Source of the DNA: Mesorhizobium metallidurans STM 2683
GTDB taxonomy: Bacteria; Pseudomonadota; Alphaproteobacteria; Rhizobiales; Rhizobiaceae
DNA length: 64,000 nucleotides
NCBI RefSeq assembly: GCF_000350085.1
Contig: NZ_CAUM01000146.1
Coordinates: 62,001-126,000 of the forward strand
Direction: 5' to 3'
Within the stretch, counting starts at the first letter, position 1. Each line of letters begins with the position of its first letter. The position numbers and the translations under genes were made by a program. The notes under the pieces are model-generated. The model was not told the origin of the DNA, searched no databases, and saw only the letters and a program-made list of their open reading frames with translations. Positions 1-64,000 of the stretch are shown one piece after another.

Positions 1-529
1 CCGGCGGCATCCCGGCAAGGGCATGCTCCGGCAGGATCAGCACCTGCGAAAGAATGGACAGGAATGAGCCGTTCGGCTTCGACAGCTTGACGATCACGGT
101 GCTGTCGTCGGGCGTCTCCACGGACGCGACATCGCCGAGGCGTGCCGCCAGCAGGCTGCCGGAAACCTTGTTCTTGGCAAGCTCGATGGTGAATTTGACG
201 TCCTTGGACGTGAACGGCTTGCCGTCGTGCCAGCTCTCCTTGACCAGGTTGAACGTATAGGTCAACTGGTCGCTGCTCATCGTGTAGTTCCTGGCCAAAT
301 CGCCTTCGAGTTCGGTCAGTCCGGCATTCCAGATGACCAGCGGTTCAAAATAGGTGCTGAGCCAGGTGAAGCCGCCGGTCGCGACCAGCGGGTTGAAGTT
401 TTTGGGGAAGCCGCCGGGACCGACGTCGAAACCGCCGGCAATGGTCTTTGGACTTTGTGCCTGCACGATGGTCGGCAGGCCGGTGCCGAGCAGCAGCGCG
501 GCGGCAATGGCTATCGTCTTGATGCGCAT
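1..529 (-). CDS. ABC transporter substrate-binding protein, family 5 (N-terminal part)
   Basis: This is the start of a periplasmic peptide/opine/sugar-type binding protein (SBP_bac_5) that runs off the left edge, leaving about 176 residues. The start ATG at 529 follows a strong Shine-Dalgarno sequence (GGGAGGAAAC on the minus strand). Residues 1-24 form a signal peptide with a hydrophobic core and a QAQ-type cleavage region. The following residues show the family pattern of a binding-protein N-terminal lobe, including a WLSTYFEPLV stretch and a SWHDGKPFTSKDVKFT motif that is typical of DppA/OppA-like proteins. The gene lies just downstream of the FCD-GntR regulator on the same strand, so the regulator probably controls this importer and the divergent sugar-acid genes. 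The ligand cannot be read from the fragment. Confidence 0.85.
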   Translation of the reverse strand, partial: MRIKTIAIAAALLLGTGLPTIVQAQSPKTIAGGFDVGPGGFPKNFNPLVATGGFTWLSTYFEPLVIWNAGLTELEGDLARNYTMSSDQLTYTFNLVKESWHDGKPFTSKDVKFTIELAKNKVSGSLLAARLGDVASVETPDDSTVIVKLSKPNGSFLSILSQVLILPEHALAGMPP

Positions 530-551
530 GGTTTCCTCCCTTGGCATTTTT

Positions 552-1265
552 TCAAATTGTGCGGTTCTTGGCGATGACTTGCTGGATACCTCTGTAGTGA
601 TCGTCAAGCCGGCTGCGTGCCCGGTCGACATCCTTGGCGGCGACCGCCTCGACGATTTCATGATGATCGCGCCAGGTGGCGAGCGGCGTCGGATTGTCGA
701 GATTGGTGAAGTCCGAGGCCTTGTTGAACGCCACCCAGAAGATGTCGATGAGGGCGCTCAGCATGTGGTTGTTCTGGCAGCGGAACAGCATCTGGTGGAA
801 CTGCTGGTCCTCCTCGGCAAAGCTCTCGCTGCGCTCAGCCCGCTGGCGCATGCTTTCGGTCAGCCGGCGAAGCTCGCCGATGTCCTCGGCGCTGATCATC
901 TCGATGGTCTTGGCGATCAATCCGGTCTCGAGCACGCGGCGGATCTCGCGCAGTTCCTCGACATCGCGCAGCGAGTCCTGCAGGCCGTAAGCCAGATTGT
1001 CGAGCAGCGGCTTGAAGGAGAATTCCTTGACGAACACGCCGATGCCGCGGCGCGTCTCCAATATGCCGATCGATTCCAGCGCCTTGATCGCTTCGCGAAC
1101 CGAGTTGCGGCCAACGCCGAGCTGCTGCGCCAGGTATGTCTCCGGCGGCAACGGATCGCCCGCCTTCAGCCTGTTCGCCTCGATATATTTCCGCAGGCTC
1201 TCCTGCACGCTCACATGCAGAAGCGGTGGTCGGCTGAGCGGCTCGATCGACTTCAATACCGGCAT
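552..1265 (-). CDS. GntR-family transcriptional regulator, FCD subfamily
   Basis: A 237-residue regulator with an N-terminal winged helix-turn-helix (about residues 15-75, with the LPPETYLAQQLGVGRNSVRE recognition region) and a C-terminal all-helical FCD ligand domain. The FCD metal/ligand histidines are visible in QQFHQ, DHHEI and DDHY. I chose ATG 1265, preceded by GGGAG on the minus strand; the open frame extends much further upstream but over the divergent oxidoreductase gene. FCD regulators usually sense sugar acids or other carboxylates and repress adjacent operons. It is divergent from the Gfo/Idh/MocA gene starting at 1386 and lies upstream of the family-5 binding protein, so it is likely a local repressor of block A. 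Confidence 0.9.
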   Translation of the reverse strand: MPVLKSIEPLSRPPLLHVSVQESLRKYIEANRLKAGDPLPPETYLAQQLGVGRNSVREAIKALESIGILETRRGIGVFVKEFSFKPLLDNLAYGLQDSLRDVEELREIRRVLETGLIAKTIEMISAEDIGELRRLTESMRQRAERSESFAEEDQQFHQMLFRCQNNHMLSALIDIFWVAFNKASDFTNLDNPTPLATWRDHHEIVEAVAAKDVDRARSRLDDHYRGIQQVIAKNRTI

Positions 1266-1385
1266 GTTGCTCCCTGCTCCCACTGTTGTCCGACGCCGAA
1301 TAACCACATCGCGCGGGAGGCTGACGACTTGTCCTATAGCGACTTGTAGGATATCCTGCAAGTCAGTGGAGGAAATGTCAGAGAT

Positions 1386-2357
1386 ATGAGGATCGTTTTG
1401 GCCGGCACGAGCCATTGGCACGCCGACATGCATCTCGACGCGGCGCATGCAGCCGGGGCTGAAATCATCGGCGTGTGGGACGAGGACGAGGCGCATGCGA
1501 AGGGATTTGCGGCGCGCAACTCGCTGAGCGCGATTGCTGCATTCGAAGGCGTTCTGGCAGCAGCTGCCGATCTGATCCTGCTGATGGGGCATCCTTCGAC
1601 CGTACCCGCCGGGGCGCGCAGCGTGATCGAGGCTGACATCCCGCTTATGCTTGAGAAGCCGGCGGCGAGCAGCACCGCGTCGCTGATCCAGTTGCGAGAC
1701 CTGGCGCACCAGCGAAAAGCCTTCGTCAGCGTGCCTTTGCCCAATCGCTTCGGTCCGGCTGTGATCGCCTTTGAAAGACTGCGTGGGGAAGGCCGCGCCG
1801 GCCAACTCGCGCACGGCCATTTCCGTGTCGTCAACGGGCCGCCCGAGCGCTATGCCGCCGACGGCGTTGGCTGGGTGGTGGATCCCGCGATTGGCGGTGG
1901 CGGCGCATTGCGCAATCTGGGCATTCACGGTGTGGATGCCGCGCTGAGCCTCGCCAGTGGGGAACTCCGTCTCAAATCCGTATCGGTGGGCAACCGGATC
2001 CACCGGTCTCCGGTTGAGGACTATGCGCTGCTGGTGCTCGAGGACGAGGCCGGCGCGCTGTTCACCGTGGAGGCGGGTTGCACCTACGCCTCAATGCGGC
2101 CCGGCGGCGATTTCGAATGGCGCATCGTCAGCGCCAACGCCACTCTCATCGACAGTGGCGACAAGGCGATCTGCGCGACGCTCGACGACGCCGCGTTTGT
2201 CGACCTGCCGGTCGAGCTGCCGGCCACGCGCTACCGGCTCTGCATGCGCGACACGTTCGAACGGTTGCAGCGAAAGGCTGCGCCGGCAATCTCCATAGAC
2301 GACTATGTTGCGGCGATGTCGCTGATCGACGCCGCTTACCAGAAGGCAGGACGATGA
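1386..2357 (+). CDS. Gfo/Idh/MocA-family oxidoreductase
   Basis: A 323-residue protein with an N-terminal Rossmann domain and a C-terminal alpha/beta substrate domain. The catalytic-region EKP motif (MLEKPAAS) is at about residues 92-99, and the second domain has the usual GGGALRNLGIHGVD stretch. The N-terminal glycine motif is atypical (VLAGTSHWHADMH in place of GxGxxG), so cofactor binding may differ from the family norm. Start ATG 1386 is about 11 nt after GGAGG; an ATG at 1377 encodes only four residues. The next gene begins in an ATGA overlap, so the two oxidoreductases are translationally coupled. Substrate unknown; sugar or inositol-like polyols are normal for the family. Confidence 0.82.
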   Translation: MRIVLAGTSHWHADMHLDAAHAAGAEIIGVWDEDEAHAKGFAARNSLSAIAAFEGVLAAAADLILLMGHPSTVPAGARSVIEADIPLMLEKPAASSTASLIQLRDLAHQRKAFVSVPLPNRFGPAVIAFERLRGEGRAGQLAHGHFRVVNGPPERYAADGVGWVVDPAIGGGGALRNLGIHGVDAALSLASGELRLKSVSVGNRIHRSPVEDYALLVLEDEAGALFTVEAGCTYASMRPGGDFEWRIVSANATLIDSGDKAICATLDDAAFVDLPVELPATRYRLCMRDTFERLQRKAAPAISIDDYVAAMSLIDAAYQKAGR

Positions 2358-3349
2358 TTGGAATAGGCATTATCGGCGCGGGCGATTTCGGCGCGGCGCA
2401 TGCACGCGCGATCAGGGAGGTCGATGGCATACGCATCGTCGCGGCCTGCCGTGGAGACGCGACGGCGCTTGCCGCCTTCACGGGCGAACACGGCGGCAAG
2501 GGCTACACCGACTGGCGCGAACTTCTCGAAGACAGCAGCGTCGATGCCGTCGTCATCGCTGCCCCGCACGCGCTGCATGCCGAAATGGCGATCGGCGCGG
2601 CCAAGGCCGGCAAGCACATTATGCTCGAAAAGCCGATGGCGCGAACCTTGGCTGAATGCGATGCGATCAATGCGGCGGTGGCGCAGAGCGGCGTCAAGCT
2701 GATGGTCGCCCATCTCCTGCATTTCTCGAAACCCTGCATGGCAGCGAAGAAGGTCATCGAGGCCGGCGAGATCGGCCGGCCACTGATCGGATCGAGCTGG
2801 ATGATCAAGCTGTGGATGGAGCACAACCGGCGCGACTGGCACCTGCGCAACGCCACCGGTGGCGGCATGCTGATGACCGCCGGCATTCATGCGCTCGACC
2901 GTCTTGTCTGGCTGATGGATGACGACGTCATCTCGGTGAGCGCCATGCTCGGCGCGAAGTTCCACGAACAAGAGGCCGACGACACTTCGATGCTGGCGCT
3001 TCGCTTCAAGGGTGGCGGTCTGGGCCAGGTGCAGAGCGTCGGCTATCGCAATGGCGCAGTCGGCTTTGCGATGGACCTGGTCTGCGAGCGCGGCACGCTG
3101 CGCATCGACATGGATCGGGGCACGATGATTGGCCGGGATACGGTGTGGGCCGACCTGCCGGATTCGTTCGAGCCGGCCTGGATGCACAATGCGGTGAAAC
3201 GCGAATGGGCGGCATTGCGCGACGCCATCGTTCGGGACAAGCCGGTACCGGTGACCGGCGCCTATGGGCGCAAGCTCATCGGCATCATCGAAGCAGCCTT
3301 TGCTTCGGATAAATCCCGCCGCGAGGAAACGATCGCCAATGCCGGCTGA
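2354..3349 (+). CDS. Gfo/Idh/MocA-family oxidoreductase
   Basis: A 331-residue NAD(P)-dependent dehydrogenase. The N-terminal GIIGAGDFGAAHA is a canonical Rossmann glycine motif, HIMLEKPMA carries the conserved Glu-Lys-Pro, and the WHLRNATGGGMLMTAGIHALD region matches the substrate-domain active site with Gly-rich turn and His. Start ATG 2354 overlaps the previous stop by 4 bases. It differs clearly from its upstream partner in the nucleotide motif, so the pair may act on successive substrates or form a heteromer. It is the second gene in the block A operon and is followed by an 11-base overlap with the hydratase gene. Confidence 0.88.
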   Translation: MIGIGIIGAGDFGAAHARAIREVDGIRIVAACRGDATALAAFTGEHGGKGYTDWRELLEDSSVDAVVIAAPHALHAEMAIGAAKAGKHIMLEKPMARTLAECDAINAAVAQSGVKLMVAHLLHFSKPCMAAKKVIEAGEIGRPLIGSSWMIKLWMEHNRRDWHLRNATGGGMLMTAGIHALDRLVWLMDDDVISVSAMLGAKFHEQEADDTSMLALRFKGGGLGQVQSVGYRNGAVGFAMDLVCERGTLRIDMDRGTMIGRDTVWADLPDSFEPAWMHNAVKREWAALRDAIVRDKPVPVTGAYGRKLIGIIEAAFASDKSRREETIANAG

Positions 3350-4088
3350 TATCGATGCCATTGCCAAGGCCATCGCCGAGGCTCACAGGGATCCGCGCCA
3401 ACGCGTGCCGGCGTCGCGTTTCATCGACCTGACGCGCAATGAGGCGTTGGCAATCCAGGGCGAAGTCATGAAGCTGCTTGGCGAAAGCGCGCCCGTTGCC
3501 AAGGTGGCGATGCCGCCCGACGGGATTGCGACAAGTGCGCCGATCCCCGCCGGCATGGTCATCGACGACGGCGGAACGATCGAACTTGGCGAACGCGATC
3601 TCGCCGGGCTTGAGATCGAAGTGGCTGTCCGGCTCGGCGCCGACCTGACGCCAGAGATCGCCAAAGCCGGACGCGACGCCGTGTTGCAAACCATCGAGCA
3701 TTTCGTTTTCGGCATCGAGCTTATCGGTTCCCGCATCGACGACCGGACCACAGCCGGCCCTTTCGGTTCGCTGGCCGACAGTATGGTCACCGGCGGTTAT
3801 GTCATCGGCACGCAGGTACTTGCGCACGAGCCGAAGGTCGATGGCATGGCGATCACGCTTTCCAGCGACGGGGCGATCATCCAGCGCGAGGCCGCCAAAT
3901 ACCCGTTCGGCGACGCCATCTCGCCCATCGTTGCTTTCGCTGGGATGGCCGACGACCATTTCGGCGGTTTTAGAAAAGGCATGGTGATCACCACCGGATC
4001 ACTGTCGCCGCTGCTGATCGTTGCAAGGCAGGGCCGCATCGAGATCCGTCTCGGCGGCTTTGCACCGCTCTCCTTCACCCTGTGCTAG
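3339..4088 (+). CDS. 2-keto-4-pentenoate hydratase-like protein (FAH superfamily)
   Basis: A 249-residue protein of the MhpD/HpcG branch of the FAH fold. Supporting stretches include LEIEVAVRLGADL (metal-ligand Glu pair), VFGIELIGSRI and a C-terminal GDVI-like segment changed to GMVITTGSLSPLL. ATG 3339 overlaps the previous gene by 11 bases; an upstream in-frame ATG at 3264 would lie well inside that gene. The family hydrates 2-oxo-4-enoates or hydrolyses or decarboxylates related oxo acids. In this operon, between dehydrogenases and an aldolase-fold lyase, it is more likely to process a 2-keto-3-deoxy sugar-acid intermediate than an aromatic meta-cleavage product; this is inference. Confidence 0.8.
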   Translation: MPADIDAIAKAIAEAHRDPRQRVPASRFIDLTRNEALAIQGEVMKLLGESAPVAKVAMPPDGIATSAPIPAGMVIDDGGTIELGERDLAGLEIEVAVRLGADLTPEIAKAGRDAVLQTIEHFVFGIELIGSRIDDRTTAGPFGSLADSMVTGGYVIGTQVLAHEPKVDGMAITLSSDGAIIQREAAKYPFGDAISPIVAFAGMADDHFGGFRKGMVITTGSLSPLLIVARQGRIEIRLGGFAPLSFTLC

Positions 4089-4095
4089 CCGGACC

Positions 4096-5034
4096 ATGAG
4101 CGATCATCTCTCCGCCCTCCCCGGACATGCGCCGCGCGGCATCTGGGGCGCCGTGATGCTGGCGGTCGGCCTGGATGGCAATATCGACTGGAACGCCACG
4201 CGAGAGACCGTCGCGCGGCTCTGCGCATTGGGCGTTCACGGCGTCTATTCCAACGGCACGGCATGCGAGTTCCATTGCCAGACGGAAACCGAATTCGATC
4301 GGCTAAGCGAGATGGTGGCGGAAGTCGCCGGTGCTGCGGAAATCCCTTTCCAGATCGGCATCAGCCAGTCCAATCCGCGCGTCGCACGCGAACGGCTGAA
4401 GCGCGTTGCCGGACTGACACCCTCGGCAGTGCAATTCACCTTGCCGGACTGGTGGCCGCCGAGCGACGAGGAAGTGCTGCGTTTCGTCTCGGGCCTGGCC
4501 GAGGCGGCGCCTGATACTCCTCTGGTGCTCTACAACCCGCCGCACGCCAAGCGGCGGCTGAGCCTCGAAGCCATTGCCGCGCTGAGTACCGCGGTGCCGT
4601 CGCTTGTCGGTACAAAATTGCCCGGCGGTGACGCCAGCTGGTACGCCGACATGCGGCGCGAACTGCCGGGCTTTTCGGTGTTCGTGCCAGGCCACACGCT
4701 GGCGACTGGTTATGCGGACGGCGCACATGGCAGTTATTCGAACGTTGCCTGCCTTAGCCCGACAGGGGCACTGCAATGGTGGGCGCAGATACGAGCCGGG
4801 GAGCAAGCAGCCGTCGAGATGCAGGCACGCATACAGGCTTTTCTCGCCGATCACGTCCTGCCGTTTCGAGCCCGCTATGGCGTCAGCGACGCCGCCCTCG
4901 ACAAGGCGATGGCGGCGGCCGGCGGCTGGAGCTCGATTGGACCCCGGCTTTTGTGGCCCTATTCGTCGGTGCCCGATGAGGACATCCCACCGCTGGCGAC
5001 GGCCGTACGCGCTGCCTTCCCCGGATGGTTTTAG
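4096..5034 (+). CDS. DHDPS/NAL-family lyase (dihydrodipicolinate synthase-like)
   Basis: A 312-residue TIM-barrel class I lyase. LVLYNPP carries the conserved active-site Tyr and SLVGTKLPGGD the Schiff-base Lys. The N-terminal GVHGVYSNGTACEF replaces the usual GTTGE phosphate/carboxylate loop, so the substrate differs from pyruvate/aspartate semialdehyde. ATG 4096 is seven bases after the previous stop. It ends block A and probably cleaves or dehydrates a 2-keto-3-deoxy sugar acid. The following gene is convergent, 18 bases away. Confidence 0.85.
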   Translation: MSDHLSALPGHAPRGIWGAVMLAVGLDGNIDWNATRETVARLCALGVHGVYSNGTACEFHCQTETEFDRLSEMVAEVAGAAEIPFQIGISQSNPRVARERLKRVAGLTPSAVQFTLPDWWPPSDEEVLRFVSGLAEAAPDTPLVLYNPPHAKRRLSLEAIAALSTAVPSLVGTKLPGGDASWYADMRRELPGFSVFVPGHTLATGYADGAHGSYSNVACLSPTGALQWWAQIRAGEQAAVEMQARIQAFLADHVLPFRARYGVSDAALDKAMAAAGGWSSIGPRLLWPYSSVPDEDIPPLATAVRAAFPGWF

Positions 5035-5052
5035 TTATATGGCAAAGCGAAT

Positions 5053-5691
5053 TCATTTCGGTCGGCGCTGCTCAAGCTCGGCGACCTGCACAGCATCCAG
5101 TTGCCGGACCGGCAGCCTTCGCGTCAGAAGCACCAGCTTTGCCGTTTCCTCCAGTTCCTCGGCGGCAAAAACAGCGTCGCGAAAGCTGCGTCCGGAAACG
5201 ACCGGACCGTGATTGGCGAGCAGAACGGCCGCATGATCATGCGCCTTGGCCAGCACCAGTGGCCTGATTTCGGCCGACCCGGGATGCGTGTAGGGCAGAA
5301 GCGGCACCGGCCCGACGCGCATCACCACGTAAGGCGTGATTGGCGGGATGGCGTTGTTGGGGTCGGTGTCTTCGAGACAGGAAAGCGCCGTGGCATAGGT
5401 CGAGTGAAGATGCACAACGCCCGCCGCCTGCGGCCGTGCCTCATAGAATGCCATATGAAGGGGAATTTCCTTGGTCGGGGCGTCACCCGACACCGCCACG
5501 CCCTTGGCGTCCAGTTTCGTCAATCTGCCGGGCTCGAGACAGCCCAGGCAGGAATTGGTCGGCGTGACCAGGAAACCGTCGGCAAGCCGGGCCGACAGGT
5601 TGCCGGACGAGCCGGCGGTGTAGCCACGCATGAACAGGGATTCGCCCCAGCGGCAAAACTCATCGCGAAGCTGCTGTTCTTCCGGTGTCAT
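5053..5691 (-). CDS. otnC: 3-oxo-tetronate 4-phosphate decarboxylase-like class II aldolase
   Basis: A 212-residue class II aldolase/adducin-domain enzyme. The zinc site is visible as HLHS (about residue 93) and a later His in LLANHGPVVSG; GSSGNLSAR and TNSCLGCLEPG are the phosphate/glycine-rich substrate loops. It overlaps the upstream kinase gene by ATGA, so the two are coupled. OtnC enzymes decarboxylate 3-oxo-tetronate 4-phosphate to dihydroxyacetone phosphate in L-threonate/D-erythronate catabolism (established for the family). Because a D-apionolactonase-like gene lies close by, a branched 3-oxo acid phosphate is an alternative substrate. No isomerase (OtnI) or threonate dehydrogenase (LtnD-like) is next to it. 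Confidence 0.8.
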   Translation of the reverse strand: MTPEEQQLRDEFCRWGESLFMRGYTAGSSGNLSARLADGFLVTPTNSCLGCLEPGRLTKLDAKGVAVSGDAPTKEIPLHMAFYEARPQAAGVVHLHSTYATALSCLEDTDPNNAIPPITPYVVMRVGPVPLLPYTHPGSAEIRPLVLAKAHDHAAVLLANHGPVVSGRSFRDAVFAAEELEETAKLVLLTRRLPVRQLDAVQVAELEQRRPK

Positions 5692-6941
5692 CGGGCGTCA
5701 CCTTTCAGCATATCGAGGGCGCGTTCGAAAAAATCATCGGCGCCGAAATTGCCTGATTTCAGCGCGAAGGCCAGCCTCGGCTCACCGTCAAGGATGAGCA
5801 CCGGCACCCCGGTGTCGATCTCCGGACCGACCTCGAGTGCCGCCACTCCGAATGCCGAGGCGACGGCACCGGATGTCTCGCCGCCCGCAACCACGAGCCG
5901 CCGGAAGCCGGCAGCCACCGCCTTTGCGGCGAGCTCGGCAAAGATCGTCTCGAACGATGTCGCCAGCCGGTCGCGTCCATAGCGCTCTTGTGCCGAGGCC
6001 ACTTCCGAAGGTTCGGCCGTCGAGTAGACCAGCGGGCCTTCGTCCTGGTGGCTGACCAGAAAGTCGAGGCAGTGCGCGACGGCGGCGGCCGGATCGAGCG
6101 CTTCGGCCGCGTCGAGACGCATCGAACGGTGGCTGCTGCCGTAGAAGGCAATCTGCCGGCGTGTCGCCGAAGAGCAGCTGCCGGAAAGAATGAATCCGGG
6201 ACCGTTGCCGCCCGTGAACTGCGGTCGGTTCTCGGGCGCCGGAACGATGCCGAAATTGCCGGGCAGGCCCATGGCAATGCCGGAACCGCCGGTGACCAGC
6301 CGATGGCTCCTGGCTATCTTGCCGAGCTCGATGAGATCGTCATTTGAGATCGCGTCGGCGACGATCAGTTTTTCGTCGTTGCGCCGCGCAAGACTCAAGT
6401 CGGCCTCAGCGGCACCCGAGCGCAAGCTTTCGAGTGCAAGATGGCCGACCTTGAGCTGTGTCTGGCGTGAAAGCCATCGCCTTATGTCGGGATCGGTCAT
6501 CGGCGTCAGTGGATGGTTCTCCATGCCCGACTCGCTGAGCAGACGGTCGCCGACGAAGAGATGGCCGTTATAAAGGGTGCGGCGGTTGGCGGGAAAGGCA
6601 GGACAAACCAGCGTCAACGGTGCGTCCAATTCCTCCAGCAGCGCCTGCGCCACTGGTCCGATGTTGCCTTGCGGCGTGGAATCGAAGGTCGAGCAATATT
6701 TGAAGACGATCTGCTCGGCGCCATTGGCAACCAGCCAACGGCAGGCTTGCCGCGACTGCGCCACCGCATCGCGGACATCGGATGAACGTGTCTTCAATGC
6801 AATGACCGCGGCGTCGATCGCTCTCGTCAGGTCTGCGGAAGGTATGCCGACATACTGAACGGTCCGCGCGCCGGCCTTGGCGAGCGTGTTGGCGATGTCG
6901 CCGGAACCGGTAAAATCGTCCCCAATGACGCCGATCTTCAT
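5688..6941 (-). CDS. otnK: Four-carbon acid sugar kinase (3-oxo-tetronate kinase-like, DUF1537)
   Basis: A 417-residue two-domain kinase of the former DUF1537 family. The N-terminal IGDDFTGSGDIANTL is the signature Asp-Asp-Phe-Thr-Gly motif of the substrate domain, and the C-terminal half holds the nucleotide domain with LVVAGGETSGAVASAF. OtnK phosphorylates 3-oxo-tetronate; OiaK, in the same family, phosphorylates 3-oxo-isoapionate. Sequence inspection alone cannot separate these. It sits between the regulator (ATGA overlap at 6938-6941) and otnC, so the three form one minus-strand operon. Confidence 0.85.
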   Translation of the reverse strand: MKIGVIGDDFTGSGDIANTLAKAGARTVQYVGIPSADLTRAIDAAVIALKTRSSDVRDAVAQSRQACRWLVANGAEQIVFKYCSTFDSTPQGNIGPVAQALLEELDAPLTLVCPAFPANRRTLYNGHLFVGDRLLSESGMENHPLTPMTDPDIRRWLSRQTQLKVGHLALESLRSGAAEADLSLARRNDEKLIVADAISNDDLIELGKIARSHRLVTGGSGIAMGLPGNFGIVPAPENRPQFTGGNGPGFILSGSCSSATRRQIAFYGSSHRSMRLDAAEALDPAAAVAHCLDFLVSHQDEGPLVYSTAEPSEVASAQERYGRDRLATSFETIFAELAAKAVAAGFRRLVVAGGETSGAVASAFGVAALEVGPEIDTGVPVLILDGEPRLAFALKSGNFGADDFFERALDMLKGDAR

Positions 6942-7675
6942 TCGTCGTGGCCGCCCGTCTCAGGCTCACTTGCCCGTTGGCGCCAGAACATCGTCGTCAG
7001 CTGGTCGAGATGCGACCGCATCGCCTGCTCGGCGCGATCGGGGTCGCGTGCCGCGATGCCCTCATAGATGGCGCGGTGCGCTTCATAGGCCGTCTGTTCC
7101 TGGCCGTCGGCGGCCAGCGTGACGATGCGCTGTTCCTTCAGCCATTCCGATATCTGGTCGTGCAGCGCGACGAAGACGAGATTGCGGGCAATGCGCGCCA
7201 GCTCGAAGTGGAAGGCGATGTCGGTGCTGGTGAAACGATCGCGGTCGCCGATCGCCAGGCGGTTGGCCTCGAGCGCGGTGCACAGCGATTCCAGGTCGGC
7301 TGGTGTCGCCGTGCGAGCCGCCTCACGGGCCAAGCCAACTTCGAAGAACATGCGGGCGCCCTGAAAGGAGCGCTGCCCTTCCTCGGTCGACAGCATCTGC
7401 CTGACGGCAGGCGCCATGCCGGTGAAGATGTGGCTGGCTGTCGGCATCAGCACCTTGGCGCGGGCGCCATTGGTGAGTTCGACGAGGCCGGCTTTCTGCA
7501 ACGAGATCAGCGCCTCGCGAATGGCGGGCCGGCCGACGCCGAAGCGCGACTGCAAGTCGCGCTCGGGCGGCAATTGGTCTCCGGGCTTCAGTTTGCCGGA
7601 GAGGATCTGCCCTTCGAGATGCGTGGCAACATGCTCGAAGAGCTTCTTTCGTTCTATGACAAGTGGGTCGACCAT
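6938..7675 (-). CDS. GntR-family transcriptional regulator, FCD subfamily
   Basis: A 245-residue regulator: N-terminal winged helix (about residues 8-72, LPPERDLQSRFGVGRPAIRE) and a C-terminal FCD domain with metal/ligand residues in STDIAFHFELA, EAHRAIYEGI and MRSHLDQL. It is NanR/LldR-like in layout. Start 7675. It leads the minus-strand otnK-otnC operon and is divergent from the 10.7-kb block C, so it is placed to co-regulate both. The stretch between (7676-7891) carries candidate operator repeats, described separately. Confidence 0.9.
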   Translation of the reverse strand: MVDPLVIERKKLFEHVATHLEGQILSGKLKPGDQLPPERDLQSRFGVGRPAIREALISLQKAGLVELTNGARAKVLMPTASHIFTGMAPAVRQMLSTEEGQRSFQGARMFFEVGLAREAARTATPADLESLCTALEANRLAIGDRDRFTSTDIAFHFELARIARNLVFVALHDQISEWLKEQRIVTLAADGQEQTAYEAHRAIYEGIAARDPDRAEQAMRSHLDQLTTMFWRQRASEPETGGHDE

Positions 7676-7696
7676 AGACCTTTCATACCATCATGC

Positions 7697-7725
7697 TTGA
7701 CAACCATGCAACAGCTTGCAATGCT
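7697..7725 (+). promoter_or_regulatory. Candidate sigma70-like promoter for block C
   Basis: TTGACA at 7697-7702 is a perfect -35 hexamer; 17 bases later AATGCT at 7720-7725 is a weak -10 (three of six). CATGC occurs twice (7692-7696 region and 7705-7709), flanking the -35, and could be an operator for the GntR protein encoded divergently. Nothing else in 7726-7847 is recognisable. Confidence 0.35.
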
Positions 7726-7847
7726 GAAATCACAAGATCGAAAAGCGCGAGGACAAAGGCCGGGCTCAACGAGCGCCGGTCAGTGGCTGGTTTGGTGCAC
7801 GTCAAGGCATGCCCCAAAGCCGGCAAATCAACGCGCTTTGCGACGGC

Positions 7848-7878
7848 GGTTGCGATCGCCAAAGGTTGCGATCGCCAA
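7848..7878. repeat. Tandem 15-bp direct repeat upstream of block C
   Basis: GGTTGCGATCGCCAA occurs at 7848-7862 and 7864-7878, one base apart, giving a 16-bp period. Each copy has the palindrome GCGATCGC. The array ends two bases before the GGGAGG ribosome site of the dehydrogenase gene at 7892, so a protein bound here would sit in the 5' leader. It may be an operator or a chance duplication. Confidence 0.6.
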
Positions 7879-7891
7879 GGGAGGAAGATGC

Positions 7892-8830
7892 ATGAAAATC
7901 GCCATTCTGGGCGGCGGCGGAGCCATGGGCGGGATATTCGGGGGCTATCTGGCCCGCGCCGGCAACGACGTGACTTTGATCGACGTCTCCAAGGCGGCCG
8001 TGACGGCGATCAACGACAACGGACTTACCATCGAAGAGAAAGATGGTTCGCAGCCGGTGATCAGGGTGCCGGCAAGCGACGATCCGGCGAGCGTCGGCCC
8101 GGTCGACCTCATCATCAATTTCGTCAAATGCTATCACACCGAGGCTGCCGTCCGGGCCGCCGAACCGATGATCGCCGGTGAGACCGCCGTGCTCAGCCTG
8201 CAGAACGGCTGGGGCAATGCGCCGCGTATCGCCTCGATCGTCGGCGAAGATCGCGTGCTGGTCGGGCTCACCTATCATGGCGGCACCTTGCTGGCGCCGG
8301 GCCGCGTCAAGCATCCGGGATCCGGCATGACCTATATCGGCGAGCTCACGGGCAAGCCGACCGAGCGCCTCGGCAAGGTGATCGAGGCGTTCCGCGCGGC
8401 CGAGATCGAAACGACGCGCTCCGACAGGATACTGGACGAGGTCTGGAAAAAGCTGGCGCTCAATGCCTGCACGCTGCCGGTCGCCGGACTGCTGCATTTC
8501 ATGTCGCACGAGCTCGTCGCCTTCGACGGCACCAAGAGCCTGATGGCCGCCATCCTCAAAGAGGTCGTGGCGGTGGCGAAGGCGCAAGGCATCGCGCTCG
8601 ACTATGACGAGCGCTGGGCCGCGATCACCGGCCTGCTGGAGAAGGCGGTCGGCGGCAAGGCGTCGATGCTGCAGGATGTCGAGGCCAGGCGCCAGACCGA
8701 GATCGAGGTCATCAACGGCGCGATCGTCGAAGCAGGCAAGCGCACCGGTGTGGCGACGCCCGTCAACGAAACCATGGTCTGGATGATCCAGGCCAAGCAG
8801 GCCCACTACCTCCAGGCCAGGGCACAATAG
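7892..8830 (+). CDS. Ketopantoate reductase (ApbA/PanE)-family dehydrogenase
   Basis: A 312-residue member of the 2-dehydropantoate 2-reductase family. The Rossmann motif LGGGGAMGGIFGGYL is at residues 5-19, the catalytic Lys is in INFVKCYHT, the conserved Asn in LQNGWGN, and the C-terminal domain has VWKKLALNACTLPVAGLL with the family Lys and Asn. ATG 7892 follows GGGAGG closely; the ATG at 7888 is out of frame. Paralogs of PanE often act on other 2-oxo or hydroxy acids, and its place as first gene of a sugar-import operon argues against pantothenate synthesis. It is a candidate for the oxidation of an aldonate such as apionate; that is inference. Confidence 0.82.
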   Translation: MKIAILGGGGAMGGIFGGYLARAGNDVTLIDVSKAAVTAINDNGLTIEEKDGSQPVIRVPASDDPASVGPVDLIINFVKCYHTEAAVRAAEPMIAGETAVLSLQNGWGNAPRIASIVGEDRVLVGLTYHGGTLLAPGRVKHPGSGMTYIGELTGKPTERLGKVIEAFRAAEIETTRSDRILDEVWKKLALNACTLPVAGLLHFMSHELVAFDGTKSLMAAILKEVVAVAKAQGIALDYDERWAAITGLLEKAVGGKASMLQDVEARRQTEIEVINGAIVEAGKRTGVATPVNETMVWMIQAKQAHYLQARAQ

Positions 8831-8834
8831 GGCG

Positions 8835-10367
8835 ATGGCGCCGAGGCTCAAAATCAACGGCCTTTCCAAGTTCTTCCCCGGCGTGCGGGCGCTCGACGAC
8901 GTCTCGATGAGCGTCGAGGCCGGTGAAATCCGCGCCCTGCTCGGCGAAAACGGAGCCGGCAAATCGACGCTCGGCAAGATCGTCGCCGGCGTCTATTCGC
9001 GCGACCAGGGCACCGTCCTGGTCGATGGCGCCGAGATCGGCACGCTCGACGAAAAGGCCGCCGGCGACCTCGGCATCGGCATCGTGCATCAGGAAGGCTC
9101 GCTCGTGCCGCAGCTTTCGGTTGCCGAGAACATCTTTGCCGGCCGGCAGCCGACGCAATGGCTTGGCCAGGTCAATGTCCGCGCCATGCGGGAACAGGCA
9201 AAGGCGCTGATCGCGCAGCTTGGCGTTGCCATCGACCCGGCGCTGAAAGTGTCGGTGCTGTCGCCGGCGCAGGCCCAGATCGTCGAGATCGCCAAGGCGC
9301 TGTCGCGTGACCTCAGGGTCCTGATCCTCGACGAGCCGACGGCGGCGCTGACCCTGACCGAAACCGGGAAGCTCTTCGACGTGGTGCGCCGGCTGGCCGG
9401 CAACGGCGTCTCGGTCATCTATGTTTCGCATCGCCTCGCCGAGATCTTCTCGCTTTGCCATTCGGTGACCGTGCTCAAGGATGGCAGGCTTGCCGGAACC
9501 CGCCAGGTCGCCGAGACATCGACCGACGAGTTGATCCGCCTGATGGTCGGACGCGACGTGCATTTCTCGCGCTCCGCCACGGGGCGAAAAATCGGCGAAA
9601 TCGTGCTCGAAGCGCAAGATTTGGATGCGCCGCCTTTGGTCCGTTCGGCGTCGATCATCGTGCGGGCCGGCGAGATCGTCTGCCTTGCCGGTCTCATCGG
9701 CTCGGGTCGCAGCGAATTCTGCGAGGCGATCTTCGGCGCCCGCCGCCGGCACGGCGGCCAGATCCGCATCGGCGGTACGGCGATCGATCCGAAAGGTCCA
9801 TGGGACGGCAAGCATGCCGGCATCGGCATGGTGCCGGAAGACCGCAAGGCGGCAGGACTGTTCCTCGGCATGGACATCGTCAACAACGTCGCCGCGACGG
9901 TTCTGTCCAGGGTCTCGTCGGGTGCCAACTTTTCCAACCGCAAGGCCGAGGCGCTGGCCAGGAATTTCGTCGACGAGCTGCGCATCGCGACGCCGAGCGT
10001 CCGCCAGATCGTCGGCAATCTTTCCGGCGGCAACCAGCAGAAAGTGCTGCTGGCCAAATGGCTGGCGATGGAGCCGCGCCTGTTGATCGTCGACGAGCCG
10101 ACACGCGGCGTTGATGTCGGGGCGCGTTCCGAAATCTACCGGCTGCTCAGGGCGCTCGCCGACAAGGGCGTCGCCCTGCTCGTCGTGTCCTCGGACCTGC
10201 CGGAGGTGCTGGCGCTCGCCGACCGCATCGTCGTGATGGCGGAAGGCCGGACGGTCGGCGAACTGCCGGGCGACGGGGCGAGCGAGGAACAGGTGCTGCG
10301 GCTGGCCACCAGATACACGGCCTCGGTGGCCGAGGTTCGCAAACAACCTGATATGGCAGAGGCATGA
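8835..10367 (+). CDS. Sugar ABC transporter ATP-binding protein (RbsA/MglA type)
   Basis: A 510-residue tandem ATPase of the ribose/galactose class. The first domain has Walker A GENGAGKST (about residues 38-46), a divergent signature (LSPAQAQIVEIAKAL) and Walker B LRVLILDEPTAAL. The second has a degenerate Walker A (GLIGSGRSE), a full LSGGNQQKVLLAKWL signature and LLIVDEPTRGVDVG. This asymmetry is normal for the family. It powers uptake with the permease (4-base overlap) and the binding protein that follow. Confidence 0.93.
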   Translation: MAPRLKINGLSKFFPGVRALDDVSMSVEAGEIRALLGENGAGKSTLGKIVAGVYSRDQGTVLVDGAEIGTLDEKAAGDLGIGIVHQEGSLVPQLSVAENIFAGRQPTQWLGQVNVRAMREQAKALIAQLGVAIDPALKVSVLSPAQAQIVEIAKALSRDLRVLILDEPTAALTLTETGKLFDVVRRLAGNGVSVIYVSHRLAEIFSLCHSVTVLKDGRLAGTRQVAETSTDELIRLMVGRDVHFSRSATGRKIGEIVLEAQDLDAPPLVRSASIIVRAGEIVCLAGLIGSGRSEFCEAIFGARRRHGGQIRIGGTAIDPKGPWDGKHAGIGMVPEDRKAAGLFLGMDIVNNVAATVLSRVSSGANFSNRKAEALARNFVDELRIATPSVRQIVGNLSGGNQQKVLLAKWLAMEPRLLIVDEPTRGVDVGARSEIYRLLRALADKGVALLVVSSDLPEVLALADRIVVMAEGRTVGELPGDGASEEQVLRLATRYTASVAEVRKQPDMAEA

Positions 10368-11383
10368 TGGCGATGCAGATCACGCAACCCCTGGCAGAGA
10401 CTGCCGAGCGCCGGCGCGAGAATCTCTTCGTGCGCATCGTGCGGCGACTTGCCGATTCCAGGGAACTGACGCTCTTCGTGCTCGTCGTCGTGCTGGCGCT
10501 GGCGATGAGCATCGTCTACCCGAACAATTTCCCGACCGCCTCCAACATGCGGGCCGTGCTGCTCAACCTGGCGCCGGTCGGCATGCTCGTCTGCGGCATG
10601 ATGCTGCTGATGATCGGCGGCACATTCGACCTGTCGGTCGGTTCCACGCTGGCTTTCTCCGGCGTCTGGGCCGGCGTCGTGGCGGGATGGTGGGGCTGGT
10701 CGGCCGAGATCGCGGTCCTTATCGGCATCCTGGTCGGCGCACTGTGCGGCCTGGTCAACGGCTTGATCGTGACGCGTATCGGCATCAACGCGCTGATCGC
10801 CACCCTTGGCACGCTCACCATCTATCGCAGCCTGACCTATGTCACCGCAGGCACCGGCGTCACCCCGATCAGCGACGCCTTCGCCGAATATGGCCGCGCC
10901 GCCGACCCGCTGTTCAGGATCCAGTCGCCCTTCTGGGCGATGCTGGTGCTGGTGCTCGTCGGCGGCTGGCTGGTGGCGCGGACGCGCTTCTTCCGGCAGT
11001 TCTATTTCATCGGCGGCAATCCGCGCGCGGCCCAGCTTTCGGGCATCCGCGTCGACCGGCTCATCCTGATCGGCTTCGTCATCATGGGAGCGCTGGCGGG
11101 TTTGGCCGGTGTGCTTGGTGCCGCGCGCCTCAACAGCGCCGTCGTCAATGCCGGTGTCGGCATCGAGCTCAAGGTCATCACCGCCACAGTGCTCGGAGGC
11201 GCGAGCCTGAAAGGCGGTGAAGGCACGATCCTTGGCGGCATTCTCGGCGTGTTGTTCATCGCGCTGATCGAGAACGCCATGATCATCAATGCGATCGGCG
11301 TGTTCTGGCAGGGGCTGGTGGTGGGCCTGGTCCTGCTGTTCGCCGTGTCGCTCGATCGTTTCAAGACCAGCGGCCGCGCCTGA
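10364..11383 (+). CDS. Sugar ABC transporter permease (RbsC type)
   Basis: A 339-residue inner-membrane permease with eight or more hydrophobic segments, beginning near residue 30 (LTLFVLVVVLALAMSIVYP). The family stretch MLLMIGGTFDLSVGS and the late GGASLKGGEGTILGGILGVL motif are typical of BPD_transp_2 proteins. The start overlaps the ATPase stop (ATGA); ATG codons at 10367 and 10373 are alternatives. It forms the membrane channel of the block C importer. Confidence 0.93.
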   Translation: MMAMQITQPLAETAERRRENLFVRIVRRLADSRELTLFVLVVVLALAMSIVYPNNFPTASNMRAVLLNLAPVGMLVCGMMLLMIGGTFDLSVGSTLAFSGVWAGVVAGWWGWSAEIAVLIGILVGALCGLVNGLIVTRIGINALIATLGTLTIYRSLTYVTAGTGVTPISDAFAEYGRAADPLFRIQSPFWAMLVLVLVGGWLVARTRFFRQFYFIGGNPRAAQLSGIRVDRLILIGFVIMGALAGLAGVLGAARLNSAVVNAGVGIELKVITATVLGGASLKGGEGTILGGILGVLFIALIENAMIINAIGVFWQGLVVGLVLLFAVSLDRFKTSGRA

Positions 11384-11477
11384 TCTCAGGCGGAGGCTGG
11401 AGCCGGACAACCGGACGGGATGCAGGAGACTGGATTTCAGACGACTGGGACTACAAAAACATCAGGAGGAAACGGGC

Positions 11478-12497
11478 ATGAAATCGATAGTGAAAACGAT
11501 ACTCTCCGGCGCAGCGCTTGCTGCCACGGCACTGCTCCAGACTTTTCCGGCCAGCGCGCAGGAATCATCCTTCGGGCCGGCCGATGCGAAGGAAACCTAC
11601 TACTGGATCTCCAACAAGGCCAATTTGCCGCTGTTCGTGCAGTACGACTATGTCGGCATGAAGCGGATCGCCGAGGAACTCGGCGTCAAGGTGATCGTCG
11701 CCGGGCCGACCGACTTCGACGTGCCGGGTTTCATCTCCGCCGTCGACCAGGTCTGCGCTCAGAAGCCGAGCGGCGTCTCGGTGGTCGGCGGCTGGGATCC
11801 GTCGCTGACCGAATCCGTCAAGAAATGCATGGAGCAGGGCGTGCCGACGGTGGTCGATGATGGCGACCTGCCCGATTCCGGCCGCCTTGCCTATATCGGC
11901 ACGAACTGGACGCAGGTCGGCGTCGCCCAGGCCAAGAAGCTGATGGAAATGCTGCCGAATGGCGGCAAGCTCGCGTCGATGTCAATCATCAACGCCGGCA
12001 ACATGCGCGAGGCGGTGGCAGGTTTCAAAGCCTATATCGAGGCCAATGGCGGCGGCAAATACACCATCGTCGCCAATGAGGACGACGGCGGCGACGCGCA
12101 GAAGGCGGCGCAGGTGACCGCGGCGATCCTCGCAGCCAATCCCGATATCGCCGGCCTTGCCGGCTTCGATTCCGAATCCGGCGCCGGCATCGTCACCGCG
12201 CTGCGTGAAGCCGGCAAGAATCCCGGCGACATCAAGGTGACGGCGATGGAGCAGACGCCCGACTTCTTCAAATCGGCCAAGGAAGGCTGGGTCGACGGCA
12301 TCGTCGTGCAGAACCGCGAGCTGTTCATCTACTACGCTGTCAAGCTCCTGCACGACTACAACACCAACACGCTGAAGTCGGCGGGCCTGACCGCAGCCGA
12401 TGGCGGCCGTCCGATACCGGACACGCTCGATACCGGCGTGATCCTGATCACCAAGGACAATGTCGACAAGGTGCTGACCGCGCTGAATGTGAAATAG
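11478..12497 (+). CDS. Sugar ABC transporter substrate-binding protein (RbsB-like, Peripla_BP_4)
   Basis: A 339-residue periplasmic protein. ATG 11478 follows AGGAGG; residues 1-27 form a signal peptide ending ASAQ. The rest is a type I binding fold with the PTDFDVPGFISAVDQ, VVDDGDLPDSGRLAYIG and AGFDSESGAGIVTALREAGK stretches usual in pentose/polyol binders. It follows the ATPase-permease pair by 94 bases, an arrangement that often allows higher expression of the binding protein, and two hairpins follow its stop. In published work, apiose binders fall in this Pfam family, which fits the lactonase gene downstream, but the ligand is not readable from sequence. Confidence 0.9.
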   Translation: MKSIVKTILSGAALAATALLQTFPASAQESSFGPADAKETYYWISNKANLPLFVQYDYVGMKRIAEELGVKVIVAGPTDFDVPGFISAVDQVCAQKPSGVSVVGGWDPSLTESVKKCMEQGVPTVVDDGDLPDSGRLAYIGTNWTQVGVAQAKKLMEMLPNGGKLASMSIINAGNMREAVAGFKAYIEANGGGKYTIVANEDDGGDAQKAAQVTAAILAANPDIAGLAGFDSESGAGIVTALREAGKNPGDIKVTAMEQTPDFFKSAKEGWVDGIVVQNRELFIYYAVKLLHDYNTNTLKSAGLTAADGGRPIPDTLDTGVILITKDNVDKVLTALNVK

Positions 12498-12528
12498 GCT
12501 GTACCGCCGGAGTCTTGGCTCAAGGTTC

Positions 12529-12584
12529 AGCCTTGATTCAAGGCTCGGGCAGCCTCCGGCGGCGCGCTCTCCCTCGCCGCCGGA
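12529..12584 (+). promoter_or_regulatory. Intercistronic hairpins after the binding-protein gene
   Basis: Two inverted repeats lie between the binding-protein gene and the hydrolase gene. AGCCTTGA/TCAAGGCT (12529-12536 and 12538-12545) is too tight to form alone without opening. TCCGGCGGCG/CGCCGCCGGA (12555-12564 and 12575-12584) is a 10-bp stem with a 10-base loop. No T-run follows, so these more likely protect or attenuate the message than end it. Confidence 0.55.
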
Positions 12585-12619
12585 CGGCCAATCACCACCA
12601 AAATGGCCAAGGACACAAA

Positions 12620-13438
12620 ATGGCACGTCACCCCACCACCCGCATGCGCTTCCACGGCGTCGCCGCCTACGAGATCCTGACGCGCGACGGCTTGCGCATC
12701 CTGTGCGATCCGTTTCTGGACCAGAATCCGGGCGCAGCGACCAAGTCGACCGAATTCGATCACGTCGATCTCGTCGTCGTCAGCCACGCGGCCTTCGATC
12801 ATCTCGGCGATACCGACAAGATCGCGCAGAAATATGGCTGTCCGGTCGTCTGCGGCGGCGAGGTGAAGGCCTGGCTGATGGATCGCGGCATTCCGGCCAG
12901 CCAGATCCGCGCCACGACCTGGGGCATCCGGGTCAAGGTGGCGGGCATCGAGATCCAGCCGCTCGAATGCCATCACTGGTCGCAAATCAGGCTGAAGGAC
13001 AATTCCTTCATTTCGGGCGTGCCGATGGCCTTCATCGTCTATGCCGACGACAATCTGCGCTTCTACCACTATGGCGATACCGCCATCTTCTCCGATCTCA
13101 AGCTGCAGGCCGAGCTCTACAAGCCCAATGTCGGCTGTATCGGCATCGCCAATCCGCAGGAGATCCTGCATCTCAACCCGATGCCGGGTGAAATGCTGAC
13201 CGGTGAGATGAGCCCGTACGAAGGCGTTCTCGCCACGCAATGGCTCGGCCTCGAGACGGTGCTGCCTTGCCACTACATCAAACTCGATGGCGACAAGGAT
13301 GTCGCCGACTATATGGAGCACCACCGGCAAGCCAGGGCGCGTGGCGAGGCGATCGCCGACCCCTATCTGCTGCGCGCCGGCGACTGGATCGAATTCGACG
13401 GCGACGGCAAGGTCGTGCGGCCGGCCAAGGCGGCCTGA
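12620..13438 (+). CDS. UlaG-like metallo-beta-lactamase-fold hydrolase with altered metal motif
   Basis: A 272-residue MBL-fold protein. The first metal motif, normally HxHxDH, reads HAAFDH in VVSHAAFDHLGD, so its second His is Ala. The other ligand positions look present: LECHHWSQ, FYHYGDTAIFSD and VLPCHYIKL. UlaG-type members hydrolyse sugar lactones or phosphodiesters; here a lactonase-like role for a sugar acid would fit, but the missing ligand could lower or change metal use. I chose ATG 12620 (weak AAGGAC upstream); an in-frame ATG at 12515 would add 35 unlikely residues across the hairpins. Confidence 0.75.
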   Translation: MARHPTTRMRFHGVAAYEILTRDGLRILCDPFLDQNPGAATKSTEFDHVDLVVVSHAAFDHLGDTDKIAQKYGCPVVCGGEVKAWLMDRGIPASQIRATTWGIRVKVAGIEIQPLECHHWSQIRLKDNSFISGVPMAFIVYADDNLRFYHYGDTAIFSDLKLQAELYKPNVGCIGIANPQEILHLNPMPGEMLTGEMSPYEGVLATQWLGLETVLPCHYIKLDGDKDVADYMEHHRQARARGEAIADPYLLRAGDWIEFDGDGKVVRPAKAA

Positions 13439-13442
13439 TCAA

Positions 13443-14459
13443 ATGCGTGCCGCAATCTTCGATGCGCCGTTTTCGATCCGCATGGCCGAGGCGCCAAAGC
13501 CCGAGCCGCAGGCGGGAGAGGTATTGGTGCGCGTCAAGGCTGCCGGCCTTTGCGCCGGCGACCTCTACATCTACACCGGCAAGAACCCCTATGTGAGCTA
13601 CCCCCGGATCGGCTGCCACGAGATATCGGGCGTGGTCGAAACCTATGGCCCCGGCTCAAGCGGCCCGGCCATCGGCACGCGCGTCGTCGTCGATCCGTTC
13701 ATCGGCTGCGGCCACTGTTATCCCTGTAGGGTCGGCAAGCGCAATTGCTGCGCCAATCTCAGCATTGTCGGGGTCCATCGCGAGGGTGGCTTCGCCGATT
13801 TCGTGACAGCGCCGGCCGGAAATCTCAATGTCGTGCCGGATGGGCTGACCGACTTCGGGGCGGCGTTTGCCGAGCCGGTGGCGATCGGCGTGCAGGGCTG
13901 CCGCCGCGGCATGGTCAGCGCGCAGGACACGATGCTCGTGCTCGGCGCCGGGCCGATCGGACTGGCAATCGTCGAAGTGGCGCGCGCGCATGGCGCAAAG
14001 GTCTACGCCACCGATTTGTCGGCCGAGCGCCTGTCCACGGCGGCCGATCTCGGCGCGATCCCGATTGCCGGCGGCGCCGGCCTGCTGGAACGCGTGCTCG
14101 AACTCACCAATGGCGAAGGCATGCCAGTGGTCATGGAGGCGACGGGAGCTGCGCCGGCAATGGAGCAGACCATCGATCTCGTCGCCGCCGGCGGGCGCGT
14201 CGTCATTCTCGGACTGGTCAGGAAGGGGCAAGGCATTACCTTCCCGGGCCTCGACTTCACCCGCAAGGAAGTGACCATCCTCGGCTCGCGCGCCTCGGTC
14301 GACTGTTTTCCCGAGGCGCTTGAGCTGCTCGCCTGCGGCAAGATCCGCTATCCGAAGATTGCAAGTTCCTTCGCGCTTGGCGAAGCACCCGGCGTCTTCC
14401 GGAAGCTCGCAGACAATCCAATGGCTTTGCACAAGGCCGTATTCGTTTCGGAGGACTAG
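13443..14459 (+). CDS. Zinc-dependent alcohol/polyol dehydrogenase (MDR family)
   Basis: A 338-residue medium-chain dehydrogenase. Catalytic zinc ligands are Cys in AAGLCAGDLYIYTG and His-Glu in IGCHEISGVV; the structural zinc site is CGHCYPCRVGKRNCC. The cofactor fold has VLGAGPIGLAIVEVA followed by ATDLS, whose Asp suggests NAD preference. It is close to sorbitol/threonine/galactitol dehydrogenases. It lies five bases after the hydrolase and abuts the next gene. It probably oxidises a sugar alcohol or hydroxy acid in the block C pathway. Confidence 0.87.
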   Translation: MRAAIFDAPFSIRMAEAPKPEPQAGEVLVRVKAAGLCAGDLYIYTGKNPYVSYPRIGCHEISGVVETYGPGSSGPAIGTRVVVDPFIGCGHCYPCRVGKRNCCANLSIVGVHREGGFADFVTAPAGNLNVVPDGLTDFGAAFAEPVAIGVQGCRRGMVSAQDTMLVLGAGPIGLAIVEVARAHGAKVYATDLSAERLSTAADLGAIPIAGGAGLLERVLELTNGEGMPVVMEATGAAPAMEQTIDLVAAGGRVVILGLVRKGQGITFPGLDFTRKEVTILGSRASVDCFPEALELLACGKIRYPKIASSFALGEAPGVFRKLADNPMALHKAVFVSED

Positions 14460-15314
14460 ATGAAGCTTGTTACCTTCTCCCACCGCAAGGGAGGCCATGA
14501 TCATCACGCCGGCGTGCTCGACGGCGACCACGTCGACTGCCTGACCGAGGTTGGAATTGCTAAGAGCGTGATGGAGGTCGTGCTCGGCGGCAAAGAGACG
14601 CTGAGCCGCATTCGGGCCGGTCTCGCCAAGGCGCCGCGCTACGCGCTCGCCGATGTGAGGCTGGAAGCCCCGATCCGGCCGGGCAAGGTGCTGTGCTCCG
14701 GCATCAACTACAAGGGCCACGCCGAGGAGAACCCGAACGCGAAAATGCCGACCGAGCCTTTCTTCTTCACCAAATTGCCGACCTCGGTGATCGGACCCGA
14801 TGTGCCGGTCGAAAAGCCTGATAGAACTGAACAGATGGACTATGAGGTGGAGTTCTCGGCGGTCATCGGCGAGGAGCTGCACAAGGCAACGGAAGCCGAA
14901 GTGATGCCGGCGATCTTCGGCTACACACTGCTCAACGACATTTCGGCGCGCGACGTGCAGTTCAAGGACAATCAGATCACCATCGGCAAGAACTTTGCCG
15001 GCTTCGCGCCGATCGGCCCCTGCATCGTCACATCAGATGCGATGCCGCATCCCGACAATGTCGCGTTGAAGACGCGGCTCAACGGCAAGACGCTGCAGGA
15101 CGGCAGCACCTCGGACTGGCTGTTTTCGCTGCCGCAGCTGATTTCCTTCCTGTCGCAGTACATTCCGCTCGCGCCTGGTGACATCGTGTCGACGGGAACG
15201 CCGGCCGGCGTCGGCATCTTCCAGAAGCCGCCGGTCTTCATGAAAGCCGGCGACGTCGTCGAGATCGAGGCCGATGGTATCGGCGTGCTCAGAACGCCCA
15301 TCGTTGCAGGATAG
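14460..15314 (+). CDS. Fumarylacetoacetate hydrolase-family protein
   Basis: A 284-residue FAH enzyme. The metal-binding carboxylates are in MDYEVEFSAVIGEE, followed by GYTLLNDISARDVQ, KNFAGFAPIGP and VSTGTPAGVG. Length and motifs match the diketo-acid hydrolase group, which includes 2,4-diketo-3-deoxy-L-rhamnonate/fuconate hydrolase as well as fumarylpyruvate hydrolase. Its start abuts the previous stop with no gap. Next to a zinc dehydrogenase, a C-C hydrolase for a diketo deoxy sugar acid is the most sensible role; this is inference from context. Confidence 0.85.
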   Translation: MKLVTFSHRKGGHDHHAGVLDGDHVDCLTEVGIAKSVMEVVLGGKETLSRIRAGLAKAPRYALADVRLEAPIRPGKVLCSGINYKGHAEENPNAKMPTEPFFFTKLPTSVIGPDVPVEKPDRTEQMDYEVEFSAVIGEELHKATEAEVMPAIFGYTLLNDISARDVQFKDNQITIGKNFAGFAPIGPCIVTSDAMPHPDNVALKTRLNGKTLQDGSTSDWLFSLPQLISFLSQYIPLAPGDIVSTGTPAGVGIFQKPPVFMKAGDVVEIEADGIGVLRTPIVAG

Positions 15315-15317
15315 AAA

Positions 15318-16394
15318 ATGGCGACGGGGGCGATCCGGATCGGGGTGATCGGCTGCGGCTTCTATGCGCAGAACCATCTGCATGCGTGGAAGGAGCTTGC
15401 GGCGGAAGGCGCGCAGCTTGCTGCCGTCTGCGACATCGATGCCGGCAAGGCCGAAGCCGCCGGCCGTGCGTTCGGCGTCCCGTCCTATGCGGACGCCGCA
15501 ATCATGTTCGCAAGCGAGCGGCTGGACGCCGTCGACATCGTCACCCGCCACGACACGCACCGCGCGCTCTGCGAGTTGGCGATAGCGCGCGGCGTTGCCA
15601 CGATCGTGCAAAAGCCTTTCGCGCCGAGCTGGGACGATTGCGTCGCCATCGTCGAGGCGGCCGAGAAGGCAGGCGTGTGGCTCGCGGTGCATGAAAACTT
15701 CCGCTTCCAGACGCCGATGCGCCATATCAGGCGCGTCATCGACAGCGGGGCGATCGGGACGCCGAACTGGGCGCGGATAGCATTTCGAACCGGCTTCGAT
15801 GTCTATCGCACGCAGCCTTATTTCTACGACGAGGAACGGCTGGCAATCGCGGATGTCGGCATCCATATGCTTGACCTTGCGCGCTATTTCCTGGGCGAAG
15901 TCGAGCGCATTTCCTGCGAGACCCAGCGCCGCAATCCCAAGGTGAAGGCCGAGGATACGGCGACGATGCTGCTGCGCCACACGAGTGGTGCAGTCAGCGT
16001 CGTCGAGTGTACCTACGAGGCGCGCCGCGACCCCGATCCGTTCCCGCAAACGCTGGTGGAGATCGAGGGCGACAAGGGCTCGATCGTCGTCCGTCCGGGA
16101 TTGCGCATGCGGGTGACCAGCCACGGCAAAGCAACGGAGGAGGATATCGGCTCGCCGCTGCGCTCGTGGACCAGCCAGCCCTGGCATGTCGCACAGGAAG
16201 GCGCGTTCGTCGCCTGCAGCCATTTCCTCGACTGCCTCAAGCGCGGCGTGCCTGCCGAAACGTCCGGCCGGGACAATCTTAGGACATACGCATTGGTTGA
16301 TGCAGCCTACCGCGCGGCGGCGGAACACCGGGCAATCGTTCCGGCGCAGTGGGGCGAAAATGTTGCCGCCTCAAAAAGCCGGAGGGCGCAATGA
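15318..16394 (+). CDS. Gfo/Idh/MocA oxidoreductase, D-apiose dehydrogenase-like
   Basis: A 358-residue NAD(P)-dependent dehydrogenase. The Rossmann motif is IGVIGCGFYAQNHLHAW; IVQKPFAP has Gln in place of the usual Glu before Lys-Pro; VHENFRFQTPMR, DVGIHMLDLARYFLG and AETSGRDNLRTYALVDAAY are distinctive. From memory these stretches resemble ApsD, the enzyme that oxidises D-apiose to D-apionolactone, and the downstream lactonase-like gene supports that. It could instead act on another branched or furanose sugar. It ends in an ATGA overlap with the ABM-domain gene. Confidence 0.78.
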   Translation: MATGAIRIGVIGCGFYAQNHLHAWKELAAEGAQLAAVCDIDAGKAEAAGRAFGVPSYADAAIMFASERLDAVDIVTRHDTHRALCELAIARGVATIVQKPFAPSWDDCVAIVEAAEKAGVWLAVHENFRFQTPMRHIRRVIDSGAIGTPNWARIAFRTGFDVYRTQPYFYDEERLAIADVGIHMLDLARYFLGEVERISCETQRRNPKVKAEDTATMLLRHTSGAVSVVECTYEARRDPDPFPQTLVEIEGDKGSIVVRPGLRMRVTSHGKATEEDIGSPLRSWTSQPWHVAQEGAFVACSHFLDCLKRGVPAETSGRDNLRTYALVDAAYRAAAEHRAIVPAQWGENVAASKSRRAQ

Positions 16395-16765
16395 CGGCGG
16401 GGCGTGAAAAGGCGCAGAGCCGAGGCAAGGAAAGGCTTGGCGCGGCCGCATTCGCGATCACCGTCGCGTTCGAGCTTCTCGAAGGCGCCTTTCCCGAATT
16501 CCATCGGCTGGTGACCGAGAATGCGGCGCTCTCCGTCGAGCTCGAGCCGGATTGCCTGCGCTTCGACGTGCTGACGCCGGCGGACTCGGCCGTCTCCAGC
16601 CATGTCTTCCTCTACGAGATCTACCGCGACCGCGCGGCCTTCGACCTGCATCTTGCCTCGGATCATTTCCGTCAGTTCGACCAACGCTCGCGCGATCTGG
16701 TGATCAGCAAGACCGTAATCGCCTACAGGGTGGAGGAAAACGCCAAAGTCAGGGAAGCGACGTGA
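16391..16765 (+). CDS. Antibiotic-biosynthesis-monooxygenase (ABM)-domain protein
   Basis: A 124-residue dimeric alpha-beta barrel protein of the YgiN/LsrG type: FAITVAFELLEGAFPEFHRL, EPDCLRFDVLTPADSAVSSHVFLYEIYRDRAAFDLHL and FRQFD are family features (read here in pieces). ABM proteins include quinol monooxygenases and the isomerase LsrG. It overlaps both neighbours by 4 bases, so its product is tied to the Gfo dehydrogenase and the lactonase. A role in isomerising or cleaving a sugar-acid intermediate is possible but unproven. Confidence 0.75.
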   Translation: MTAGREKAQSRGKERLGAAAFAITVAFELLEGAFPEFHRLVTENAALSVELEPDCLRFDVLTPADSAVSSHVFLYEIYRDRAAFDLHLASDHFRQFDQRSRDLVISKTVIAYRVEENAKVREAT

Positions 16766-18624
16766 GCGGAGAAGCCAGCAGGCTCGACCTGTTCGGCACG
16801 GACGAACAGGTCGCCGAGCGCCAGACCCTTACCGCCGGTCCGCTGAGCGTGATCCTGGAAGGCGGCAATCTTCACACAATCTCATTTGCCGGCGTCGAAG
16901 TGGTGCGCGCGATAAACTATCTGGCGCGCGACGTATCCTGGGGGACATACAAGGCCGGGCTTACGAACCTCACAATATCGGAGGACAAGGCGGCGTTCGA
17001 GGTCGCCTATGACGGATTGTGCGCCGGTGCGCAGGGCAGATTTTCCTACCGGATGAAAATAATGGGCGACGCTTCTGGAGTGCTGACCTTGGAGGCGGAA
17101 GGCGTCGCGCTCGCTGATTTCCCGACCAATCGCACCGGTTTCGTCGTGCTCCATCCTTCGGAGGCGGCAGGAGGGAGGCTGACCATCCGGCACAGCGACG
17201 GCCGGATCGAGGAGACGGTCTTTCCCGAGGCGATCAGCCCCGACCAGCCGGCCTTCGACATCAGCGCGCTGACGCACGAGCCGGCGCCCGGCCTCATTTG
17301 CACCGTCGCCATGGAAGGCGATGCCTTCGAGATGGAAGACCAGCGCAACTGGACCGACGCCTCGTTCAAGACCTATGTCCGTCCGCTGTCGAAGCCACGG
17401 CCCTATGTCATCGCCAAGGGAGCGAAGGACATCCAGCGCGTCACGGTTTCCATTGAGGCCAAGACTTTGGCGAGCCGACCTGCAATCGCCGAAAAGGCCA
17501 CTCTGACGCTTGGGCCAATTGGGCGGATGCCGTCCATGGCCCTGTTTCTCGATTCCGACAACTTGGCGTCGGCCCGGGCCGGCGCCACGTTGCTCGGTCC
17601 AGCGCAGGATGTCATCGTTCGCTTCGACAGCGCGCGCGGACATGACGCGCATGTGTTGCGCAAGGCGGCCGGCCTTGCCGCGTCGATCGGCGCACGCCTC
17701 GCGATCGAGGCAATCCTTGATGCCGCCAATCCGGCGACTGAGGCGAAAGCTGTCGTCGATGCGATCCGCTCGTCGGAAGTCGAACCGAGTGCCGTTCTGG
17801 TTTCACCACGGCGCGAGTTCAAGACACGGGCGTCGAGTTCGGTGCCTCCGGGTGAACGGCCGATCAGCGACCTCGTGGACGCGCTCAGGGCAAGCGGGAT
17901 ACGCGCCGCCATCGGCGCCGGGACGCCGTCCCTGTTCACCGAATTCAATCGCAACCCGCCGACCGGCGATGCCGATTTCGTCTTCTTCGGCAACGCAGCC
18001 ATTGTTCATGCCGCCGACGATCTTTCGGTCATGGAGACGCTGAGCGTCTATCCCCCGGTCATCGCCGCGACGCGACGGCTGTGCCCGGGAAAGCCTATCT
18101 GGCTCGGACCCTGCACGATCGGCATGCGGCACAATCCCTATGGTCAGGCCGTGGCCGCAAACCCGGCTCTTGCGCGTGTGTCGGGTGCTGGGAACGATCC
18201 CCGGCATGGCGCCCTGTTCGGCGCAGCCTTTGCCGTCGGCGTGGCGGCACAAGCCGCCAGCGCTGAGGTCGATCGTCTCATTCTTGCGTCGCCAACCGGA
18301 GTTTTTGGGCTTGTGGATGATCTCGACCGCAAGCGTCCCGTGCAAGCCGTTCATGCCGAACTCTCTGCCGCAGCCGGTGCGAGGCGCTACGAGGTGGTGG
18401 TCGATCACCCGGGCATCGCGGCGATCGCCTACGGGCTTGGCCAAGACATCAGAGTCCTGGTAGCAAATCTTACGCCCGATGCCGTCGAGATCTCGGTCCC
18501 GCGGGGTGTGCAATTACTCGGTGTCATCGATAAGAATGCGCAGCTTGCGAAATCGCGGCGTAACCAGCTATTGGCGCCATATCGATGTGCGGTTTTTCGC
18601 TCGCAGTCCGGGCCGCACCGCTGA
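16762..18624 (+). CDS. apnL: D-apionolactonase-like three-domain protein
   Basis: A 620-residue protein with an N-terminal beta-rich domain (about residues 1-250), a central TIM-barrel-like domain (about 255-520) and a small C-terminal beta domain. Recognisable stretches are GGVEV-like FAGVEVVRAINYLARD, FEMEDQRNWTDASFKTY, FTEFNRNPP, DDLSVMETL and GPCTIGMRHNPYG, which from memory match the D-apionate lactonase family that opens D-apionolactone to D-apionate. ATG 16762 overlaps the ABM gene by 4 bases. It is the last gene of block C. The match is by eye only; a TIM-barrel glycosidase-like hydrolase of another sugar lactone is the alternative. Confidence 0.68.
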   Translation: MSGEASRLDLFGTDEQVAERQTLTAGPLSVILEGGNLHTISFAGVEVVRAINYLARDVSWGTYKAGLTNLTISEDKAAFEVAYDGLCAGAQGRFSYRMKIMGDASGVLTLEAEGVALADFPTNRTGFVVLHPSEAAGGRLTIRHSDGRIEETVFPEAISPDQPAFDISALTHEPAPGLICTVAMEGDAFEMEDQRNWTDASFKTYVRPLSKPRPYVIAKGAKDIQRVTVSIEAKTLASRPAIAEKATLTLGPIGRMPSMALFLDSDNLASARAGATLLGPAQDVIVRFDSARGHDAHVLRKAAGLAASIGARLAIEAILDAANPATEAKAVVDAIRSSEVEPSAVLVSPRREFKTRASSSVPPGERPISDLVDALRASGIRAAIGAGTPSLFTEFNRNPPTGDADFVFFGNAAIVHAADDLSVMETLSVYPPVIAATRRLCPGKPIWLGPCTIGMRHNPYGQAVAANPALARVSGAGNDPRHGALFGAAFAVGVAAQAASAEVDRLILASPTGVFGLVDDLDRKRPVQAVHAELSAAAGARRYEVVVDHPGIAAIAYGLGQDIRVLVANLTPDAVEISVPRGVQLLGVIDKNAQLAKSRRNQLLAPYRCAVFRSQSGPHR

Positions 18625-18650
18625 TCTGACCGCCGACTTGCCTGCACTCA

Positions 18651-19697
18651 TCAAAGCGTCGCCAGCCGCGAATTCGGCATGGCCTGTCCGTAGGCCCGGC
18701 GCAGCGTCAGCTTGTCCTCCAGCGCGACGATGACATGTATGGCAAAATCCGTCTTGTACATGTCGGCCAGCCGTATCAGCCCGCCTGGCGTGAAGACATT
18801 GATCTCCAGAAGTCTGTCGCCGACGATGTCGAGGCCAACCAGAAACATGCCGTCGCTGACCAGTTTGGGGCGTACCATCTCGGCAATGCGCAACATCGTG
18901 TCCGTTACCTTGACCTTGCGGGCGGTTCCGGCGGCATGGATGTTGGAGCGAACGTCGCCCTTGGCCGGGACGCGGCGAAAGGCGGCATAATTGCCATCGC
19001 GCATCAGCGGCAGGCCGTTCATCAGGAAAAGGCGCACGTCACCAGCCTTGGCCTCCGGAATGTAGACCTGCGCGATGAGATAGCCGTCACCGCTGGCGGC
19101 CTCGAAAATCTGGTTGAGGTTGGAATCGGTGGCGGTCGCAATATGGAAGACGTTCTTGCCGCCCGACCCTTGCAGTGGTTTGACGATGCAGCCCTTCGGG
19201 TGTTTGTCGATGAATGCGCGTATTTCGGCAATGCTGCGCGATATCAGGGTTGACGGTCGAACCGCCTCGGGAAAGGTCTGCAAATAGAGCTTGCTCTGCG
19301 CCTGCGCCAGGCCGTCAGGATCATTGACGACGATCACGCCGCGCTCCGCCGCGAGCCGGCCGAACATAACGCCCGCGTTGGCGGCCCATGGTCGATCGGT
19401 GGCGTCGAGCGACGGGTCGTTGCGCAGAAACAAGATGTCGATATCGCTTGCCGCGAAGGTCTTTTTTTGCTTCGCGGCATCCTTCAAGGCAGCATGCAGC
19501 TTGTCGGACGTCTTATAGGGAGCGTCCGGCAAAACCGCTACGCTGACAGCCAGACTGTCATCCGGGCGCAATATGAAATCGCCTGGTTCGACATAGACAA
19601 CAGAATGGCCACGTTGGATTGCAGCCAGCGCCAGCGCTGTCGTCGTGTAGCCGGGCGTTTCGCTCTCAATCGAATTGACGAAGAACGCAATGCGCAT
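18651..19697 (-). CDS. Glutathione synthetase-like ATP-grasp ligase
   Basis: A 348-residue ATP-grasp protein close to GshB in layout. The N-terminal FVNSIESETPGYTTTALALA, NDPDGLAQAQSKLYLQTFPE, IVKPLQGSGGKNVF (ATP loop), AGDVRLFLMNG and LEINVFTPGG (metal-binding Glu/Asn) are visible. Glutathione synthetase joins glycine to gamma-glutamylcysteine, but this gene lies in an operon with a DUF1704 peptidase and an N-formylglutamate-amidohydrolase-like gene rather than with gshA, so it probably ligates a different substrate. It is 11 bases downstream of the peptidase gene. It is convergent with block C. Confidence 0.82.
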   Translation of the reverse strand: MRIAFFVNSIESETPGYTTTALALAAIQRGHSVVYVEPGDFILRPDDSLAVSVAVLPDAPYKTSDKLHAALKDAAKQKKTFAASDIDILFLRNDPSLDATDRPWAANAGVMFGRLAAERGVIVVNDPDGLAQAQSKLYLQTFPEAVRPSTLISRSIAEIRAFIDKHPKGCIVKPLQGSGGKNVFHIATATDSNLNQIFEAASGDGYLIAQVYIPEAKAGDVRLFLMNGLPLMRDGNYAAFRRVPAKGDVRSNIHAAGTARKVKVTDTMLRIAEMVRPKLVSDGMFLVGLDIVGDRLLEINVFTPGGLIRLADMYKTDFAIHVIVALEDKLTLRRAYGQAMPNSRLATL

Positions 19698-19708
19698 AGG
19701 GGACTCCC

Positions 19709-21577
19709 TCAGGTCTCAACCATATCGATCGGATCGATCCCTGCCATCGCTTTCTTGAGGCGCGGACGCGCCGCATCGGAAGAAAGGAATGCAGGTTCAA
19801 GGCGCGGCGCCCGCAACAAGCCGCGCGCGTTGAGTTCCTGGATGGCTCCGAAATGCGCTGCGGAGATCTTGCCGATCCAAAACGGCGTGAGGCTGCCACC
19901 GTGCTTCAGGTGATCGAGAACCTGCACCACGCCGCGCAGATAGATGGCGTCTTTTGCAAGGCCACCGCCGCGAAAGACACGCAGCACGACGTTGAAGGCG
20001 CTGCGATCATCGAGACCGAAATCCCTATGAAGAACGTGGAAGGTTTCCTCGAACGTCGCGCCGGCGAGCATCGCCTGACAGGCGATGACCCTGGCCGCGA
20101 TCAGCCGCAAGCGCGCCGCGGTCATGCCGCCGACCAGATACTCCGCCAGCACGGCCAGCCCCTCCTGCATGCCCTCATAGCCCGCAAGCCCGTTGCGGAA
20201 GATGGAGAGCCCCTGCGCATCGCCATTGAAATAGGTCAGCAGATGAACACCGATCTCGTGACTGAGCAGCGCAGTCAGACGCTCTGGTGGAAGGTTGGTA
20301 TCGCGCGAAACCAGCAGCCGGTTTCGAGAGACGAGGAGGCCGGCCGGCAGGTCGCCGCGGATCTCCACGGAAGCATCGAATTCCGGATAGGCTGCCCGGT
20401 ATCCGGCGATCATGTCCCGCGCGGCCGCGGCAACGGCGTCGGCGCCCAGGCCCTTCTGCCGGGCGGCCGACGCAACGCGGGGCACCTTTTCGAGAATGGT
20501 GTGTGCCCTCGCCGCCAGGCTTGGCTCGACGCTGCCATGGAGTGCTCGTCCGAATTCGAGGAAGCGAGGCGTTTCGCGTGCCGCGAGCATCGACAGTTGG
20601 AGATCGAGTTCCTGCTGCCTTTCAGAGAGCAGCTTGGTCAGGAGCGTATCTTCCAGATGATCGAGAGAGACCGAATAGAGCTTCCGCTTCTGGGCGGCAA
20701 CCTCGAACTCGAGCGGCCTGTAGAGCAGTGCGGGCATACGCTCGAAGCCGCCGGCCTGGAATTCCAGCCAGGCTGGTTCGGCGTTGATCGGTGTGACGGC
20801 AAGCAGAAAGTCGAATGTCGACGCGACGTTGTCGACCGCCCGGTCGGCGCGCACGACAGCGTCGATATAGGCGCGGCGACCCAGTGAGCGATGGGTTGCC
20901 GGCTGTTCCAGCCTTGATGCCTTTAGGAAAGCGCTGACGGCCTGAAGTCCAGAATCCACCATGTTGGCGACGACAAGGTCGCGCAATTCAGGATAGACAC
21001 GCTCGCTGCCAGGTACCTTGTAGATCGGCGCGAAGCGCACCGTCAGTTCAGCGACATCGCCGAGATAATCCGTGAGCCGTGCTTCGGCACGTGTCGCGGG
21101 ATTGAGTTCGTCGACGCGAGGCGTGCGGTATTTTGCTTCGCGTCCGGACGCAGCAGTGGCGAAGCGCTTGAGCGCCGCCTTCTCCGCCGCCGTTTTGCCG
21201 CTGGCCAGTGCAATCTCGAAAGGCGGCAGGAACGGCACGTCCTCGGTCAGAAACCGGTCTTCGGCCAACTCGCCGATGTCGAGCACGAGGAATGCGCCGC
21301 AATGATCGCGCATCCTTCGCGCCACCAGCCGCGCGACCTCACCGGCGAAGCCAGTATCGGCCACGATCAGATAGGACGCGTTGGCGGAAACAATTTGGAA
21401 TGCCGCATCCTGGTGCGACCCGACATGGACGCAGAGAAAGGGCAGCGGCCGATCGATGTGCAAACGGTTGCCGTCGCCGAACTCGCGGCGGATCGGCTTG
21501 CCGTCCCGCAAAAGCGCATCCAGGTCCGCTTCGATCTGCGCCAGCGGAGACATAACCTCGACGAGCTTCGGCTTCAT
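19709..21577 (-). CDS. DUF1704/MATCAP-like metallopeptidase with QEGLA motif
   Basis: A 622-residue protein annotated in many genomes as a flavohemoglobin expression-modulating QEGLA-motif protein. A zinc-peptidase HEIGVH (HExxH) is at about residues 439-444 and QEGLAVLAEYL at about 473, supplying a likely third ligand. DUF1704 is the family of the eukaryotic tubulin tyrosine carboxypeptidase MATCAP, so a carboxypeptidase-like activity is plausible. It overlaps the upstream gene by ATGA and is followed closely by the ATP-grasp ligase. No signal peptide is seen, so it is probably cytoplasmic. Confidence 0.82.
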   Translation of the reverse strand: MKPKLVEVMSPLAQIEADLDALLRDGKPIRREFGDGNRLHIDRPLPFLCVHVGSHQDAAFQIVSANASYLIVADTGFAGEVARLVARRMRDHCGAFLVLDIGELAEDRFLTEDVPFLPPFEIALASGKTAAEKAALKRFATAASGREAKYRTPRVDELNPATRAEARLTDYLGDVAELTVRFAPIYKVPGSERVYPELRDLVVANMVDSGLQAVSAFLKASRLEQPATHRSLGRRAYIDAVVRADRAVDNVASTFDFLLAVTPINAEPAWLEFQAGGFERMPALLYRPLEFEVAAQKRKLYSVSLDHLEDTLLTKLLSERQQELDLQLSMLAARETPRFLEFGRALHGSVEPSLAARAHTILEKVPRVASAARQKGLGADAVAAAARDMIAGYRAAYPEFDASVEIRGDLPAGLLVSRNRLLVSRDTNLPPERLTALLSHEIGVHLLTYFNGDAQGLSIFRNGLAGYEGMQEGLAVLAEYLVGGMTAARLRLIAARVIACQAMLAGATFEETFHVLHRDFGLDDRSAFNVVLRVFRGGGLAKDAIYLRGVVQVLDHLKHGGSLTPFWIGKISAAHFGAIQELNARGLLRAPRLEPAFLSSDAARPRLKKAMAGIDPIDMVET

Positions 21578-22395
21578 GTCATGCCTCGCAGCGCGGCCTC
21601 AAGAACCGGCACCGTGGACGCCAGCATGGCGCGCAGCCGTTCGATTGCCGCCCAGTCGGGGTTGCCGCTCCATTCGTCCATGAAAATCTTCTTGAACTCG
21701 ACCGCGATGGCACAGCCGGTTTCGGGGAAATTGGCGTGGACGAAACGGGTCTGTTCGCCCTTGCCCTGGAACGATACATTCTCGCGTATGTCGATCGGCT
21801 CGCCATTGAGACGCTGGCCGCGCAATGTCTCCATGAAGGCGTCGACCACCGGCGCCCAGCGCGCGCGGTCCATGGAGAATGTGCCGATATTGATGTCGGG
21901 CGCGACATCTTGCGACGCGGGCACTGCTTTCGGCCCTTCGCGCCGGTGATTATAGCTGTGGACGTCGACAAGGACGAACCGGCCATGGCGCTTCTCGACA
22001 TCGGTCAGGACACGCCTGAGCTCGCCGTAGAACGCGTCGTGAAAGGCAGCAGATTCGTTCACAATGTCTTCAGCCGGCGGCTCTCGCCATACGTTCAGGC
22101 CCCAGGACTGGTCCGGCGACCGATAGATGGCAGCGTCGCGCGCGCGGTTCAGATCGACTTGAAAGCGCGATCGATGAACGACGATCTGGGTTGGGAAATC
22201 GGCGATAAAGTGCTCGGTGAAGGGGTCCTCCTCCCGCAGCCGGTCAGGATCAGGGATGCACATGAGCGATTGGCAGGCGCGCCCGATGTCGGAGCCGCTG
22301 TGGATCGCCGTGCCGATGACGGGAGAATCGCCCAGCTTGATTGTCCAGCCTGCCTGGGGCCTGCCCGGAGCACTATTGAAAGTGGATTTGTTCAC
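21574..22395 (-). CDS. N-formylglutamate amidohydrolase-family protein
   Basis: A 273-residue protein of the HutG-type N-formylglutamate amidohydrolase fold. VVHRSRFQVDLNRARDAAIY, LVDVHSYNHRREGP and INIGTFS are typical metal and substrate stretches. It is not beside histidine-utilisation genes but is first in the three-gene operon with the QEGLA peptidase and the ATP-grasp ligase, so it may remove an acyl or aminoacyl cap from a small peptide or amino acid in that system. The region 22396-22623 upstream shows no gene. Confidence 0.82.
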   Translation of the reverse strand: MNKSTFNSAPGRPQAGWTIKLGDSPVIGTAIHSGSDIGRACQSLMCIPDPDRLREEDPFTEHFIADFPTQIVVHRSRFQVDLNRARDAAIYRSPDQSWGLNVWREPPAEDIVNESAAFHDAFYGELRRVLTDVEKRHGRFVLVDVHSYNHRREGPKAVPASQDVAPDINIGTFSMDRARWAPVVDAFMETLRGQRLNGEPIDIRENVSFQGKGEQTRFVHANFPETGCAIAVEFKKIFMDEWSGNPDWAAIERLRAMLASTVPVLEAALRGMT

Positions 22396-22623
22396 GATCC
22401 ATCGAAATGCGCGGAGAGGGTCAGCGGTTCCGGTTCATAAGGCAAGCCCAACGGGTTTACTTCTAAGAAACCGAATCCTCAACATGGAAGACAGACGCCG
22501 GAGACGATTGAGACCTGTCAGAGCTTCGCTGCCGCTTTCCGACAAGGAAATAGTTTGCTCCTCATGGAGTGAAACCCGCAAGGCCAAGGCCACATTGACG
22601 ATCACGGAAGGCGAGGAAGCCGA

Positions 22624-22700
22624 TGGTACCGTTGGCTGGGATCGAACCAGCGACCTCCGGATCCACAATCCGGCGCTCTAACCATCTGAGCTACAACGGC
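22624..22700 (-). tRNA. tRNA-His (GTG)
   Basis: A 77-base tRNA with encoded CCA. The anticodon stem CCGGA/TCCGG encloses TTGTGGA, giving anticodon GTG. The D-arm (AGCTCAGATGGTTAGAGC) and T-arm (GGTTCGATCCC) are normal. The acceptor stem GCCGTTG pairs with CAACGGT, with a G1-U72 wobble, discriminator A73, and T rather than G at -1. Missing G-1 with A73 is a known feature of many Alphaproteobacteria. Confidence 0.95.
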
Positions 22701-22936
22701 ACGTTTGCCTGAGCGGGATCGAGGCTCATTCTCCAGGATGCGCTCTGTCGCTCGGCGATGCGTCCATACGGGCTATCGGAGTTTAATTCAAGACTTTTGG
22801 CAGCGCATCGCCCTGAAAATCAGAACCGGTTTTCGCCGGGATCATGCGCAAACCCAAGGTTCTACAGCGGCCTTTGCGCCTCCAAGGACGTGTGGCGCTG
22901 TAGCGAACCATCGTTTCGCAACCTTCCGCCGGGCAA

Positions 22937-23058
22937 AGAAAAAGGCCGGCGGGAGGAGGTGCCGGCCTTTTCCTGTTACGAGCCAGCGGGAGGAGGTGCT
23001 GGCTGGTCACCCCGGAGAGCAGAGGGAGGAGGTTCCACCCGCCGGGTATTCATTTTCA
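22937..23058 (-). ncRNA. Anti-Shine-Dalgarno sRNA of the alpha-r14 (NfeR1)/cuckoo type
   Basis: Read on the minus strand, ACCTCCTCCC occurs three times (complement of 23024-23033, 22988-22997, 22951-22960), spaced 36-37 bases. The first is unpaired; the second is the loop of a 7-bp hairpin (AGCCAGC/GCTGGCT, 22981-23004); the third is the loop of an 11-bp hairpin (22940-22950/22961-22971) followed by a T-run, a rho-independent terminator. This is the layout of alpha-r14/NfeR1 and CcsR sRNAs that pair with ribosome-binding sites. The 5' end is my estimate. It starts about 70 bases after the phasin stop, so it could come from its own promoter or from the phasin 3' UTR. The region 22701-22936 shows nothing else. 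Confidence 0.72.
22940..22971 (-). terminator. Rho-independent terminator of the sRNA/phasin unit
   Basis: An 11-bp perfect stem (22940-22950 with 22961-22971) encloses a 10-base loop; the minus strand then has five T residues, so it ends the sRNA and any phasin read-through. The plus strand also has four T residues, so it may work in both directions. Confidence 0.85.
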
Positions 23059-23130
23059 CCAATTCTATCGCATATCTATTTGTCTGACGAAATGCGACGT
23101 TTTGATGCATCTTCGCGTTGTGCGCAAATA

Positions 23131-23589
23131 TTAGGCGGCCTTGATGTCCTTTACGGCCTTCTCGAAGGCGGTCTTGATCGGCTTGGAGACGTCCTCGGCA
23201 GCCTTGGAGGCGACGGTCTGGAAATCCTTGGCCTGCTCGACGGTCATTTCGACGTGCTTGCGCAGGAATGCGGTCTGCAGCTCGACGACTTCCGACAGCG
23301 ACTTCGCGCCGATCAGAGCCTCGAGATGCGAGAAGCCGGCTTCGGCATTGGCACGCAAAGCAGCGATGGTCTTGAGCGACAGGTCGCTGGAAACGGTCTT
23401 GGCGGTCTCGAAGGTCGACTCCAGAGCCTTCTGGGTCTCCTCGGCGCCGGTCTTCAGCTTGGCATAGGCCTCTTTCGACTGCTCAACGCCCTTTTCGGCG
23501 AAAGCGCGGATCTGGTCGGTGGCCTTGGAAGCGTCGAAGCTCGGGAATTCAACGTTTTCGATCGTCTCGGCAGTTTTGGTCCTGGACAT
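23131..23589 (-). CDS. Phasin-family protein
   Basis: A 152-residue helical, amphipathic protein of the phasin_2 group, which coats polyhydroxybutyrate granules. Features are the N-terminal FPSFDASKATDQIRAFAEKG, repeated Glu/Lys/Ala-rich coiled segments and the C-terminal ASKAAEDVSKPIKTAFEKA. ATG 23589 has AAGGA upstream; the longer open frame to 23700 runs through the promoter. Two PhaR-like sites lie 80-110 bases upstream. The acetoacetyl-CoA synthetase gene a few kb away also serves polyhydroxybutyrate turnover. Confidence 0.9.
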   Translation of the reverse strand: MSRTKTAETIENVEFPSFDASKATDQIRAFAEKGVEQSKEAYAKLKTGAEETQKALESTFETAKTVSSDLSLKTIAALRANAEAGFSHLEALIGAKSLSEVVELQTAFLRKHVEMTVEQAKDFQTVASKAAEDVSKPIKTAFEKAVKDIKAA

Positions 23590-23668
23590 TTTCCATCCTT
23601 GTGGTGGCAGCGGCTTTGAAGGAAAGCCGTCTCGTTCATGTATGATGGCAATATAAAGGCAAATTTTG

Positions 23669-23699
23669 TGCATTGCAACATCTTTGTTGCAGCGCACCA
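23669..23699 (-). promoter_or_regulatory. PhaR-like operator pair in the phasin promoter
   Basis: TGCAGCGCACCA at 23688-23699 fits in full the TGCRNYGCASMA motif I recall for rhizobial PhaR, and TGCATTGCAACA at 23669-23680 fits it with one mismatch. The two are also halves of an imperfect 13-bp inverted repeat (23668-23680/23685-23697). They lie just upstream of a minus-strand TATATT at about 23650, so a bound repressor would block the phasin promoter. Confidence 0.5.
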
Positions 23700-23849
23700 T
23701 AAAATCTTAAGCGGCGTTAACCAAACGCCCAGAGATTCCGACCGCTGCACGCAATGGCTTGTAGACCTTCGCGCCGTCGGCTTTTATTAACAAAGCGTTA
23801 ACTCAAAATTGCCCGATCGAGAGGGTTGCCCAGAGGGTTCACTAGCCGC

Positions 23850-26800
23850 ATGCCGTCCGAAAACTACTCCTTTCTCGACGTCGCTGTGCTTGACGCGGTC
23901 CGCCAGCGCTTTGCCGCCGGCGACGCGATCGCCGTTCTGCCGGCCGACCTCGAACAGGTGATCTGGGCCAACGGACCAGGAGCGGCCGTGTTCGGCTACC
24001 CGGACATCGAGGCGATCATCGGCAGCTCGGCAGGGTTGCCGATGATCGCCAGGCGCCAGATCATGGCGACAAGCGGTTTTCCGGAGATCGGCCGCGACCG
24101 CGCCATCACGGTTCGGCTGGCCACCGGCCTGACCAGCCGCGCGATTGGCTTCCTGGCCACCGCTATCACCATGCCGGATGGCGAGAATGCGATCATGCTG
24201 GCAGTGCCGGCAGCGCAAGCCGGCTCGCGCAACGCCGCCGAGATTGCCGATCGGGCGATCAGCGGCTTTACCGAGGACGGTCACTTCATCGCCTTTGTCG
24301 ACGCCAAGGGCGGTATCGAGGCAGCTTCGGATGGTTTTTCGGCGCTTGGCATCCTGCCCGAGACGCTGGCAGCACTCGTGGCCGATGTAACGAATGAGAG
24401 CGAGCGCATCGTCAAGCGCCTCGTTCCAGGCGGCGCCACCTCCTATCCGGCCGGCCTCGCCCGGCTGACGGATGAGCGGCACCTGCTGGTGGTGATCGAC
24501 GAGGACAGGCTCGATAGCGAAGCTCTTGGCGACGGGGGCCCGGTGGAGACGGAAGCCGGCGCCGATACGGCGACGGACGCCGTACCGCCGATTGTCGAAG
24601 CGGCATCGGCTGAGCATGACATTGCAAATGCAACCGAACGAAGCCCGCAAACCGCCGATAGCGCTCGCCCGGCGCCCGGCGGAACGCCGGCGCAGCATGA
24701 CCATTGGTACTTCAGCGCCAGTGAGGATGAGACGCGCGAGCCGGTAAGGCCGGAAGCCCCTTTGCTTAGCGAAGCACCCGCCGGGGCGGATATTCCAGCA
24801 CAAGGCAGCGCGCGAGACATCGCCGAACCCGCCTACCCGGCCGAGCCCCCCACGCGAACCATCGACCGCGCCGCGGCGCCGCTGCGCTTCGTCTGGCGCA
24901 CCGACGCCGAGGGCAAGTTCAGTGCCCTTTCACCCGAATTCGCCGAGATCGTCGGCAAGCCCGCCGCCGACGTGATCGGCCGGCGCTTCAGGGACGTCGC
25001 GGCCGCCTTTGGCCTCGATGCATCCGGCGAGATCGCCGGCCTGCTCGAGCGGCGCGACACCTGGTCCGGCCGTTCGGTGCTGTGGCCGGTTGCCGGCACC
25101 GATCTCAAAATACCCGTCGACCTGGCGGCGCTGCCCGTCTATGGCCGCAGCCGCGCCTTCGAAGGCTTCCGCGGTTTCGGCGTCGCCCGCACCGGCGATG
25201 CGGCGGTCGATCCGGAAGCGATCGGGATGGCGCTTGTCCCCAATGACCAGGCGCCGGCAGCCGCCGGACCTGAGATCACCGGGCCTGAGATCACGGAGAC
25301 TGTGCCCGAAGCACCGAAGGAAACCGATCCGTTCAAGGGCGAGGTGCCGGCGCTGACCATTGTGCCAAAGCCGGAACGTCGCTTTGCCGACAAGGTGATC
25401 CGGCTGGCGGAGCACAGGCAGCCCGCCAACGACAAGGGCCTGTCGACGCTGGAGCGCAGTGCATTCCGCGAGATCGGCGAGCGGCTTAGGAAGGAGAATG
25501 TCCCGGTCGAGCGAGCCGATGTCGAAAAGCCGGCGGAACTGGTGGCGGAACCGGCCGAAACCAATAGCGAAGACGAGAAGGATATCGCAAGACTCGACGG
25601 CAAGCAGCCGGACGCGGCCGTGCAGGAACAGCCGGAGGCTGTCCAGGAGCAGCCGGGACCATCAGCCGTGTCCAACATCACGGGCTCGCTGCTTAACTAC
25701 GCCGACCGGGACCATGTAGCCGACAACAGCGATGACGCACCTCGCTCGGAACCGGACAAGGCTGAAGCGCAGGAGATCGCCCAACCTACCGGCACGGACA
25801 GCCGATCGAGCGCCAGCGAAGCGCCGCGGCGTGCTGAGACCACCGAAGACGACGACAGCATGATCGCGGACGATTTCCGCGATGCGGAAGACAGCGAGGA
25901 CTGGGCGCGCGCCGATAGCGAGGAAACCCGTCCGTCAACCGATGACATCGCGAATACCGATGACGTGGAGCCGGCACCCGTCGGGCGGCCACGTCTCCAG
26001 GTGCCGCCACTCAAGCTGGAAGGGTTTGTACCGTCGGCTTTTTTCGCCGGAGACGACAAGGCTCCGGATATTTCGATCCTCGGCAAGCTGCCGGTGCCGC
26101 TCCTCATCCATTCCGGCGACGACCTTCACTACGCCAATGAGGAATTCCTCGGCCTGACCGGCTATGACACGCTCGACGATCTGGAGGAGGCAGGCGGCCT
26201 CGGCGCGCTGTTTGCCGATCCTTACGACGACAGCGCCTCCGACGGCACCGATCACGCGCTGCGGTTGAAGACACGTGACGGCCAGGAGTTTCCGATCGAG
26301 GCTCTTTTGCGCGCGGTTCCGTGGCGTACCGGCAAGGCGCTGATGCTGGTCGTGCGCCGTTCCGGCGACGACGATGCACCGCCGGCGGCCCTGCACGGTG
26401 CTGCGGACGAGCAGACGCAGCCCGACATCCCCGAGCTCAAGGCACGCATCGCCGAGATGCGCACCATCATCGACACCGCGACCGACGGCGTCGTGCTGAT
26501 TGGCCGCGACGGAACGATCCGCTCGATCAGCCGTCCGGCTGAAGCACTGTTCGGCTTCGACAGCGACGAGGTGACCGGCAAGTCTTTCGTCTCGCTGTTT
26601 GCCATCGAAAGCCAGCGCGCGGCGCGGGACTATCTCGACGGACTGTCCGAACCCGGCGTGGCAAGCGTGCTCAATGACGGCCGCGAGGTGATCGGACGCG
26701 AGGCGCAAGGGCGCTTCATCCCGCTGTTCATGACCATCGGCAGGCTGCCCAATGACAGCGGCTTCTGCGCGGTGGTGCGCGACATAACGCAATGGAAGCG

Positions 26801-27554
26801 GGCCGAAGAGGATCTGACCCAGGCGCGCGCGGTGGCCGAGCGCGCTTCCTCGCAGAAAACCGACTTCCTCGCCCGCATCAGTCACGAGATCCGCACACCG
26901 CTCAACGCCATCATCGGCTTTTCCGAGTTGATGGTGGATGAGAAATTCGGGCCGGTCGCCAATGATCGCTACCGCGACTATCTGCGCGACATCAACCGGT
27001 CGGGCAACCACGTGCTCGACCTGGTCAACGATCTGCTCGACATTTCGAAGATCGAGGCCGGTCAGCAGGAGATGGCCTACGAGGCGGTGTCGCTCAACGA
27101 CACGCTCGCCGAAACGGTGGCGATGATGCAGCCGCAGGCCAACCGCGAACGTGTCATCATCCGCTCCAGCTTCGCATCGCGGCTGCCGGAAGTGGTGGCC
27201 GACCTGCGCAGCGTGCGCCAGATCGCGCTGAACATCCTGTCGAATGCCATTCGCTACACTCAGGCCGGCGGCCAGGTCATCGTTTCGACCGCCTACGAGG
27301 CTTCGGGCGATGTCGTCATGCGCGTTCGCGACACCGGCATCGGCATGAGCCAGTCGGAGATCGAGCAGGCGCTGAAGCCGTTCAAGCAGATCAATGCGCT
27401 GAAGCGCGGACGCGGTGACGGCACTGGTCTCGGGCTGCCGCTGACCAAGGCCATGGTCGAGGCGAACCGGGCCCGCTTCACCATCAACTCGACGCCCGGC
27501 GAAGGCACCCTCGTCGAGATCGCTTTTCCATCGACGCGCGTGCTGGCCGAATAG
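23850..27554 (+). CDS. Large PAS-domain sensor histidine kinase (PdhS/DivJ-like)
   Basis: A 1234-residue soluble kinase. PAS-like domains are at about residues 345-450, 745-840 and 870-980; between 450 and 720 is a long acidic, Glu/Pro-rich segment that looks disordered. The phosphorylated His is in ARISHEIRTPLNAIIGFSEL (about residue 1012) and the ATPase domain has NILSNAIRYT, DTGIGMS and GTGLGLPL. No membrane segment is seen. The kinase core resembles PdhS/PleC/DivJ kinases that act on DivK in the CtrA cell-cycle network of Rhizobiales. ATG 23850; an upstream in-frame TTG at 23826 is less likely. No response regulator is next to it. Confidence 0.83.
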   Translation: MPSENYSFLDVAVLDAVRQRFAAGDAIAVLPADLEQVIWANGPGAAVFGYPDIEAIIGSSAGLPMIARRQIMATSGFPEIGRDRAITVRLATGLTSRAIGFLATAITMPDGENAIMLAVPAAQAGSRNAAEIADRAISGFTEDGHFIAFVDAKGGIEAASDGFSALGILPETLAALVADVTNESERIVKRLVPGGATSYPAGLARLTDERHLLVVIDEDRLDSEALGDGGPVETEAGADTATDAVPPIVEAASAEHDIANATERSPQTADSARPAPGGTPAQHDHWYFSASEDETREPVRPEAPLLSEAPAGADIPAQGSARDIAEPAYPAEPPTRTIDRAAAPLRFVWRTDAEGKFSALSPEFAEIVGKPAADVIGRRFRDVAAAFGLDASGEIAGLLERRDTWSGRSVLWPVAGTDLKIPVDLAALPVYGRSRAFEGFRGFGVARTGDAAVDPEAIGMALVPNDQAPAAAGPEITGPEITETVPEAPKETDPFKGEVPALTIVPKPERRFADKVIRLAEHRQPANDKGLSTLERSAFREIGERLRKENVPVERADVEKPAELVAEPAETNSEDEKDIARLDGKQPDAAVQEQPEAVQEQPGPSAVSNITGSLLNYADRDHVADNSDDAPRSEPDKAEAQEIAQPTGTDSRSSASEAPRRAETTEDDDSMIADDFRDAEDSEDWARADSEETRPSTDDIANTDDVEPAPVGRPRLQVPPLKLEGFVPSAFFAGDDKAPDISILGKLPVPLLIHSGDDLHYANEEFLGLTGYDTLDDLEEAGGLGALFADPYDDSASDGTDHALRLKTRDGQEFPIEALLRAVPWRTGKALMLVVRRSGDDDAPPAALHGAADEQTQPDIPELKARIAEMRTIIDTATDGVVLIGRDGTIRSISRPAEALFGFDSDEVTGKSFVSLFAIESQRAARDYLDGLSEPGVASVLNDGREVIGREAQGRFIPLFMTIGRLPNDSGFCAVVRDITQWKRAEEDLTQARAVAERASSQKTDFLARISHEIRTPLNAIIGFSELMVDEKFGPVANDRYRDYLRDINRSGNHVLDLVNDLLDISKIEAGQQEMAYEAVSLNDTLAETVAMMQPQANRERVIIRSSFASRLPEVVADLRSVRQIALNILSNAIRYTQAGGQVIVSTAYEASGDVVMRVRDTGIGMSQSEIEQALKPFKQINALKRGRGDGTGLGLPLTKAMVEANRARFTINSTPGEGTLVEIAFPSTRVLAE

Positions 27555-27562
27555 AATAAAAG

Positions 27563-27586
27563 AAAGGCGTCCCACGGGACGCCTTT
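27563..27586 (+). terminator. Rho-independent terminator after the histidine kinase
   Basis: AAAGGCGTCCC (27563-27573) pairs with GGGACGCCTTT (27576-27586). It starts nine bases after the kinase stop and, because it is symmetric, may also end the convergent acetoacetyl-CoA synthetase transcript. Nothing else is evident in 27587-27788. Confidence 0.8.
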
Positions 27587-27788
27587 AGTAATGAGATTGC
27601 TGTCACAACGGGGCTTGAGCGAATTCAGATCCTCTGGGGATTTCGAGGAACGGGATTTCTCCCTCAAGTTACGCACGACTATCAATGCCGGCCCTTAACA
27701 AATCCTTACCGGCGCGCCGGAAAATTTACCAATGTGTACCACTCATGAAATCTAGGTAAATTCGAGCGAGATAACTCGTTAACCATGT

Positions 27789-29765
27789 TCAGTCGGCCAG
27801 CTCCGGCAGGTCGCGGAACAGTTCGAGCGCCTCGGGATTGGCCAGCGCCTCCTTGTTCTTGATGGTCCGACCGTGCACCATATCGCGCACCGCGAGCTCG
27901 GTGATCTTGCCCGACTTGGTGCGTGGAATATCGCTGACGGCGACGATTTTGGCTGGCACGTGACGGGGACTGGCACCGGAGCGGATTTTCGCGCGGATGC
28001 GTTTTTCCAGTTCGGCGTCAAGCTCGACGCCCGCGGCCAGCCGCACGAACAGCACGACGCGCACGTCATTGTCGAAATCCTGGCCGATGCACAGCGCCTC
28101 CAAGATTTCCGGCATCTGCTCCACCTGGTTGTAGATCTCCGCCGTGCCGATCCTCACACCACCCGGATTGAGCGTCGCGTCGGAGCGGCCATGGATGATC
28201 AGTCCGCCATGCGAGGTCCATTCGGCGAAGTCGCCATGGCACCAGACATTGTCGAAGCGCTCGAAATAGGCCGCGTGGTATTTTTTGCCATCGGGATCGT
28301 TCCAGAAGCCGATCGGCATCGCCGGAAACGCCTTCGTGCAGACGAGTTCACCCTTCTCCTGGCGGAGCGGGTGACCGTCGTCGTCCCAGACGTCGACGGC
28401 GAGGCCGAGACCGGGTCCCTGGATCTCGCCGGTCCAGACCGGCTGCGTCGGCACGCCGAGCACGAAGCAGGAGACGATGTCGGTGCCGCCGGAGATCGAA
28501 GCGAGGTGCACGTCCTTCTTGATACCGTCATAGACGAAGCGGAAATCCTCCGGCGACAGCGGCGAGCCGGTGGAGGAGACCGTGCGCACGGTGGAAAGAT
28601 CGTGCGTGTTGATCGGCTTGAGGCCGGCCTTGCGCACGGAATCGATGAATTTGGCCGAGGTGCCGAAATAAGTCATCTTCTCGGCATCGGCGAAATCGAA
28701 CAGTGCGTTGCCGTCGGGGTAGAAGGGCGAGCCGTCATAGAGCAGCAGCGTCGCGCCCGACGCCAGGCCTGATACCAGCCAGTTCCACATCATCCAGCCG
28801 CATGTGGTGAAGTAGAAGAAGCGGTCGCCATCGAGCAAACCGGCGTGAAGCCGTTCTTCCTTGACGTGCTGGATCAGCGTTCCGCCAGCCGAATGGACAA
28901 TGCATTTGGGAATGCCGGTCGTGCCCGAGGAAAACAGAATGTAGAGCGGGTGCGCGAACGGCAGCCGTTCGAAGGCGACGGGCTTGGCGGCAAACGGAGA
29001 AAGCGCCTCTTCCAGCGCCGCTGCCTTATCGATTGTCACTGCCACGTCGGCCGAGGTGCCGAGATAGTCGACGATGAGGATCTTGCGGACGGTGGGAAGC
29101 TTTGTCGCCACGGTGGCGACCTTGTCGGCGACCTCGATCGCCTTGCCATTGTACCAATAGCCGTCCGGGGCGATGAAGACGACGGGCGCGATCTGGCCGA
29201 ACCGGTCCAGCACGCCCTGCTCGCCGAAATCGGGAGAGCAGGACGACCAGACGGCACCGATAGAGGCGGCCGCCAGCATGGCGGCGACGGTCTCCGGCAT
29301 GTTGGGCATCATGGCGGCGATCCGGTCGCCCTCTTTCACCCCAAGCGACAGGAAAAGCTGCTGCAGGCGCGAGGTCAGCGCGTGGAGCTCATTCCAGGAC
29401 AGTCGCCGCTCGACCTTGTCCTCGCCGCGAAAGACGATGGCCGTTCCAGAGCCGGTCTTCTTGAGGAGGTTCTCGGCGAAGTTCAGCTTCGCGTCGGGGA
29501 AGAAGGCGGCGCCGGGCATCTTTTCGCCATCGACAAGGACGCGTTCACCGACGCCCTCGCCGGTCCCCTTGTCGCCCAGGATCCCACAAAAATCCCAGAC
29601 CAAGTCCCAGAACGCCCCGCGATCGTCGACCGACCAGCGATGGAGGTCGGCATACGAGGAAAACATGCCGCCGGTTTTCGCCTCGGCGGCCTTCATGAAG
29701 GCAGTCATCGGGGCGGAGTCGATCTGGTCTTGCGTCGGGGTCCAGAGTGGTGTTTCGGCGGCCAT
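27789..29765 (-). CDS. Acetoacetate-CoA ligase (acetoacetyl-CoA synthetase)
   Basis: A 658-residue adenylate-forming ligase, of the right length for AacS. The N-terminal WSVDDRGAFWDLVWDFCGI is the ACAS_N segment, ILFSSGTTGIPKCIVHSAGG is the AMP-binding P-loop (quoted in part), and DIPRTKSGKITELAVRD holds the catalytic C-terminal Lys. ATG 29765 follows GGAGGAA; the frame runs further upstream without a credible start. It activates acetoacetate from polyhydroxybutyrate breakdown, linking it to the phasin gene nearby. Confidence 0.92.
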   Translation of the reverse strand: MAAETPLWTPTQDQIDSAPMTAFMKAAEAKTGGMFSSYADLHRWSVDDRGAFWDLVWDFCGILGDKGTGEGVGERVLVDGEKMPGAAFFPDAKLNFAENLLKKTGSGTAIVFRGEDKVERRLSWNELHALTSRLQQLFLSLGVKEGDRIAAMMPNMPETVAAMLAAASIGAVWSSCSPDFGEQGVLDRFGQIAPVVFIAPDGYWYNGKAIEVADKVATVATKLPTVRKILIVDYLGTSADVAVTIDKAAALEEALSPFAAKPVAFERLPFAHPLYILFSSGTTGIPKCIVHSAGGTLIQHVKEERLHAGLLDGDRFFYFTTCGWMMWNWLVSGLASGATLLLYDGSPFYPDGNALFDFADAEKMTYFGTSAKFIDSVRKAGLKPINTHDLSTVRTVSSTGSPLSPEDFRFVYDGIKKDVHLASISGGTDIVSCFVLGVPTQPVWTGEIQGPGLGLAVDVWDDDGHPLRQEKGELVCTKAFPAMPIGFWNDPDGKKYHAAYFERFDNVWCHGDFAEWTSHGGLIIHGRSDATLNPGGVRIGTAEIYNQVEQMPEILEALCIGQDFDNDVRVVLFVRLAAGVELDAELEKRIRAKIRSGASPRHVPAKIVAVSDIPRTKSGKITELAVRDMVHGRTIKNKEALANPEALELFRDLPELAD

Positions 29766-29964
29766 GATCGTTCCTCCACGGTCACCGTCGCTTATGCATA
29801 TCGCAGCGCAGCAGAGCAAGATTTTGTTAAGCCGGCCGCGATGGATGTGCGCAAATGCCATCGCCGGGCCATAAAGACTTGAAATGCGTCAGCCCTAAGT
29901 CGTAGTGACGACTGGGGTTACACCCATCGAGCGATTTTGTCGGAATGGAAGCAACCGGGGCGAT

Positions 29965-31815
29965 ATGGCATCACCTTTGATCCGGCGCGGAATATGGGTG
30001 ATCGGCGTTGCCGTCCTCGTCATCGCGCTGGTCGTCGCCGCCCTGCCGCTCGTCGCCTCGACCCGCATCGTGCGCGACCGCATCGCCTGGGAAATGAGCG
30101 CGTGGAGCGGTTTCAGGGTCACCATCGACGGCGCACCGCGGATCGAAGTCTGGCCGAATTTCCGCGCCATCCTGTCCGATGTGACGCTCTCACAGTGGAC
30201 GGAAACCGACGCGCCGCCGGTGATCGAAGCCGAACGGGTCGAGGTCGATCTCTCCGCCATGGCGGCGCTGCGTGGCGACGTGGTGTTTTCGACGGCGCGG
30301 CTGGTGCGGCCGACGATCCGGGTTCAGCGCGCCGCAAATGGGCTTTTTCTGCCCGCCATACCCTCGGGCGGGCGCATAACGCGCTCCATCGACACGGCTC
30401 GCGCCGTGATCAGCGCCGATCCGGCGAAGCCCGATCTGAGCAAGCTGCCGACGGATCCGTTCGGCACCGTGGAATTCAGGGACGGCCGCATGGTGACCTC
30501 GGTCGGCGGCAAGGACACCGAGATCCTGAGCAGCCTGACCGGTCAAGCGAACTGGGCCGCGATGAACAGCAATGCGACGCTGTCGGCGACCGGGATCTGG
30601 CGCGGCGAAAGTATCGCCATCGATGCCGCATCGCCGAACCCGCTGGTGCTGTTTGCGGGGGGCGCGGCGCCGATCACGCTTTCGTTCAAGGCGGCCCCTG
30701 CCAGTTTTTCCTTCGACGGCGTGGCCAGCATGTTCGAAAATGCCTTTTTCGACGGCCAGGCGAAATTTGCCGCGCCTTCGCTCAGGCGGGTGCTCGAATG
30801 GTCGCAGGCCGGCATCGCGCCGGGTGCGGCAATCGGCTCGATTTCCGTTTCGAGCAAGGTCACGGCAACCGCCGGCCGCGTCAAACTGGAAAACACCGCG
30901 CTTGCGCTCGACAACAATCCGGGAATGGGCGCCCTGGACCTCTCCTTCGGCGAGGCGCGGCCGGTGATCGCCGGGACGCTTGCCTTCGACACGCTTGATC
31001 TGTGGTCGTTTCTCTCCGCCTTCACCCCCTTGACGCCCACTGGCGGAACCGGCCCCGCCGAAATCGACACGAGCTTCGCCGACCGGGTCAATCTCGATCT
31101 CAGGCTGTCGGCCGCCCACGCCACCGCGGGCGCCATCCAGCTTGCCGATGTCGCCGCCACCGCCCAGGTCAAGAACGGTCTTGCCGTCTTCGACATTTCC
31201 GATGCATCGGCCTTTGGCGGCAACATCCAGAGCAGTCTTCGTTTCGATCGCAAGCCGGAAGGGACGCAGGTCGAGATCAGGCTGCTTGCCTCTGATATCG
31301 ACGGCGGCGCGTTCGCCACCGCGGCCGGAATGACGCGACTGGTGCCGATCGGGACGGGGACCGTCTCCGTCATCCTCAAGGGGCCAGGCAGAACCTGGGA
31401 TTCCATTTTCGAGAATGCCGACGGCTCGGTCTCGGCAACATTCGGTCAGGGCGCGCTGAGCAAGCTCAATCTGCCGGCATTTCTCAAACACACCGAACAG
31501 GGCGGGTTCTTCGCGCTCGACGATGTCTCCGACGGAACGCTGCCTATCGACGGAGCCGAACTCAAGGCGAGCATTTCGAACGGCGTGGCGAAGATCGACA
31601 AGGCCGAGGCCAATTCGGCGAAATACAAGCTCTGGCTTTCCGGCATCGCAACCTATGCCGGACGCGGGTTGGCTCTCTCCGGCGGCATCATCCAGCCAGA
31701 CCAGGCGACGACGCAGACAAACGGCCAAGGCCCCAGCCAGTCGTCATTCTTCGTCGGCGGCACCTGGAGCACGCCGTTCATCTCGCCGATAAGCCGCGGC
31801 GTTTCAGGAGAATAG
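29965..31815 (+). CDS. AsmA-family protein
   Basis: A 616-residue envelope protein. One N-terminal membrane anchor (about residues 8-30, WVIGVAVLVIALVVAALPL) is followed by a long periplasmic beta-rich region. AsmA-type stretches include SGFRVTIDGAPRIEVWPNF near the start and TVSVILKGPGRTWDSIFENA near the end (quoted separately). AsmA/TamB-like proteins are thought to carry lipid between membranes. ATG 29965 after GGGGCG was chosen over upstream in-frame 29905. It is divergent from the ligase gene. Confidence 0.85.
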   Translation: MASPLIRRGIWVIGVAVLVIALVVAALPLVASTRIVRDRIAWEMSAWSGFRVTIDGAPRIEVWPNFRAILSDVTLSQWTETDAPPVIEAERVEVDLSAMAALRGDVVFSTARLVRPTIRVQRAANGLFLPAIPSGGRITRSIDTARAVISADPAKPDLSKLPTDPFGTVEFRDGRMVTSVGGKDTEILSSLTGQANWAAMNSNATLSATGIWRGESIAIDAASPNPLVLFAGGAAPITLSFKAAPASFSFDGVASMFENAFFDGQAKFAAPSLRRVLEWSQAGIAPGAAIGSISVSSKVTATAGRVKLENTALALDNNPGMGALDLSFGEARPVIAGTLAFDTLDLWSFLSAFTPLTPTGGTGPAEIDTSFADRVNLDLRLSAAHATAGAIQLADVAATAQVKNGLAVFDISDASAFGGNIQSSLRFDRKPEGTQVEIRLLASDIDGGAFATAAGMTRLVPIGTGTVSVILKGPGRTWDSIFENADGSVSATFGQGALSKLNLPAFLKHTEQGGFFALDDVSDGTLPIDGAELKASISNGVAKIDKAEANSAKYKLWLSGIATYAGRGLALSGGIIQPDQATTQTNGQGPSQSSFFVGGTWSTPFISPISRGVSGE

Positions 31816-31835
31816 GCCGCCTGAAGGTGGCGGCC
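31815..31835. terminator. Bidirectional terminator between asmA-like and potI-like genes
   Basis: GGCCGCC (31815-31821) pairs with GGCGGCC (31829-31835) around a seven-base loop, in the 25-base gap between convergent genes, followed by ATTTTC on the plus strand. Confidence 0.6.
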
Positions 31836-31840
31836 CATTT

Positions 31841-32659
31841 TCAGCCGCGTTGCGCGGCCTGCTCGTCAAGTTGCCGTTGCACCTCGCGGCGCTTGTTGAC
31901 GACCGACGCGGCGATGACGCCGACCGCGACGACCGCGATCAAAATGGTGCAGGCGGCGTTGATCTCAGGCGTCACGCCGAGGCGGACCTGACTGTAGATC
32001 TTCATCGGCAGCGTGGTGGCGCCCGGCCCGGAGGTGAAGCTGGCGATGACGAGGTCGTCGAGCGACAATGTGAACGCCAGCATCCAGCCGGACACGATCG
32101 CCGGCATGATGACGGGCAGCGTGATCTGGAAGAAGGTTTTTACCGGCGGCGCGCCCAGATCCATCGCGGCCTCTTCCAGCGAGCGGTCGAAGGTGACCAG
32201 GCGCGACTGCACGACAACGGCTACGAAGCACATGGTCAATGTGATGTGGGCAAGGGTAACGGTGAGAAAGCCGCGGTCGAGACCGACAGCCACGAAGAGC
32301 AGCAGCAGCGACAGGCCGGTGATGACTTCCGGCATGACCAGCGGCGCAAAGACCATGCCGGAAAACAGCACCCGGCCCCTGAAACGCGTGTAGCGTGTCA
32401 GGGTGAGCGCCGCCAGCGTCCCGAGCACGGTCGCCACCGTTGCCGAAATGACGCCGACACGCACCGTCACCCAGGCAGCGTCCATCAGGCCCTGATTGTG
32501 AAACAGCGAGACGTACCATTTGGTCGAGAAGCCGCCCCAGACGGTGACCAGTTTCGACTCGTTGAACGAAAAGACGATGAGCAGGACGATCGGCAGGTAA
32601 AGAAAGGCAAAACCCAGCACGATCGAGGTGATGTTGAAGCGGCTCCAGGTGGCGTTCAT
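31841..32659 (-). CDS. potI: Polyamine ABC transporter permease (PotI type)
   Basis: A 272-residue inner-membrane permease with six hydrophobic segments, starting FNITSIVLGFAFLYLPIVLL. The coupling loop EEAAMDLGAPPVKTFFQITLPVIMP is the conserved EAA motif (read in part). It ends the pot operon, four bases after potH. With PotF, PotG and PotH it imports putrescine or spermidine. Confidence 0.9.
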   Translation of the reverse strand: MNATWSRFNITSIVLGFAFLYLPIVLLIVFSFNESKLVTVWGGFSTKWYVSLFHNQGLMDAAWVTVRVGVISATVATVLGTLAALTLTRYTRFRGRVLFSGMVFAPLVMPEVITGLSLLLLFVAVGLDRGFLTVTLAHITLTMCFVAVVVQSRLVTFDRSLEEAAMDLGAPPVKTFFQITLPVIMPAIVSGWMLAFTLSLDDLVIASFTSGPGATTLPMKIYSQVRLGVTPEINAACTILIAVVAVGVIAASVVNKRREVQRQLDEQAAQRG

Positions 32660-32663
32660 GGGT

Positions 32664-33635
32664 TTACCGATCCTGTTCCTGGGCGCGCGCCTGGGCCCGC
32701 TGGAAGAGCATGATCGGCACGATCAGCAGCAACAGCAGGATGACGGCGACGGCCGACGACACCGGCCAGTCGCGATTGGCGAAGAACTCGTTCCACAGCG
32801 TCTTGCCGATCATCAGCGTCTGCGATCCGCCGAGCAGGTCGGGGATGACGAACTCGCCGACGGCGGGAATGAACACCAGAAGGCAACCGGCGATGACGCC
32901 TGGCAGCGACAGCGGGAAAGTGATCTTCCAGAAGGCGCTGGTCGGCGGGCAGCCGAGATCCTTGGCCGCCTCGATCAGCGAATGATCCATTTTCTCAAGG
33001 GCGGAATAGAGCGGTAGCACCATGAACGGCAGGTAGGAATAGACGATGCCGATGAAGATCGCCGTGTAGGTGTTGAGGATGATCAGCGGCTGGCTGATGA
33101 TGCCGGTGGACAGCAGCAACTGGTTGAGCAGCCCCTCGGGCTTGAGGATACCGATCCAGGCGTAGACCCGGATCAGGAACGAGGTCCAGAACGGCAGGAT
33201 CACCAGCATCAGCAGCGTCGGGCGGATCGCCGCCGGCGCACGCGCCATGCCATAGGCGATGGGATAGCCGACCAGCAAGGTCAGCAGCGTCGAGATGGCG
33301 GCAATGATGACGCTCGATACATAGGCGTTGACGTAGAGCGCGTCCTGCGTCAACCAGGCGTAATTGTCGAAATTGAGCTCGCCAAATCCAGCGAAGAACC
33401 CGGAGATGCCGTCCCTGAAATCGAGCACGGGCGTGTAGGGCGGCATGGCAATCGCCGTCTGCGACAGCGAAATCTTGAAGACGATGATGAAGGGGACGAG
33501 GAAAAAGAACAGCAGCCAGAGATAGGGGATGATGATGACCAGGCGGCCAACGAAGGCCTCCCCCAGCCTCGCCGGAACGGATTTGCCGTCATTGGCTGCC
33601 GGAGAGGCCGATACGGCGGTTACGGCGTTCGACAT
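32664..33635 (-). CDS. potH: Polyamine ABC transporter permease (PotH type)
   Basis: A 323-residue permease with a short cytoplasmic N-terminus and six membrane spans, beginning about residue 30 (VIIIPYLWLLFFFLVPFIIV). LIEAAKDLGCPPTSAFWKIT is the EAA loop that contacts PotG. The gene is nine bases after potG and four before potI. It provides half of the polyamine channel. Confidence 0.9.
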   Translation of the reverse strand: MSNAVTAVSASPAANDGKSVPARLGEAFVGRLVIIIPYLWLLFFFLVPFIIVFKISLSQTAIAMPPYTPVLDFRDGISGFFAGFGELNFDNYAWLTQDALYVNAYVSSVIIAAISTLLTLLVGYPIAYGMARAPAAIRPTLLMLVILPFWTSFLIRVYAWIGILKPEGLLNQLLLSTGIISQPLIILNTYTAIFIGIVYSYLPFMVLPLYSALEKMDHSLIEAAKDLGCPPTSAFWKITFPLSLPGVIAGCLLVFIPAVGEFVIPDLLGGSQTLMIGKTLWNEFFANRDWPVSSAVAVILLLLLIVPIMLFQRAQARAQEQDR

Positions 33636-33644
33636 GACCGCCCC

Positions 33645-34784
33645 CTACCGTGTCAGAACGACGCCGGCATCCGGCCGGAATGAAACCCAGGCCCGGTCGT
33701 TCCAGGTCAGTGGATCCTCGGTGATGCGGGCCGCGTTCATCGCGCTCGCGCGCACCACATGGCCGTCGTCGAGCTTGATGTGATAGACAGTCATGTCGCC
33801 GAGATAGGCGATGTCGTAGACCTCGCCCTCGATGGCGTTGACGGCATCGGCCGGCTTCTTCGACGATACCTTGATCTTCTCCGGCCTGATGGCGAAGGCG
33901 ACAGTGGCGCCAGCGGCGGCATCGCCGGCGTTCTCGGTGCGGATGGTAATGCCGTTGCCGGCATCGATGCTTGCGGCACCCGCCTCGCCACGCGCGACCT
34001 TGCCTTCGAACATGTTGACGTTGCCGACAAAGCCGGCGACGAAACGGGAGCCAGGCGCCTCGTAGACTTCCGCCGGCGTCGCCACCTGCATCACCTCGCC
34101 CTTGTCCATGATGGCGATGCGGTCGGCCATGGTCATTGCCTCTTCCTGGTCGTGGGTGACGACGACGAAGGTCAAGCCAAGTTCCTGCTGCAGGTCCATC
34201 AGTTCGAACTGCGTCTCCTCGCGCAGCTTCTTGTCCAGCGCGCCAAGCGGCTCGTCGAGCAGCAGAACCTTCGGCCGCTTGGCGACCGAGCGGGCAAGCG
34301 CGACGCGCTGGCGCTGGCCGCCGGACAGTTGGTGCGGCTTGCGCTTGGCGAACTGCTCGAGCTTGACCAGCTTCAGCATCTCGGCGACGCGCTTTTCGAT
34401 ATCGGACTTGGCCATGCCGTCCTGCTTGAGGCCGAAGGCAATGTTGTTCTCGACAGTCATGTGCGGGAACAGGGCGTAGGACTGGAACATCATGTTGACC
34501 GGCCGCCGGTAGGGTGGGATGCCACGCAAATCCTGGCCATCGAGCAGGATACGGCCTGCGGACGGCTCCTCGAAACCGGCGAGCATTCTGAGCAAGGTCG
34601 ACTTGCCGCAACCGGACGCGCCGAGCAGGGCGAAGAACTCGCGCTCGAAGATGGTCAGCGACAGATTGTTGACGGCGGTGAAGTCACCGAACCTCTTGGT
34701 GACGTTTTCGAATTGGATGTAGGGCTTGGCGTTGGGGTCGTTCCAGGGCGCGAAATCCCTGCGGATACTGCCAAGCGATTTCAT
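33645..34784 (-). CDS. potG: Polyamine ABC transporter ATP-binding protein (PotG type)
   Basis: A 379-residue ATPase. Walker A is GASGCGKST (about residues 55-63), the signature LSGGQRQRVALARSV, Walker B KVLLLDEPLGALD and the switch His VVVTHDQEEAMT. The last 120 residues form the TOBE-type regulatory domain. It energises PotH-PotI. A hairpin separates it from potF, which is 75 bases upstream. Confidence 0.93.
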   Translation of the reverse strand: MKSLGSIRRDFAPWNDPNAKPYIQFENVTKRFGDFTAVNNLSLTIFEREFFALLGASGCGKSTLLRMLAGFEEPSAGRILLDGQDLRGIPPYRRPVNMMFQSYALFPHMTVENNIAFGLKQDGMAKSDIEKRVAEMLKLVKLEQFAKRKPHQLSGGQRQRVALARSVAKRPKVLLLDEPLGALDKKLREETQFELMDLQQELGLTFVVVTHDQEEAMTMADRIAIMDKGEVMQVATPAEVYEAPGSRFVAGFVGNVNMFEGKVARGEAGAASIDAGNGITIRTENAGDAAAGATVAFAIRPEKIKVSSKKPADAVNAIEGEVYDIAYLGDMTVYHIKLDDGHVVRASAMNAARITEDPLTWNDRAWVSFRPDAGVVLTR

Positions 34785-34823
34785 GTCCCACTCCGTCTCT
34801 TATCTTGCCCCTGAAGAATTCGA

Positions 34824-34845
34824 CCCCGGCAGCCAGCCGCCGGGG
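34824..34845 (-). promoter_or_regulatory. Intercistronic hairpin between potF and potG
   Basis: CCCCGGC (34824-34830) pairs with GCCGGGG (34839-34845) across an eight-base loop. No T-run follows on the minus strand, so it more likely stabilises the abundant potF message or lowers read-through than fully ends it. Confidence 0.5.
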
Positions 34846-34858
34846 CCGCGTCAGATTA

Positions 34859-35959
34859 CTATTGTCCCGTAATGACCTTGGTCCACGACCTGGTGACGAG
34901 ACGTTGCGTCTTGGGATCGTATGGACCCACGGTGAACAGTTTGGCCAGCACCGCATCGGTTGGATAAACGCCCGGGTCATCAAGGATTTCCTTGCTGACG
35001 AGCGGCTGCGAGGCCTTGTTGCCATTGGCGTAGAAAACGTAGTTGGTGGATTTGGCGATCACTTCGGGTTTCATCATGTAGTTGATGAATTCGTGCGCCT
35101 CGGCGACATGCGGCGCATCGGCCGGGATCGCCATCTGATCGAACCACATCTCCGCGCCTTCCTTGGGGATGGCGTAGGCGATTTCGACCCCCTTGTTCGC
35201 TTCCGTCGCACGATCGCGGGCCTGGAAGAGGTCGCCGGAAAACCCGACCGCCACACAGATGTCGCCATTGGCGAGCGCGTTGATGTAGTCCGACGAGTGG
35301 AATTTGCGGATCGACGGCCGAATGCTCAGCAACAGGTCCGTGGCCTTGGCAATGTCATCGGGAGAGGTCGAGTCGGGCTTGAGACCAAGATAATTCAGCG
35401 CGGTCGGAACAATGTCCGTCGGCGAATCCAGGAAGTACACGCCGCAACCCGCGAGCTTGGCGATATTCTCCGGCTTCAAAACCGCGTCCCAACTATCGAT
35501 CGTATCGATACCAAGGGCTTCCTTCACCTTCTTGGTGTTGTAGCCAATGCCGGTCGTACCCCACATATAGTTGACCGAGTATTCGTTGCCGGGGTCGAAC
35601 TTCGCAACCCGGTCCGCCACCTCACCCCACATATTGGAAAGGTTGGGCAGCTTCGACTTGTCCAGTTTCTGGTAAACCCCGGCCTGTATCTGACGGGCCA
35701 GGAACGGGCTTGCCGTCGGCACCACGACATCGTAGCCGCTGCCACCGGCAAGCAGCTTGGTTTCGAGAATTTCGTTGGAATCATAAGTGTCGTAGACGAC
35801 CTTGATACCGGTCTCCTTGGTGAAGTCGTCAATGATCGAACTGTCGATATAGTCCGACCAGTTGAAGACGTTGACGACGCGGTCCTGGGCATGAGCGCCG
35901 GACGCGAGCAGAGCCAACAATGCCGAAGTCGCCGAAAGCCAGAGCGCTTTGCGGATCAT
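34859..35959 (-). CDS. potF: Polyamine ABC transporter substrate-binding protein (PotF type)
   Basis: A 366-residue periplasmic protein. ATG 35959 has AAGGAGAA upstream; residues 1-24 form a signal peptide ending AHAQ. The mature start RVVNVFNWSDYIDSSIIDDF is typical of PotF/PotD; MWGTTGIGYN and PTDIVPTALNYLG are further family stretches. It leads the potFGHI operon. With the puuA/puuB-like genes about 7 kb away it suggests putrescine use. The 339-base stretch upstream (35960-36298) shows no gene, only the presumed pot promoter. Confidence 0.92.
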   Translation of the reverse strand: MIRKALWLSATSALLALLASGAHAQDRVVNVFNWSDYIDSSIIDDFTKETGIKVVYDTYDSNEILETKLLAGGSGYDVVVPTASPFLARQIQAGVYQKLDKSKLPNLSNMWGEVADRVAKFDPGNEYSVNYMWGTTGIGYNTKKVKEALGIDTIDSWDAVLKPENIAKLAGCGVYFLDSPTDIVPTALNYLGLKPDSTSPDDIAKATDLLLSIRPSIRKFHSSDYINALANGDICVAVGFSGDLFQARDRATEANKGVEIAYAIPKEGAEMWFDQMAIPADAPHVAEAHEFINYMMKPEVIAKSTNYVFYANGNKASQPLVSKEILDDPGVYPTDAVLAKLFTVGPYDPKTQRLVTRSWTKVITGQ

Positions 35960-36298
35960 GCCATTCTCCTTTGGTGATTGTACCCGGCAGCGTCCGCGCG
36001 GCCGGCATTTGCTTCAGATTATTGAGCTTTCCAGGAAGCAACAAGCGCGAATTGCCGGCACCATGGCGGGGCGATGCTGGCGGAGCCCGGTGTTTCCTTT
36101 GCGGTCGGGAAGGCGCTCCGTCGTCGTCAGAAGCTTTCGCCGCTGCGCGGGCAGAAATACAACGATGCGCTCCGGTCTTGATCGGGCCGACGGAGAGACT
36201 TGGCAAGATACGCCTGTCTTGTTGTTGCCGTATTTGCAGCCTGCCCGCGCGGCCGCCGCGTTGTCAATGGCTCATCTCGCTTTGGCGGGTGCGCTGCA

Positions 36299-37252
36299 TC
36301 AGTTAGGTGATGGCATGCCAGTGACGCCTGGCCGCACGGGCCGCGCCTGACGCTTGAATTCGAGCCCGATATGGACGAGCAGCGCCGTGACCACGACAGC
36401 GCCACCGACAATGGTGCGCGCCGATGGCACCTCGGAGTGGATGAGCCAGACCCAGATCGGTCCGAGGATCGGCTCGAATGTGCCGAGCAGGGCGGCGATT
36501 GCCGCCGGAACGAGCCGGGCGCCGGTGGCGAAGAAGGCAAGGCCAAGACCCAGGTTGACAACGCCGAAGGCAAAGAGGAAGCCCATGTCGCGGCTGGAAA
36601 CGGCAAATTCCGATGCCTGTGACGCCGCGAATGCGGCGGCGAGCATCGTGCCGAGGCAGGTCGCCGGCGTCATGCGCACATGGGCAAAGCGGCGCGTGAT
36701 GACGGTGGCGATCGAAAACATGACGGCGATGAGCAGGGCCAATCCGTCGCCGATGGGCGAGACGGCGCCGTCGAGGGATTCCGACACCATGACGGCGACG
36801 CCGGCAATGACCGCGCCAATCGCCACCCAGGTCGCCATGGCGACTCTTTCACGAAACAGCGCCCAGGCCAACAACGCCGCCAGCAGTGGCACGCCGGCCT
36901 GCATCAAGAGGATGTTGGCGACGGAAGTATAGGCAAGCGCCACGACGAAAGAGGTCGAGGCGGTGGCGAAGCAGAAGGCCACGGCAAGGCCGGGCAGGCC
37001 CATGTCGCGAAACAATTTCAGCGTGCAGCGCCAGCCGTCGCGCCAGATCATGAAGCAGACCAGGAAGGCGGCGGCCCAGACCGAGCGCCAGAACACCACG
37101 GTCCAACTGTCGCCGGCGTCGATGAAGCGGGCGATGGCGCCGCCGAAACTCCACATCAGAGCCGACAGGAACACCAGGAGGAAGCCGATGCGCTCGCCCT
37201 GCGGCGAGACAACAGGCGAAACGGCCATCGGCGATGATGCGGTATCGGTCAT
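36299..37252 (-). CDS. EamA-family (DMT superfamily) transporter
   Basis: A 317-residue membrane protein with ten predicted spans in two EamA repeats, starting GFLLVFLSALMWSFGGAIARF and, for the second repeat, GLALLIAVMFSIATVITRRF. Such proteins export metabolites or amino acids. It is alone on the minus strand; upstream lies a repeated element. Substrate not deducible. Confidence 0.87.
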   Translation of the reverse strand: MTDTASSPMAVSPVVSPQGERIGFLLVFLSALMWSFGGAIARFIDAGDSWTVVFWRSVWAAAFLVCFMIWRDGWRCTLKLFRDMGLPGLAVAFCFATASTSFVVALAYTSVANILLMQAGVPLLAALLAWALFRERVAMATWVAIGAVIAGVAVMVSESLDGAVSPIGDGLALLIAVMFSIATVITRRFAHVRMTPATCLGTMLAAAFAASQASEFAVSSRDMGFLFAFGVVNLGLGLAFFATGARLVPAAIAALLGTFEPILGPIWVWLIHSEVPSARTIVGGAVVVTALLVHIGLEFKRQARPVRPGVTGMPSPN

Positions 37253-37277
37253 GGGCGCGACTGTCGGCGATTTCTAA

Positions 37278-37378
37278 AGCGTGTCGGGTTTGAACGGATT
37301 CATGCGACGCGCTTTAGCTTCTTGTTTTGTGCATGTCGTTGTCGCAAAACCGCTGCGCACTTTTGCGCGACATGCACT
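37278..37378. repeat. Intergenic repeat, family A, copy 1
   Basis: The segment from AAAGCGTGTCGG to GCGACATGCA recurs in altered form at 57050-57170. Shared blocks are GGATTCATGCG, CAAAACCNCTGC and TTTTGNG-NACATGCA. Its halves are partly palindromic (AAAGCGTG / ACGCGCTTT), so it can form hairpins. Such extragenic elements are common in Mesorhizobium. The rest of 37379-37503 shows nothing clear. Confidence 0.65.
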
Positions 37379-37503
37379 GGGGCGGCACAATGCGCAACGG
37401 ACGACAAGGACGTGCCTCAGACGCGTAACGCAAAGGCAGCAGCCGGGCGTGATCCACCGGACGGCGACAATTGTGGCAAAGACGGCAAGGTGTCTGCGAC
37501 GTC

Positions 37504-38952
37504 TCACTGAAAATCGAAGGCGCTCAGTCCGGTCACCATCTCATCGAGGCCGAGCGGGCGCGTGACCGGCGGCTCGGCGCGGGCGAGGCAGCCGATGCGT
37601 TCACAGAGCCGGCAGGCGGGGCCTATCGGTGTAGCCGGATTGGTTCCCTGTCCAGGCTTTGCGGCGGCAGCCACACCCGGCAGTGCCGCGCCGTAGACGA
37701 TCTCGTCGCGAAAGCCGATGTCGCAGCCCAGCAGAAGTGCCGTGCGGCGCGGGCGTTCCGCAAACGCGCCCTGCGGCCCTTCGAGCGTGCGGGCGACGCA
37801 CAGGAACTCGGCGCCATCGGGCATTTCCACCGCCTCGACGAAGATCTGGCCGGGCTGGGCAAAGGCAGCATGGACAGGCAGTTTCGGGCAGCCGCCGCCG
37901 AAGCGGCTCTGCGGAAAGCCCTGGCTGCCCGCCTTGCGGAAGCGGTTGCCGGCATTGTCGACCTCCAGCATGAAGAACGGTATGCCCGACGCGCCCGGCC
38001 GCTGCAGCATGGTCAGGCGGTTCGCGGCCTGCTCAAAGGAGACGCCGAAGCGCGAACGCAACACGTCGATGTCATAGCGCGCGCGGTGGGCGGCCGCCTG
38101 AAAGGCCTGATAAGGCATCATCAGCGCGTGGGCAGCGTAGCGGCCAAGTTCGAAGCGCGCCAGCCGGCGGGCCTCGTCCGTGGTCAGCTTCAGCGCCTGA
38201 ATCTCGCCCGCCACCGCGACCGTCATGCGGATCAGGCAGGCCTCCATCGCCACTTCGCGCAACTGGTCGAACGGCGACAGGCGCTCGGACAGAAACAGGC
38301 GCTGCGAATGGCGGTCGTAGCGGCGGCGCCAGTTCGGCATGGTGGCGACCGGCAGCACCTTGACGACGATGCCGTATTCGCGCTTCAGCCAGGCCTTCAG
38401 CGCACCGAACAGATCGTCGCCGGGATCGAGCACCGATGTGAACGACTCGGCCTCCGCCTCGAGTGCGGTAAAATGGTTCGGCCGGCGCTCGAAAATCTCG
38501 TGCATTTCGTCGATCGGCAAGCGGGCGCCGGAAAGCGCGGTGGCCCTACCCTCCCGCGCCAGAAGCTCATTGAGATCGGAAAGCCGCTCAGCCTGCTCGC
38601 GATAGGCGCGGAACAGTTTTACCACCGCGGCGGACGCGTTGGGCGCCGCCTCGGCAAGCTCGATCAGCTCCTGGTCCCCCGGCAATTCGCCGACCAGCAA
38701 CGGATCCGAGAAGACTTCCCGCAAGGCGGCGACCGCCCCTTTCGCCTCGCCTTGCAATTCGTGCGGGTCGACCTTGTAGACGGAAGCCAGCTTCAGGATC
38801 AACTGGACCGTCAGCGGTCGCTGGTTGCGCTCGATGAGATTGAGATAGGACGGCGAGATGCCGAGCCCTTCGGCCATCGCCGTCTGCGTCAGGCCCTTGG
38901 CGTTGCGGATGCGGCGGATGCGCGGTCCGGCGAATATCTTTTGCTCGGCCAT
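37504..38952 (-). CDS. XRE-family short-chain fatty acyl regulator (ScfR/RamB-like)
   Basis: A 482-residue regulator: N-terminal helix-turn-helix (about residues 8-62, LTQTAMAEGLGISPSYLNLI), an IrrE/ImmA-like middle domain with an altered peptidase motif, and a C-terminal DUF2083-type domain with the Cys cluster CRLCERIGC. ScfR/RamB proteins respond to short-chain acyl-CoAs and control glyoxylate and propionate/acetate genes. It is divergent from isocitrate lyase, so it probably controls aceA and itself. ATG 38952 chosen because the HTH begins there; the frame extends upstream without support. Confidence 0.88.
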   Translation of the reverse strand: MAEQKIFAGPRIRRIRNAKGLTQTAMAEGLGISPSYLNLIERNQRPLTVQLILKLASVYKVDPHELQGEAKGAVAALREVFSDPLLVGELPGDQELIELAEAAPNASAAVVKLFRAYREQAERLSDLNELLAREGRATALSGARLPIDEMHEIFERRPNHFTALEAEAESFTSVLDPGDDLFGALKAWLKREYGIVVKVLPVATMPNWRRRYDRHSQRLFLSERLSPFDQLREVAMEACLIRMTVAVAGEIQALKLTTDEARRLARFELGRYAAHALMMPYQAFQAAAHRARYDIDVLRSRFGVSFEQAANRLTMLQRPGASGIPFFMLEVDNAGNRFRKAGSQGFPQSRFGGGCPKLPVHAAFAQPGQIFVEAVEMPDGAEFLCVARTLEGPQGAFAERPRRTALLLGCDIGFRDEIVYGAALPGVAAAAKPGQGTNPATPIGPACRLCERIGCLARAEPPVTRPLGLDEMVTGLSAFDFQ

Positions 38953-38957
38953 GGTCC

Positions 38958-39024
38958 CTTTACACGAATTTACAATGAAGTCGAACTTCGACTTTGCGAG
39001 TTGAGTCTTTACAAGATTTACAAA
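38958..39024. promoter_or_regulatory. Candidate ScfR-like operators between the regulator and aceA
   Basis: CTTTACACGAATTTACAAT (38958-38976) and CTTTACAAGATTTACAAA (39007-39024) are near-identical, 49 bases apart, one right at the regulator start. A related TGCAATGCAATGTAAAT lies at 39104-39120 nearer aceA. The spacing and repetition suggest binding sites for the divergently encoded regulator. Confidence 0.5.
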
Positions 39025-39198
39025 ATTACAGCCGCACGCTGTCAAACGCAACACAGATTTTCTCTTATTTTCCGGTTTATCCCCTAGTTCTTCTGGCCAA
39101 TTTTGCAATGCAATGTAAATGATGTCACATCCGACGACGCGATGTTTTCCATGACCTGGCGTTCTCAAAACCCGACACAGACCCATTCGGAGTGACCG

Positions 39199-40488
39199 AT
39201 GACTGATTTTTACAACCTCGTCCCCTCGGCACCGGAAGGCCGGTTTGACGGTATCGAACGGCCCTATTCGACCGAAGATGTGAAGCGGTTGCGCGGTTCG
39301 GTCCAGATCCGCCAGAGCCTCGCCGAGATGGGCGCCAACCGGTTGTGGAAGCTCATCCACGAGGAGGATTTCGTCAACGCGCTCGGCGCCATGTCGGGCA
39401 ACCAGGCGATGCAGCAGGTGCGGGCCGGCCTGAAGGCAATCTATCTGTCGGGCTGGCAGGTCGCCGCCGACGCCAACACCGCATCAGCCATGTATCCGGA
39501 CCAGTCGCTCTATCCCGCCAACGCGGCGCCTGAGCTCGTCAAGCGCATCAACCGCACGCTGCAGCGCGCCGACCAGATCGAGACCTCCGAAGGCAAGGGG
39601 CTTTCGGTCGACACCTGGTTCGCGCCGATCGTGGCCGATGCGGAGGCCGGCTTCGGCGGGCCGCTCAATGCCTTCGAGATCATGAAGGCCTTCATCGAGG
39701 CCGGTGCCGCCGGCGTCCATTATGAGGACCAGTTGGCGTCGGAGAAGAAATGCGGCCATCTCGGCGGCAAGGTGCTGATCCCGACCGCAGCACACATCCG
39801 CAACCTCAACGCCGCGCGGCTTGCCGCCGACGTGATGGGGACGCCGACGCTGGTTGTCGCCCGCACCGACGCCGAAGCCGCTAAGCTGCTCACCTCCGAC
39901 ATCGACGAACGCGACCAGCCCTTCGTCGATTATAGTGCGGGCCGCACGGTGGAGGGCTTCTATCAGGTCAGGAACGGCATCGAGCCCTGCATTGCGCGGG
40001 CTATCGCCTACGCGCCTCATGCGGACCTGATCTGGTGCGAGACTTCCAAGCCGGATCTGGCGCAGGCAAAAAAATTCGCCGAGGGCGTGCGCAAACACCA
40101 TCCGGGCAAGCTGCTCGCCTATAATTGCTCGCCGTCGTTCAACTGGAAGAAGAACCTCGACGACGCCACCATTGCCAGGTTCCAGAAGGAGCTCGGCGCC
40201 ATGGGCTACAAATTCCAGTTCATCACGCTGGCCGGTTTCCACCAGCTCAATTTTGGCATGTTCGAGCTCGCGCGCGGCTACAAGGCGCGGCAGATGGCTG
40301 CCTATTCCGAGTTGCAGGAAGCGGAGTTCGCGGCCGAAGCCCACGGCTACACGGCGACCAAGCATCAGCGCGAGGTCGGCACCGGTTATTTCGACGCCGT
40401 GTCCATGGCGATCACCGGCGGCCGATCCTCGACCACGGCCATGCATGAATCGACCGAGCATGCCCAGTTCAAGCCGGCCGCGGAATAG
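39199..40488 (+). CDS. aceA: Isocitrate lyase
   Basis: A 429-residue glyoxylate-cycle enzyme that splits isocitrate to glyoxylate and succinate. The active-site loop [14 protein letters not shown] (catalytic Cys) and [30 protein letters not shown] are clear. ATG 39199 follows CGGAGTG. It is needed for growth on acetate, fatty acids or polyhydroxybutyrate-derived acetyl-CoA. A small conserved gene follows 53 bases later; malate synthase is not in the window. Confidence 0.96.
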
Positions 40489-40541
40489 AAGAAACGCAAC
40501 AACAGAGGAAACGCCCCAAAAGGGGTTCAAGGAGAAAACCA

Positions 40542-40784
40542 ATGGCATCGATCAGCCGCGTCAAGGAACGGGCCGAAGAACAGGCCACCACCATGAATGT
40601 CGACCAGCAGGCGACCATCCGCATGCTGGCGAATGACCTGCACAGACTCAACCAGTCCGTCATGAAGGCGGTCGAGGCCGGCGTGTCGGTGGAGCTGGTA
40701 CGCTCGGCAAGACACCATGGCGGCGACGGCAATTGGGGCGACCTGCTGATCCCGGTGATCGTCACGCAGCGGAACCAAGGCTGA
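40542..40784 (+). CDS. Small conserved protein downstream of aceA
   Basis: An 80-residue cytoplasmic protein with no recognised domain. The first half (VKERAEEQATTMNVDQQATI) is helical and charged; the second ends RSARHHGGDGNWGDLLIPVIV. A strong AAGGAGA precedes ATG 40542, and a terminator follows, so it is a genuine gene cotranscribed with aceA. From memory a gene of this kind often follows aceA in Rhizobiales. Function unknown. Confidence 0.8.
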   Translation: MASISRVKERAEEQATTMNVDQQATIRMLANDLHRLNQSVMKAVEAGVSVELVRSARHHGGDGNWGDLLIPVIVTQRNQG

Positions 40785-40806
40785 TCGAAACCGATGAATT
40801 CGCGCC

Positions 40807-40835
40807 TCACCTGCGCAGTTTTTCTGCGCAGGTGA
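40807..40835 (+). terminator. Terminator after the aceA operon
   Basis: TCACCTGCGCAG (40807-40818) pairs with CTGCGCAGGTGA (40824-40835) over a five-T loop, followed by ATTTCGTTT. Confidence 0.75.
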
Positions 40836-40997
40836 ATTTCGTTTCACAACCCTTCACGCCATGCCAAGATTAAAGATTTAACTTATATTTTATCGCTTAC
40901 AGCAACATCTTCGAAACCCGCCGTTTCAACTTGACATGGGACACGATCTCACGCCAATTGTCGCTCTGATTTCAACTCTGCATTGAAACAGCGACGA

Positions 40998-41474
40998 ATG
41001 GTTGTCCTGCCCATGCGCCCCGTGAATCGCGAGACCAAGACTGCAAGCCACCTGACTTTGGTGAGCCGGAACGGGCAGTCCGAGATGCTCGCGGACTTTA
41101 CCCGCGTGCTCGTCGTCGGAAAATCGCCGGTCAACCGGGTGGTGGTGTCGAAAATAGTTGAACGATCCGGGCTGAAACCCATCTCGGAATCGCCCGAAAC
41201 GGCGGCAGCGGCGTTGCGATCGTTCATTCCCGGCGCTGTCGTCCTCGATGGCGGAGCCGACAACAAGGACTGCGACTCGCTGCTGTCCGGTATCGGCACG
41301 CTGCGACGGACATCGGGCAAGTCGCTCCCTTCGGTGATCCTGCTTTCAACCAAGAATGGCACTCCGGAGAGCCTGGGCTTGTCGAGCGTTGTCGACGTGG
41401 TGGTGGTCAAGCCGATCACCCCCGAACGGCTGCAACCGGTGATCGACCACCTGATCGGGCTCGGGCGCAGCTAG
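40998..41474 (+). CDS. Response-regulator receiver-domain protein
   Basis: A 158-residue protein with one receiver-like domain after a 35-residue lead. FTRVLVVGKSPVNRVVVSKIVERSG is the start of the fold (read in part), VVLDGG holds the likely phospho-Asp and VVVKPITPERL the conserved Lys. The usual acidic pair after strand 1 is replaced (VVGKSP), so phosphorylation may be weak or absent. The start is uncertain: ATG 40998 and 41013 both lack a clear ribosome site. No kinase is adjacent. Confidence 0.7.
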   Translation: MVVLPMRPVNRETKTASHLTLVSRNGQSEMLADFTRVLVVGKSPVNRVVVSKIVERSGLKPISESPETAAAALRSFIPGAVVLDGGADNKDCDSLLSGIGTLRRTSGKSLPSVILLSTKNGTPESLGLSSVVDVVVVKPITPERLQPVIDHLIGLGRS

Positions 41475-41576
41475 AGCATTTTGCAGCCAAGTGGAATCAC
41501 TTGGCGTCGCACAAATGCGGCTAAAACAAACAGATAGAGCGGGATGCCCGTTCAATCCAAATGCATTCCGCTCTAG
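41474..41576. repeat. Intergenic repeat, family B, with two hairpins
   Basis: Between convergent genes lies a structured element: CCAAGTG/CACTTGG (41487-41504) and TAGAGCGGGATG/CATTCCGCTCTA (41535-41546/41564-41575). A shortened relative, CTAGAGCGGATTC-TTTGAACGGG, is at 62974-62996. It may act as a terminator for both genes. Confidence 0.6.
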
Positions 41577-41589
41577 GCGAGGTTGACCG

Positions 41590-42306
41590 TCAACCGGCTT
41601 TCCCGATGCTTTCCATCAGCCCGGGCAGTTCCGACAGATCGGCTATCCGGCGGAAGCGAGGTGCCGCAACCGGCGGCTCGACATGTTCCAGCACCCAGGT
41701 CAGTTCATGCGGCACGTGGACACCCCAACCGCCGGCCTCGATGGCCGGCACTACGTCCGACTTCAGCGAGTTGCCAACCATCATGCTTTTTTCCGGGCCA
41801 TCGCCGTGGCGGCTGAAGATCCTGGCATAGGTGGCCGCGCTCTTGTCGCTGACGATCTCGACCGCCTCGAACAGATCTCCAAGGCCCGATTGCGCCAGCT
41901 TCCGCTCCTGGTCGAAGAGGTCGCCCTTGGTGATCAGCAGCAGGCGGTACGCACCTGCCAGCTTTTCCACGGTTTCGCGCGCATGGGGCAGCGCCTCGAT
42001 CGGATGGCCAAGCATGTCGCGGCCCGCGGCAAGAATTTCGGCGATGACCGAGGCTTGCGCACGGCCTTCGGTGATCTCGATCGCCGTCTCGATCATCGAC
42101 AGCGTAAATCCCTTGATGCCGAAACCGTAGATTGCGAGATTGCGCTTCTCGGCTTCCAGCAATCGTGCCGATATATGCCCCTCCTCGGCGTGGTCGGCGA
42201 GCAGCGCGGCAAAGCGCTTCTCGGTCAGGCGGAAGAACTGTTCGTTCTGCCAGAGCGTGTCATCGGCATCGAAGCCGATCGTGGTCAATTGGGCATTGTT
42301 CTGCAT
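41590..42306 (-). CDS. HAD-family hydrolase
   Basis: A 238-residue phosphatase-type HAD protein. Motif I is FDADDTLW (nucleophile Asp), motif II LLITKGD, motif III Lys in VSDKSAATY and motif IV VGNSLKSDVVPAIEAG. The cap domain is between residues 20 and 105. Substrate unknown; phosphoglycolate-like or nucleotide phosphatases are usual. It is divergent from the puuA-like gene. Confidence 0.87.
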   Translation of the reverse strand: MQNNAQLTTIGFDADDTLWQNEQFFRLTEKRFAALLADHAEEGHISARLLEAEKRNLAIYGFGIKGFTLSMIETAIEITEGRAQASVIAEILAAGRDMLGHPIEALPHARETVEKLAGAYRLLLITKGDLFDQERKLAQSGLGDLFEAVEIVSDKSAATYARIFSRHGDGPEKSMMVGNSLKSDVVPAIEAGGWGVHVPHELTWVLEHVEPPVAAPRFRRIADLSELPGLMESIGKAG

Positions 42307-42463
42307 TCGATGTCTTCTACTGAAACCGGGACGCTAGTTCACGGGAGGCCGAACCTAAGCTGCCCGTGGCGATTTTCAACCGTGCAGGCGATACGGGCCG
42401 GCTCCCCTTCCCTTCCATCACCGGCCCCGGCTATACTCCAAAATCCGCAACCCAATCTGGTGA

Positions 42464-43900
42464 ATGATGCCGCCTGCAAAAAAGGAAGTCCGTCCGTCGA
42501 GCCGCGGAGGACGTGCCCGCACGCCTGCGTTCGTGAAAAATCTGCGGGGCGTGAAGAACTGGAAGGAAGTCAGCGCCTGGCTGGAATGGCGCGGCATCGA
42601 GGACATCGAATGCATCACGCCCGACCAGGCCGGCGTTGCGCGCGGCAAGATGATGCCATCGAAGAAATTCACCTCCAACACCTCGCTGGCGCTGCCTTCG
42701 GCGGTATTCATGACGACGATTTCCGGCGGCTATCCGGAGGACGGCAACGGCTTCCACTATCCGGAGGACGACGGCGACCTCAAGCTGATGCCGGATCTTT
42801 CCACGCTGACCGTGGTGCCGTGGGAAGAGGATCCAACGGCGGCGGTCATTTGCGACCTCGTCCACCAGGACGGCCGATCGGTCGAGTTCACGCCGCGCAA
42901 CGTGCTGAGGCGCGTGCTTGCCGCCTACGACAAGCGCGGGCTGAAGCCGGTGGTGGCGCCCGAGATCGAATTCTACCTGGTGCGCAAGAATCCCGACCCG
43001 GACTACCCGCTGACCCCGCCCGTCGGACGGTCCGGACGGCCGATCGGTGGCGGCGCCGGCTATTCGATCGCCGGCGTCAACGAGTTCGACGAACTGATCG
43101 ACGACATCTACCATTTTTCCGAGAGCCAGGGCCTGGAGATCGACACGCTGATCCATGAGGAGGGAGCCGGCCAGCTCGAGATCAATCTGCGCCATGGCGA
43201 TCCGATCGAACTCGCCGACCAGGTGTTCATGTTCAAGCGCACCATTCGCGAGGCGGCGCTGAAGCATGAGATCTATGCCACCTTCATGGCCAAACCCATC
43301 CAGGGCCAGCCCGGTTCGGCGATGCACATCCATCAGTCGATTATCGACAAGAAGAGCGGCAAGAACGTCTTTTCGGCCGAGGACGGCTCGGAGACCGACG
43401 ATTTCTTCCATTTCATCGGCGGCATGCAGAAACATGTGCCGAACGCGCTGGTGATGTTTGCACCCTATGTCAATTCCTACCGCCGGCTGACGCAGTCGGC
43501 TTCGGCGCCGGTCAACAACAAATGGGGCTACGACAACCGCACCACCGCCTTCCGCGTTCCGCGCTCCGACCCGGCGGCCCGACGCGTCGAAAACCGCATT
43601 CCCTCTTCCGATGCCAATCCCTATCTGGCGCTGGCCGCATCGCTCGCCTGCGGCCTGATCGGCATGACCAACAAGATCAAGGCCGAGCCGCCTGTGCTGA
43701 CGACCGCCAATGCGGACCAGATCGACCTGCCGCGCAGCCTGCTGGAAGCCGTCGACCTGTTCGAGGCCGACGAGGAACTCGGCACGCTGCTCGGCAAGTC
43801 CTTCGTCGCGACCTTTGCGGCGATCAAGCGGGCGGAATTCGAAACCTTCATGGAAGTGATCAGCCCGTGGGAGCGGGAGTATCTGCTGCTGAACGTTTAG
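42464..43900 (+). CDS. puuA: Glutamine synthetase-family, gamma-glutamylputrescine synthetase-like
   Basis: A 478-residue GS-type ligase. VAPEIEFYLV, GAGQLEINLRHGDP, GSAMHIHQSI and NKWGYDNRTTAFRVP are GS active-site stretches, and ENRIPSSDANPYLALAAS is typical of the PuuA group. It would join glutamate to putrescine, the first step of the Puu route. ATG 42464 or 42467. It is followed by an S23-like gene and then an amine-oxidase gene, so the puuA-puuB pair has been separated by an insertion. Confidence 0.8.
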   Translation: MMPPAKKEVRPSSRGGRARTPAFVKNLRGVKNWKEVSAWLEWRGIEDIECITPDQAGVARGKMMPSKKFTSNTSLALPSAVFMTTISGGYPEDGNGFHYPEDDGDLKLMPDLSTLTVVPWEEDPTAAVICDLVHQDGRSVEFTPRNVLRRVLAAYDKRGLKPVVAPEIEFYLVRKNPDPDYPLTPPVGRSGRPIGGGAGYSIAGVNEFDELIDDIYHFSESQGLEIDTLIHEEGAGQLEINLRHGDPIELADQVFMFKRTIREAALKHEIYATFMAKPIQGQPGSAMHIHQSIIDKKSGKNVFSAEDGSETDDFFHFIGGMQKHVPNALVMFAPYVNSYRRLTQSASAPVNNKWGYDNRTTAFRVPRSDPAARRVENRIPSSDANPYLALAASLACGLIGMTNKIKAEPPVLTTANADQIDLPRSLLEAVDLFEADEELGTLLGKSFVATFAAIKRAEFETFMEVISPWEREYLLLNV

Positions 43901-43902
43901 GG

Positions 43903-43926
43903 GAGTAGGGCAGTACGGCAGTAGGG
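43903..43926. repeat. Left 8-bp repeat array flanking the S23-like gene
   Basis: Three units, GAGTAGGG, CAGTACGG and CAGTAGGG, begin two bases after the puuA stop. They are in inverted orientation to the CCCTACTG array at 44310-44387, so RNA across the unit could fold with the arrays paired. Confidence 0.8.
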
Positions 43927-43937
43927 GGCGGCATGTG

Positions 43938-44303
43938 ATGGCGAAGATCGAGTCCTACAGGGATCTGATCGTCTGGCAGCAGGCGATGGACCTGGCAGTA
44001 TCAATCTATGAAGCGACACGAGCTTGGCCGAAAAACGAACTCTATGGAGTGACAGGTCAGGCGCGTCGGGCAGCTACCTCCGTGCCTGCCAACATCGCTG
44101 AGGGTTACGGCCGAGAGAGCCGAGCTTGCTACCAGCAATTTCTCAGGATCGCCCAAGGATCGCTGAAGGAACTGGAGACGCATCTTATGATTGCGCACCG
44201 TGTCGGAATCGCCACGCGCGAGGCGGTCGAACCCTTGATGAACCGCAGCGAGAGCGTAGGGACGCTCTTGCGCCTTCTGATCCGCAAATTGTCACCTGAA
44301 TAG
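43938..44303 (+). CDS. Four-helix-bundle protein, S23/23S-rRNA intervening-sequence type
   Basis: A 121-residue protein of the IVS-encoded S23 family (TIGR02436 type). YRDLIVWQQAMDLAVSIYEAT, YGVTGQARRAATSVPANIAEG and YQQFLRIAQGSLKELETHL are hallmark stretches (each read separately). Related proteins are encoded inside 23S rRNA intervening sequences and resemble Avd of diversity-generating retroelements. ATG 43938 chosen; GTG 43935 is in frame. It lies inside the puuA-puuB operon and is flanked by inverted 8-bp repeat arrays, so it looks like an inserted unit. Confidence 0.88.
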   Translation: MAKIESYRDLIVWQQAMDLAVSIYEATRAWPKNELYGVTGQARRAATSVPANIAEGYGRESRACYQQFLRIAQGSLKELETHLMIAHRVGIATREAVEPLMNRSESVGTLLRLLIRKLSPE

Positions 44304-44309
44304 CTTCTA

Positions 44310-44387
44310 CCCTACTGCCCTACTGCCCTACTGCCCTACTGCCCTACTGCCCTACTGCCCTACTGCCCTACTGCCCTACTGCCCTAC
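44310..44387. repeat. Right 8-bp minisatellite (CCCTACTG x about 9.75)
   Basis: Nine exact tandem CCCTACTG units (44310-44381) and a partial CCCTAC end seven to twelve bases before the puuB-like start. The unit is the reverse complement of the CAGTAGGG units at 43903-43926. Copy number is likely to vary between strains. Confidence 0.95.
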
Positions 44388-44399
44388 CTGTCGGTCATC

Positions 44400-45686
44400 A
44401 TGCCCTACCAATCCCCCATCTCTCCCGGCCGCTCCTGGTACGAGGATTCAGCGGGACCTCGGCCCGAGTACGCGGCGCTCGACGGCGACCGGACATGCGA
44501 CGTGGTCATCGTCGGTGGCGGTTTCACCGGCCTGTCGGCGGCTGCCCATCTGGCCAAGGCCGGCGCCAATGTCGTGCTGACCGAGGCGCATCGTTTCGGC
44601 GATGGCGCATCCGGCCGCAATGGCGGCCAGCTTGGGACGGGCCAGCGTGCCTGGGCCGAGGAAATGGAGGCCGAATACGGGTTTTCCCGGGCCAAGGCGC
44701 TGTTCGACCTGGCGGAGGAGGCCAAGGCGCACCTCATCGAATTCGCCGCCGTCAACCGCATCGAGATCGACTATATGCCGGGCCAGATGTCGGTGGCGCA
44801 CAAGAAGCGCCATGTCGACGACTACAAAGCGCATGCCGAGATCATGGCAAGCCGCTTCGGCTATTCGCATATTTCCTTCATGGATGCCAGGGAGACGGCG
44901 GAGCGGCTGGGATCGACCGCTTATTTCGGCGGCACCCGCGATACCGGCACCGGCCACATCCATCCGCTCAAGCTGGTGATCGGCACGGCAAAGGTAGCGG
45001 CTGAGGCGGGCGCGCAGCTGTTCGAGCAAACGCCGGCGACCGGCATCACCTCCGTCGGCGGCAAGGTCAATGTCACGACGCCGAAGGGCACGATTACAGC
45101 CGAGAAATGCCTGTTCGGCGTCAATGCCTATGGCGGCGCGCTGGAGCCGGTGAGTGCGGCGCACATCATGCCGATCGGCTCCTTCATCGGCGCGACGGTG
45201 CCGCTCGGGGCCGACACAAAAGTGCTGCCGGGCGGCGAGGCGGTCGACGATTCGCGCTTTGTCGTGCGCTATTTCCGCAAAACGAGGGATGGCCGGCTGC
45301 TGTTCGGCGGGCGCGAGATCTATGCGGTCAACGATCCGAAGGACATTCACATCCACATCCGCCGGCAGATAGCAGAGCTTTATCCCGACCTCAGGGATGT
45401 CGAGATCACCCATGGCTGGGGCGGCTATGTCGGCATCACAGTGCCGAGGAAACCTTTCGTGCGCGAGGTGATGCCCAATGTGATTTCGATCGGCGGCTAT
45501 TCCGGCCACGGCGTGATGCTGTCGAACTTCTTCGGCAAGCTCTATGCAGAAACTGTTTCAGGCAACCGGGACCGGCTGAAACTGATAGAGGATCTGAAAA
45601 TCCCGCCCTTTCCCGGCGGCCGGCGCTGGCGCACGCCTCTGCTCTTCCTCGCACTCAACTGGTTCGCCTTGAGGGACAGGATTTAA
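44400..45686 (+). CDS. puuB: FAD-dependent gamma-glutamylputrescine oxidoreductase-like
   Basis: A 428-residue DAO-family flavoenzyme. The dinucleotide motif VVIVGGGFTGLSAAAHLAKAG is at about residues 33-53 (read in part), SGRNGGQLGTGQR is the second FAD contact, and GGYSGHGVMLSNFFGKL the C-terminal FAD loop. It would oxidise gamma-glutamylputrescine from the puuA product. ATG 44400 has no clear ribosome site because the repeat array lies directly upstream, so its translation may depend on array length. Confidence 0.82.
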   Translation: MPYQSPISPGRSWYEDSAGPRPEYAALDGDRTCDVVIVGGGFTGLSAAAHLAKAGANVVLTEAHRFGDGASGRNGGQLGTGQRAWAEEMEAEYGFSRAKALFDLAEEAKAHLIEFAAVNRIEIDYMPGQMSVAHKKRHVDDYKAHAEIMASRFGYSHISFMDARETAERLGSTAYFGGTRDTGTGHIHPLKLVIGTAKVAAEAGAQLFEQTPATGITSVGGKVNVTTPKGTITAEKCLFGVNAYGGALEPVSAAHIMPIGSFIGATVPLGADTKVLPGGEAVDDSRFVVRYFRKTRDGRLLFGGREIYAVNDPKDIHIHIRRQIAELYPDLRDVEITHGWGGYVGITVPRKPFVREVMPNVISIGGYSGHGVMLSNFFGKLYAETVSGNRDRLKLIEDLKIPPFPGGRRWRTPLLFLALNWFALRDRI

Positions 45687-45809
45687 CCACAGATTGCAGA
45701 AACCCTTGGCAAAACACCTTCCAAGCGTGCAGAATCGCTCGTAAAAGGCGCAGTGATGCCACAATCTGGGTTGAAAGATGCAGGCCGTGGGCAGTTAAGC
45801 GGGGCTTTT

Positions 45810-45835
45810 GCGGGCTTGCCCGCGCGTGTTTTTTT
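45810..45835 (+). terminator. Possible terminator after the puuB-like gene
   Basis: GCGGG/CCCGC (45810-45823) with a four-base CTTG loop is followed after five bases by a run of seven T residues. The short stem makes it tentative. The rest of 45687-45898 shows nothing else. Confidence 0.4.
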
Positions 45836-45910
45836 GCGGACCGATGCCGATCGAATGCCGGCTTACCGGCACAGATCGAAAGAACATCGGCCGCAAATGG
45901 AGGTGGCAGA

Positions 45911-46720
45911 GTGAGAGAGCCCTTTAGTTTCGGCATGCCGGAACGACGGCGCTTTGCGATGCAGTTCGGCTACGACATGCGGCCTACCTTCTGGCAAGGA
46001 GTCCGCTCGAACTCGCATCTGGTGATCGCCGCGCTTGGCACCGCAGCGCTGCTTGGCGTGGCCGCGGTGGCGCTATGGCTGGCATTGCCGGCCAATGAGA
46101 GACAGGCGGCCGCGAGCCCGGGGCAGACCGTCCCGACCATTCCGGTGAAGACAACGAAGATCATCCCGACGGCAGCCGCAACGGCTGCTGAGCTGCCACG
46201 GGCCGCTGGCAAGGCCGACGCGGTTTCGCCGACTGTGGCCGCGGCGGAGGCCGAAATACCGGCTCTGGCGCCGAATGACCCCCGCTGGACAGGATCAAAG
46301 GCCGCATCCGCCGCCGCGTCATCCGGCCAGGAGGCGGGCAAGAGCGAGCAAGCGGCCGCATTCGCCGACCCGGCGGCAAAGAACGATGCGGCAACAATGC
46401 TTGCCAAGGTCGCGGCCCCGGGCAAGACGGACGGCGCGCAAACCGCCGCCATTGCAACTGCGAAACCACAGGCGCCTGCGGCAGCGCAGGACGACAGCGA
46501 TCAAGCCAAAGCCAAGTCGCGGAAAGCAGCCGCGGCCGGCACCGGACGCATTCTGAGAGCCGTCACCATGCGAACCGGCCCGAAGAAGAATGCAGCCGCC
46601 ATGGTCACCGTTCCCGCCAAGACTTCCGTGCAGGTGATGGGCTGCAAGCAATGGTGCCAGATCGTCTATAACGGCAAGCGCGGCTGGATCTACAAGACTT
46701 ATATCAAGACAGGCGCCTGA
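45911..46720 (+). CDS. Membrane-anchored SH3-domain protein
   Basis: A 269-residue protein. The GTG start at 45911 is seven bases after GGAGG, which decides it over ATG 45935 and 45959. A single membrane span (about residues 38-62, VIAALGTAALLGVAAVALWLAL) is followed by a long Ala/Pro/Lys-rich periplasmic linker and a C-terminal bacterial SH3 domain (about 210-269: AVTMRTGPKKNAAAMVTVPA, then CKQWCQIVYNGKRGWIY). Such proteins bind peptidoglycan. Function otherwise unknown. Confidence 0.82.
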   Translation: MREPFSFGMPERRRFAMQFGYDMRPTFWQGVRSNSHLVIAALGTAALLGVAAVALWLALPANERQAAASPGQTVPTIPVKTTKIIPTAAATAAELPRAAGKADAVSPTVAAAEAEIPALAPNDPRWTGSKAASAAASSGQEAGKSEQAAAFADPAAKNDAATMLAKVAAPGKTDGAQTAAIATAKPQAPAAAQDDSDQAKAKSRKAAAAGTGRILRAVTMRTGPKKNAAAMVTVPAKTSVQVMGCKQWCQIVYNGKRGWIYKTYIKTGA

Positions 46721-46781
46721 TGCCCGCGCCGGTCTGGAGAACCGCGGATCCCTGACGGCCGCCCAGCCCGTGAAATCTCCG

Positions 46782-48077
46782 TCAGGCGCCGAGCAGACGG
46801 CGAAAGCGCCGCCATCGTCTGGCATGCCTGCGTTGCCTGACATGGTCGCGGTGTTCTTCGAACGGCACCTCGTACAGGCCGCACGTGTCGCACCCTTCCC
46901 GCTTGCCGCAGACCGGGACCCAGCATTTGACATCATGCGTCCAGGCAAGCGCGACCCTCTCCAGGTGGAGCCTGGAGGAGCTTTTGAGCAGGATAAGTTC
47001 GCCGTCGACGGCCGTTCTCTTGATGTGCTCGGAGACCTCCTTCGGCGTACGCAATTCATGAAACCGGCCGCTATCACGATCCTCTTGCCCGGCTCCCGAG
47101 CGGTGCGCATTGTCGCCGACATAGATAACCTGATCGGCAATCTCACGCGCGGTCCTGTAGGCGTAGCGGTATTTTCGGGTCGAGCCCGCATAGTCCGAGA
47201 TCTGCCCCAGAACGATGCGCTTTGGTTTCGTCGTGGCCTTGGCCATCAAATCGAAGGCAAGATCGACCGAATGCCAGGGCGACTTGGCGGCATCAACGAT
47301 GAATTGCGGGCCGCCCTCGGTGACGAGCACCTGGCAGCGGTTGGCCAGCGGCTGGAATGTCGTCACCCTGGCCGCCACTTTCTCGGGAGGAACGCCAAGC
47401 TCCAATGCCGCGCAAACGGCCGCGGCTGTCGGCAGCCAGAAATGTTCGGCCGGAAATGCCGTCTTCAATTCCAGCACGCCGCCCCGCCAATGGATGGCCA
47501 ACGTCAACTTGTCCGGATAGGCGGCATTGACGTTGGTCACGCGATAGTCGGCCTGTTCCGACACGCCGAAAGTAACGACACGATGCGCGGTGGCGGAAGC
47601 CATGCCGATCACATGGGGATCATCCGCATTGAGGATGGCGAAGCCGCCCGGCTCCAGCGCATCGACCAAGGCGCGCTTTTCCCGGGCGACGTTCTCCAGG
47701 GTTTTGAATGCTGAAAAATGTTCGAGGCGGACCATGGTAACTATGGCTACATGCGGCTTCAGCATATCCGCCATTGGCTTGAGCGTACCCGGCCCACTGG
47801 CTCCGGCTTCGAAAATGACGTAGTCGAGTTCGGTCGTATTCTTGATGCGCTTGTACAGCATCCTGACCAACGCGTTCATCGTATTGGCGAGGACCTGGGT
47901 ATGCACCGAGCCATGACTGGCCAGTATGTGCCCAAGCAGTTCGGTCACGGTCGATTTGCCCGAACTGCCGGTTACACCAATAACGGTCGCGTTGATCTTT
48001 GAGCGGGCGCGTTTTGCCCGGTAGACGTCGAAACGACGCCGCAGGTCTTCGCGAACTTTCCGCAATCCCGCGTTCAT
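46782..48077 (-). CDS. Stand-alone Mur ligase-family protein with Cys-rich tail
   Basis: A 431-residue protein with MurF-like central and C-terminal Mur ligase domains. VTGSSGKSTVTELLGHIL is the P-loop (about residues 34-51), FEAGASGPG and LNADDPHV follow as in Mur ligases, and ISDYAGSTRKYRYAYRTARE is in the C-terminal domain. It lacks the N-terminal UDP-binding domain of peptidoglycan enzymes and ends with CWVPVCGKREGCDTCGL and a basic tail. It is not in a dcw cluster. It probably joins an amino acid to a non-peptidoglycan substrate. Confidence 0.8.
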   Translation of the reverse strand: MNAGLRKVREDLRRRFDVYRAKRARSKINATVIGVTGSSGKSTVTELLGHILASHGSVHTQVLANTMNALVRMLYKRIKNTTELDYVIFEAGASGPGTLKPMADMLKPHVAIVTMVRLEHFSAFKTLENVAREKRALVDALEPGGFAILNADDPHVIGMASATAHRVVTFGVSEQADYRVTNVNAAYPDKLTLAIHWRGGVLELKTAFPAEHFWLPTAAAVCAALELGVPPEKVAARVTTFQPLANRCQVLVTEGGPQFIVDAAKSPWHSVDLAFDLMAKATTKPKRIVLGQISDYAGSTRKYRYAYRTAREIADQVIYVGDNAHRSGAGQEDRDSGRFHELRTPKEVSEHIKRTAVDGELILLKSSSRLHLERVALAWTHDVKCWVPVCGKREGCDTCGLYEVPFEEHRDHVRQRRHARRWRRFRRLLGA

Positions 48078-48164
48078 TGCGCCACCGACCCCTATCCTGT
48101 TTCAGCGTCTTATGCCTTTCGCCGGACGCTCAAGTCAAATTGCTTCCCGTTATGGCCAGGCCGC

Positions 48165-48926
48165 TCAGATGCAGCGTCCGCCATCGACTTCGAGCGCCAC
48201 GCCGGTGACGAAAGCTGCCTCGTCCGACGCCAGCCAGAGCGCCGCGTTGGCTATGTCGAGCGGTTTCGAAAGCCGGCCAAGCGGGATCGATGCGCGGAAT
48301 TTCTCGCGCATTTCCGGCGTGTCGGCGCCCATGAATTTTTCCAGCATGCCGGTCTCGCCGGCCACCGGACAGAGACAATTGACGCGGATGTTCTTCGGCG
48401 CGAGTTCCACCGCCATCGACTTGGTCGCGGTGATCGCCCAGCCCTTCGACGCGTTGTACCAGGTAAGGCCGGGCCGCGGCCTGATGCCAGCCGTGGAAGC
48501 CGTGGTCAGGATGACGCCGCCGCCCTGCCGTTCCATGATCGGTACGACCGCAAGTGCCGCATGATAGATCGCCTTCATGTTGACGGCGGTGATCAGGTCG
48601 AAGGTCGTCTCGTCGACCTCGAGCATATCGCCGTTGCGATGGGTGTAGCCGGCATTGTTGACCATGATGTCGATGCGGCCAAAGGCGCTCTTTGCGGCAT
48701 AAACCATCTCGTCGAACTCGGAACGCAGCGAGACGTCCGTCTGGGTCCAGATCGCGTTGGGGCCGATATCGCCGGCAACGCGTTCGGCACCCTTGGCATT
48801 GAGGTCGGCGACGACGATGCTGGCGCCCTCCTCGGCAAAGCGCCGCGCCATGCCCTCACCGAAACCGGACGCAGCGCCGGTGATGATGGCGACCTTGTTT
48901 TCCAGGCGCATGCTTTTCTCACTCAT
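48165..48926 (-). CDS. Short-chain dehydrogenase/reductase (SDR)
   Basis: A 253-residue classical SDR. TGAASGFGEGMARRF is the cofactor loop, VVADLN has the Asp for NAD(H), NNAGYTH is the central motif, and the catalytic Ser-Tyr-Lys appear as TTAST, WYNASKG. The ending EVDGGRCI is typical. Start 48926 is preferred, with 48911 (MRLENKV) as alternative. Substrate unknown; it stands alone. Confidence 0.9.
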   Translation of the reverse strand: MSEKSMRLENKVAIITGAASGFGEGMARRFAEEGASIVVADLNAKGAERVAGDIGPNAIWTQTDVSLRSEFDEMVYAAKSAFGRIDIMVNNAGYTHRNGDMLEVDETTFDLITAVNMKAIYHAALAVVPIMERQGGGVILTTASTAGIRPRPGLTWYNASKGWAITATKSMAVELAPKNIRVNCLCPVAGETGMLEKFMGADTPEMREKFRASIPLGRLSKPLDIANAALWLASDEAAFVTGVALEVDGGRCI

Positions 48927-49134
48927 TGAACCGCTCTATGCTGCATCTGCGAAGGCCTCCCGGAGCCATCGCTCGCGACAAGCCTCCGGGTCGCGCCAGT
49001 GTCAAGGGCACATGTTAGGACCAATCGTTGAAAGACCGACTGGCCTTGGGATGTGACACGATGGCACTGGAAAATTTAAATCGATTAGAATATATCAGCC
49101 GCGTACTTGCGACCGGCGTCAGAGCGGACAGACC

Positions 49135-50604
49135 ATGACCAGCCAGATCATCCCTGTCGACCCTTTCGACTTCATCATTTTCGGCGGCACCGGCGATCTG
49201 TCGGAACGCAAGCTCCTGCCTTCGCTCTATCATCGCCAGCGCGACCATCAGTTCTCCGAGCCGACCCGTATCATCGGAACCTCGCGCTCGAAGATGACCG
49301 ACGAGGAGTTCCAGGCGTTCGCCAAGCAGGCGATCTCGGACCATGTTAAGCCGGCCGACATCGACGCCAAGGAGCTGAAGACGTTCCTGGCGCGGCTCTC
49401 CTATGTCTCGGCCGACGCCACCACGGGCGCCGGTTTCGACAAGTTGAAGAAGGCGATCGGCGACAGCGAGTGCATCCGCGCCTTCTATCTGGCGGTGGCG
49501 CCGGCGCTGTTCGGCGACATCTCGCACAAGCTGAAAGAGCACAATCTGATCACGCCGAACTCGCGCATCGTGCTGGAGAAGCCGATCGGGCGCGACCTCG
49601 CCTCGGCGCGCACGCTCAACGACCTGGTCGGCGATGATTTCCACGAGAGCCAGATCTTTCGCATCGACCACTATCTCGGCAAGGAGACGGTGCAGAACCT
49701 GATGGCGCTGCGCTTTGCCAATGCACTTTACGAGCCGTTGTGGAATTCCGCCAATGTCGACCATGTGCAGATCACCGTGGCCGAGACGGTCGGCCTGGAA
49801 GACCGCGTCACCTATTACGACAAGGCCGGCGCGCTGCGCGACATGGTGCAGAACCACATGCTGCAGCTTCTCTGCCTCGTCGCCATGGAAGCGCCGTCGT
49901 CGATGGACGCCGACGCCGTGCGCGACGAAAAGCTGAAAGTGCTGCGGTCGCTGAAGCGCATCAACGGCAACGAGGCGCCCAAGCATACGGTGCGCGGCCA
50001 GTACCGCGCCGGAGCCTCGGCCGGAGGGCCGGTGAAGAGCTATGTCGAGGAACTCGGCAAGGACAGCAACACCGAGACCTTCGTCGCCATCAAGGCCGAG
50101 ATCGGCAACTGGCGCTGGGCGGGCGTGCCGTTCTACCTCAGGACGGGCAAGCGGCTGGCGACCCGCGTTTCGGAAATCGTCATCGAATTCAAGCCGATTC
50201 CGCACTCGATCTTCGACGACAGCGCCGGGCCGATCTTCGCCAACCAGCTGGTGATCAGGCTGCAGCCGGACGAAGGCGTCAGGCAGTTCATCATGATCAA
50301 GGATCCGGGGCCGGGCGGCATGCGGCTGCGCCAGATCTCGCTCGACATGAGTTTCGCGCAATCCTTCGACGGTCGCGCGCCCGATGCCTATGAGCGGCTG
50401 ATCATGGATGTCATCCGCGGCAACCAGACGCTGTTCATGCGCCGCGACGAGGTCGAGGCGGCATGGCAATGGATCGACCCGATCCAGAACGCCTGGGAAA
50501 GCGCCAGGCAGGACGCACAGGGCTACACGGCGGGCACCTGGGGCCCTTCGGCCTCGATTGCCCTGATCGAACGCGACGGGCGGACATGGCACGAGAGCAA
50601 TTGA
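49135..50604 (+). CDS. zwf: Glucose-6-phosphate 1-dehydrogenase
   Basis: A 489-residue enzyme, the first step of the Entner-Doudoroff and pentose-phosphate routes. IFGGTGDLSERKLLPSLYH is the nucleotide loop and RIDHYLGKETVQNL the substrate-binding motif with the catalytic His nearby. It overlaps pgl by 19 bases. The upstream gap (48927-49134) has an AT-rich stretch near 49073-49095 that may hold the promoter. Confidence 0.97.
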   Translation: MTSQIIPVDPFDFIIFGGTGDLSERKLLPSLYHRQRDHQFSEPTRIIGTSRSKMTDEEFQAFAKQAISDHVKPADIDAKELKTFLARLSYVSADATTGAGFDKLKKAIGDSECIRAFYLAVAPALFGDISHKLKEHNLITPNSRIVLEKPIGRDLASARTLNDLVGDDFHESQIFRIDHYLGKETVQNLMALRFANALYEPLWNSANVDHVQITVAETVGLEDRVTYYDKAGALRDMVQNHMLQLLCLVAMEAPSSMDADAVRDEKLKVLRSLKRINGNEAPKHTVRGQYRAGASAGGPVKSYVEELGKDSNTETFVAIKAEIGNWRWAGVPFYLRTGKRLATRVSEIVIEFKPIPHSIFDDSAGPIFANQLVIRLQPDEGVRQFIMIKDPGPGGMRLRQISLDMSFAQSFDGRAPDAYERLIMDVIRGNQTLFMRRDEVEAAWQWIDPIQNAWESARQDAQGYTAGTWGPSASIALIERDGRTWHESN

Positions 50605-51296
50605 ACGCCTACACTTGGCATGCGTTCGCCGACGGCCCCCAACTGGCGGCAGCGCTTGCCGGCCACGTTGCGGGCCGCCTCACCAAGGCGATCGCCGAGC
50701 GCGGCACGGGGCTGCTCGCCGTTTCAGGCGGTACGACGCCGGCGAAATTTTTCGCAACGCTTTCGAAGATACCGATTGCCTGGGACAGAGTGACGGTGAC
50801 GCTGGTCGACGAGCGCTTCGTGCCGGCCTCCTCGCCACGTTCCAACGCCGGTCTGGTTGCCGCCAACCTGTTGCAGAACGCGGCCGCCGCCGCACGTTTC
50901 GTGCCGCTCTATCACGAGGCCGCAGGCATCGAGACTGCCGCGGCGTCCGACGATGCGGCATTGCAGTCACTGCCCTGGCCGCTCGATGTGGTCGTGCTCG
51001 GCATGGGAACCGACGGCCACACCGCCTCGTTTTTTCCCGATGCCGACAATCTGGCAAAATTGCTCGACCCGTCCTCGACAAGGATCGTGCTGCCGGTCCA
51101 CGCGGCAAGCGCCGGCGAGCCGCGACTGACGCTGGCGCTGGCGCGGATCCTCGCTGCCGGTTTCATCGCACTGCACATAGAGGGCGAGGACAAGCGCACC
51201 GCGTTTGACGGCGCCATGGGACCGGGCGCGAGAAAGCCCATTCGTGCCGTGATCGACGCAGCGCCCAAGGCCGTAGAGGTTTTCTGGGCACCCTGA
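50586..51296 (+). CDS. pgl: 6-phosphogluconolactonase
   Basis: A 236-residue lactonase. [26 protein letters not shown] and [20 protein letters not shown] are family motifs. ATG 50586 overlaps zwf; the frame extends further upstream inside zwf. It hydrolyses the zwf product to 6-phosphogluconate for edd. Confidence 0.94.
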
Positions 51297-51366
51297 TTTT
51301 CAACTCGCCAATGGTCCCGGCAGATGGTGGGAGGATGTTTTCCGGGACCCGAAAGGACCGACCGCC

Positions 51367-53190
51367 ATGACCGCACGACGCGATATCGAAGCCATCACCG
51401 AGCGCATCCGCCAACGCTCCAGACCAGGCCGCGAGGCCTATCTCGACCGCATCGCCGAGGCGTCGAACCGCACCGCCAACCGGGCAGTGCTTTCCTGCGG
51501 CAACCTCGCGCATGGCTTCGCGGTCTGCAGCCCTTCCGAAAAAGTGGCGCTGGGTGGCGACCGGGTGCCGAACCTCGGCATTATCACCTCCTACAATGAC
51601 ATGCTGTCGGCACATCAGCCGTTCGAGACCTATCCCGCGCTGATCAAGGATGCGGCACGCGAGGCCGGCGGCATTGCCCAGGTGGCCGGCGGCGTGCCGG
51701 CGATGTGCGACGGCGTCACGCAGGGCCAGCCCGGCATGGAACTGTCGCTGTTCTCACGCGACGTGATCGCCATGGCCGCCGCGATCGGCCTGTCGCACAA
51801 TATGTTCGACGCCGCCGTCTATCTCGGCGTCTGCGACAAGATCGTGCCGGGGCTGGTGATCGCCGCTCTCACCTTCGGCCACCTGCCGGCGGTGTTCATC
51901 CCGGCCGGGCCGATGACGACGGGCCTGCCCAATGACGAAAAGGCCAAGGTCCGCCAGCTCTATGCCGAAGGCAAGGCAGGCCGCGCCGAACTGCTCGAGG
52001 CCGAGTCCAAATCCTATCACGGGCCGGGAACCTGCACTTTCTACGGCACGGCCAACTCCAACCAGATGCTGATGGAGATCATGGGCCTGCACATGCCGGG
52101 CGCCTCCTTCGTCAACCCCGGCACGCCGCTGCGCGACGCCTTGACCCGCGAAGCGACGAAACGGGCGCTGGCGATCACCGCGCTCGGCAATGCCTATACG
52201 CCGGCCGGGCGGATGATCGACGAGCGCTCGATCGTCAACGGCATCGTCGGCCTGCATGCCACCGGCGGCTCGACCAATCACACCATCCATCTGGTCGCCA
52301 TGGCTGCGGCGGCGGGCATTGCCATTAACTGGCAGGATATTTCGGACCTGTCGGAAGCCGTGCCGCTGCTGGCCCGGGTCTATCCGAACGGCCTTGCCGA
52401 CGTGAACCACTTCCACGCGGCCGGCGGGCTCGGCTTCCTGATCCGCGAACTGCTCGACGAAGGCATCCTGCATGAGGACGTGCAGACGGTGTGGGGCGAA
52501 GGCTTGCGGCCCTATGCGGTCGAGGCCAGGCTCGGCGCCGACGGCGGCGTGGTGCGCGAGGCCGCCCCAAGCGAAAGCGGCGACGAGAAAGTGCTGGCGC
52601 CGTTCAGGAAGGCCTTCCAGCCGACAGGCGGGCTGAAAATGCTTTCCGGCAATCTCGGCCACGCCGTCATCAAGACTTCCGCCGTGAAGCCGGAGCGGCG
52701 CATCATCGAGGCGCCGGCCAAGGTGTTCGACAGCCAGCAAGGACTGAACGACGCATTCAAGGCCGGTTCGCTGACCGGAGACTTCATCGCCGTCATCCGC
52801 TTCCAGGGGCCGAAGGCCAATGGCATGCCGGAACTGCATAAGCTGACCACTGTGCTCGGCATTCTGCAGGACCGCGGCCAGCACGTGGCGCTGCTGACCG
52901 ACGGGCGCATGTCGGGCGCATCCGGCAAGGTGCCGGCGGCGATCCATGTGACGCCGGAGGCCGTCGAGGACGGACCGATCGCCCGGATCCATGATGGCGA
53001 CATCATCAGGCTGGACGCCGAGGCCGGAACGCTGGAAGTGCTGGTGCCGGCGGCTGATTTCGCGCTGCGCCGGACGGCGGATGCCGACCTCATCGGCAAT
53101 GAGTTCGGCTTCGGCCGCGAGCTTTTCGCCGGGTTCCGGCAATTGGTGGGCCGCGCCGACCACGGCGCCAGCGCATTCGGAACGGCATGA
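51367..53190 (+). CDS. edd: Phosphogluconate dehydratase
   Basis: A 607-residue [4Fe-4S] dehydratase of the IlvD/Edd family. [20 protein letters not shown] and [17 protein letters not shown] hold cluster-binding Cys residues, and [19 protein letters not shown] is the substrate loop. It makes 2-keto-3-deoxy-6-phosphogluconate. Third gene of the zwf-pgl-edd operon; eda is not in the window. Confidence 0.97.
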
Positions 53191-53206
53191 CGGCATTTGT
53201 CCCGTC

Positions 53207-53241
53207 ATGAAAAGGGGCGGCTCGTGGCCGCCCCTTTTCAT
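53207..53241. terminator. Bidirectional terminator after edd
   Basis: A perfect 15-bp stem (53207-53221 with 53227-53241) around a five-base TCGTG loop, with T4 on both strands, in the gap between convergent edd and the VWA gene. Confidence 0.92.
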
Positions 53242-53253
53242 TATCTCCAGAAC

Positions 53254-54948
53254 CTATTGCACCGTAAGCTCGGCCCTCTCGCCGGCCTTCACCGTCACGG
53301 TGCCTTCCTTGCGACTGTTGTCCGACTTCTCCGAGACCACCACGTAGTCGCCGGCCGGTATCGCCGCCTGATACTTCTGGTCATAGGCGTAGCCGAGCGA
53401 TTTGCGGTTGCCGTTGATGTCCTTTTTCGCCTCGAAAACCTCGATCTTCGAGGTTCCGGGGGCGGTGATCGCCAGAACGCCGGCGTTCATGGCGATCTTC
53501 AGATCCAGTTGCTCGCCAACCTTGACGCTGAACGGCTGCTCGACGACCGCTAGGTCGACCGTGGCGGCTATCACATAGTCGTCCGGCGGCAGATCGAACT
53601 TGCTGTCGGGACCATAGGCATAGGTCACCTCTTCCCGCGTGCCGTCGATCTTCTTTTTCGCCTTGAGCACCTTGAAGCCGACGCCCGTACCATCGGCCTT
53701 GTCGCCACCGGCGGTATAATAGGCGTTGGCAACGACATTCCCGACGCCAACGATGATGTCCTTGTCGATGACCCTGCCGGCAGCGAGCGGGATCGTTTCG
53801 GTCACCACGCCCTCCCCGATCTTGACGGTCACTTTCTCGTCGCCGGCCGGCAGCACGACTTTCGTATCGCCATAATAGGTCGGCGGCGTATCGACGCCCG
53901 GATAGGCGATCACGACAGCGGCTCCATCGGCCACATCGGCGCCCTCGCTTGGCCGCGGATGAATGAGCAACGTGCCGGCATTCAGCGTGAAGAGGGGCTT
54001 GTAGACCTGGCCCGCCTCGATCCTGATATTCTGTTCGGCCTTGGCCTCGCCGATGCGCGCGGCGACGATGTAGTCGCCCGGTTCGAGATTGCCCTTGTAG
54101 GCTCCGTATTCGGTGGCGACGGTTTCACCGCGCGTGCCGTCGAACATTGCCTTGTAGATTTCCCAGGCATTGCCATCGGTGACAGGATCGCCGCCCTCGG
54201 CCAGCACCACGCTCGGAGTGAAGTTGAATTCCGGCTTTGCCGCCTCCGGTGCCGGTGCAGGCGCGGGTTCTGGTGCAGGTGCCGGTTCGGGCGCAGGTGC
54301 AAGCGCGGGTTCTGGCGGCGGCGCCGGGGCCGCGACGGTTTCGGCCAGCGCGTCCTGCAGCGCCTTCTCGTCCGAGGCCTGGATGTATTTGCCGCCGGTG
54401 TTTTCTGCGAGGCAGGCGACCTGCTTGCCCTCGTCAGCGGTCAGGCCGAAGCCGACGACATCCGCGGTGAAATCAATGCCGGCAGCCTTCAGTTCCTTGC
54501 CAAGCGCGCAAGGATCGCCGCCGCAGGTCTCGAGCCCGTCGGTGATGAGAACGACCGTGGCCTTGTCCTCGGTATATTTCAACGCTTCGGCCGCTTGCCT
54601 GACGGCTGCGGTCAATGGCGTCCTGCCTAGAAATTTCAGGCCGTCGGCAGCGGTGGTGATGGCGCGGGTTGAACCCGCCTGTGGCGGCACTATGAGTTCG
54701 ATGTCGTCGCAACTGGCCTTCTCGCGATGGCCATAGGCCATGAAGCCGATCTCCCTGTCGGTCGGGATGGACTGCAGCGCGGCTCTGAGGGACTCGCGGG
54801 CCATTTCGAGCTTGGGCTTGCCGTCGATCTGCGCCCACATGGAGCCGGAGGCGTCGAGAATGACGATGACACGATCGGCGGCAAGGCCGAGCGTCGTCAT
54901 CCACAGCAGGAAGGCCGCCGCAGCGACGCTCCGCGCAAGTCCCACCAT
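53254..54948 (-). CDS. Secreted von Willebrand factor A-domain protein
   Basis: A 564-residue exported protein. A signal peptide (residues 1-23) precedes a VWA domain (about 25-205) with an intact MIDAS DASGSMW and later Thr/Asp (GRTPLT, LITDGLETCGGDPC). Residues about 208-240 are a Pro-Ala-Glu-rich linker. The rest holds four related beta segments of the type PPGDYVVAA...VKAGE...NAG.L.I, resembling carboxypeptidase-regulatory-like modules. Probably a periplasmic adhesion or surface protein. ATG 54948. Confidence 0.83.
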   Translation of the reverse strand: MVGLARSVAAAAFLLWMTTLGLAADRVIVILDASGSMWAQIDGKPKLEMARESLRAALQSIPTDREIGFMAYGHREKASCDDIELIVPPQAGSTRAITTAADGLKFLGRTPLTAAVRQAAEALKYTEDKATVVLITDGLETCGGDPCALGKELKAAGIDFTADVVGFGLTADEGKQVACLAENTGGKYIQASDEKALQDALAETVAAPAPPPEPALAPAPEPAPAPEPAPAPAPEAAKPEFNFTPSVVLAEGGDPVTDGNAWEIYKAMFDGTRGETVATEYGAYKGNLEPGDYIVAARIGEAKAEQNIRIEAGQVYKPLFTLNAGTLLIHPRPSEGADVADGAAVVIAYPGVDTPPTYYGDTKVVLPAGDEKVTVKIGEGVVTETIPLAAGRVIDKDIIVGVGNVVANAYYTAGGDKADGTGVGFKVLKAKKKIDGTREEVTYAYGPDSKFDLPPDDYVIAATVDLAVVEQPFSVKVGEQLDLKIAMNAGVLAITAPGTSKIEVFEAKKDINGNRKSLGYAYDQKYQAAIPAGDYVVVSEKSDNSRKEGTVTVKAGERAELTVQ

Positions 54949-55091
54949 GAAAATCTCCAGAGCAAGTCCCCAAGGGAAAGGCTATTTAACGTGGCGGCAG
55001 GACACAAGCCGCGCCAGACGTTAAGCACAACTGAGCGCCGTTTCGTGCGATGACAGCGATATACGCTGGAGAGGCTCGCAGCCTTGAAAGG

Positions 55092-56090
55092 TCAGTATGT
55101 CGTGCGCCGCTCCTCGGAAGGCGGCCGGCCGAACTGCAGCCGGTAGCTCTGGGCAAAATAGGAGTGCGAGGTGAAGCCGGTGGCGATCGCCACGTCGAGG
55201 ATCGGCATGTTGGTCTGGCGCAGCAGTTCACGTGCCCGCTCGAGCCTGAGGCGCATGTAATAGCGGCCGGGCGTCACGCTGAGATGGCGCAGGAACAGCC
55301 GCTCGACCTGGCGTACCGACAGGCCCGCCGATTTGGCGAGCTGCACCGCCGACAGCGGCTCGTCGAGATGGTCGGCCATCAACTCGACAATGCGCCTGAG
55401 CTTCTCCGACTTGCCGGTCAGGTCGCGCTCCGGCCCGACGCGCTGGCGGTCGCCGGCGGAGCGGATGCGCTCGTGCTGGAACTGGTTGGCGACGCCATTG
55501 GCGAGGTTGGAGCCGAAATCGCCACGCACGATCTCCAGCATCAGGTCGATCGAGGTGGTGCCGCCGGCGCAGGTGTAGCGCTTGCGGTCGATCTCGAAGA
55601 CATTGCCGGTGCAGTTGATGTCGGGAAAGCGCTCGACGAAACCGGCGCGGTTTTCCCAATGGATGGTGCAGCGGTAACCATCGAGCTGGCCCGCTTCGGC
55701 GAGCAGATAGGAGCCGACCGACAGCGCGCCGAGCGCGTTGCCGCGCCGGCCCCAGCTGCGCAGCGCCGCCAGCACCTTGCTCTTGCCCGGGAATTCCGTC
55801 GTCAGCCCGACCGAAACGAAAAGGATATCGACCGGCGGCAGATCGGCGACGGCGTAGTCGATCTTGAGCGGCAGGCCGTTGGAGGCCATGACGGCGTCGC
55901 CGTCGGCCGACACCGTCGTCCAGCCATAGAAGTCGCGGCCGAGCAGGCGATTGGCCGAGCGGAACGTGTCGATCGCCGCGGCCAGCGAGAACATGGAAAA
56001 CTTGTCGACCAGCAGGAACGCGAAATGCCGCCCGCCTTGAACGGGATCATTCGTGACCGGCCGTTCAACAGGAACAGTGAGGTTCGGCAA
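55092..56090 (-). CDS. GlxA-family transcriptional regulator (DJ-1 + AraC)
   Basis: A 332-residue regulator. The N-terminal DJ-1/PfpI-like domain (about 22-190: LLVDKFSMFSLAAAIDTFRS) lacks obvious catalytic Cys at the usual spot; the C-terminal AraC helix-turn-helix pair is at about 230-325 (KSAGLSVRQVERLFLRHL and VAIATGFTSHSYFAQSYR). Relatives control carnitine, glycine betaine or arginine use. It is between the VWA gene and folD, without a clear target. Confidence 0.88.
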   Translation of the reverse strand: MPNLTVPVERPVTNDPVQGGRHFAFLLVDKFSMFSLAAAIDTFRSANRLLGRDFYGWTTVSADGDAVMASNGLPLKIDYAVADLPPVDILFVSVGLTTEFPGKSKVLAALRSWGRRGNALGALSVGSYLLAEAGQLDGYRCTIHWENRAGFVERFPDINCTGNVFEIDRKRYTCAGGTTSIDLMLEIVRGDFGSNLANGVANQFQHERIRSAGDRQRVGPERDLTGKSEKLRRIVELMADHLDEPLSAVQLAKSAGLSVRQVERLFLRHLSVTPGRYYMRLRLERARELLRQTNMPILDVAIATGFTSHSYFAQSYRLQFGRPPSEERRTTY

Positions 56091-56122
56091 AGCTGCGACT
56101 TTCCAGGGTTCGGCCCGATGAA

Positions 56123-57022
56123 CTAGAAGGACGGCCGTTTCATTCCGGCCGCGAGATAGGCGGAAGCTAGCGTGTTGGCCATCAGCATGGCAATGGTCAT
56201 CGGCCCGACGCCGCCGGGCACCGGCGTGATGGCGCCGGCCGTCTTCGCCGCCTCGGCATAGGCGACGTCGCCGACGAGGCGGGTCTTGCCTTCACCCTTT
56301 TCGGGCGCCGCGATACGGTTGATGCCGACATCGATGACGGTGGCGCCCGGCTTGACCCAGTCGCCCTTGACCATTTCCGGGCGCCCAACAGCGGCCACCA
56401 GGATATCGGCGGTGCGGGCAAGCGCCGGCAGATCCTTGGTACGGCTGTGCGCAATAGTGACGGTGCAGTTGGCGGCAAGCAAAAGGTTGGCCATCGGCTT
56501 GCCGACGATGTTGGAACGGCCGACGACGACGGCATTGAGGCCGGACAGATCCTTGCCGCGCACCCGCTCGATCAGCAGCATCGAGCCAGCCGGCGTGCAG
56601 GGAACAAAGGCGGTCTCGAGTTCGCCGGTGCCGAGCTTGCCGGCATTGATGAAATGGAAGCCGTCGACATCCTTTTCCGGCGCTATTGCCTGGATGATCT
56701 TGCCGGCATCGACATGGCCGGGAAGCGGCAGCTGCACCAGGATGCCGTTGATGGACGGATCGGCGTTGAGTTCGCCGATGACATCAAGCAATTCCTGCTC
56801 GGAGGTTTCGGCCGGCAACGTGTGCTGGAGCGAATGAAAGCCGCATTCCTTGGCGGTGCGGGACTTGGAGGCGACGTAGACCTGGCTCGCCGGATCCTCG
56901 CCGACGATGACCACGGCGAGACCGGGCTGGCGCGCACCCTTTGCCACCAGCTCGGCGGTCAAGTCCTTGACCCGCCCCACCACATCCGCGGCAACGCTTT
57001 TGCCGTCAATCAATTCTGCCAT
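56123..57022 (-). CDS. folD: Methylenetetrahydrofolate dehydrogenase/cyclohydrolase
   Basis: A 299-residue bifunctional enzyme. [14 protein letters not shown] holds the catalytic Tyr-Lys, [10 protein letters not shown] the substrate site, and [14 protein letters not shown] the NADP loop, with [12 protein letters not shown] near the end. It interconverts methylene- and formyl-tetrahydrofolate. Confidence 0.96.
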
Positions 57023-57049
57023 GAATCACCTTCAACACCGTTCCGCCCA

Positions 57050-57170
57050 AAGCACGTCGCGTCTGAAGGGATTCATGCGGCACGCTTCGGATCTTTGTCC
57101 CATGCAGGTCTTGCCCAAAACCACTGCTTACCCTTCGGGTCCGAGGGCGAGCTTTTGGGTAACATGCAGC
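57050..57170. repeat. Intergenic repeat, family A, copy 2
   Basis: This copy, upstream of folD, shares GGATTCATGCG, CAAAACCNCTGC and the ACATGCA end with the 37278-37378 copy, and carries about 20 extra bases near 57128-57150. It lies between folD and the GumC-like gene. Nothing else is evident in 57023-57259. Confidence 0.6.
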
Positions 57171-57259
57171 GCGGCATTTTCACGAAAAATCGACCGGGCA
57201 ATCCCGCCAAAGCGCCGTCTGATGCCGCTAACTCGAAACCGGCGGTCTTTATTCGTGGT

Positions 57260-59881
57260 TCAGAAATAGCGGCGGCGCGAGCGGCTCTCGGTGAGTTCGC
57301 GAACCGCTTCGCGGAATTCACGCAGGCTGACGCGGATTTCGTCGACCGAGGATTGCTGTTCATCCGCGCCCGAAGCGTGATCTGTCTCAACCGACGCGGC
57401 TTGAGGATAGACCGGCGGTGGCGGATAGGGCGCTTGTCCGGGATAGGGCATCATGGCCGGCGGATAGGGATAATAGCCGGCCGGCGGCGGCTGCATCTGC
57501 CAGGGATAGCCCATCGGCGGTTGCGCATAGGGGTGTGGCTGCATGTGCGAGCCCGGATAGACGGCCTGCTGCGGCATCATCTGATGAGGTAGCGGCGGCT
57601 GTTGCGGATACGGAGCATAGGCGCCTTGCTGAGGCTGCTGGTGACCCGAAGACTCCGTCTGCTCGGGCGGGTAGTAGGGAGACGGATAGACGGGATATTC
57701 CTCCATTGGCTTCTCGCTCTCGGCGACAGCGGGCGAGATGGGATCACTGGAACGCGCGGATTTTTCGCTTGCCGCCTTTTCTTCACTTGCCGCCTGGCCG
57801 GGCACTATCTTGCGTACCGCCGACAGCAGCGCGCCGATCGGACCCCCACGTTCCGCGCCAGCGGCCTCGACCGGCGGAACGGGCGGCGGCGGCGCCTGGT
57901 ATGCCTTGTCCTCAAAGGACGTCAGGCGCTCGTCGACCCTGCGGCGCGAGCGCGAATTGGCGGTTTCGCGCAGGCTTTCATAAGCGCCGCGCATGGCACC
58001 GAGACCGATGCCGGAGGCAAGCCCTCCCAGCAAGCCGGCCAGCACCACCACGGCGCGCGACGGCCCGTTCGGTTCGAGCGGGGCAAAGGCCTTGGAGATC
58101 ACGTTGATGTTGGCGGTGTTGATGTCCTTCTGCTCGCCGGTTTCCTTGGCGCGCAGAAGGTATTGTTCATAGACGGAGCGCTTGGCGGCCGCCTCGCGCT
58201 CCAGTTCGCGCAAGCTGACCAGGTCGCTGTTGACGTCGCCGCTGCGGACCTTCAGTTGCGCCAGGCGGGAGGCGAGATCCTGCTCGAGCTGCACGGCGCG
58301 CTTCAGGTCAACCTGCAGCGACGAGGCGATGCGGCGCAGTTCTGCGGCGATGCGGTCGCGCGACCCGGCCAGCTGGGCGCTGAGCGCCTGGAGCTCAGGA
58401 TGGCGCGGTCCGAGCCGGATCGCGGCGCGATCGGCCTCCTGCTTGAGCGATGCGTATTGCGAGCGCAGTTCGCTCATCGTGTTGGAGTTGATCTCCTCGG
58501 GCAAGGTGCCGCTCAGAACCGAGTTCACGTCGATCGAACGCGCTGACGCCGCCCGCGCGTTGAGTTCCAGCGTGCGGGCGCGGGCGACGGAAAGCTGCTC
58601 GTTGAGCTTGAGCATCTCGTCGTCGCTGATCAAACGGCCTTGCGCGTCGACAAGGTCGCGCGTGGCCCTGAAATCCTCGACCTTGCGCTCGGCCACTTCC
58701 ACGCCCTTGCGCAGTTCATCGAGCCTCGCCGTCAGTTCGTTGGTCGCGCGGCCAGCGGTGTCGGACTGGATCTGACCGAAGGTCTGCAGGAAGACATCCG
58801 TCATCGTGTTGGCAATGAGGGCCGACTTCTCGCCATTTTGCGTGGTGGCGCTGACGGAGATGACGAAGGTCTTGCCGCCGCGCTCGACCGAAAGGCTTTC
58901 GGCCAGATTGCCGACCGCCAGCGCCCGGCGGCGGCCTTCGTCGGCGCCGCCCGGCCCGTCGCTGCGCGACAGGATCGACCGGATGAGCGGCATGATGCCC
59001 AGGCCGCCCGAACCCTGTCCGTTGAACTCCGGATCGTTGACGAGATTGAGCTTGTCGACGACCTTGTTGAGGACGGTGCCGGAGGTGAGCACGCGGACCT
59101 GATTTTCGACAATGGCCAGCGTAGCGTCGGACGCAACCACCGATTGGGTGAGGTCGCGGTCGGTGAGCTTCAGGTCGCGTGGGTCGACGATCAGCTCGGT
59201 GGTGGCTTCGTATTTCTTCGGTGTCGAGAGCGCGATCGCGACGCCAAGCGCGGTGCCCAGTATCGTCGTGGCGACGATCAGCATCTTCGATCTGGCAATG
59301 CCGCGCACGACCTGCATTGGATCGATCAGCGGCTTCCATTCCTGTGCGTCGACATCGTCGCGCGAAGGCCGTTGCTCGTCACCGGCATATCGAGGCTCGG
59401 ATGCGGCAGTGCGACAGCGGGCGTCAGAAGCACCTTTGGCGGCCGGCCGTTCCGGCTGCCGGGTTTGCGTGTAGCCGCCTCTGACGGCTTCGTCGCGTGA
59501 AGGCGCTTGCTCTTCATATCGAGGTTCGGGTGCGGCAGGAGGGCGGCGGGCTTCGGAAACAGCTGCGCTGGCCGGTTCTTCCGGCTGCCAGACTTGTTTG
59601 TAGCCATCTCCGGCAGCCTCGTCGGCGTCATGCGGCGTCTCGGCGGCCGACATGGAACCAGCCTCGAATTGTTTCGTGTCGGCGGCCAGCAAAGAGCCCA
59701 GTCGCGCTTCGCGGCGCGAGCGGGCGAGCTGATGGCGTGTCGCGGCATCCTCGCGCCATGACCGGTCTGCCCGATCGCCGATCGAAACCAGCGAAGCGTC
59801 CTCCTCGCCGCGCACGGCCCGCCCGAGCGCCAGCAGGGAGCGCTCGCGCCTCCAGTCCTCACGGTTTTCCCTTTCGACCAT
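57260..59881 (-). CDS. Wzz/GumC-type exopolysaccharide chain-length protein
   Basis: An 873-residue inner-membrane protein. Residues 94-136 and 137-178 are a tandem 43-residue repeat of Arg/Pro/Glu-rich cytoplasmic sequence. The Wzz domain begins near 184, with membrane spans at about 200-218 and 610-630 and a periplasmic coiled coil between 390 and 560. The C-terminal 250 residues are Pro/Tyr/Gln-rich (about 730-830) and end in a short charged helix. It has no Walker A kinase domain, unlike full ExoP. It would control polymer length or export of an exopolysaccharide. Confidence 0.87.
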   Translation of the reverse strand: MVERENREDWRRERSLLALGRAVRGEEDASLVSIGDRADRSWREDAATRHQLARSRREARLGSLLAADTKQFEAGSMSAAETPHDADEAAGDGYKQVWQPEEPASAAVSEARRPPAAPEPRYEEQAPSRDEAVRGGYTQTRQPERPAAKGASDARCRTAASEPRYAGDEQRPSRDDVDAQEWKPLIDPMQVVRGIARSKMLIVATTILGTALGVAIALSTPKKYEATTELIVDPRDLKLTDRDLTQSVVASDATLAIVENQVRVLTSGTVLNKVVDKLNLVNDPEFNGQGSGGLGIMPLIRSILSRSDGPGGADEGRRRALAVGNLAESLSVERGGKTFVISVSATTQNGEKSALIANTMTDVFLQTFGQIQSDTAGRATNELTARLDELRKGVEVAERKVEDFRATRDLVDAQGRLISDDEMLKLNEQLSVARARTLELNARAASARSIDVNSVLSGTLPEEINSNTMSELRSQYASLKQEADRAAIRLGPRHPELQALSAQLAGSRDRIAAELRRIASSLQVDLKRAVQLEQDLASRLAQLKVRSGDVNSDLVSLRELEREAAAKRSVYEQYLLRAKETGEQKDINTANINVISKAFAPLEPNGPSRAVVVLAGLLGGLASGIGLGAMRGAYESLRETANSRSRRRVDERLTSFEDKAYQAPPPPVPPVEAAGAERGGPIGALLSAVRKIVPGQAASEEKAASEKSARSSDPISPAVAESEKPMEEYPVYPSPYYPPEQTESSGHQQPQQGAYAPYPQQPPLPHQMMPQQAVYPGSHMQPHPYAQPPMGYPWQMQPPPAGYYPYPPAMMPYPGQAPYPPPPVYPQAASVETDHASGADEQQSSVDEIRVSLREFREAVRELTESRSRRRYF

Positions 59882-60075
59882 TGTCCTGGAGCTTGCCCTT
59901 GGCGGCTTGGGAGCGGCTGCAAATCGTTAAGCCACGCTAAACAGGCATAGGAAACAAAAGGTTAATTTTGGTGAGCCGAAGATGAAGTTTCTCGCATTGG
60001 TTGCGTATCTACTTGATACATTCAGGAGCTGCCGAACGGCACGTTAAGCTTTGCGATCTATGCTTTTTTCAACGC

Positions 60076-61371
60076 ATGACCGAGACCAGTGACATACCGC
60101 AAAGGCGGCCCCTCGCCCGGATCGGCGCTTTCGTGGCCGAGCGACGGGGGCTGGTTCGCGACTATCTCTCGGCGATCAGCGGCGCTGGCGGGCGGCTGGT
60201 GTTTTCGCTGGCCTATTTCATCGCGCTGGCCAACACGCTGTCCATCGCCGAGTTCGGCATGTTCGCCACCGCCTCGGCAGCGGGCGTGATGCTGTCGCGC
60301 ATCCTCGCCTTCGGCTTCATCTCGGCGCTCTATCGCACCGCCACCATTCGCCCCAATCTGATCGGCACCTTCACCGCCGGCTTCCTGCTGCTCGGCGCGA
60401 TATCGCTGCCGCTGTTGGCTGCCGCCTCCTACGGCGTCTACCTGATCTTCTTTGCCGGCACAGTGCCGCTGTCGATCTTCGCGGCGATCGTGTTTGCCGA
60501 GGCGCTGTTGTGGCGACCGGTCGAGGTGGCGCTGATCGTCAACAACGGTCTCGGCAAATTCGGCCGCGCCGCCCTGCTGACGATCATGGCGACGGCCTTG
60601 CGGGCGCTCGGCGCCGTGCTGTTCATGTTCGCGGCGCAGCCGACCTTAGAGGTCTGGTCGTGGTATTACATTGGCGCCAATGTCGCCTCGCTGCTCATCG
60701 CCTTCGGATTCTTCTATCCGCGCCAGCGGCTGCGGCTCAGGCCGGAACTCTATCTCAGGCGGCTCGCCGATTCCATCTATGTGGCCGGCGCCGAGGTGCT
60801 GTTCTACCTGCAGATGGAATTCGACAAGCTCCTGGTGCTGGCGATCGGCGGGCCGCATCTCGCCGGCATCTATGCCATCATCATGCGGCTGGTCGACCTG
60901 ACCGCGATCCCGATCCGCACCTTCTCGATGATGCTGGTGCAACGCATGATGCGGGCGCCGGAACTCTTGTCGCGCCTGGCGGTCAAGAGCGGCATCGAAG
61001 GCGGCGTTTTCCTGGTCTCGACGCTGGCGCTGGCGGCGCTCGGCATCGTGCTGCATTTCTTCCCCAACGCACTGGGCAGGAATGTCGCGGAGGCCGCCCC
61101 TCTGGTGGCGCTGGCGATCTGCGTGCCGGGACTGCGCAACCTGGTCGAATACCAGGCCGAGCTTCTGTTCGCGCGCGGCCAGACGGCGGTCAGGGCGCTC
61201 AACCTCGGCCTGCTTGCCGGGCTGAAGGCGGTGCTTTTGACCTATGTGCTGACCACGATCACCGACACGCCCAATCTGGTGCTGTCGCTCAACATCGTCT
61301 TCCTGCTGCTCTATCTCGCCTCGATGCTGCTGACCTATTCGGCAATGCGCAGACCGGCGAAGGCGATCTAA
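60076..61371 (+). CDS. Polysaccharide flippase-like membrane protein (Wzx/MATE-type)
   Basis: A 431-residue protein with about twelve membrane spans, starting near residue 35 (AGGRLVFSLAYFIALANTL). The pattern is that of Wzx O-antigen/exopolysaccharide flippases in the MOP superfamily, including QMEFDKLLVLAIGGP after the sixth span. ATG 60076 chosen; a longer frame to 60001 would begin at a non-family lead. Divergent from the Wzz-like gene; the two probably serve one polymer. Confidence 0.82.
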   Translation: MTETSDIPQRRPLARIGAFVAERRGLVRDYLSAISGAGGRLVFSLAYFIALANTLSIAEFGMFATASAAGVMLSRILAFGFISALYRTATIRPNLIGTFTAGFLLLGAISLPLLAAASYGVYLIFFAGTVPLSIFAAIVFAEALLWRPVEVALIVNNGLGKFGRAALLTIMATALRALGAVLFMFAAQPTLEVWSWYYIGANVASLLIAFGFFYPRQRLRLRPELYLRRLADSIYVAGAEVLFYLQMEFDKLLVLAIGGPHLAGIYAIIMRLVDLTAIPIRTFSMMLVQRMMRAPELLSRLAVKSGIEGGVFLVSTLALAALGIVLHFFPNALGRNVAEAAPLVALAICVPGLRNLVEYQAELLFARGQTAVRALNLGLLAGLKAVLLTYVLTTITDTPNLVLSLNIVFLLLYLASMLLTYSAMRRPAKAI

Positions 61372-61460
61372 GGGCAAATTCAACTAGGGGGCTGCCGCCA
61401 ATGGCTGGGGTGGGTGGAGAGTTGACAGATGATCGTGCTTAAAACTGAACCAAGCGCATC

Positions 61461-61871
61461 CTATCGCCTAAACTTGGCGGCCAAGATCACCAGAAAAAAT
61501 AGCACCAAAACGGTTAGCGCCCCTCCGACTCGCAAATCGCTGATGCCAAATACATTCCGCATAAGTCCGGGAGTGACCGCAAAAAGGCAGAGTGAAGCCA
61601 AAGCAGCCGCGATGGCGATTGCTCCAACAAGACGTCGAAACGTCACAACATCGGAGCTTCGGTGAACGAGTCCAATTTTTGACTGAATGGAGCCTGTTCT
61701 CCACGCGGACAAAAGTTCACGAACGCAGTAGAATGCGAACGAGGACAAAACAATAAAAACAATGCCCGAAGCCGTTGTTTGGGATAGGATCGAGGCGTCT
61801 GATATAGCCGGCATCATGTGGACTGCTTGGCGCCAGAGTTTCGTGAAGGATAGTGACAGACCCGCATCCAC
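61461..61871 (-). CDS. Hypothetical membrane protein
   Basis: A 136-residue protein with about three hydrophobic stretches (GIVFIVLSSFAFYCV, LVGAIAIAAALASLCLFAV, GALTVLVLFFLVILAA). GTG 61871 is seven bases after AGAGG on the minus strand and is preferred over TTG 61874. No family recognised. It lies in a lower-GC patch between exopolysaccharide genes. Confidence 0.6.
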   Translation of the reverse strand: MDAGLSLSFTKLWRQAVHMMPAISDASILSQTTASGIVFIVLSSFAFYCVRELLSAWRTGSIQSKIGLVHRSSDVVTFRRLVGAIAIAAALASLCLFAVTPGLMRNVFGISDLRVGGALTVLVLFFLVILAAKFRR

Positions 61872-62104
61872 CAAGTTCCTCTAACTCCCCAACACCAGTT
61901 TTGCGAATGCCGTGCCCGCTTTAAAAGTCCGTGCGCCAGGCCAACAAAGCAGACCAAGGCGATTAAGCCTACTCCGATAGTCGACGAACCTTTTTTCGCG
62001 TCTGACGAAGTCTGCGGCTGATATTTTGCCCGAATCGCCAGGATCTCTGCCCGAATTTTTGGATCCCGAGGCAGGTCCTCTCGGCGAAGCTCCGTTCTTC
62101 TCAT
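61814..62104 (-). CDS. Hypothetical small membrane protein
   Basis: A 96-residue frame with a charged N-terminus (LRREDLPRDPKIRAEILAIR) and one span (IGVGLIALVCFVGLAHGLL). It overlaps the start of the next minus-strand gene by 58 bases. Another frame over the same bases (61881-62201) lacks such features. Either it is real or the region is decayed. Confidence 0.4.
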   Translation of the reverse strand: MRRTELRREDLPRDPKIRAEILAIRAKYQPQTSSDAKKGSSTIGVGLIALVCFVGLAHGLLKRARHSQNWCWGVRGTWWMRVCHYPSRNSGAKQST

Positions 62105-62197
62105 AAACTTCGTGGCTACTCAAGCATGCCTGCGGAAAAGGAATTCCGCCGCCGAATGATCTGCGGCTCATTCGTCCAAGCCACCATCCATGATCGG

Positions 62198-62557
62198 TCA
62201 TTGCCAGGCCAACGAGGAACCCCCGAAAGCTAGCGCTCCACCGGCGATCATGCAGAACGATTTTCGGCCTTCAGCATCCGTGATCGCCTTGAATGCGCAG
62301 CGTCCCGCGACAAGAGCAAGAAACAGGGTGATAACGATAGAATAGACCATCTGCGCCATGATCATCGTGGAAAAAGACGGAGAGCATTTTCCGAGATCGG
62401 CAGTGAGCGAAAAAACGTTCGAAAAAGCCGTTTCGAATGCGGGATTCGCCTGGGAGAAAAAGGCGTAAATGAACGCACTCGACAGTAGGACCACTGTCCC
62501 CGAGACGGCCCCTGCCCAGAGTCTGTCCTTGGACTTCTCCTCCCAAGCACTCGTCAT
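62198..62557 (-). CDS. Hypothetical membrane protein
   Basis: A 119-residue protein with three hydrophobic segments (AGAVSGTVVLLSSAFIYAFF, MIMAQMVYSIVITLFLALVA, MIAGGALAFGGSSLAW). No family recognised. It begins the minus-strand group of small membrane frames in the lower-GC patch. Confidence 0.55.
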   Translation of the reverse strand: MTSAWEEKSKDRLWAGAVSGTVVLLSSAFIYAFFSQANPAFETAFSNVFSLTADLGKCSPSFSTMIMAQMVYSIVITLFLALVAGRCAFKAITDAEGRKSFCMIAGGALAFGGSSLAWQ

Positions 62558-62715
62558 AATTCGTCACCATGGATACCGTACCTAACTGATAGGGCAAAAG
62601 CATTAACTGCGGCTTGATCGGTAGATGCTCGTTGTTAAGGCGATGTCGGGATGACGAAGCTAGGCAAGGCATATATTTCACAGAAGGTTTCAAACCTCGC
62701 AAACAGGACTGATAG

Positions 62716-62946
62716 ATGAGAAGCTCTCAAATGGAGAAATATGTCTTGGCCTCTGTCCTATATTACACCGTGGCTACGGTTGGATTTATGTTAACCATCT
62801 CGATAGGCATGCTTGGCGCACTATGGGGTCTGCTTGCACTATTCGGATATCTTGAGCTTGTTATATCTCTCAACATATGGCGGCGCAAAAGACACCCACG
62901 AAGCGTCCACCAAATCGAATTGGCCAAACAGAGACTGGATAACTAA
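62716..62946 (+). CDS. Hypothetical small membrane protein
   Basis: A 76-residue protein with two spans (VLASVLYYTVATVGFMLTI, GALWGLLALFGYLELVISL) and a basic C-terminal tail. AGGA lies nine bases before ATG 62716; ATG 62731 is an alternative. No family recognised. Confidence 0.5.
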   Translation: MRSSQMEKYVLASVLYYTVATVGFMLTISIGMLGALWGLLALFGYLELVISLNIWRRKRHPRSVHQIELAKQRLDN

Positions 62947-63048
62947 TCATCAACGGATCTGATCGATTTTTCTAGAGCGGATTCTTTGAACGGGAGAGTG
63001 TCAGCAACGGGTGGAAATTGGGGTCGTTCAGAGCGATTGACCCCAGGA

Positions 63049-63966
63049 CTAATCAAGCCCGATCAGCCGGCGGATGCGGCCGATATCGGTTCCGATGAAG
63101 GACTGCATGCCGATGGCTACCTGTTCCGGCGCCATGGCGGCGACGAAGCGGCGGAACTCGTCGTCCGACAGCGCTTCGCCCGTCCAGTGGACGCGGCAGA
63201 ACTCTTCCGAGCCGCGGAAATGGCCGGCGCCGTCCAGCACGTCGTCGACATAGCGGCCGTAGATCATGCATTCGGAAAATTTCCGCGCCGCGCCGACGAC
63301 CTCGACCCAGTTACGGCCGTGGACCTTCTCGATCCGGGCGCACATGGCCGTCACGGTTTCGCGGCGCCAGGCAATCAGCGTCGAAATGTAATCGTGGGTC
63401 GAAGATGCGTCGATGCCGAGTGCCAGAGCGGCATTGCGCGACCAGATCCGGTGCTCCTCATGGCCTTCGCCGGAAAGCGCCTCTTCGCGACGGAACAGGC
63501 GCACCTTGCCGTCGCGCCAGAAGGCGTTTGTGTCGAAAGGTTTAAGGAAAGCCACGTCGGAATCGCAGAAGATCAGCACGTCTTCGCGCGCATGCGCCGC
63601 TATAGCGATGCGGCGAAGCTGCTGCACATGCCAGCCACGCAGCGGCATCGTCCTTGGGCTGAGCCAGATGCGCCGGCGAAACAGGCTGAGCGGATCGTCG
63701 AACGCGCGCAGCCAGCGCGGCAGGAGGTCGCGCTCGTCGACAATGGTGCGGCGGCTGTTCTCAAACTGGCGAAAGAGCGCCACGTCGCGATGCTCGACAA
63801 GGATGTAGTGCTGCGCCACGCCGGAGACGTGCCGGTCGAGGGTTTCGCACAACAGGCGGCAGCGTTCAAAATCCGGCGCGTAGCTGGCCGTCACCACCGC
63901 CGCCACTGGGGTCTGGCGAAGGAGATCGGGCTCGATGTCGGCGCCGGGCACGAACCTGCTGTTCAA
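63049..63966 (-). CDS. DUF6492-like glycosyltransferase-type protein
   Basis: A 305-residue protein resembling the GT-A-like DUF6492 family of polysaccharide loci. VVTASYAPDFERCRLLCETL is the start, ILVEHRD and LIFCDSDVAFLKPFD follow, the latter with a DxD-type CDSD. It probably transfers a sugar in polymer assembly. Only TTG 63966 gives the full length, after GGAGCAGG. A frame ending at 63963 (reading EPAEATPGAGH) may be the end of the upstream gene outside the window. Confidence 0.68.
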   Translation of the reverse strand: MNSRFVPGADIEPDLLRQTPVAAVVTASYAPDFERCRLLCETLDRHVSGVAQHYILVEHRDVALFRQFENSRRTIVDERDLLPRWLRAFDDPLSLFRRRIWLSPRTMPLRGWHVQQLRRIAIAAHAREDVLIFCDSDVAFLKPFDTNAFWRDGKVRLFRREEALSGEGHEEHRIWSRNAALALGIDASSTHDYISTLIAWRRETVTAMCARIEKVHGRNWVEVVGAARKFSECMIYGRYVDDVLDGAGHFRGSEEFCRVHWTGEALSDDEFRRFVAAMAPEQVAIGMQSFIGTDIGRIRRLIGLD

Positions 63967-64000
63967 TGGCCTGCTCCGGGGGTTGCTTCGGCAGGCTCAG

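Follow-up and report, generated by a model that had tools for sequence, protein, structure and literature searches.

An FGase-type amidohydrolase, a MATCAP-family peptidase and a GshB-like ligase encoded together in Mesorhizobium metallidurans: a putative stress-linked module for a small glutamyl peptide

What does a bacterium do with an ATP-grasp ligase encoded beside a relative of the human tubulin detyrosinase? The question is raised by a locus of Mesorhizobium metallidurans STM 2683 at positions 18651-22395 of a 64,000-nucleotide stretch of DNA (the window, i.e., the whole stretch that was analysed). An earlier note had recognised here three coupled genes, for an ATP-grasp ligase, a DUF1704/QEGLA peptidase and an N-formylglutamate-amidohydrolase-like (FGase-type) protein, and had read them as a counterpart of the tubulin tyrosination cycle. 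The three genes are indeed present on the minus strand, and each product matches its family profile. They are transcribed in the order FGase-type P0003, MATCAP-family P0002 and GshB-like ligase P0001, with a 4-base overlap between the first two genes and 11 bases between the MATCAP stop and the ligase start (Table 1).

Table 1. Features of the trio in the window
Feature	Position	Strand	Basis
P0003, FGase-type amidohydrolase, first gene, 273 aa, GTG start	21574..22395	-	Pfam PF05013
P0002, MATCAP-family metallopeptidase with extra N-terminal domain, second gene, 622 aa	19709..21577	-	Pfam PF08014, NCBIfam TIGR02421
N-terminal domain of P0002 (residues 1-245), FGase/M14-like fold	20843..21577	-	hhalign and model fold comparison
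MATCAP domain of P0002 (from residue 258)	19709..20806	-	fold match to human MATCAP 7z6s
HEIGVH zinc motif of P0002 (residues 440-445)	20243..20260	-	sequence, alignment
QEGLA motif of P0002 (residues 471-475)	20153..20167	-	sequence, alignment
P0001, GshB-like ATP-grasp ligase, PRK12458 subfamily, third gene, 348 aa	18651..19697	-	GSH-S_ATP PF02955, NCBIfam PRK12458 (NF009110)
GGAAC-N19-TT, EcfG/RpoE2-like promoter site, 11-36 bases before the FGase start codon	22406..22431	-	motif, cf. PMC6180224

Family and fold of the three proteins

P0003 matches the FGase profile of Pfam (E 1.8e-21; 77.8 bits, cut-off 28.9), and its residues H32, E55, E56, D57, D81, N83, R84, H146 and E233 are invariant in all 43 aligned rows. 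Its predicted structure agrees with that of FGase 2q7s (Z 24.2, rmsd 2.4, 235 aligned residues), while the score for the HutG N-formylglutamate deformylase, TIGR02017, is below the equivalog cut-off (26.1 versus 278.75). Members of the FGase family act on glutamyl substrates, and in the fold comparison of the P0002 and P0003 models phage poly-gamma-glutamate hydrolases were found to share the FGase-like fold.

P0002 is assigned to the MATCAP family by profile (Pfam MATCAP: E 1.1e-90, 304.7 bits, gathering cut-off 27; TIGR02421 QEGLA: 355.9 bits, cut-off 338.65), by its zinc motif and by its fold. The metal motif, which the earlier note gave as HExxH, is in fact of the HExxxH type; its residues H440, E441 and H445 are kept in 50 of 50 rows, as is E472 of the QEGLA motif, likely a further zinc ligand. 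The model of the MATCAP domain aligns with human MATCAP (Z 24.0, rmsd 3.3, 293 aligned residues, 21% identity), and the best match from a different family reaches Z 16.7. The available part of PMC10499314 reports the same HExxxH motif for TMCP/MATCAP, which trims C-termini and also takes off polyglutamate; removal of a C-terminal residue is thus the predicted activity of P0002. In bacteria, proteins of the MATCAP/QEGLA family go by the name flavohemoglobin expression-modulating, and among the matches listed in the literature searched, no activity was described for them.

For the N-terminus of P0002 we suggest a degenerate FGase domain, an assignment less firm than the others. It matches the fused FGase domains of other bacteria described below (hhalign probability 93, E 2.8e-7) and, weakly, stand-alone FGases (probability 28.6); its model gives Z 11.3 to 2q7s and 10.7 to 2odf, values near 11 being common to many M14-fold proteins. 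Gly and Arg occupy the positions aligned to H146 and E233 of the FGase.

P0001 is an ATP-grasp ligase of the GshB type: it matches GSH-S_ATP (E 4.9e-51) and exceeds the cut-off of the PRK12458 family (463.7 bits versus 408), but remains below those of the glutathione synthases (TIGR01380, 200.2 versus 299.05; NF003573, 213.6 versus 272). Among other such ligases, the fusion-type enzyme of locus L167 also exceeds the PRK12458 cut-off (476.2 bits), while the trio-type ligases of genomes G116 (404.3) and G091 (377.2) lie slightly below it. The residues K136, K173, D220, R222, R250, D290, E298 and N300, which we take to be the ATP/Mg positions of E. coli GshB, are at least 90% common to trio ligases (20 rows), fusion ligases (6) and canonical GshB (28). 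In the ligase tree P0001 falls outside the clan of the 28 canonical GshB proteins, and the trio, fusion and canonical groups stand well apart from one another; lacking an outgroup, the tree does not tell which two of the three are sisters, and a single origin of the trio and fusion ligases was not retained. Some genes annotated as "glutathione synthetase" thus belong to a separate subfamily.

Linkage of the genes and a stress-type promoter site

In 79 of 80 named loci the three genes adjoin on the same strand, and the contig of the 80th ends. Among 398 genomes of the phylum, the MATCAP gene adjoins 15 of 16 PRK12458-type ligases, the sixteenth of which starts 48 bases from a contig end. The association of the genes is far above chance; the gene-neighbourhood survey, for which the earlier note had named rare co-occurrence as the contrary outcome, did not show that outcome. 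Further, in six genomes FGase and MATCAP are fused in one protein beside the ligase, in one case with a degenerate FGase domain, and the same fusion stands next to the ligase in two named Photobacterium.

Around the Hyphomicrobiales trio (80 loci), no fourth conserved gene that could encode a protein substrate or another operon member was found among the 45 most frequent groups of ORFs (at least 70 aa, up to 10 kb on each side), and this candidate was rejected; the remaining frequent groups fall within the trio, for the most part as antisense ORFs, or occur at scattered places on both sides. A tRNA-His gene (22624-22700) lies 228 bases from the start of the trio in the window. A genomic island at this tRNA was considered; since tRNA-His is present in none of 24 related loci (one has tRNA-Gln), it is no general integration site for the trio.

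Exceptions to the linkage occur on both sides. Five of eight ligase records picked as likely exceptions (L216, L218, L219, L223 and L225) have a trio-type ligase with neither FGase nor MATCAP nearby. Such solo ligases are found in Ensifer and Sinorhizobium; that of Ensifer CTYH.Ch1 sits among CsbD, PRC-barrel and ferritin-like genes, and both this strain and Ensifer M8 have the whole trio besides. A Vibrio fusion (L220) has no ligase within the 12 kb examined, L162 of genome G376 is a long MATCAP standing alone, other genes separate FGase and MATCAP in L161 and L182, and the stretch of L164 that was examined shows no FGase. Finally, none of 17 ligase-free MATCAP loci (L162, L171-L178, L183-L190; 14 of 38 in the phylum sample plus three of the class sample) has an FGase or a trio-type ligase in the stretch examined, and these MATCAPs were not counted as part of the same system. 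In L174 a weak RimK-like match (61 bits) lies about 5 kb from the MATCAP gene.

In the MATCAP tree, the trio and fusion types are split from 14 short unlinked proteins by a branch with support 100/100 (90/99 with a human fragment added), the ligase-linked side also taking in two unlinked 393-residue forms (L171 and L172, inside the fusion branch) and one lone long form. As to the origin of human MATCAP, a grouping of the human fragment with the ligase-linked branch appeared in the first tree only, with a badly cut row (L170) and a very long human branch; the repeat tree did not settle the placement, and the idea was dropped.

In the window and in 63 of 79 named loci, the operon is preceded by GGAAC-N18/19-TT, which we take to resemble the consensus of the general stress sigma factor EcfG/RpoE2. 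The site persists when the set is thinned at 90, 80 and 70% identity (41 of 53, 20 of 30 and 10 of 15 loci); for the 70% set, the mean over 500 random draws was 0.57 and the highest value 4, and the site precedes 8 of 158 other ORFs of at least 300 aa. Outside the order to which the window belongs, none of the seven loci tried has it, three of these being of the same class. It is also missing from the other five of the 15 loci left at 70% identity, from Mesorhizobium AR07 and from three of five solo ligases. Examples of RpoE2 promoters are given in the available part of PMC6180224. Judging from this motif, the trio in Hyphomicrobiales is probably under the control of the general stress response.

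A putative glutamyl-peptide module and its rivals

GshB acts on a glutamyl substrate, as do members of the FGase family. Our preferred reading, held tentatively and with slightly less than even confidence, is that the trio forms a cytosolic module, complete in itself, by which a single small glutamyl peptide is both made and broken down, probably under stress control in Hyphomicrobiales. In an ATP-consuming step, P0001 would attach an amino acid to the carboxyl end of a glutamyl peptide, one that may resemble gamma-Glu-Cys; P0002 would take off the C-terminal residue, and P0003 would hydrolyse the amide on the glutamate side or remove an N-terminal cap. The fusion of the two hydrolases in other bacteria suggests that they may work in sequence on the same molecule, and the degenerate FGase-like domain of P0002 could be a leftover or a docking or recognition domain. 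The product is perhaps glutathione-like, in view of six genomes, detailed next, where this ligase is the sole GshB-like match.

Alternatively, the trio could be a secondary glutathione synthetase accompanied by dedicated recycling enzymes: P0001 would make glutathione or a variant in which a different amino acid replaces glycine, and both hydrolases would degrade the product. GshB domains and residues are kept in P0001, and in six genomes (G304, G329, G376, G395, G452 and G391) no TIGR01380 match at E 1e-30 is found besides the PRK12458-type ligase; a GCS2 protein (PF04107) is encoded in each of the six, and in the four that were typed it is a true GshA by TIGR01436 (686-862 bits, cut-off 463). 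However, three of the six genomes are 65-90% complete, and the search covered TIGR01380-type synthetases. Apart from the missed cut-offs and the place of P0001 outside the GshB clan, a second, by score GshB-like, ligase is found in the window genome, G091 and G116, and seven of 13 further genomes have a second ligase over the TIGR01380 cut-off. Moreover, according to the available part of PMC8226930, in which the strain is not stated, a gshB mutant of Sinorhizobium meliloti has a glutathione defect, and yet the trio is present on pSymB of strain 1021. We consider this alternative unlikely. The GshA-type profile PF08886 gave no match in the targets, nor in the controls.

A poly-glutamate or glutamyl-oligomer module, in which glutamate units are added to a chain by the ligase and taken off again by the hydrolases, as in RimK/RimB, would suit the polyglutamate activity of TMCP/MATCAP (PMC10499314, in part) and the fold of the phage hydrolases. 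In two genomes (L163 and L181), RloA-, RloB- and RimK-related genes come after the trio, but both genomes are of one genus, and P0001 scores 61.4 bits as a RimK-family ligase against a cut-off of 143.4, so that such a role seems improbable. As parallels, RimK/RimB and RloABC appear closer to the trio than the tubulin cycle does. In the available part of PMC11957791, the RimABK system of Pseudomonas likewise pairs an ATP-grasp ligase with a co-encoded peptidase that undoes its addition, and a RimB-RimK hybrid protein exists; unlike the trio, it has a retropepsin peptidase, a RimK-family ligase and no FGase, and its targets are RpsF and free poly-glutamate. The retropepsin family, tested as PF05618, was not found among P0001-P0003 in the Pfam search. 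RloABC of Pseudomonas aeruginosa, as far as the available part of PMC12239564 describes it, is also a three-gene operon with an ATP-grasp protein, a peptidase and a link to osmotic stress, but its peptidase is a secreted retropepsin and it includes an inactive membrane transglutaminase.

As to the tubulin tyrosination cycle itself, i.e., reversible addition of an amino acid to a protein end, the coupling of an ATP-grasp ligase to a MATCAP-fold peptidase stands, and the proposed addition and removal of a cap may take place, though rather on a small peptide than on a protein. P0001, in turn, belongs to the small-peptide GshB family and gives no match to PF03133, presumably the TTL family accession, at E up to 1 in the Pfam search. 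The human MATCAP/TMCP1 system with TTL shares with the trio the peptidase fold and the HExxxH motif (PMC10499314, in part), and a protein-tail cycle is known in bacteria from RimK/RimB (PMC11957791, in part). The trio, however, adds the FGase enzyme, for which the available accounts of the tubulin cycle describe no equivalent and which has no evident role in such a cycle, as well as the FGase-like domain of P0002. Because the ligase is GshB-like rather than TTL and no protein substrate is indicated by the neighbourhoods, the tubulin parallel is loose, and a protein-end cycle is rather improbable.

That the genes share only stress regulation and no substrate, the hydrolases being general peptide scavengers, would account for the solo ligases, including that of CTYH.Ch1 among its CsbD, PRC-barrel and ferritin-like neighbours, and for the fusion without a ligase, but is least probable in view of the near-complete reciprocal linkage across families, the FGase-MATCAP fusion, the separate branch of linked MATCAPs and the whole trio that both Ensifer strains keep beside the solo ligase.

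Other metabolite systems and a wider reading

In a bolder form, which we regard as possible but doubtful, the small-peptide module would yield a glutamyl-peptide metabolite not described so far, which would belong to the general stress response of alphaproteobacteria and join glutathione and NAGGN as the third stress peptide. A GshB-derived ligase would build it, and the FGase/MATCAP pair would dismantle it from its two ends; the family of the human tubulin detyrosinase would then, in one bacterial branch, already have opposed an ATP-grasp ligase. With one MATCAP branch tied to a ligase, an FGase and a stress-type promoter site, a testable pathway is at hand in well-studied rhizobia, and the function of relatives of the tubulin-trimming enzymes can be approached in bacteria.

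The trio was not found described in the open literature searched, although a 2009 review of amidoligase-peptidase operons by Iyer and co-workers may mention it. New here are the FGase-MATCAP fusion beside the ligase, the degenerate FGase-like domain of P0002 and the stress-type promoter site. The NAGGN osmolyte system (ngg, asnO and an M42 peptidase) resembles the trio in combining an ATP-grasp ligase with a peptidase around a small stress dipeptide, also in rhizobia, but its ligase is a GNAT-ATP-grasp fusion, and it has the M42 peptidase and an asparagine-synthetase-like protein; TIGR03103, used for this comparison, is absent from the 10 families listed for P0001. Glutathionylspermidine synthetase/amidase, too, sets an ATP-grasp synthetase against an amidase on one small peptide, but there the amidase has a CHAP fold and both activities reside in one protein.

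Gene order and linkage of the trio

The FGase-type amidohydrolase gene (P0003) overlaps the MATCAP-family peptidase gene (P0002) by 4 bases, and 11 bases separate the latter from the gene for the GshB-like ATP-grasp ligase (P0001). The genes lie at the coordinates given in the earlier note, and Pfam and NCBIfam bear out the families that it had assigned to this trio. The metal motif, read there as HExxH, has to be corrected, as the actual P0002 sequence is HEIGVH, i.e., HExxxH, the motif described for TMCP/MATCAP in PMC10499314.

Features of the trio operon in the window
Feature	Position	Strand	Basis
P0003, FGase, first in transcription	21574-22395	-	Pfam / NCBIfam
P0002, MATCAP, second in transcription	19709-21577	-	Pfam / NCBIfam
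P0001, ligase, third in transcription	18651-19697	-	Pfam / NCBIfam
GGAAC-N18/19-TT, putative stress promoter site	22406-22431	-	motif match

A 690-residue ORF without a Pfam match at E 0.001 lies beside the trio (window 16552-18624), and a tRNA-His gene is located directly upstream (22624-22700); in 24 related loci, the surroundings of the trio showed no tRNA-His.

A MATCAP gene is present in 8 of 37 genomes of the genus, the window's own genome counted. In the class sample of 240 genomes, the MATCAP profile PF08014 matches in seven and the trio-type ligase (NF009110, at least 377 bits) in three, each time at most 60 bases from a long MATCAP match; all other NF009110 matches listed there (E up to 1e-60) score no higher than 235.3 bits. 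Scanning named genomes yielded 192 confirmed relatives, and the best 80 were retained for neighbourhood counts. Judged by genus name, all 80 are Hyphomicrobiales. In these best 80 loci, MATCAP is always adjoined by FGase, the ligase is found in 79 (in L033, the one exception, the 3-kb contig runs out), and the three genes share a strand in 79. No further conserved gene family was seen around them among the 45 most frequent groups of ORFs of at least 70 aa within 10 kb on each side.

Across 398 phylum genomes, PF08014 gave 53 matches in 47, and PRK12458 was above its cut-off for 16 genes in 14. By coordinates, a MATCAP gene adjoins 15 of these 16 ligases; 48 bases lie between the start of the last one and the edge of its contig. 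No PRK12458 ligase accompanies the other 38 MATCAP matches, and neither FGase nor a trio-type ligase was found in the stretch examined around 17 ligase-free MATCAPs (14 phylum and 3 class loci). FGase is adjacent, near or fused in 12 of the 14 ligase-linked loci checked (all 15 but that of genome G452). In L161 and L182 other genes intervene between FGase and MATCAP, L164 has no FGase in the stretch examined, and L181 is truncated at the contig start. The ligase–MATCAP pairing first noticed in the window is real, and it recurs across several families, with two kinds of gene architecture.

Eight named ligase records were selected for inspection as likely exceptions. Five (L216, L218, L219, L223, L225), all on Ensifer/Sinorhizobium plasmids, carry a trio-type ligase that has neither FGase nor MATCAP within about 13 kb; Ensifer M8 and CTYH.Ch1, which have such a solo ligase, bear the whole trio on another replicon. 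Two more (L217, L224) have the complete trio. On a Phyllobacterium zundukense plasmid (L222), all three genes are broken into several ORFs, owing to either decay or sequencing error. The L225 solo ligase lies among CsbD, PRC-barrel and ferritin-like genes, and that of L219 near ligD. Record L224 is named Roseateles and marked UNVERIFIED_ORG; the name may be wrong, since the trio surroundings match those of Shinella zoogloeoides (L193).

Hydrolase domains and their fusions

The predicted P0003 model (pLDDT 87.7) matches the FGase structures 2q7s and 2odf with Z 24.2 and 22.7 (next family 12.3), and the active-site columns H32, E55, E56, D57, D81, N83, R84, H146 and E233 are invariant in 43 of 43 rows. 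In the P0002 model (mean pLDDT 88.5), the C-terminal domain reaches Z 24.0 to human MATCAP vs 16.7 for the next different family; H440, E441 and H445 of HEIGVH and E472 of the QEGLA motif are invariant in all 50 rows. Residues 1-245 have no Pfam hit at E up to 1, and residues 34-221 are modelled in an FGase/M14 fold (Z 11.3 to 2q7s, 10.7 to 2odf), with comparable Z to carboxypeptidases and poly-gamma-glutamate hydrolase. Profile comparison relates this N-terminal domain to fused FGase domains (probability 93, E 2.8e-7, 202 columns), vs probability 28.6 for stand-alone FGases. FGase H146 and E233 are aligned to Gly and Arg there, and this part of P0002 is likely a degenerate FGase-like domain.

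Such fusions, with FGase in front of MATCAP in a single 660-703-residue protein, occur in L160, L165, L167, L168, L169 and L170, immediately preceded by the ligase gene; Pfam confirmed the domain order in the two proteins scanned. The same arrangement is found in Photobacterium L215 and L221; Vibrio sp. HDW18 (L220) has the fusion and no ligase in the 12 kb examined. In the alignment, five of the six fusions keep FGase H32, D81, N83, H146 and E233, while the FGase part of L160 is degenerate, having lost H146 and E233; L168 and L160 have Ser in place of D57. A branch with support 100/100 (90/99 with the human fragment added) parts trio and fusion MATCAP domains from 14 short, unlinked ones, the trio/fusion side also holding a pair of unlinked 393-residue forms and a single long form that stands alone.

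A genome with a fusion also has an FGase-type gene beside one with a type VI phospholipase (Tle1-like) domain (L212:7744-9775). For the QEGLA-motif gene A0J47_RS17025 of Photobacterium damselae, a salinity transcriptome lists 27.51 (log2 4.78) (PMC10308900).

The ligase and glutathione

Trio ligases share with canonical GshB the residues at positions that we take to be of ATP and Mg type. The loop after the metal-binding Asn is SPTG in all 28 canonical rows, TPGG (11), SPGG (8) or TPGA (1) in 20 trio rows, and SPGG (5) or APGG (1) in six fusion-type rows. A tree without an outgroup sorts the ligases into three sets, canonical (28 rows), trio (19) and fusion (6), divided by branches with good support. 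Besides the 16 phylum-sample genes, those of L163, L167 and the window pass the PRK12458 cut-off (408 bits); the trio-type ligases of G116 (404.3) and G091 (377.2) score just below it.

Judged by score, a second ligase that is GshB-like is encoded in the window genome and in both G091 and G116, and a ligase above the TIGR01380 cut-off is present in 7 of 13 further genomes, including all six fusion genomes. In the other six, where the search covered the GshB-like (TIGR01380) type of glutathione synthetase, PRK12458-type ligases are the sole TIGR01380 matches at E 1e-30: G304 (99% complete, a single contig), G329 (99%), G376 (99%), G395 (90%), G452 (65%) and G391 (82%). All six encode a GCS2 (PF04107) protein, and the four scanned (G304, G376, G329, G395) are true GshA (686-862 bits vs cut-off 463). 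This gene content favours gamma-Glu-Cys as a substrate in these genomes and argues against a reading without a link to glutathione.

In L205, L206 and L208, GshA is directly adjoined by a divergent potassium-channel gene with TrkA domains; L207 has the same pair with two ORFs between. These four genomes have no GshB-like match outside PRK12458.

A promoter-like stress site and functional parallels

GGAAC-N18/19-TT, which we take to be the EcfG/RpoE2 consensus, is present ahead of FGase in 63 of 79 named loci (26/26 in the Mesorhizobium/Aminobacter set, 37/53 in the others). After thinning at 90, 80 and 70% identity, it is found in 41/53, 20/30 and 10/15 loci; for the last set, 500 random draws averaged 0.57 and never exceeded 4. 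Among the other mechanical ORFs of at least 300 aa in those loci it occurs before 8 of 158, and on the reverse strand of the same regions in 8 of 80, the window included. In S. meliloti 1021, two sites lie ahead of the FGase ORF, at distances of 32 and 250 bases. The site is absent in Mesorhizobium AR07, before three of five solo ligases, and in all seven loci tried outside the window's order (G304, G376, G091, G116, three fusions). In PMC6180224, RpoE2 is named the general stress sigma factor, and the printed RpoE2-dependent promoters resemble this site. A LysR-type gene is divergent from the operon at seven loci outside the order (L159, L161, L163, L164, L165, L169, L170).

The simplest reading of the trio is that the ligase and both hydrolases would act on one putative small glutamyl peptide, which would be made or recycled under stress; it may be glutathione itself, a variant of it or a new compound. 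RimK/RimB and RloABC are the closest working parallels. Genes for an RloA-like retropepsin, an RloB-like membrane protein and a RimK-related ligase, with families scanned in L163 and assigned by similarity in L181, directly follow the trio in two genomes that belong to a single genus (L163:2765-5777, L181:2688-5679).
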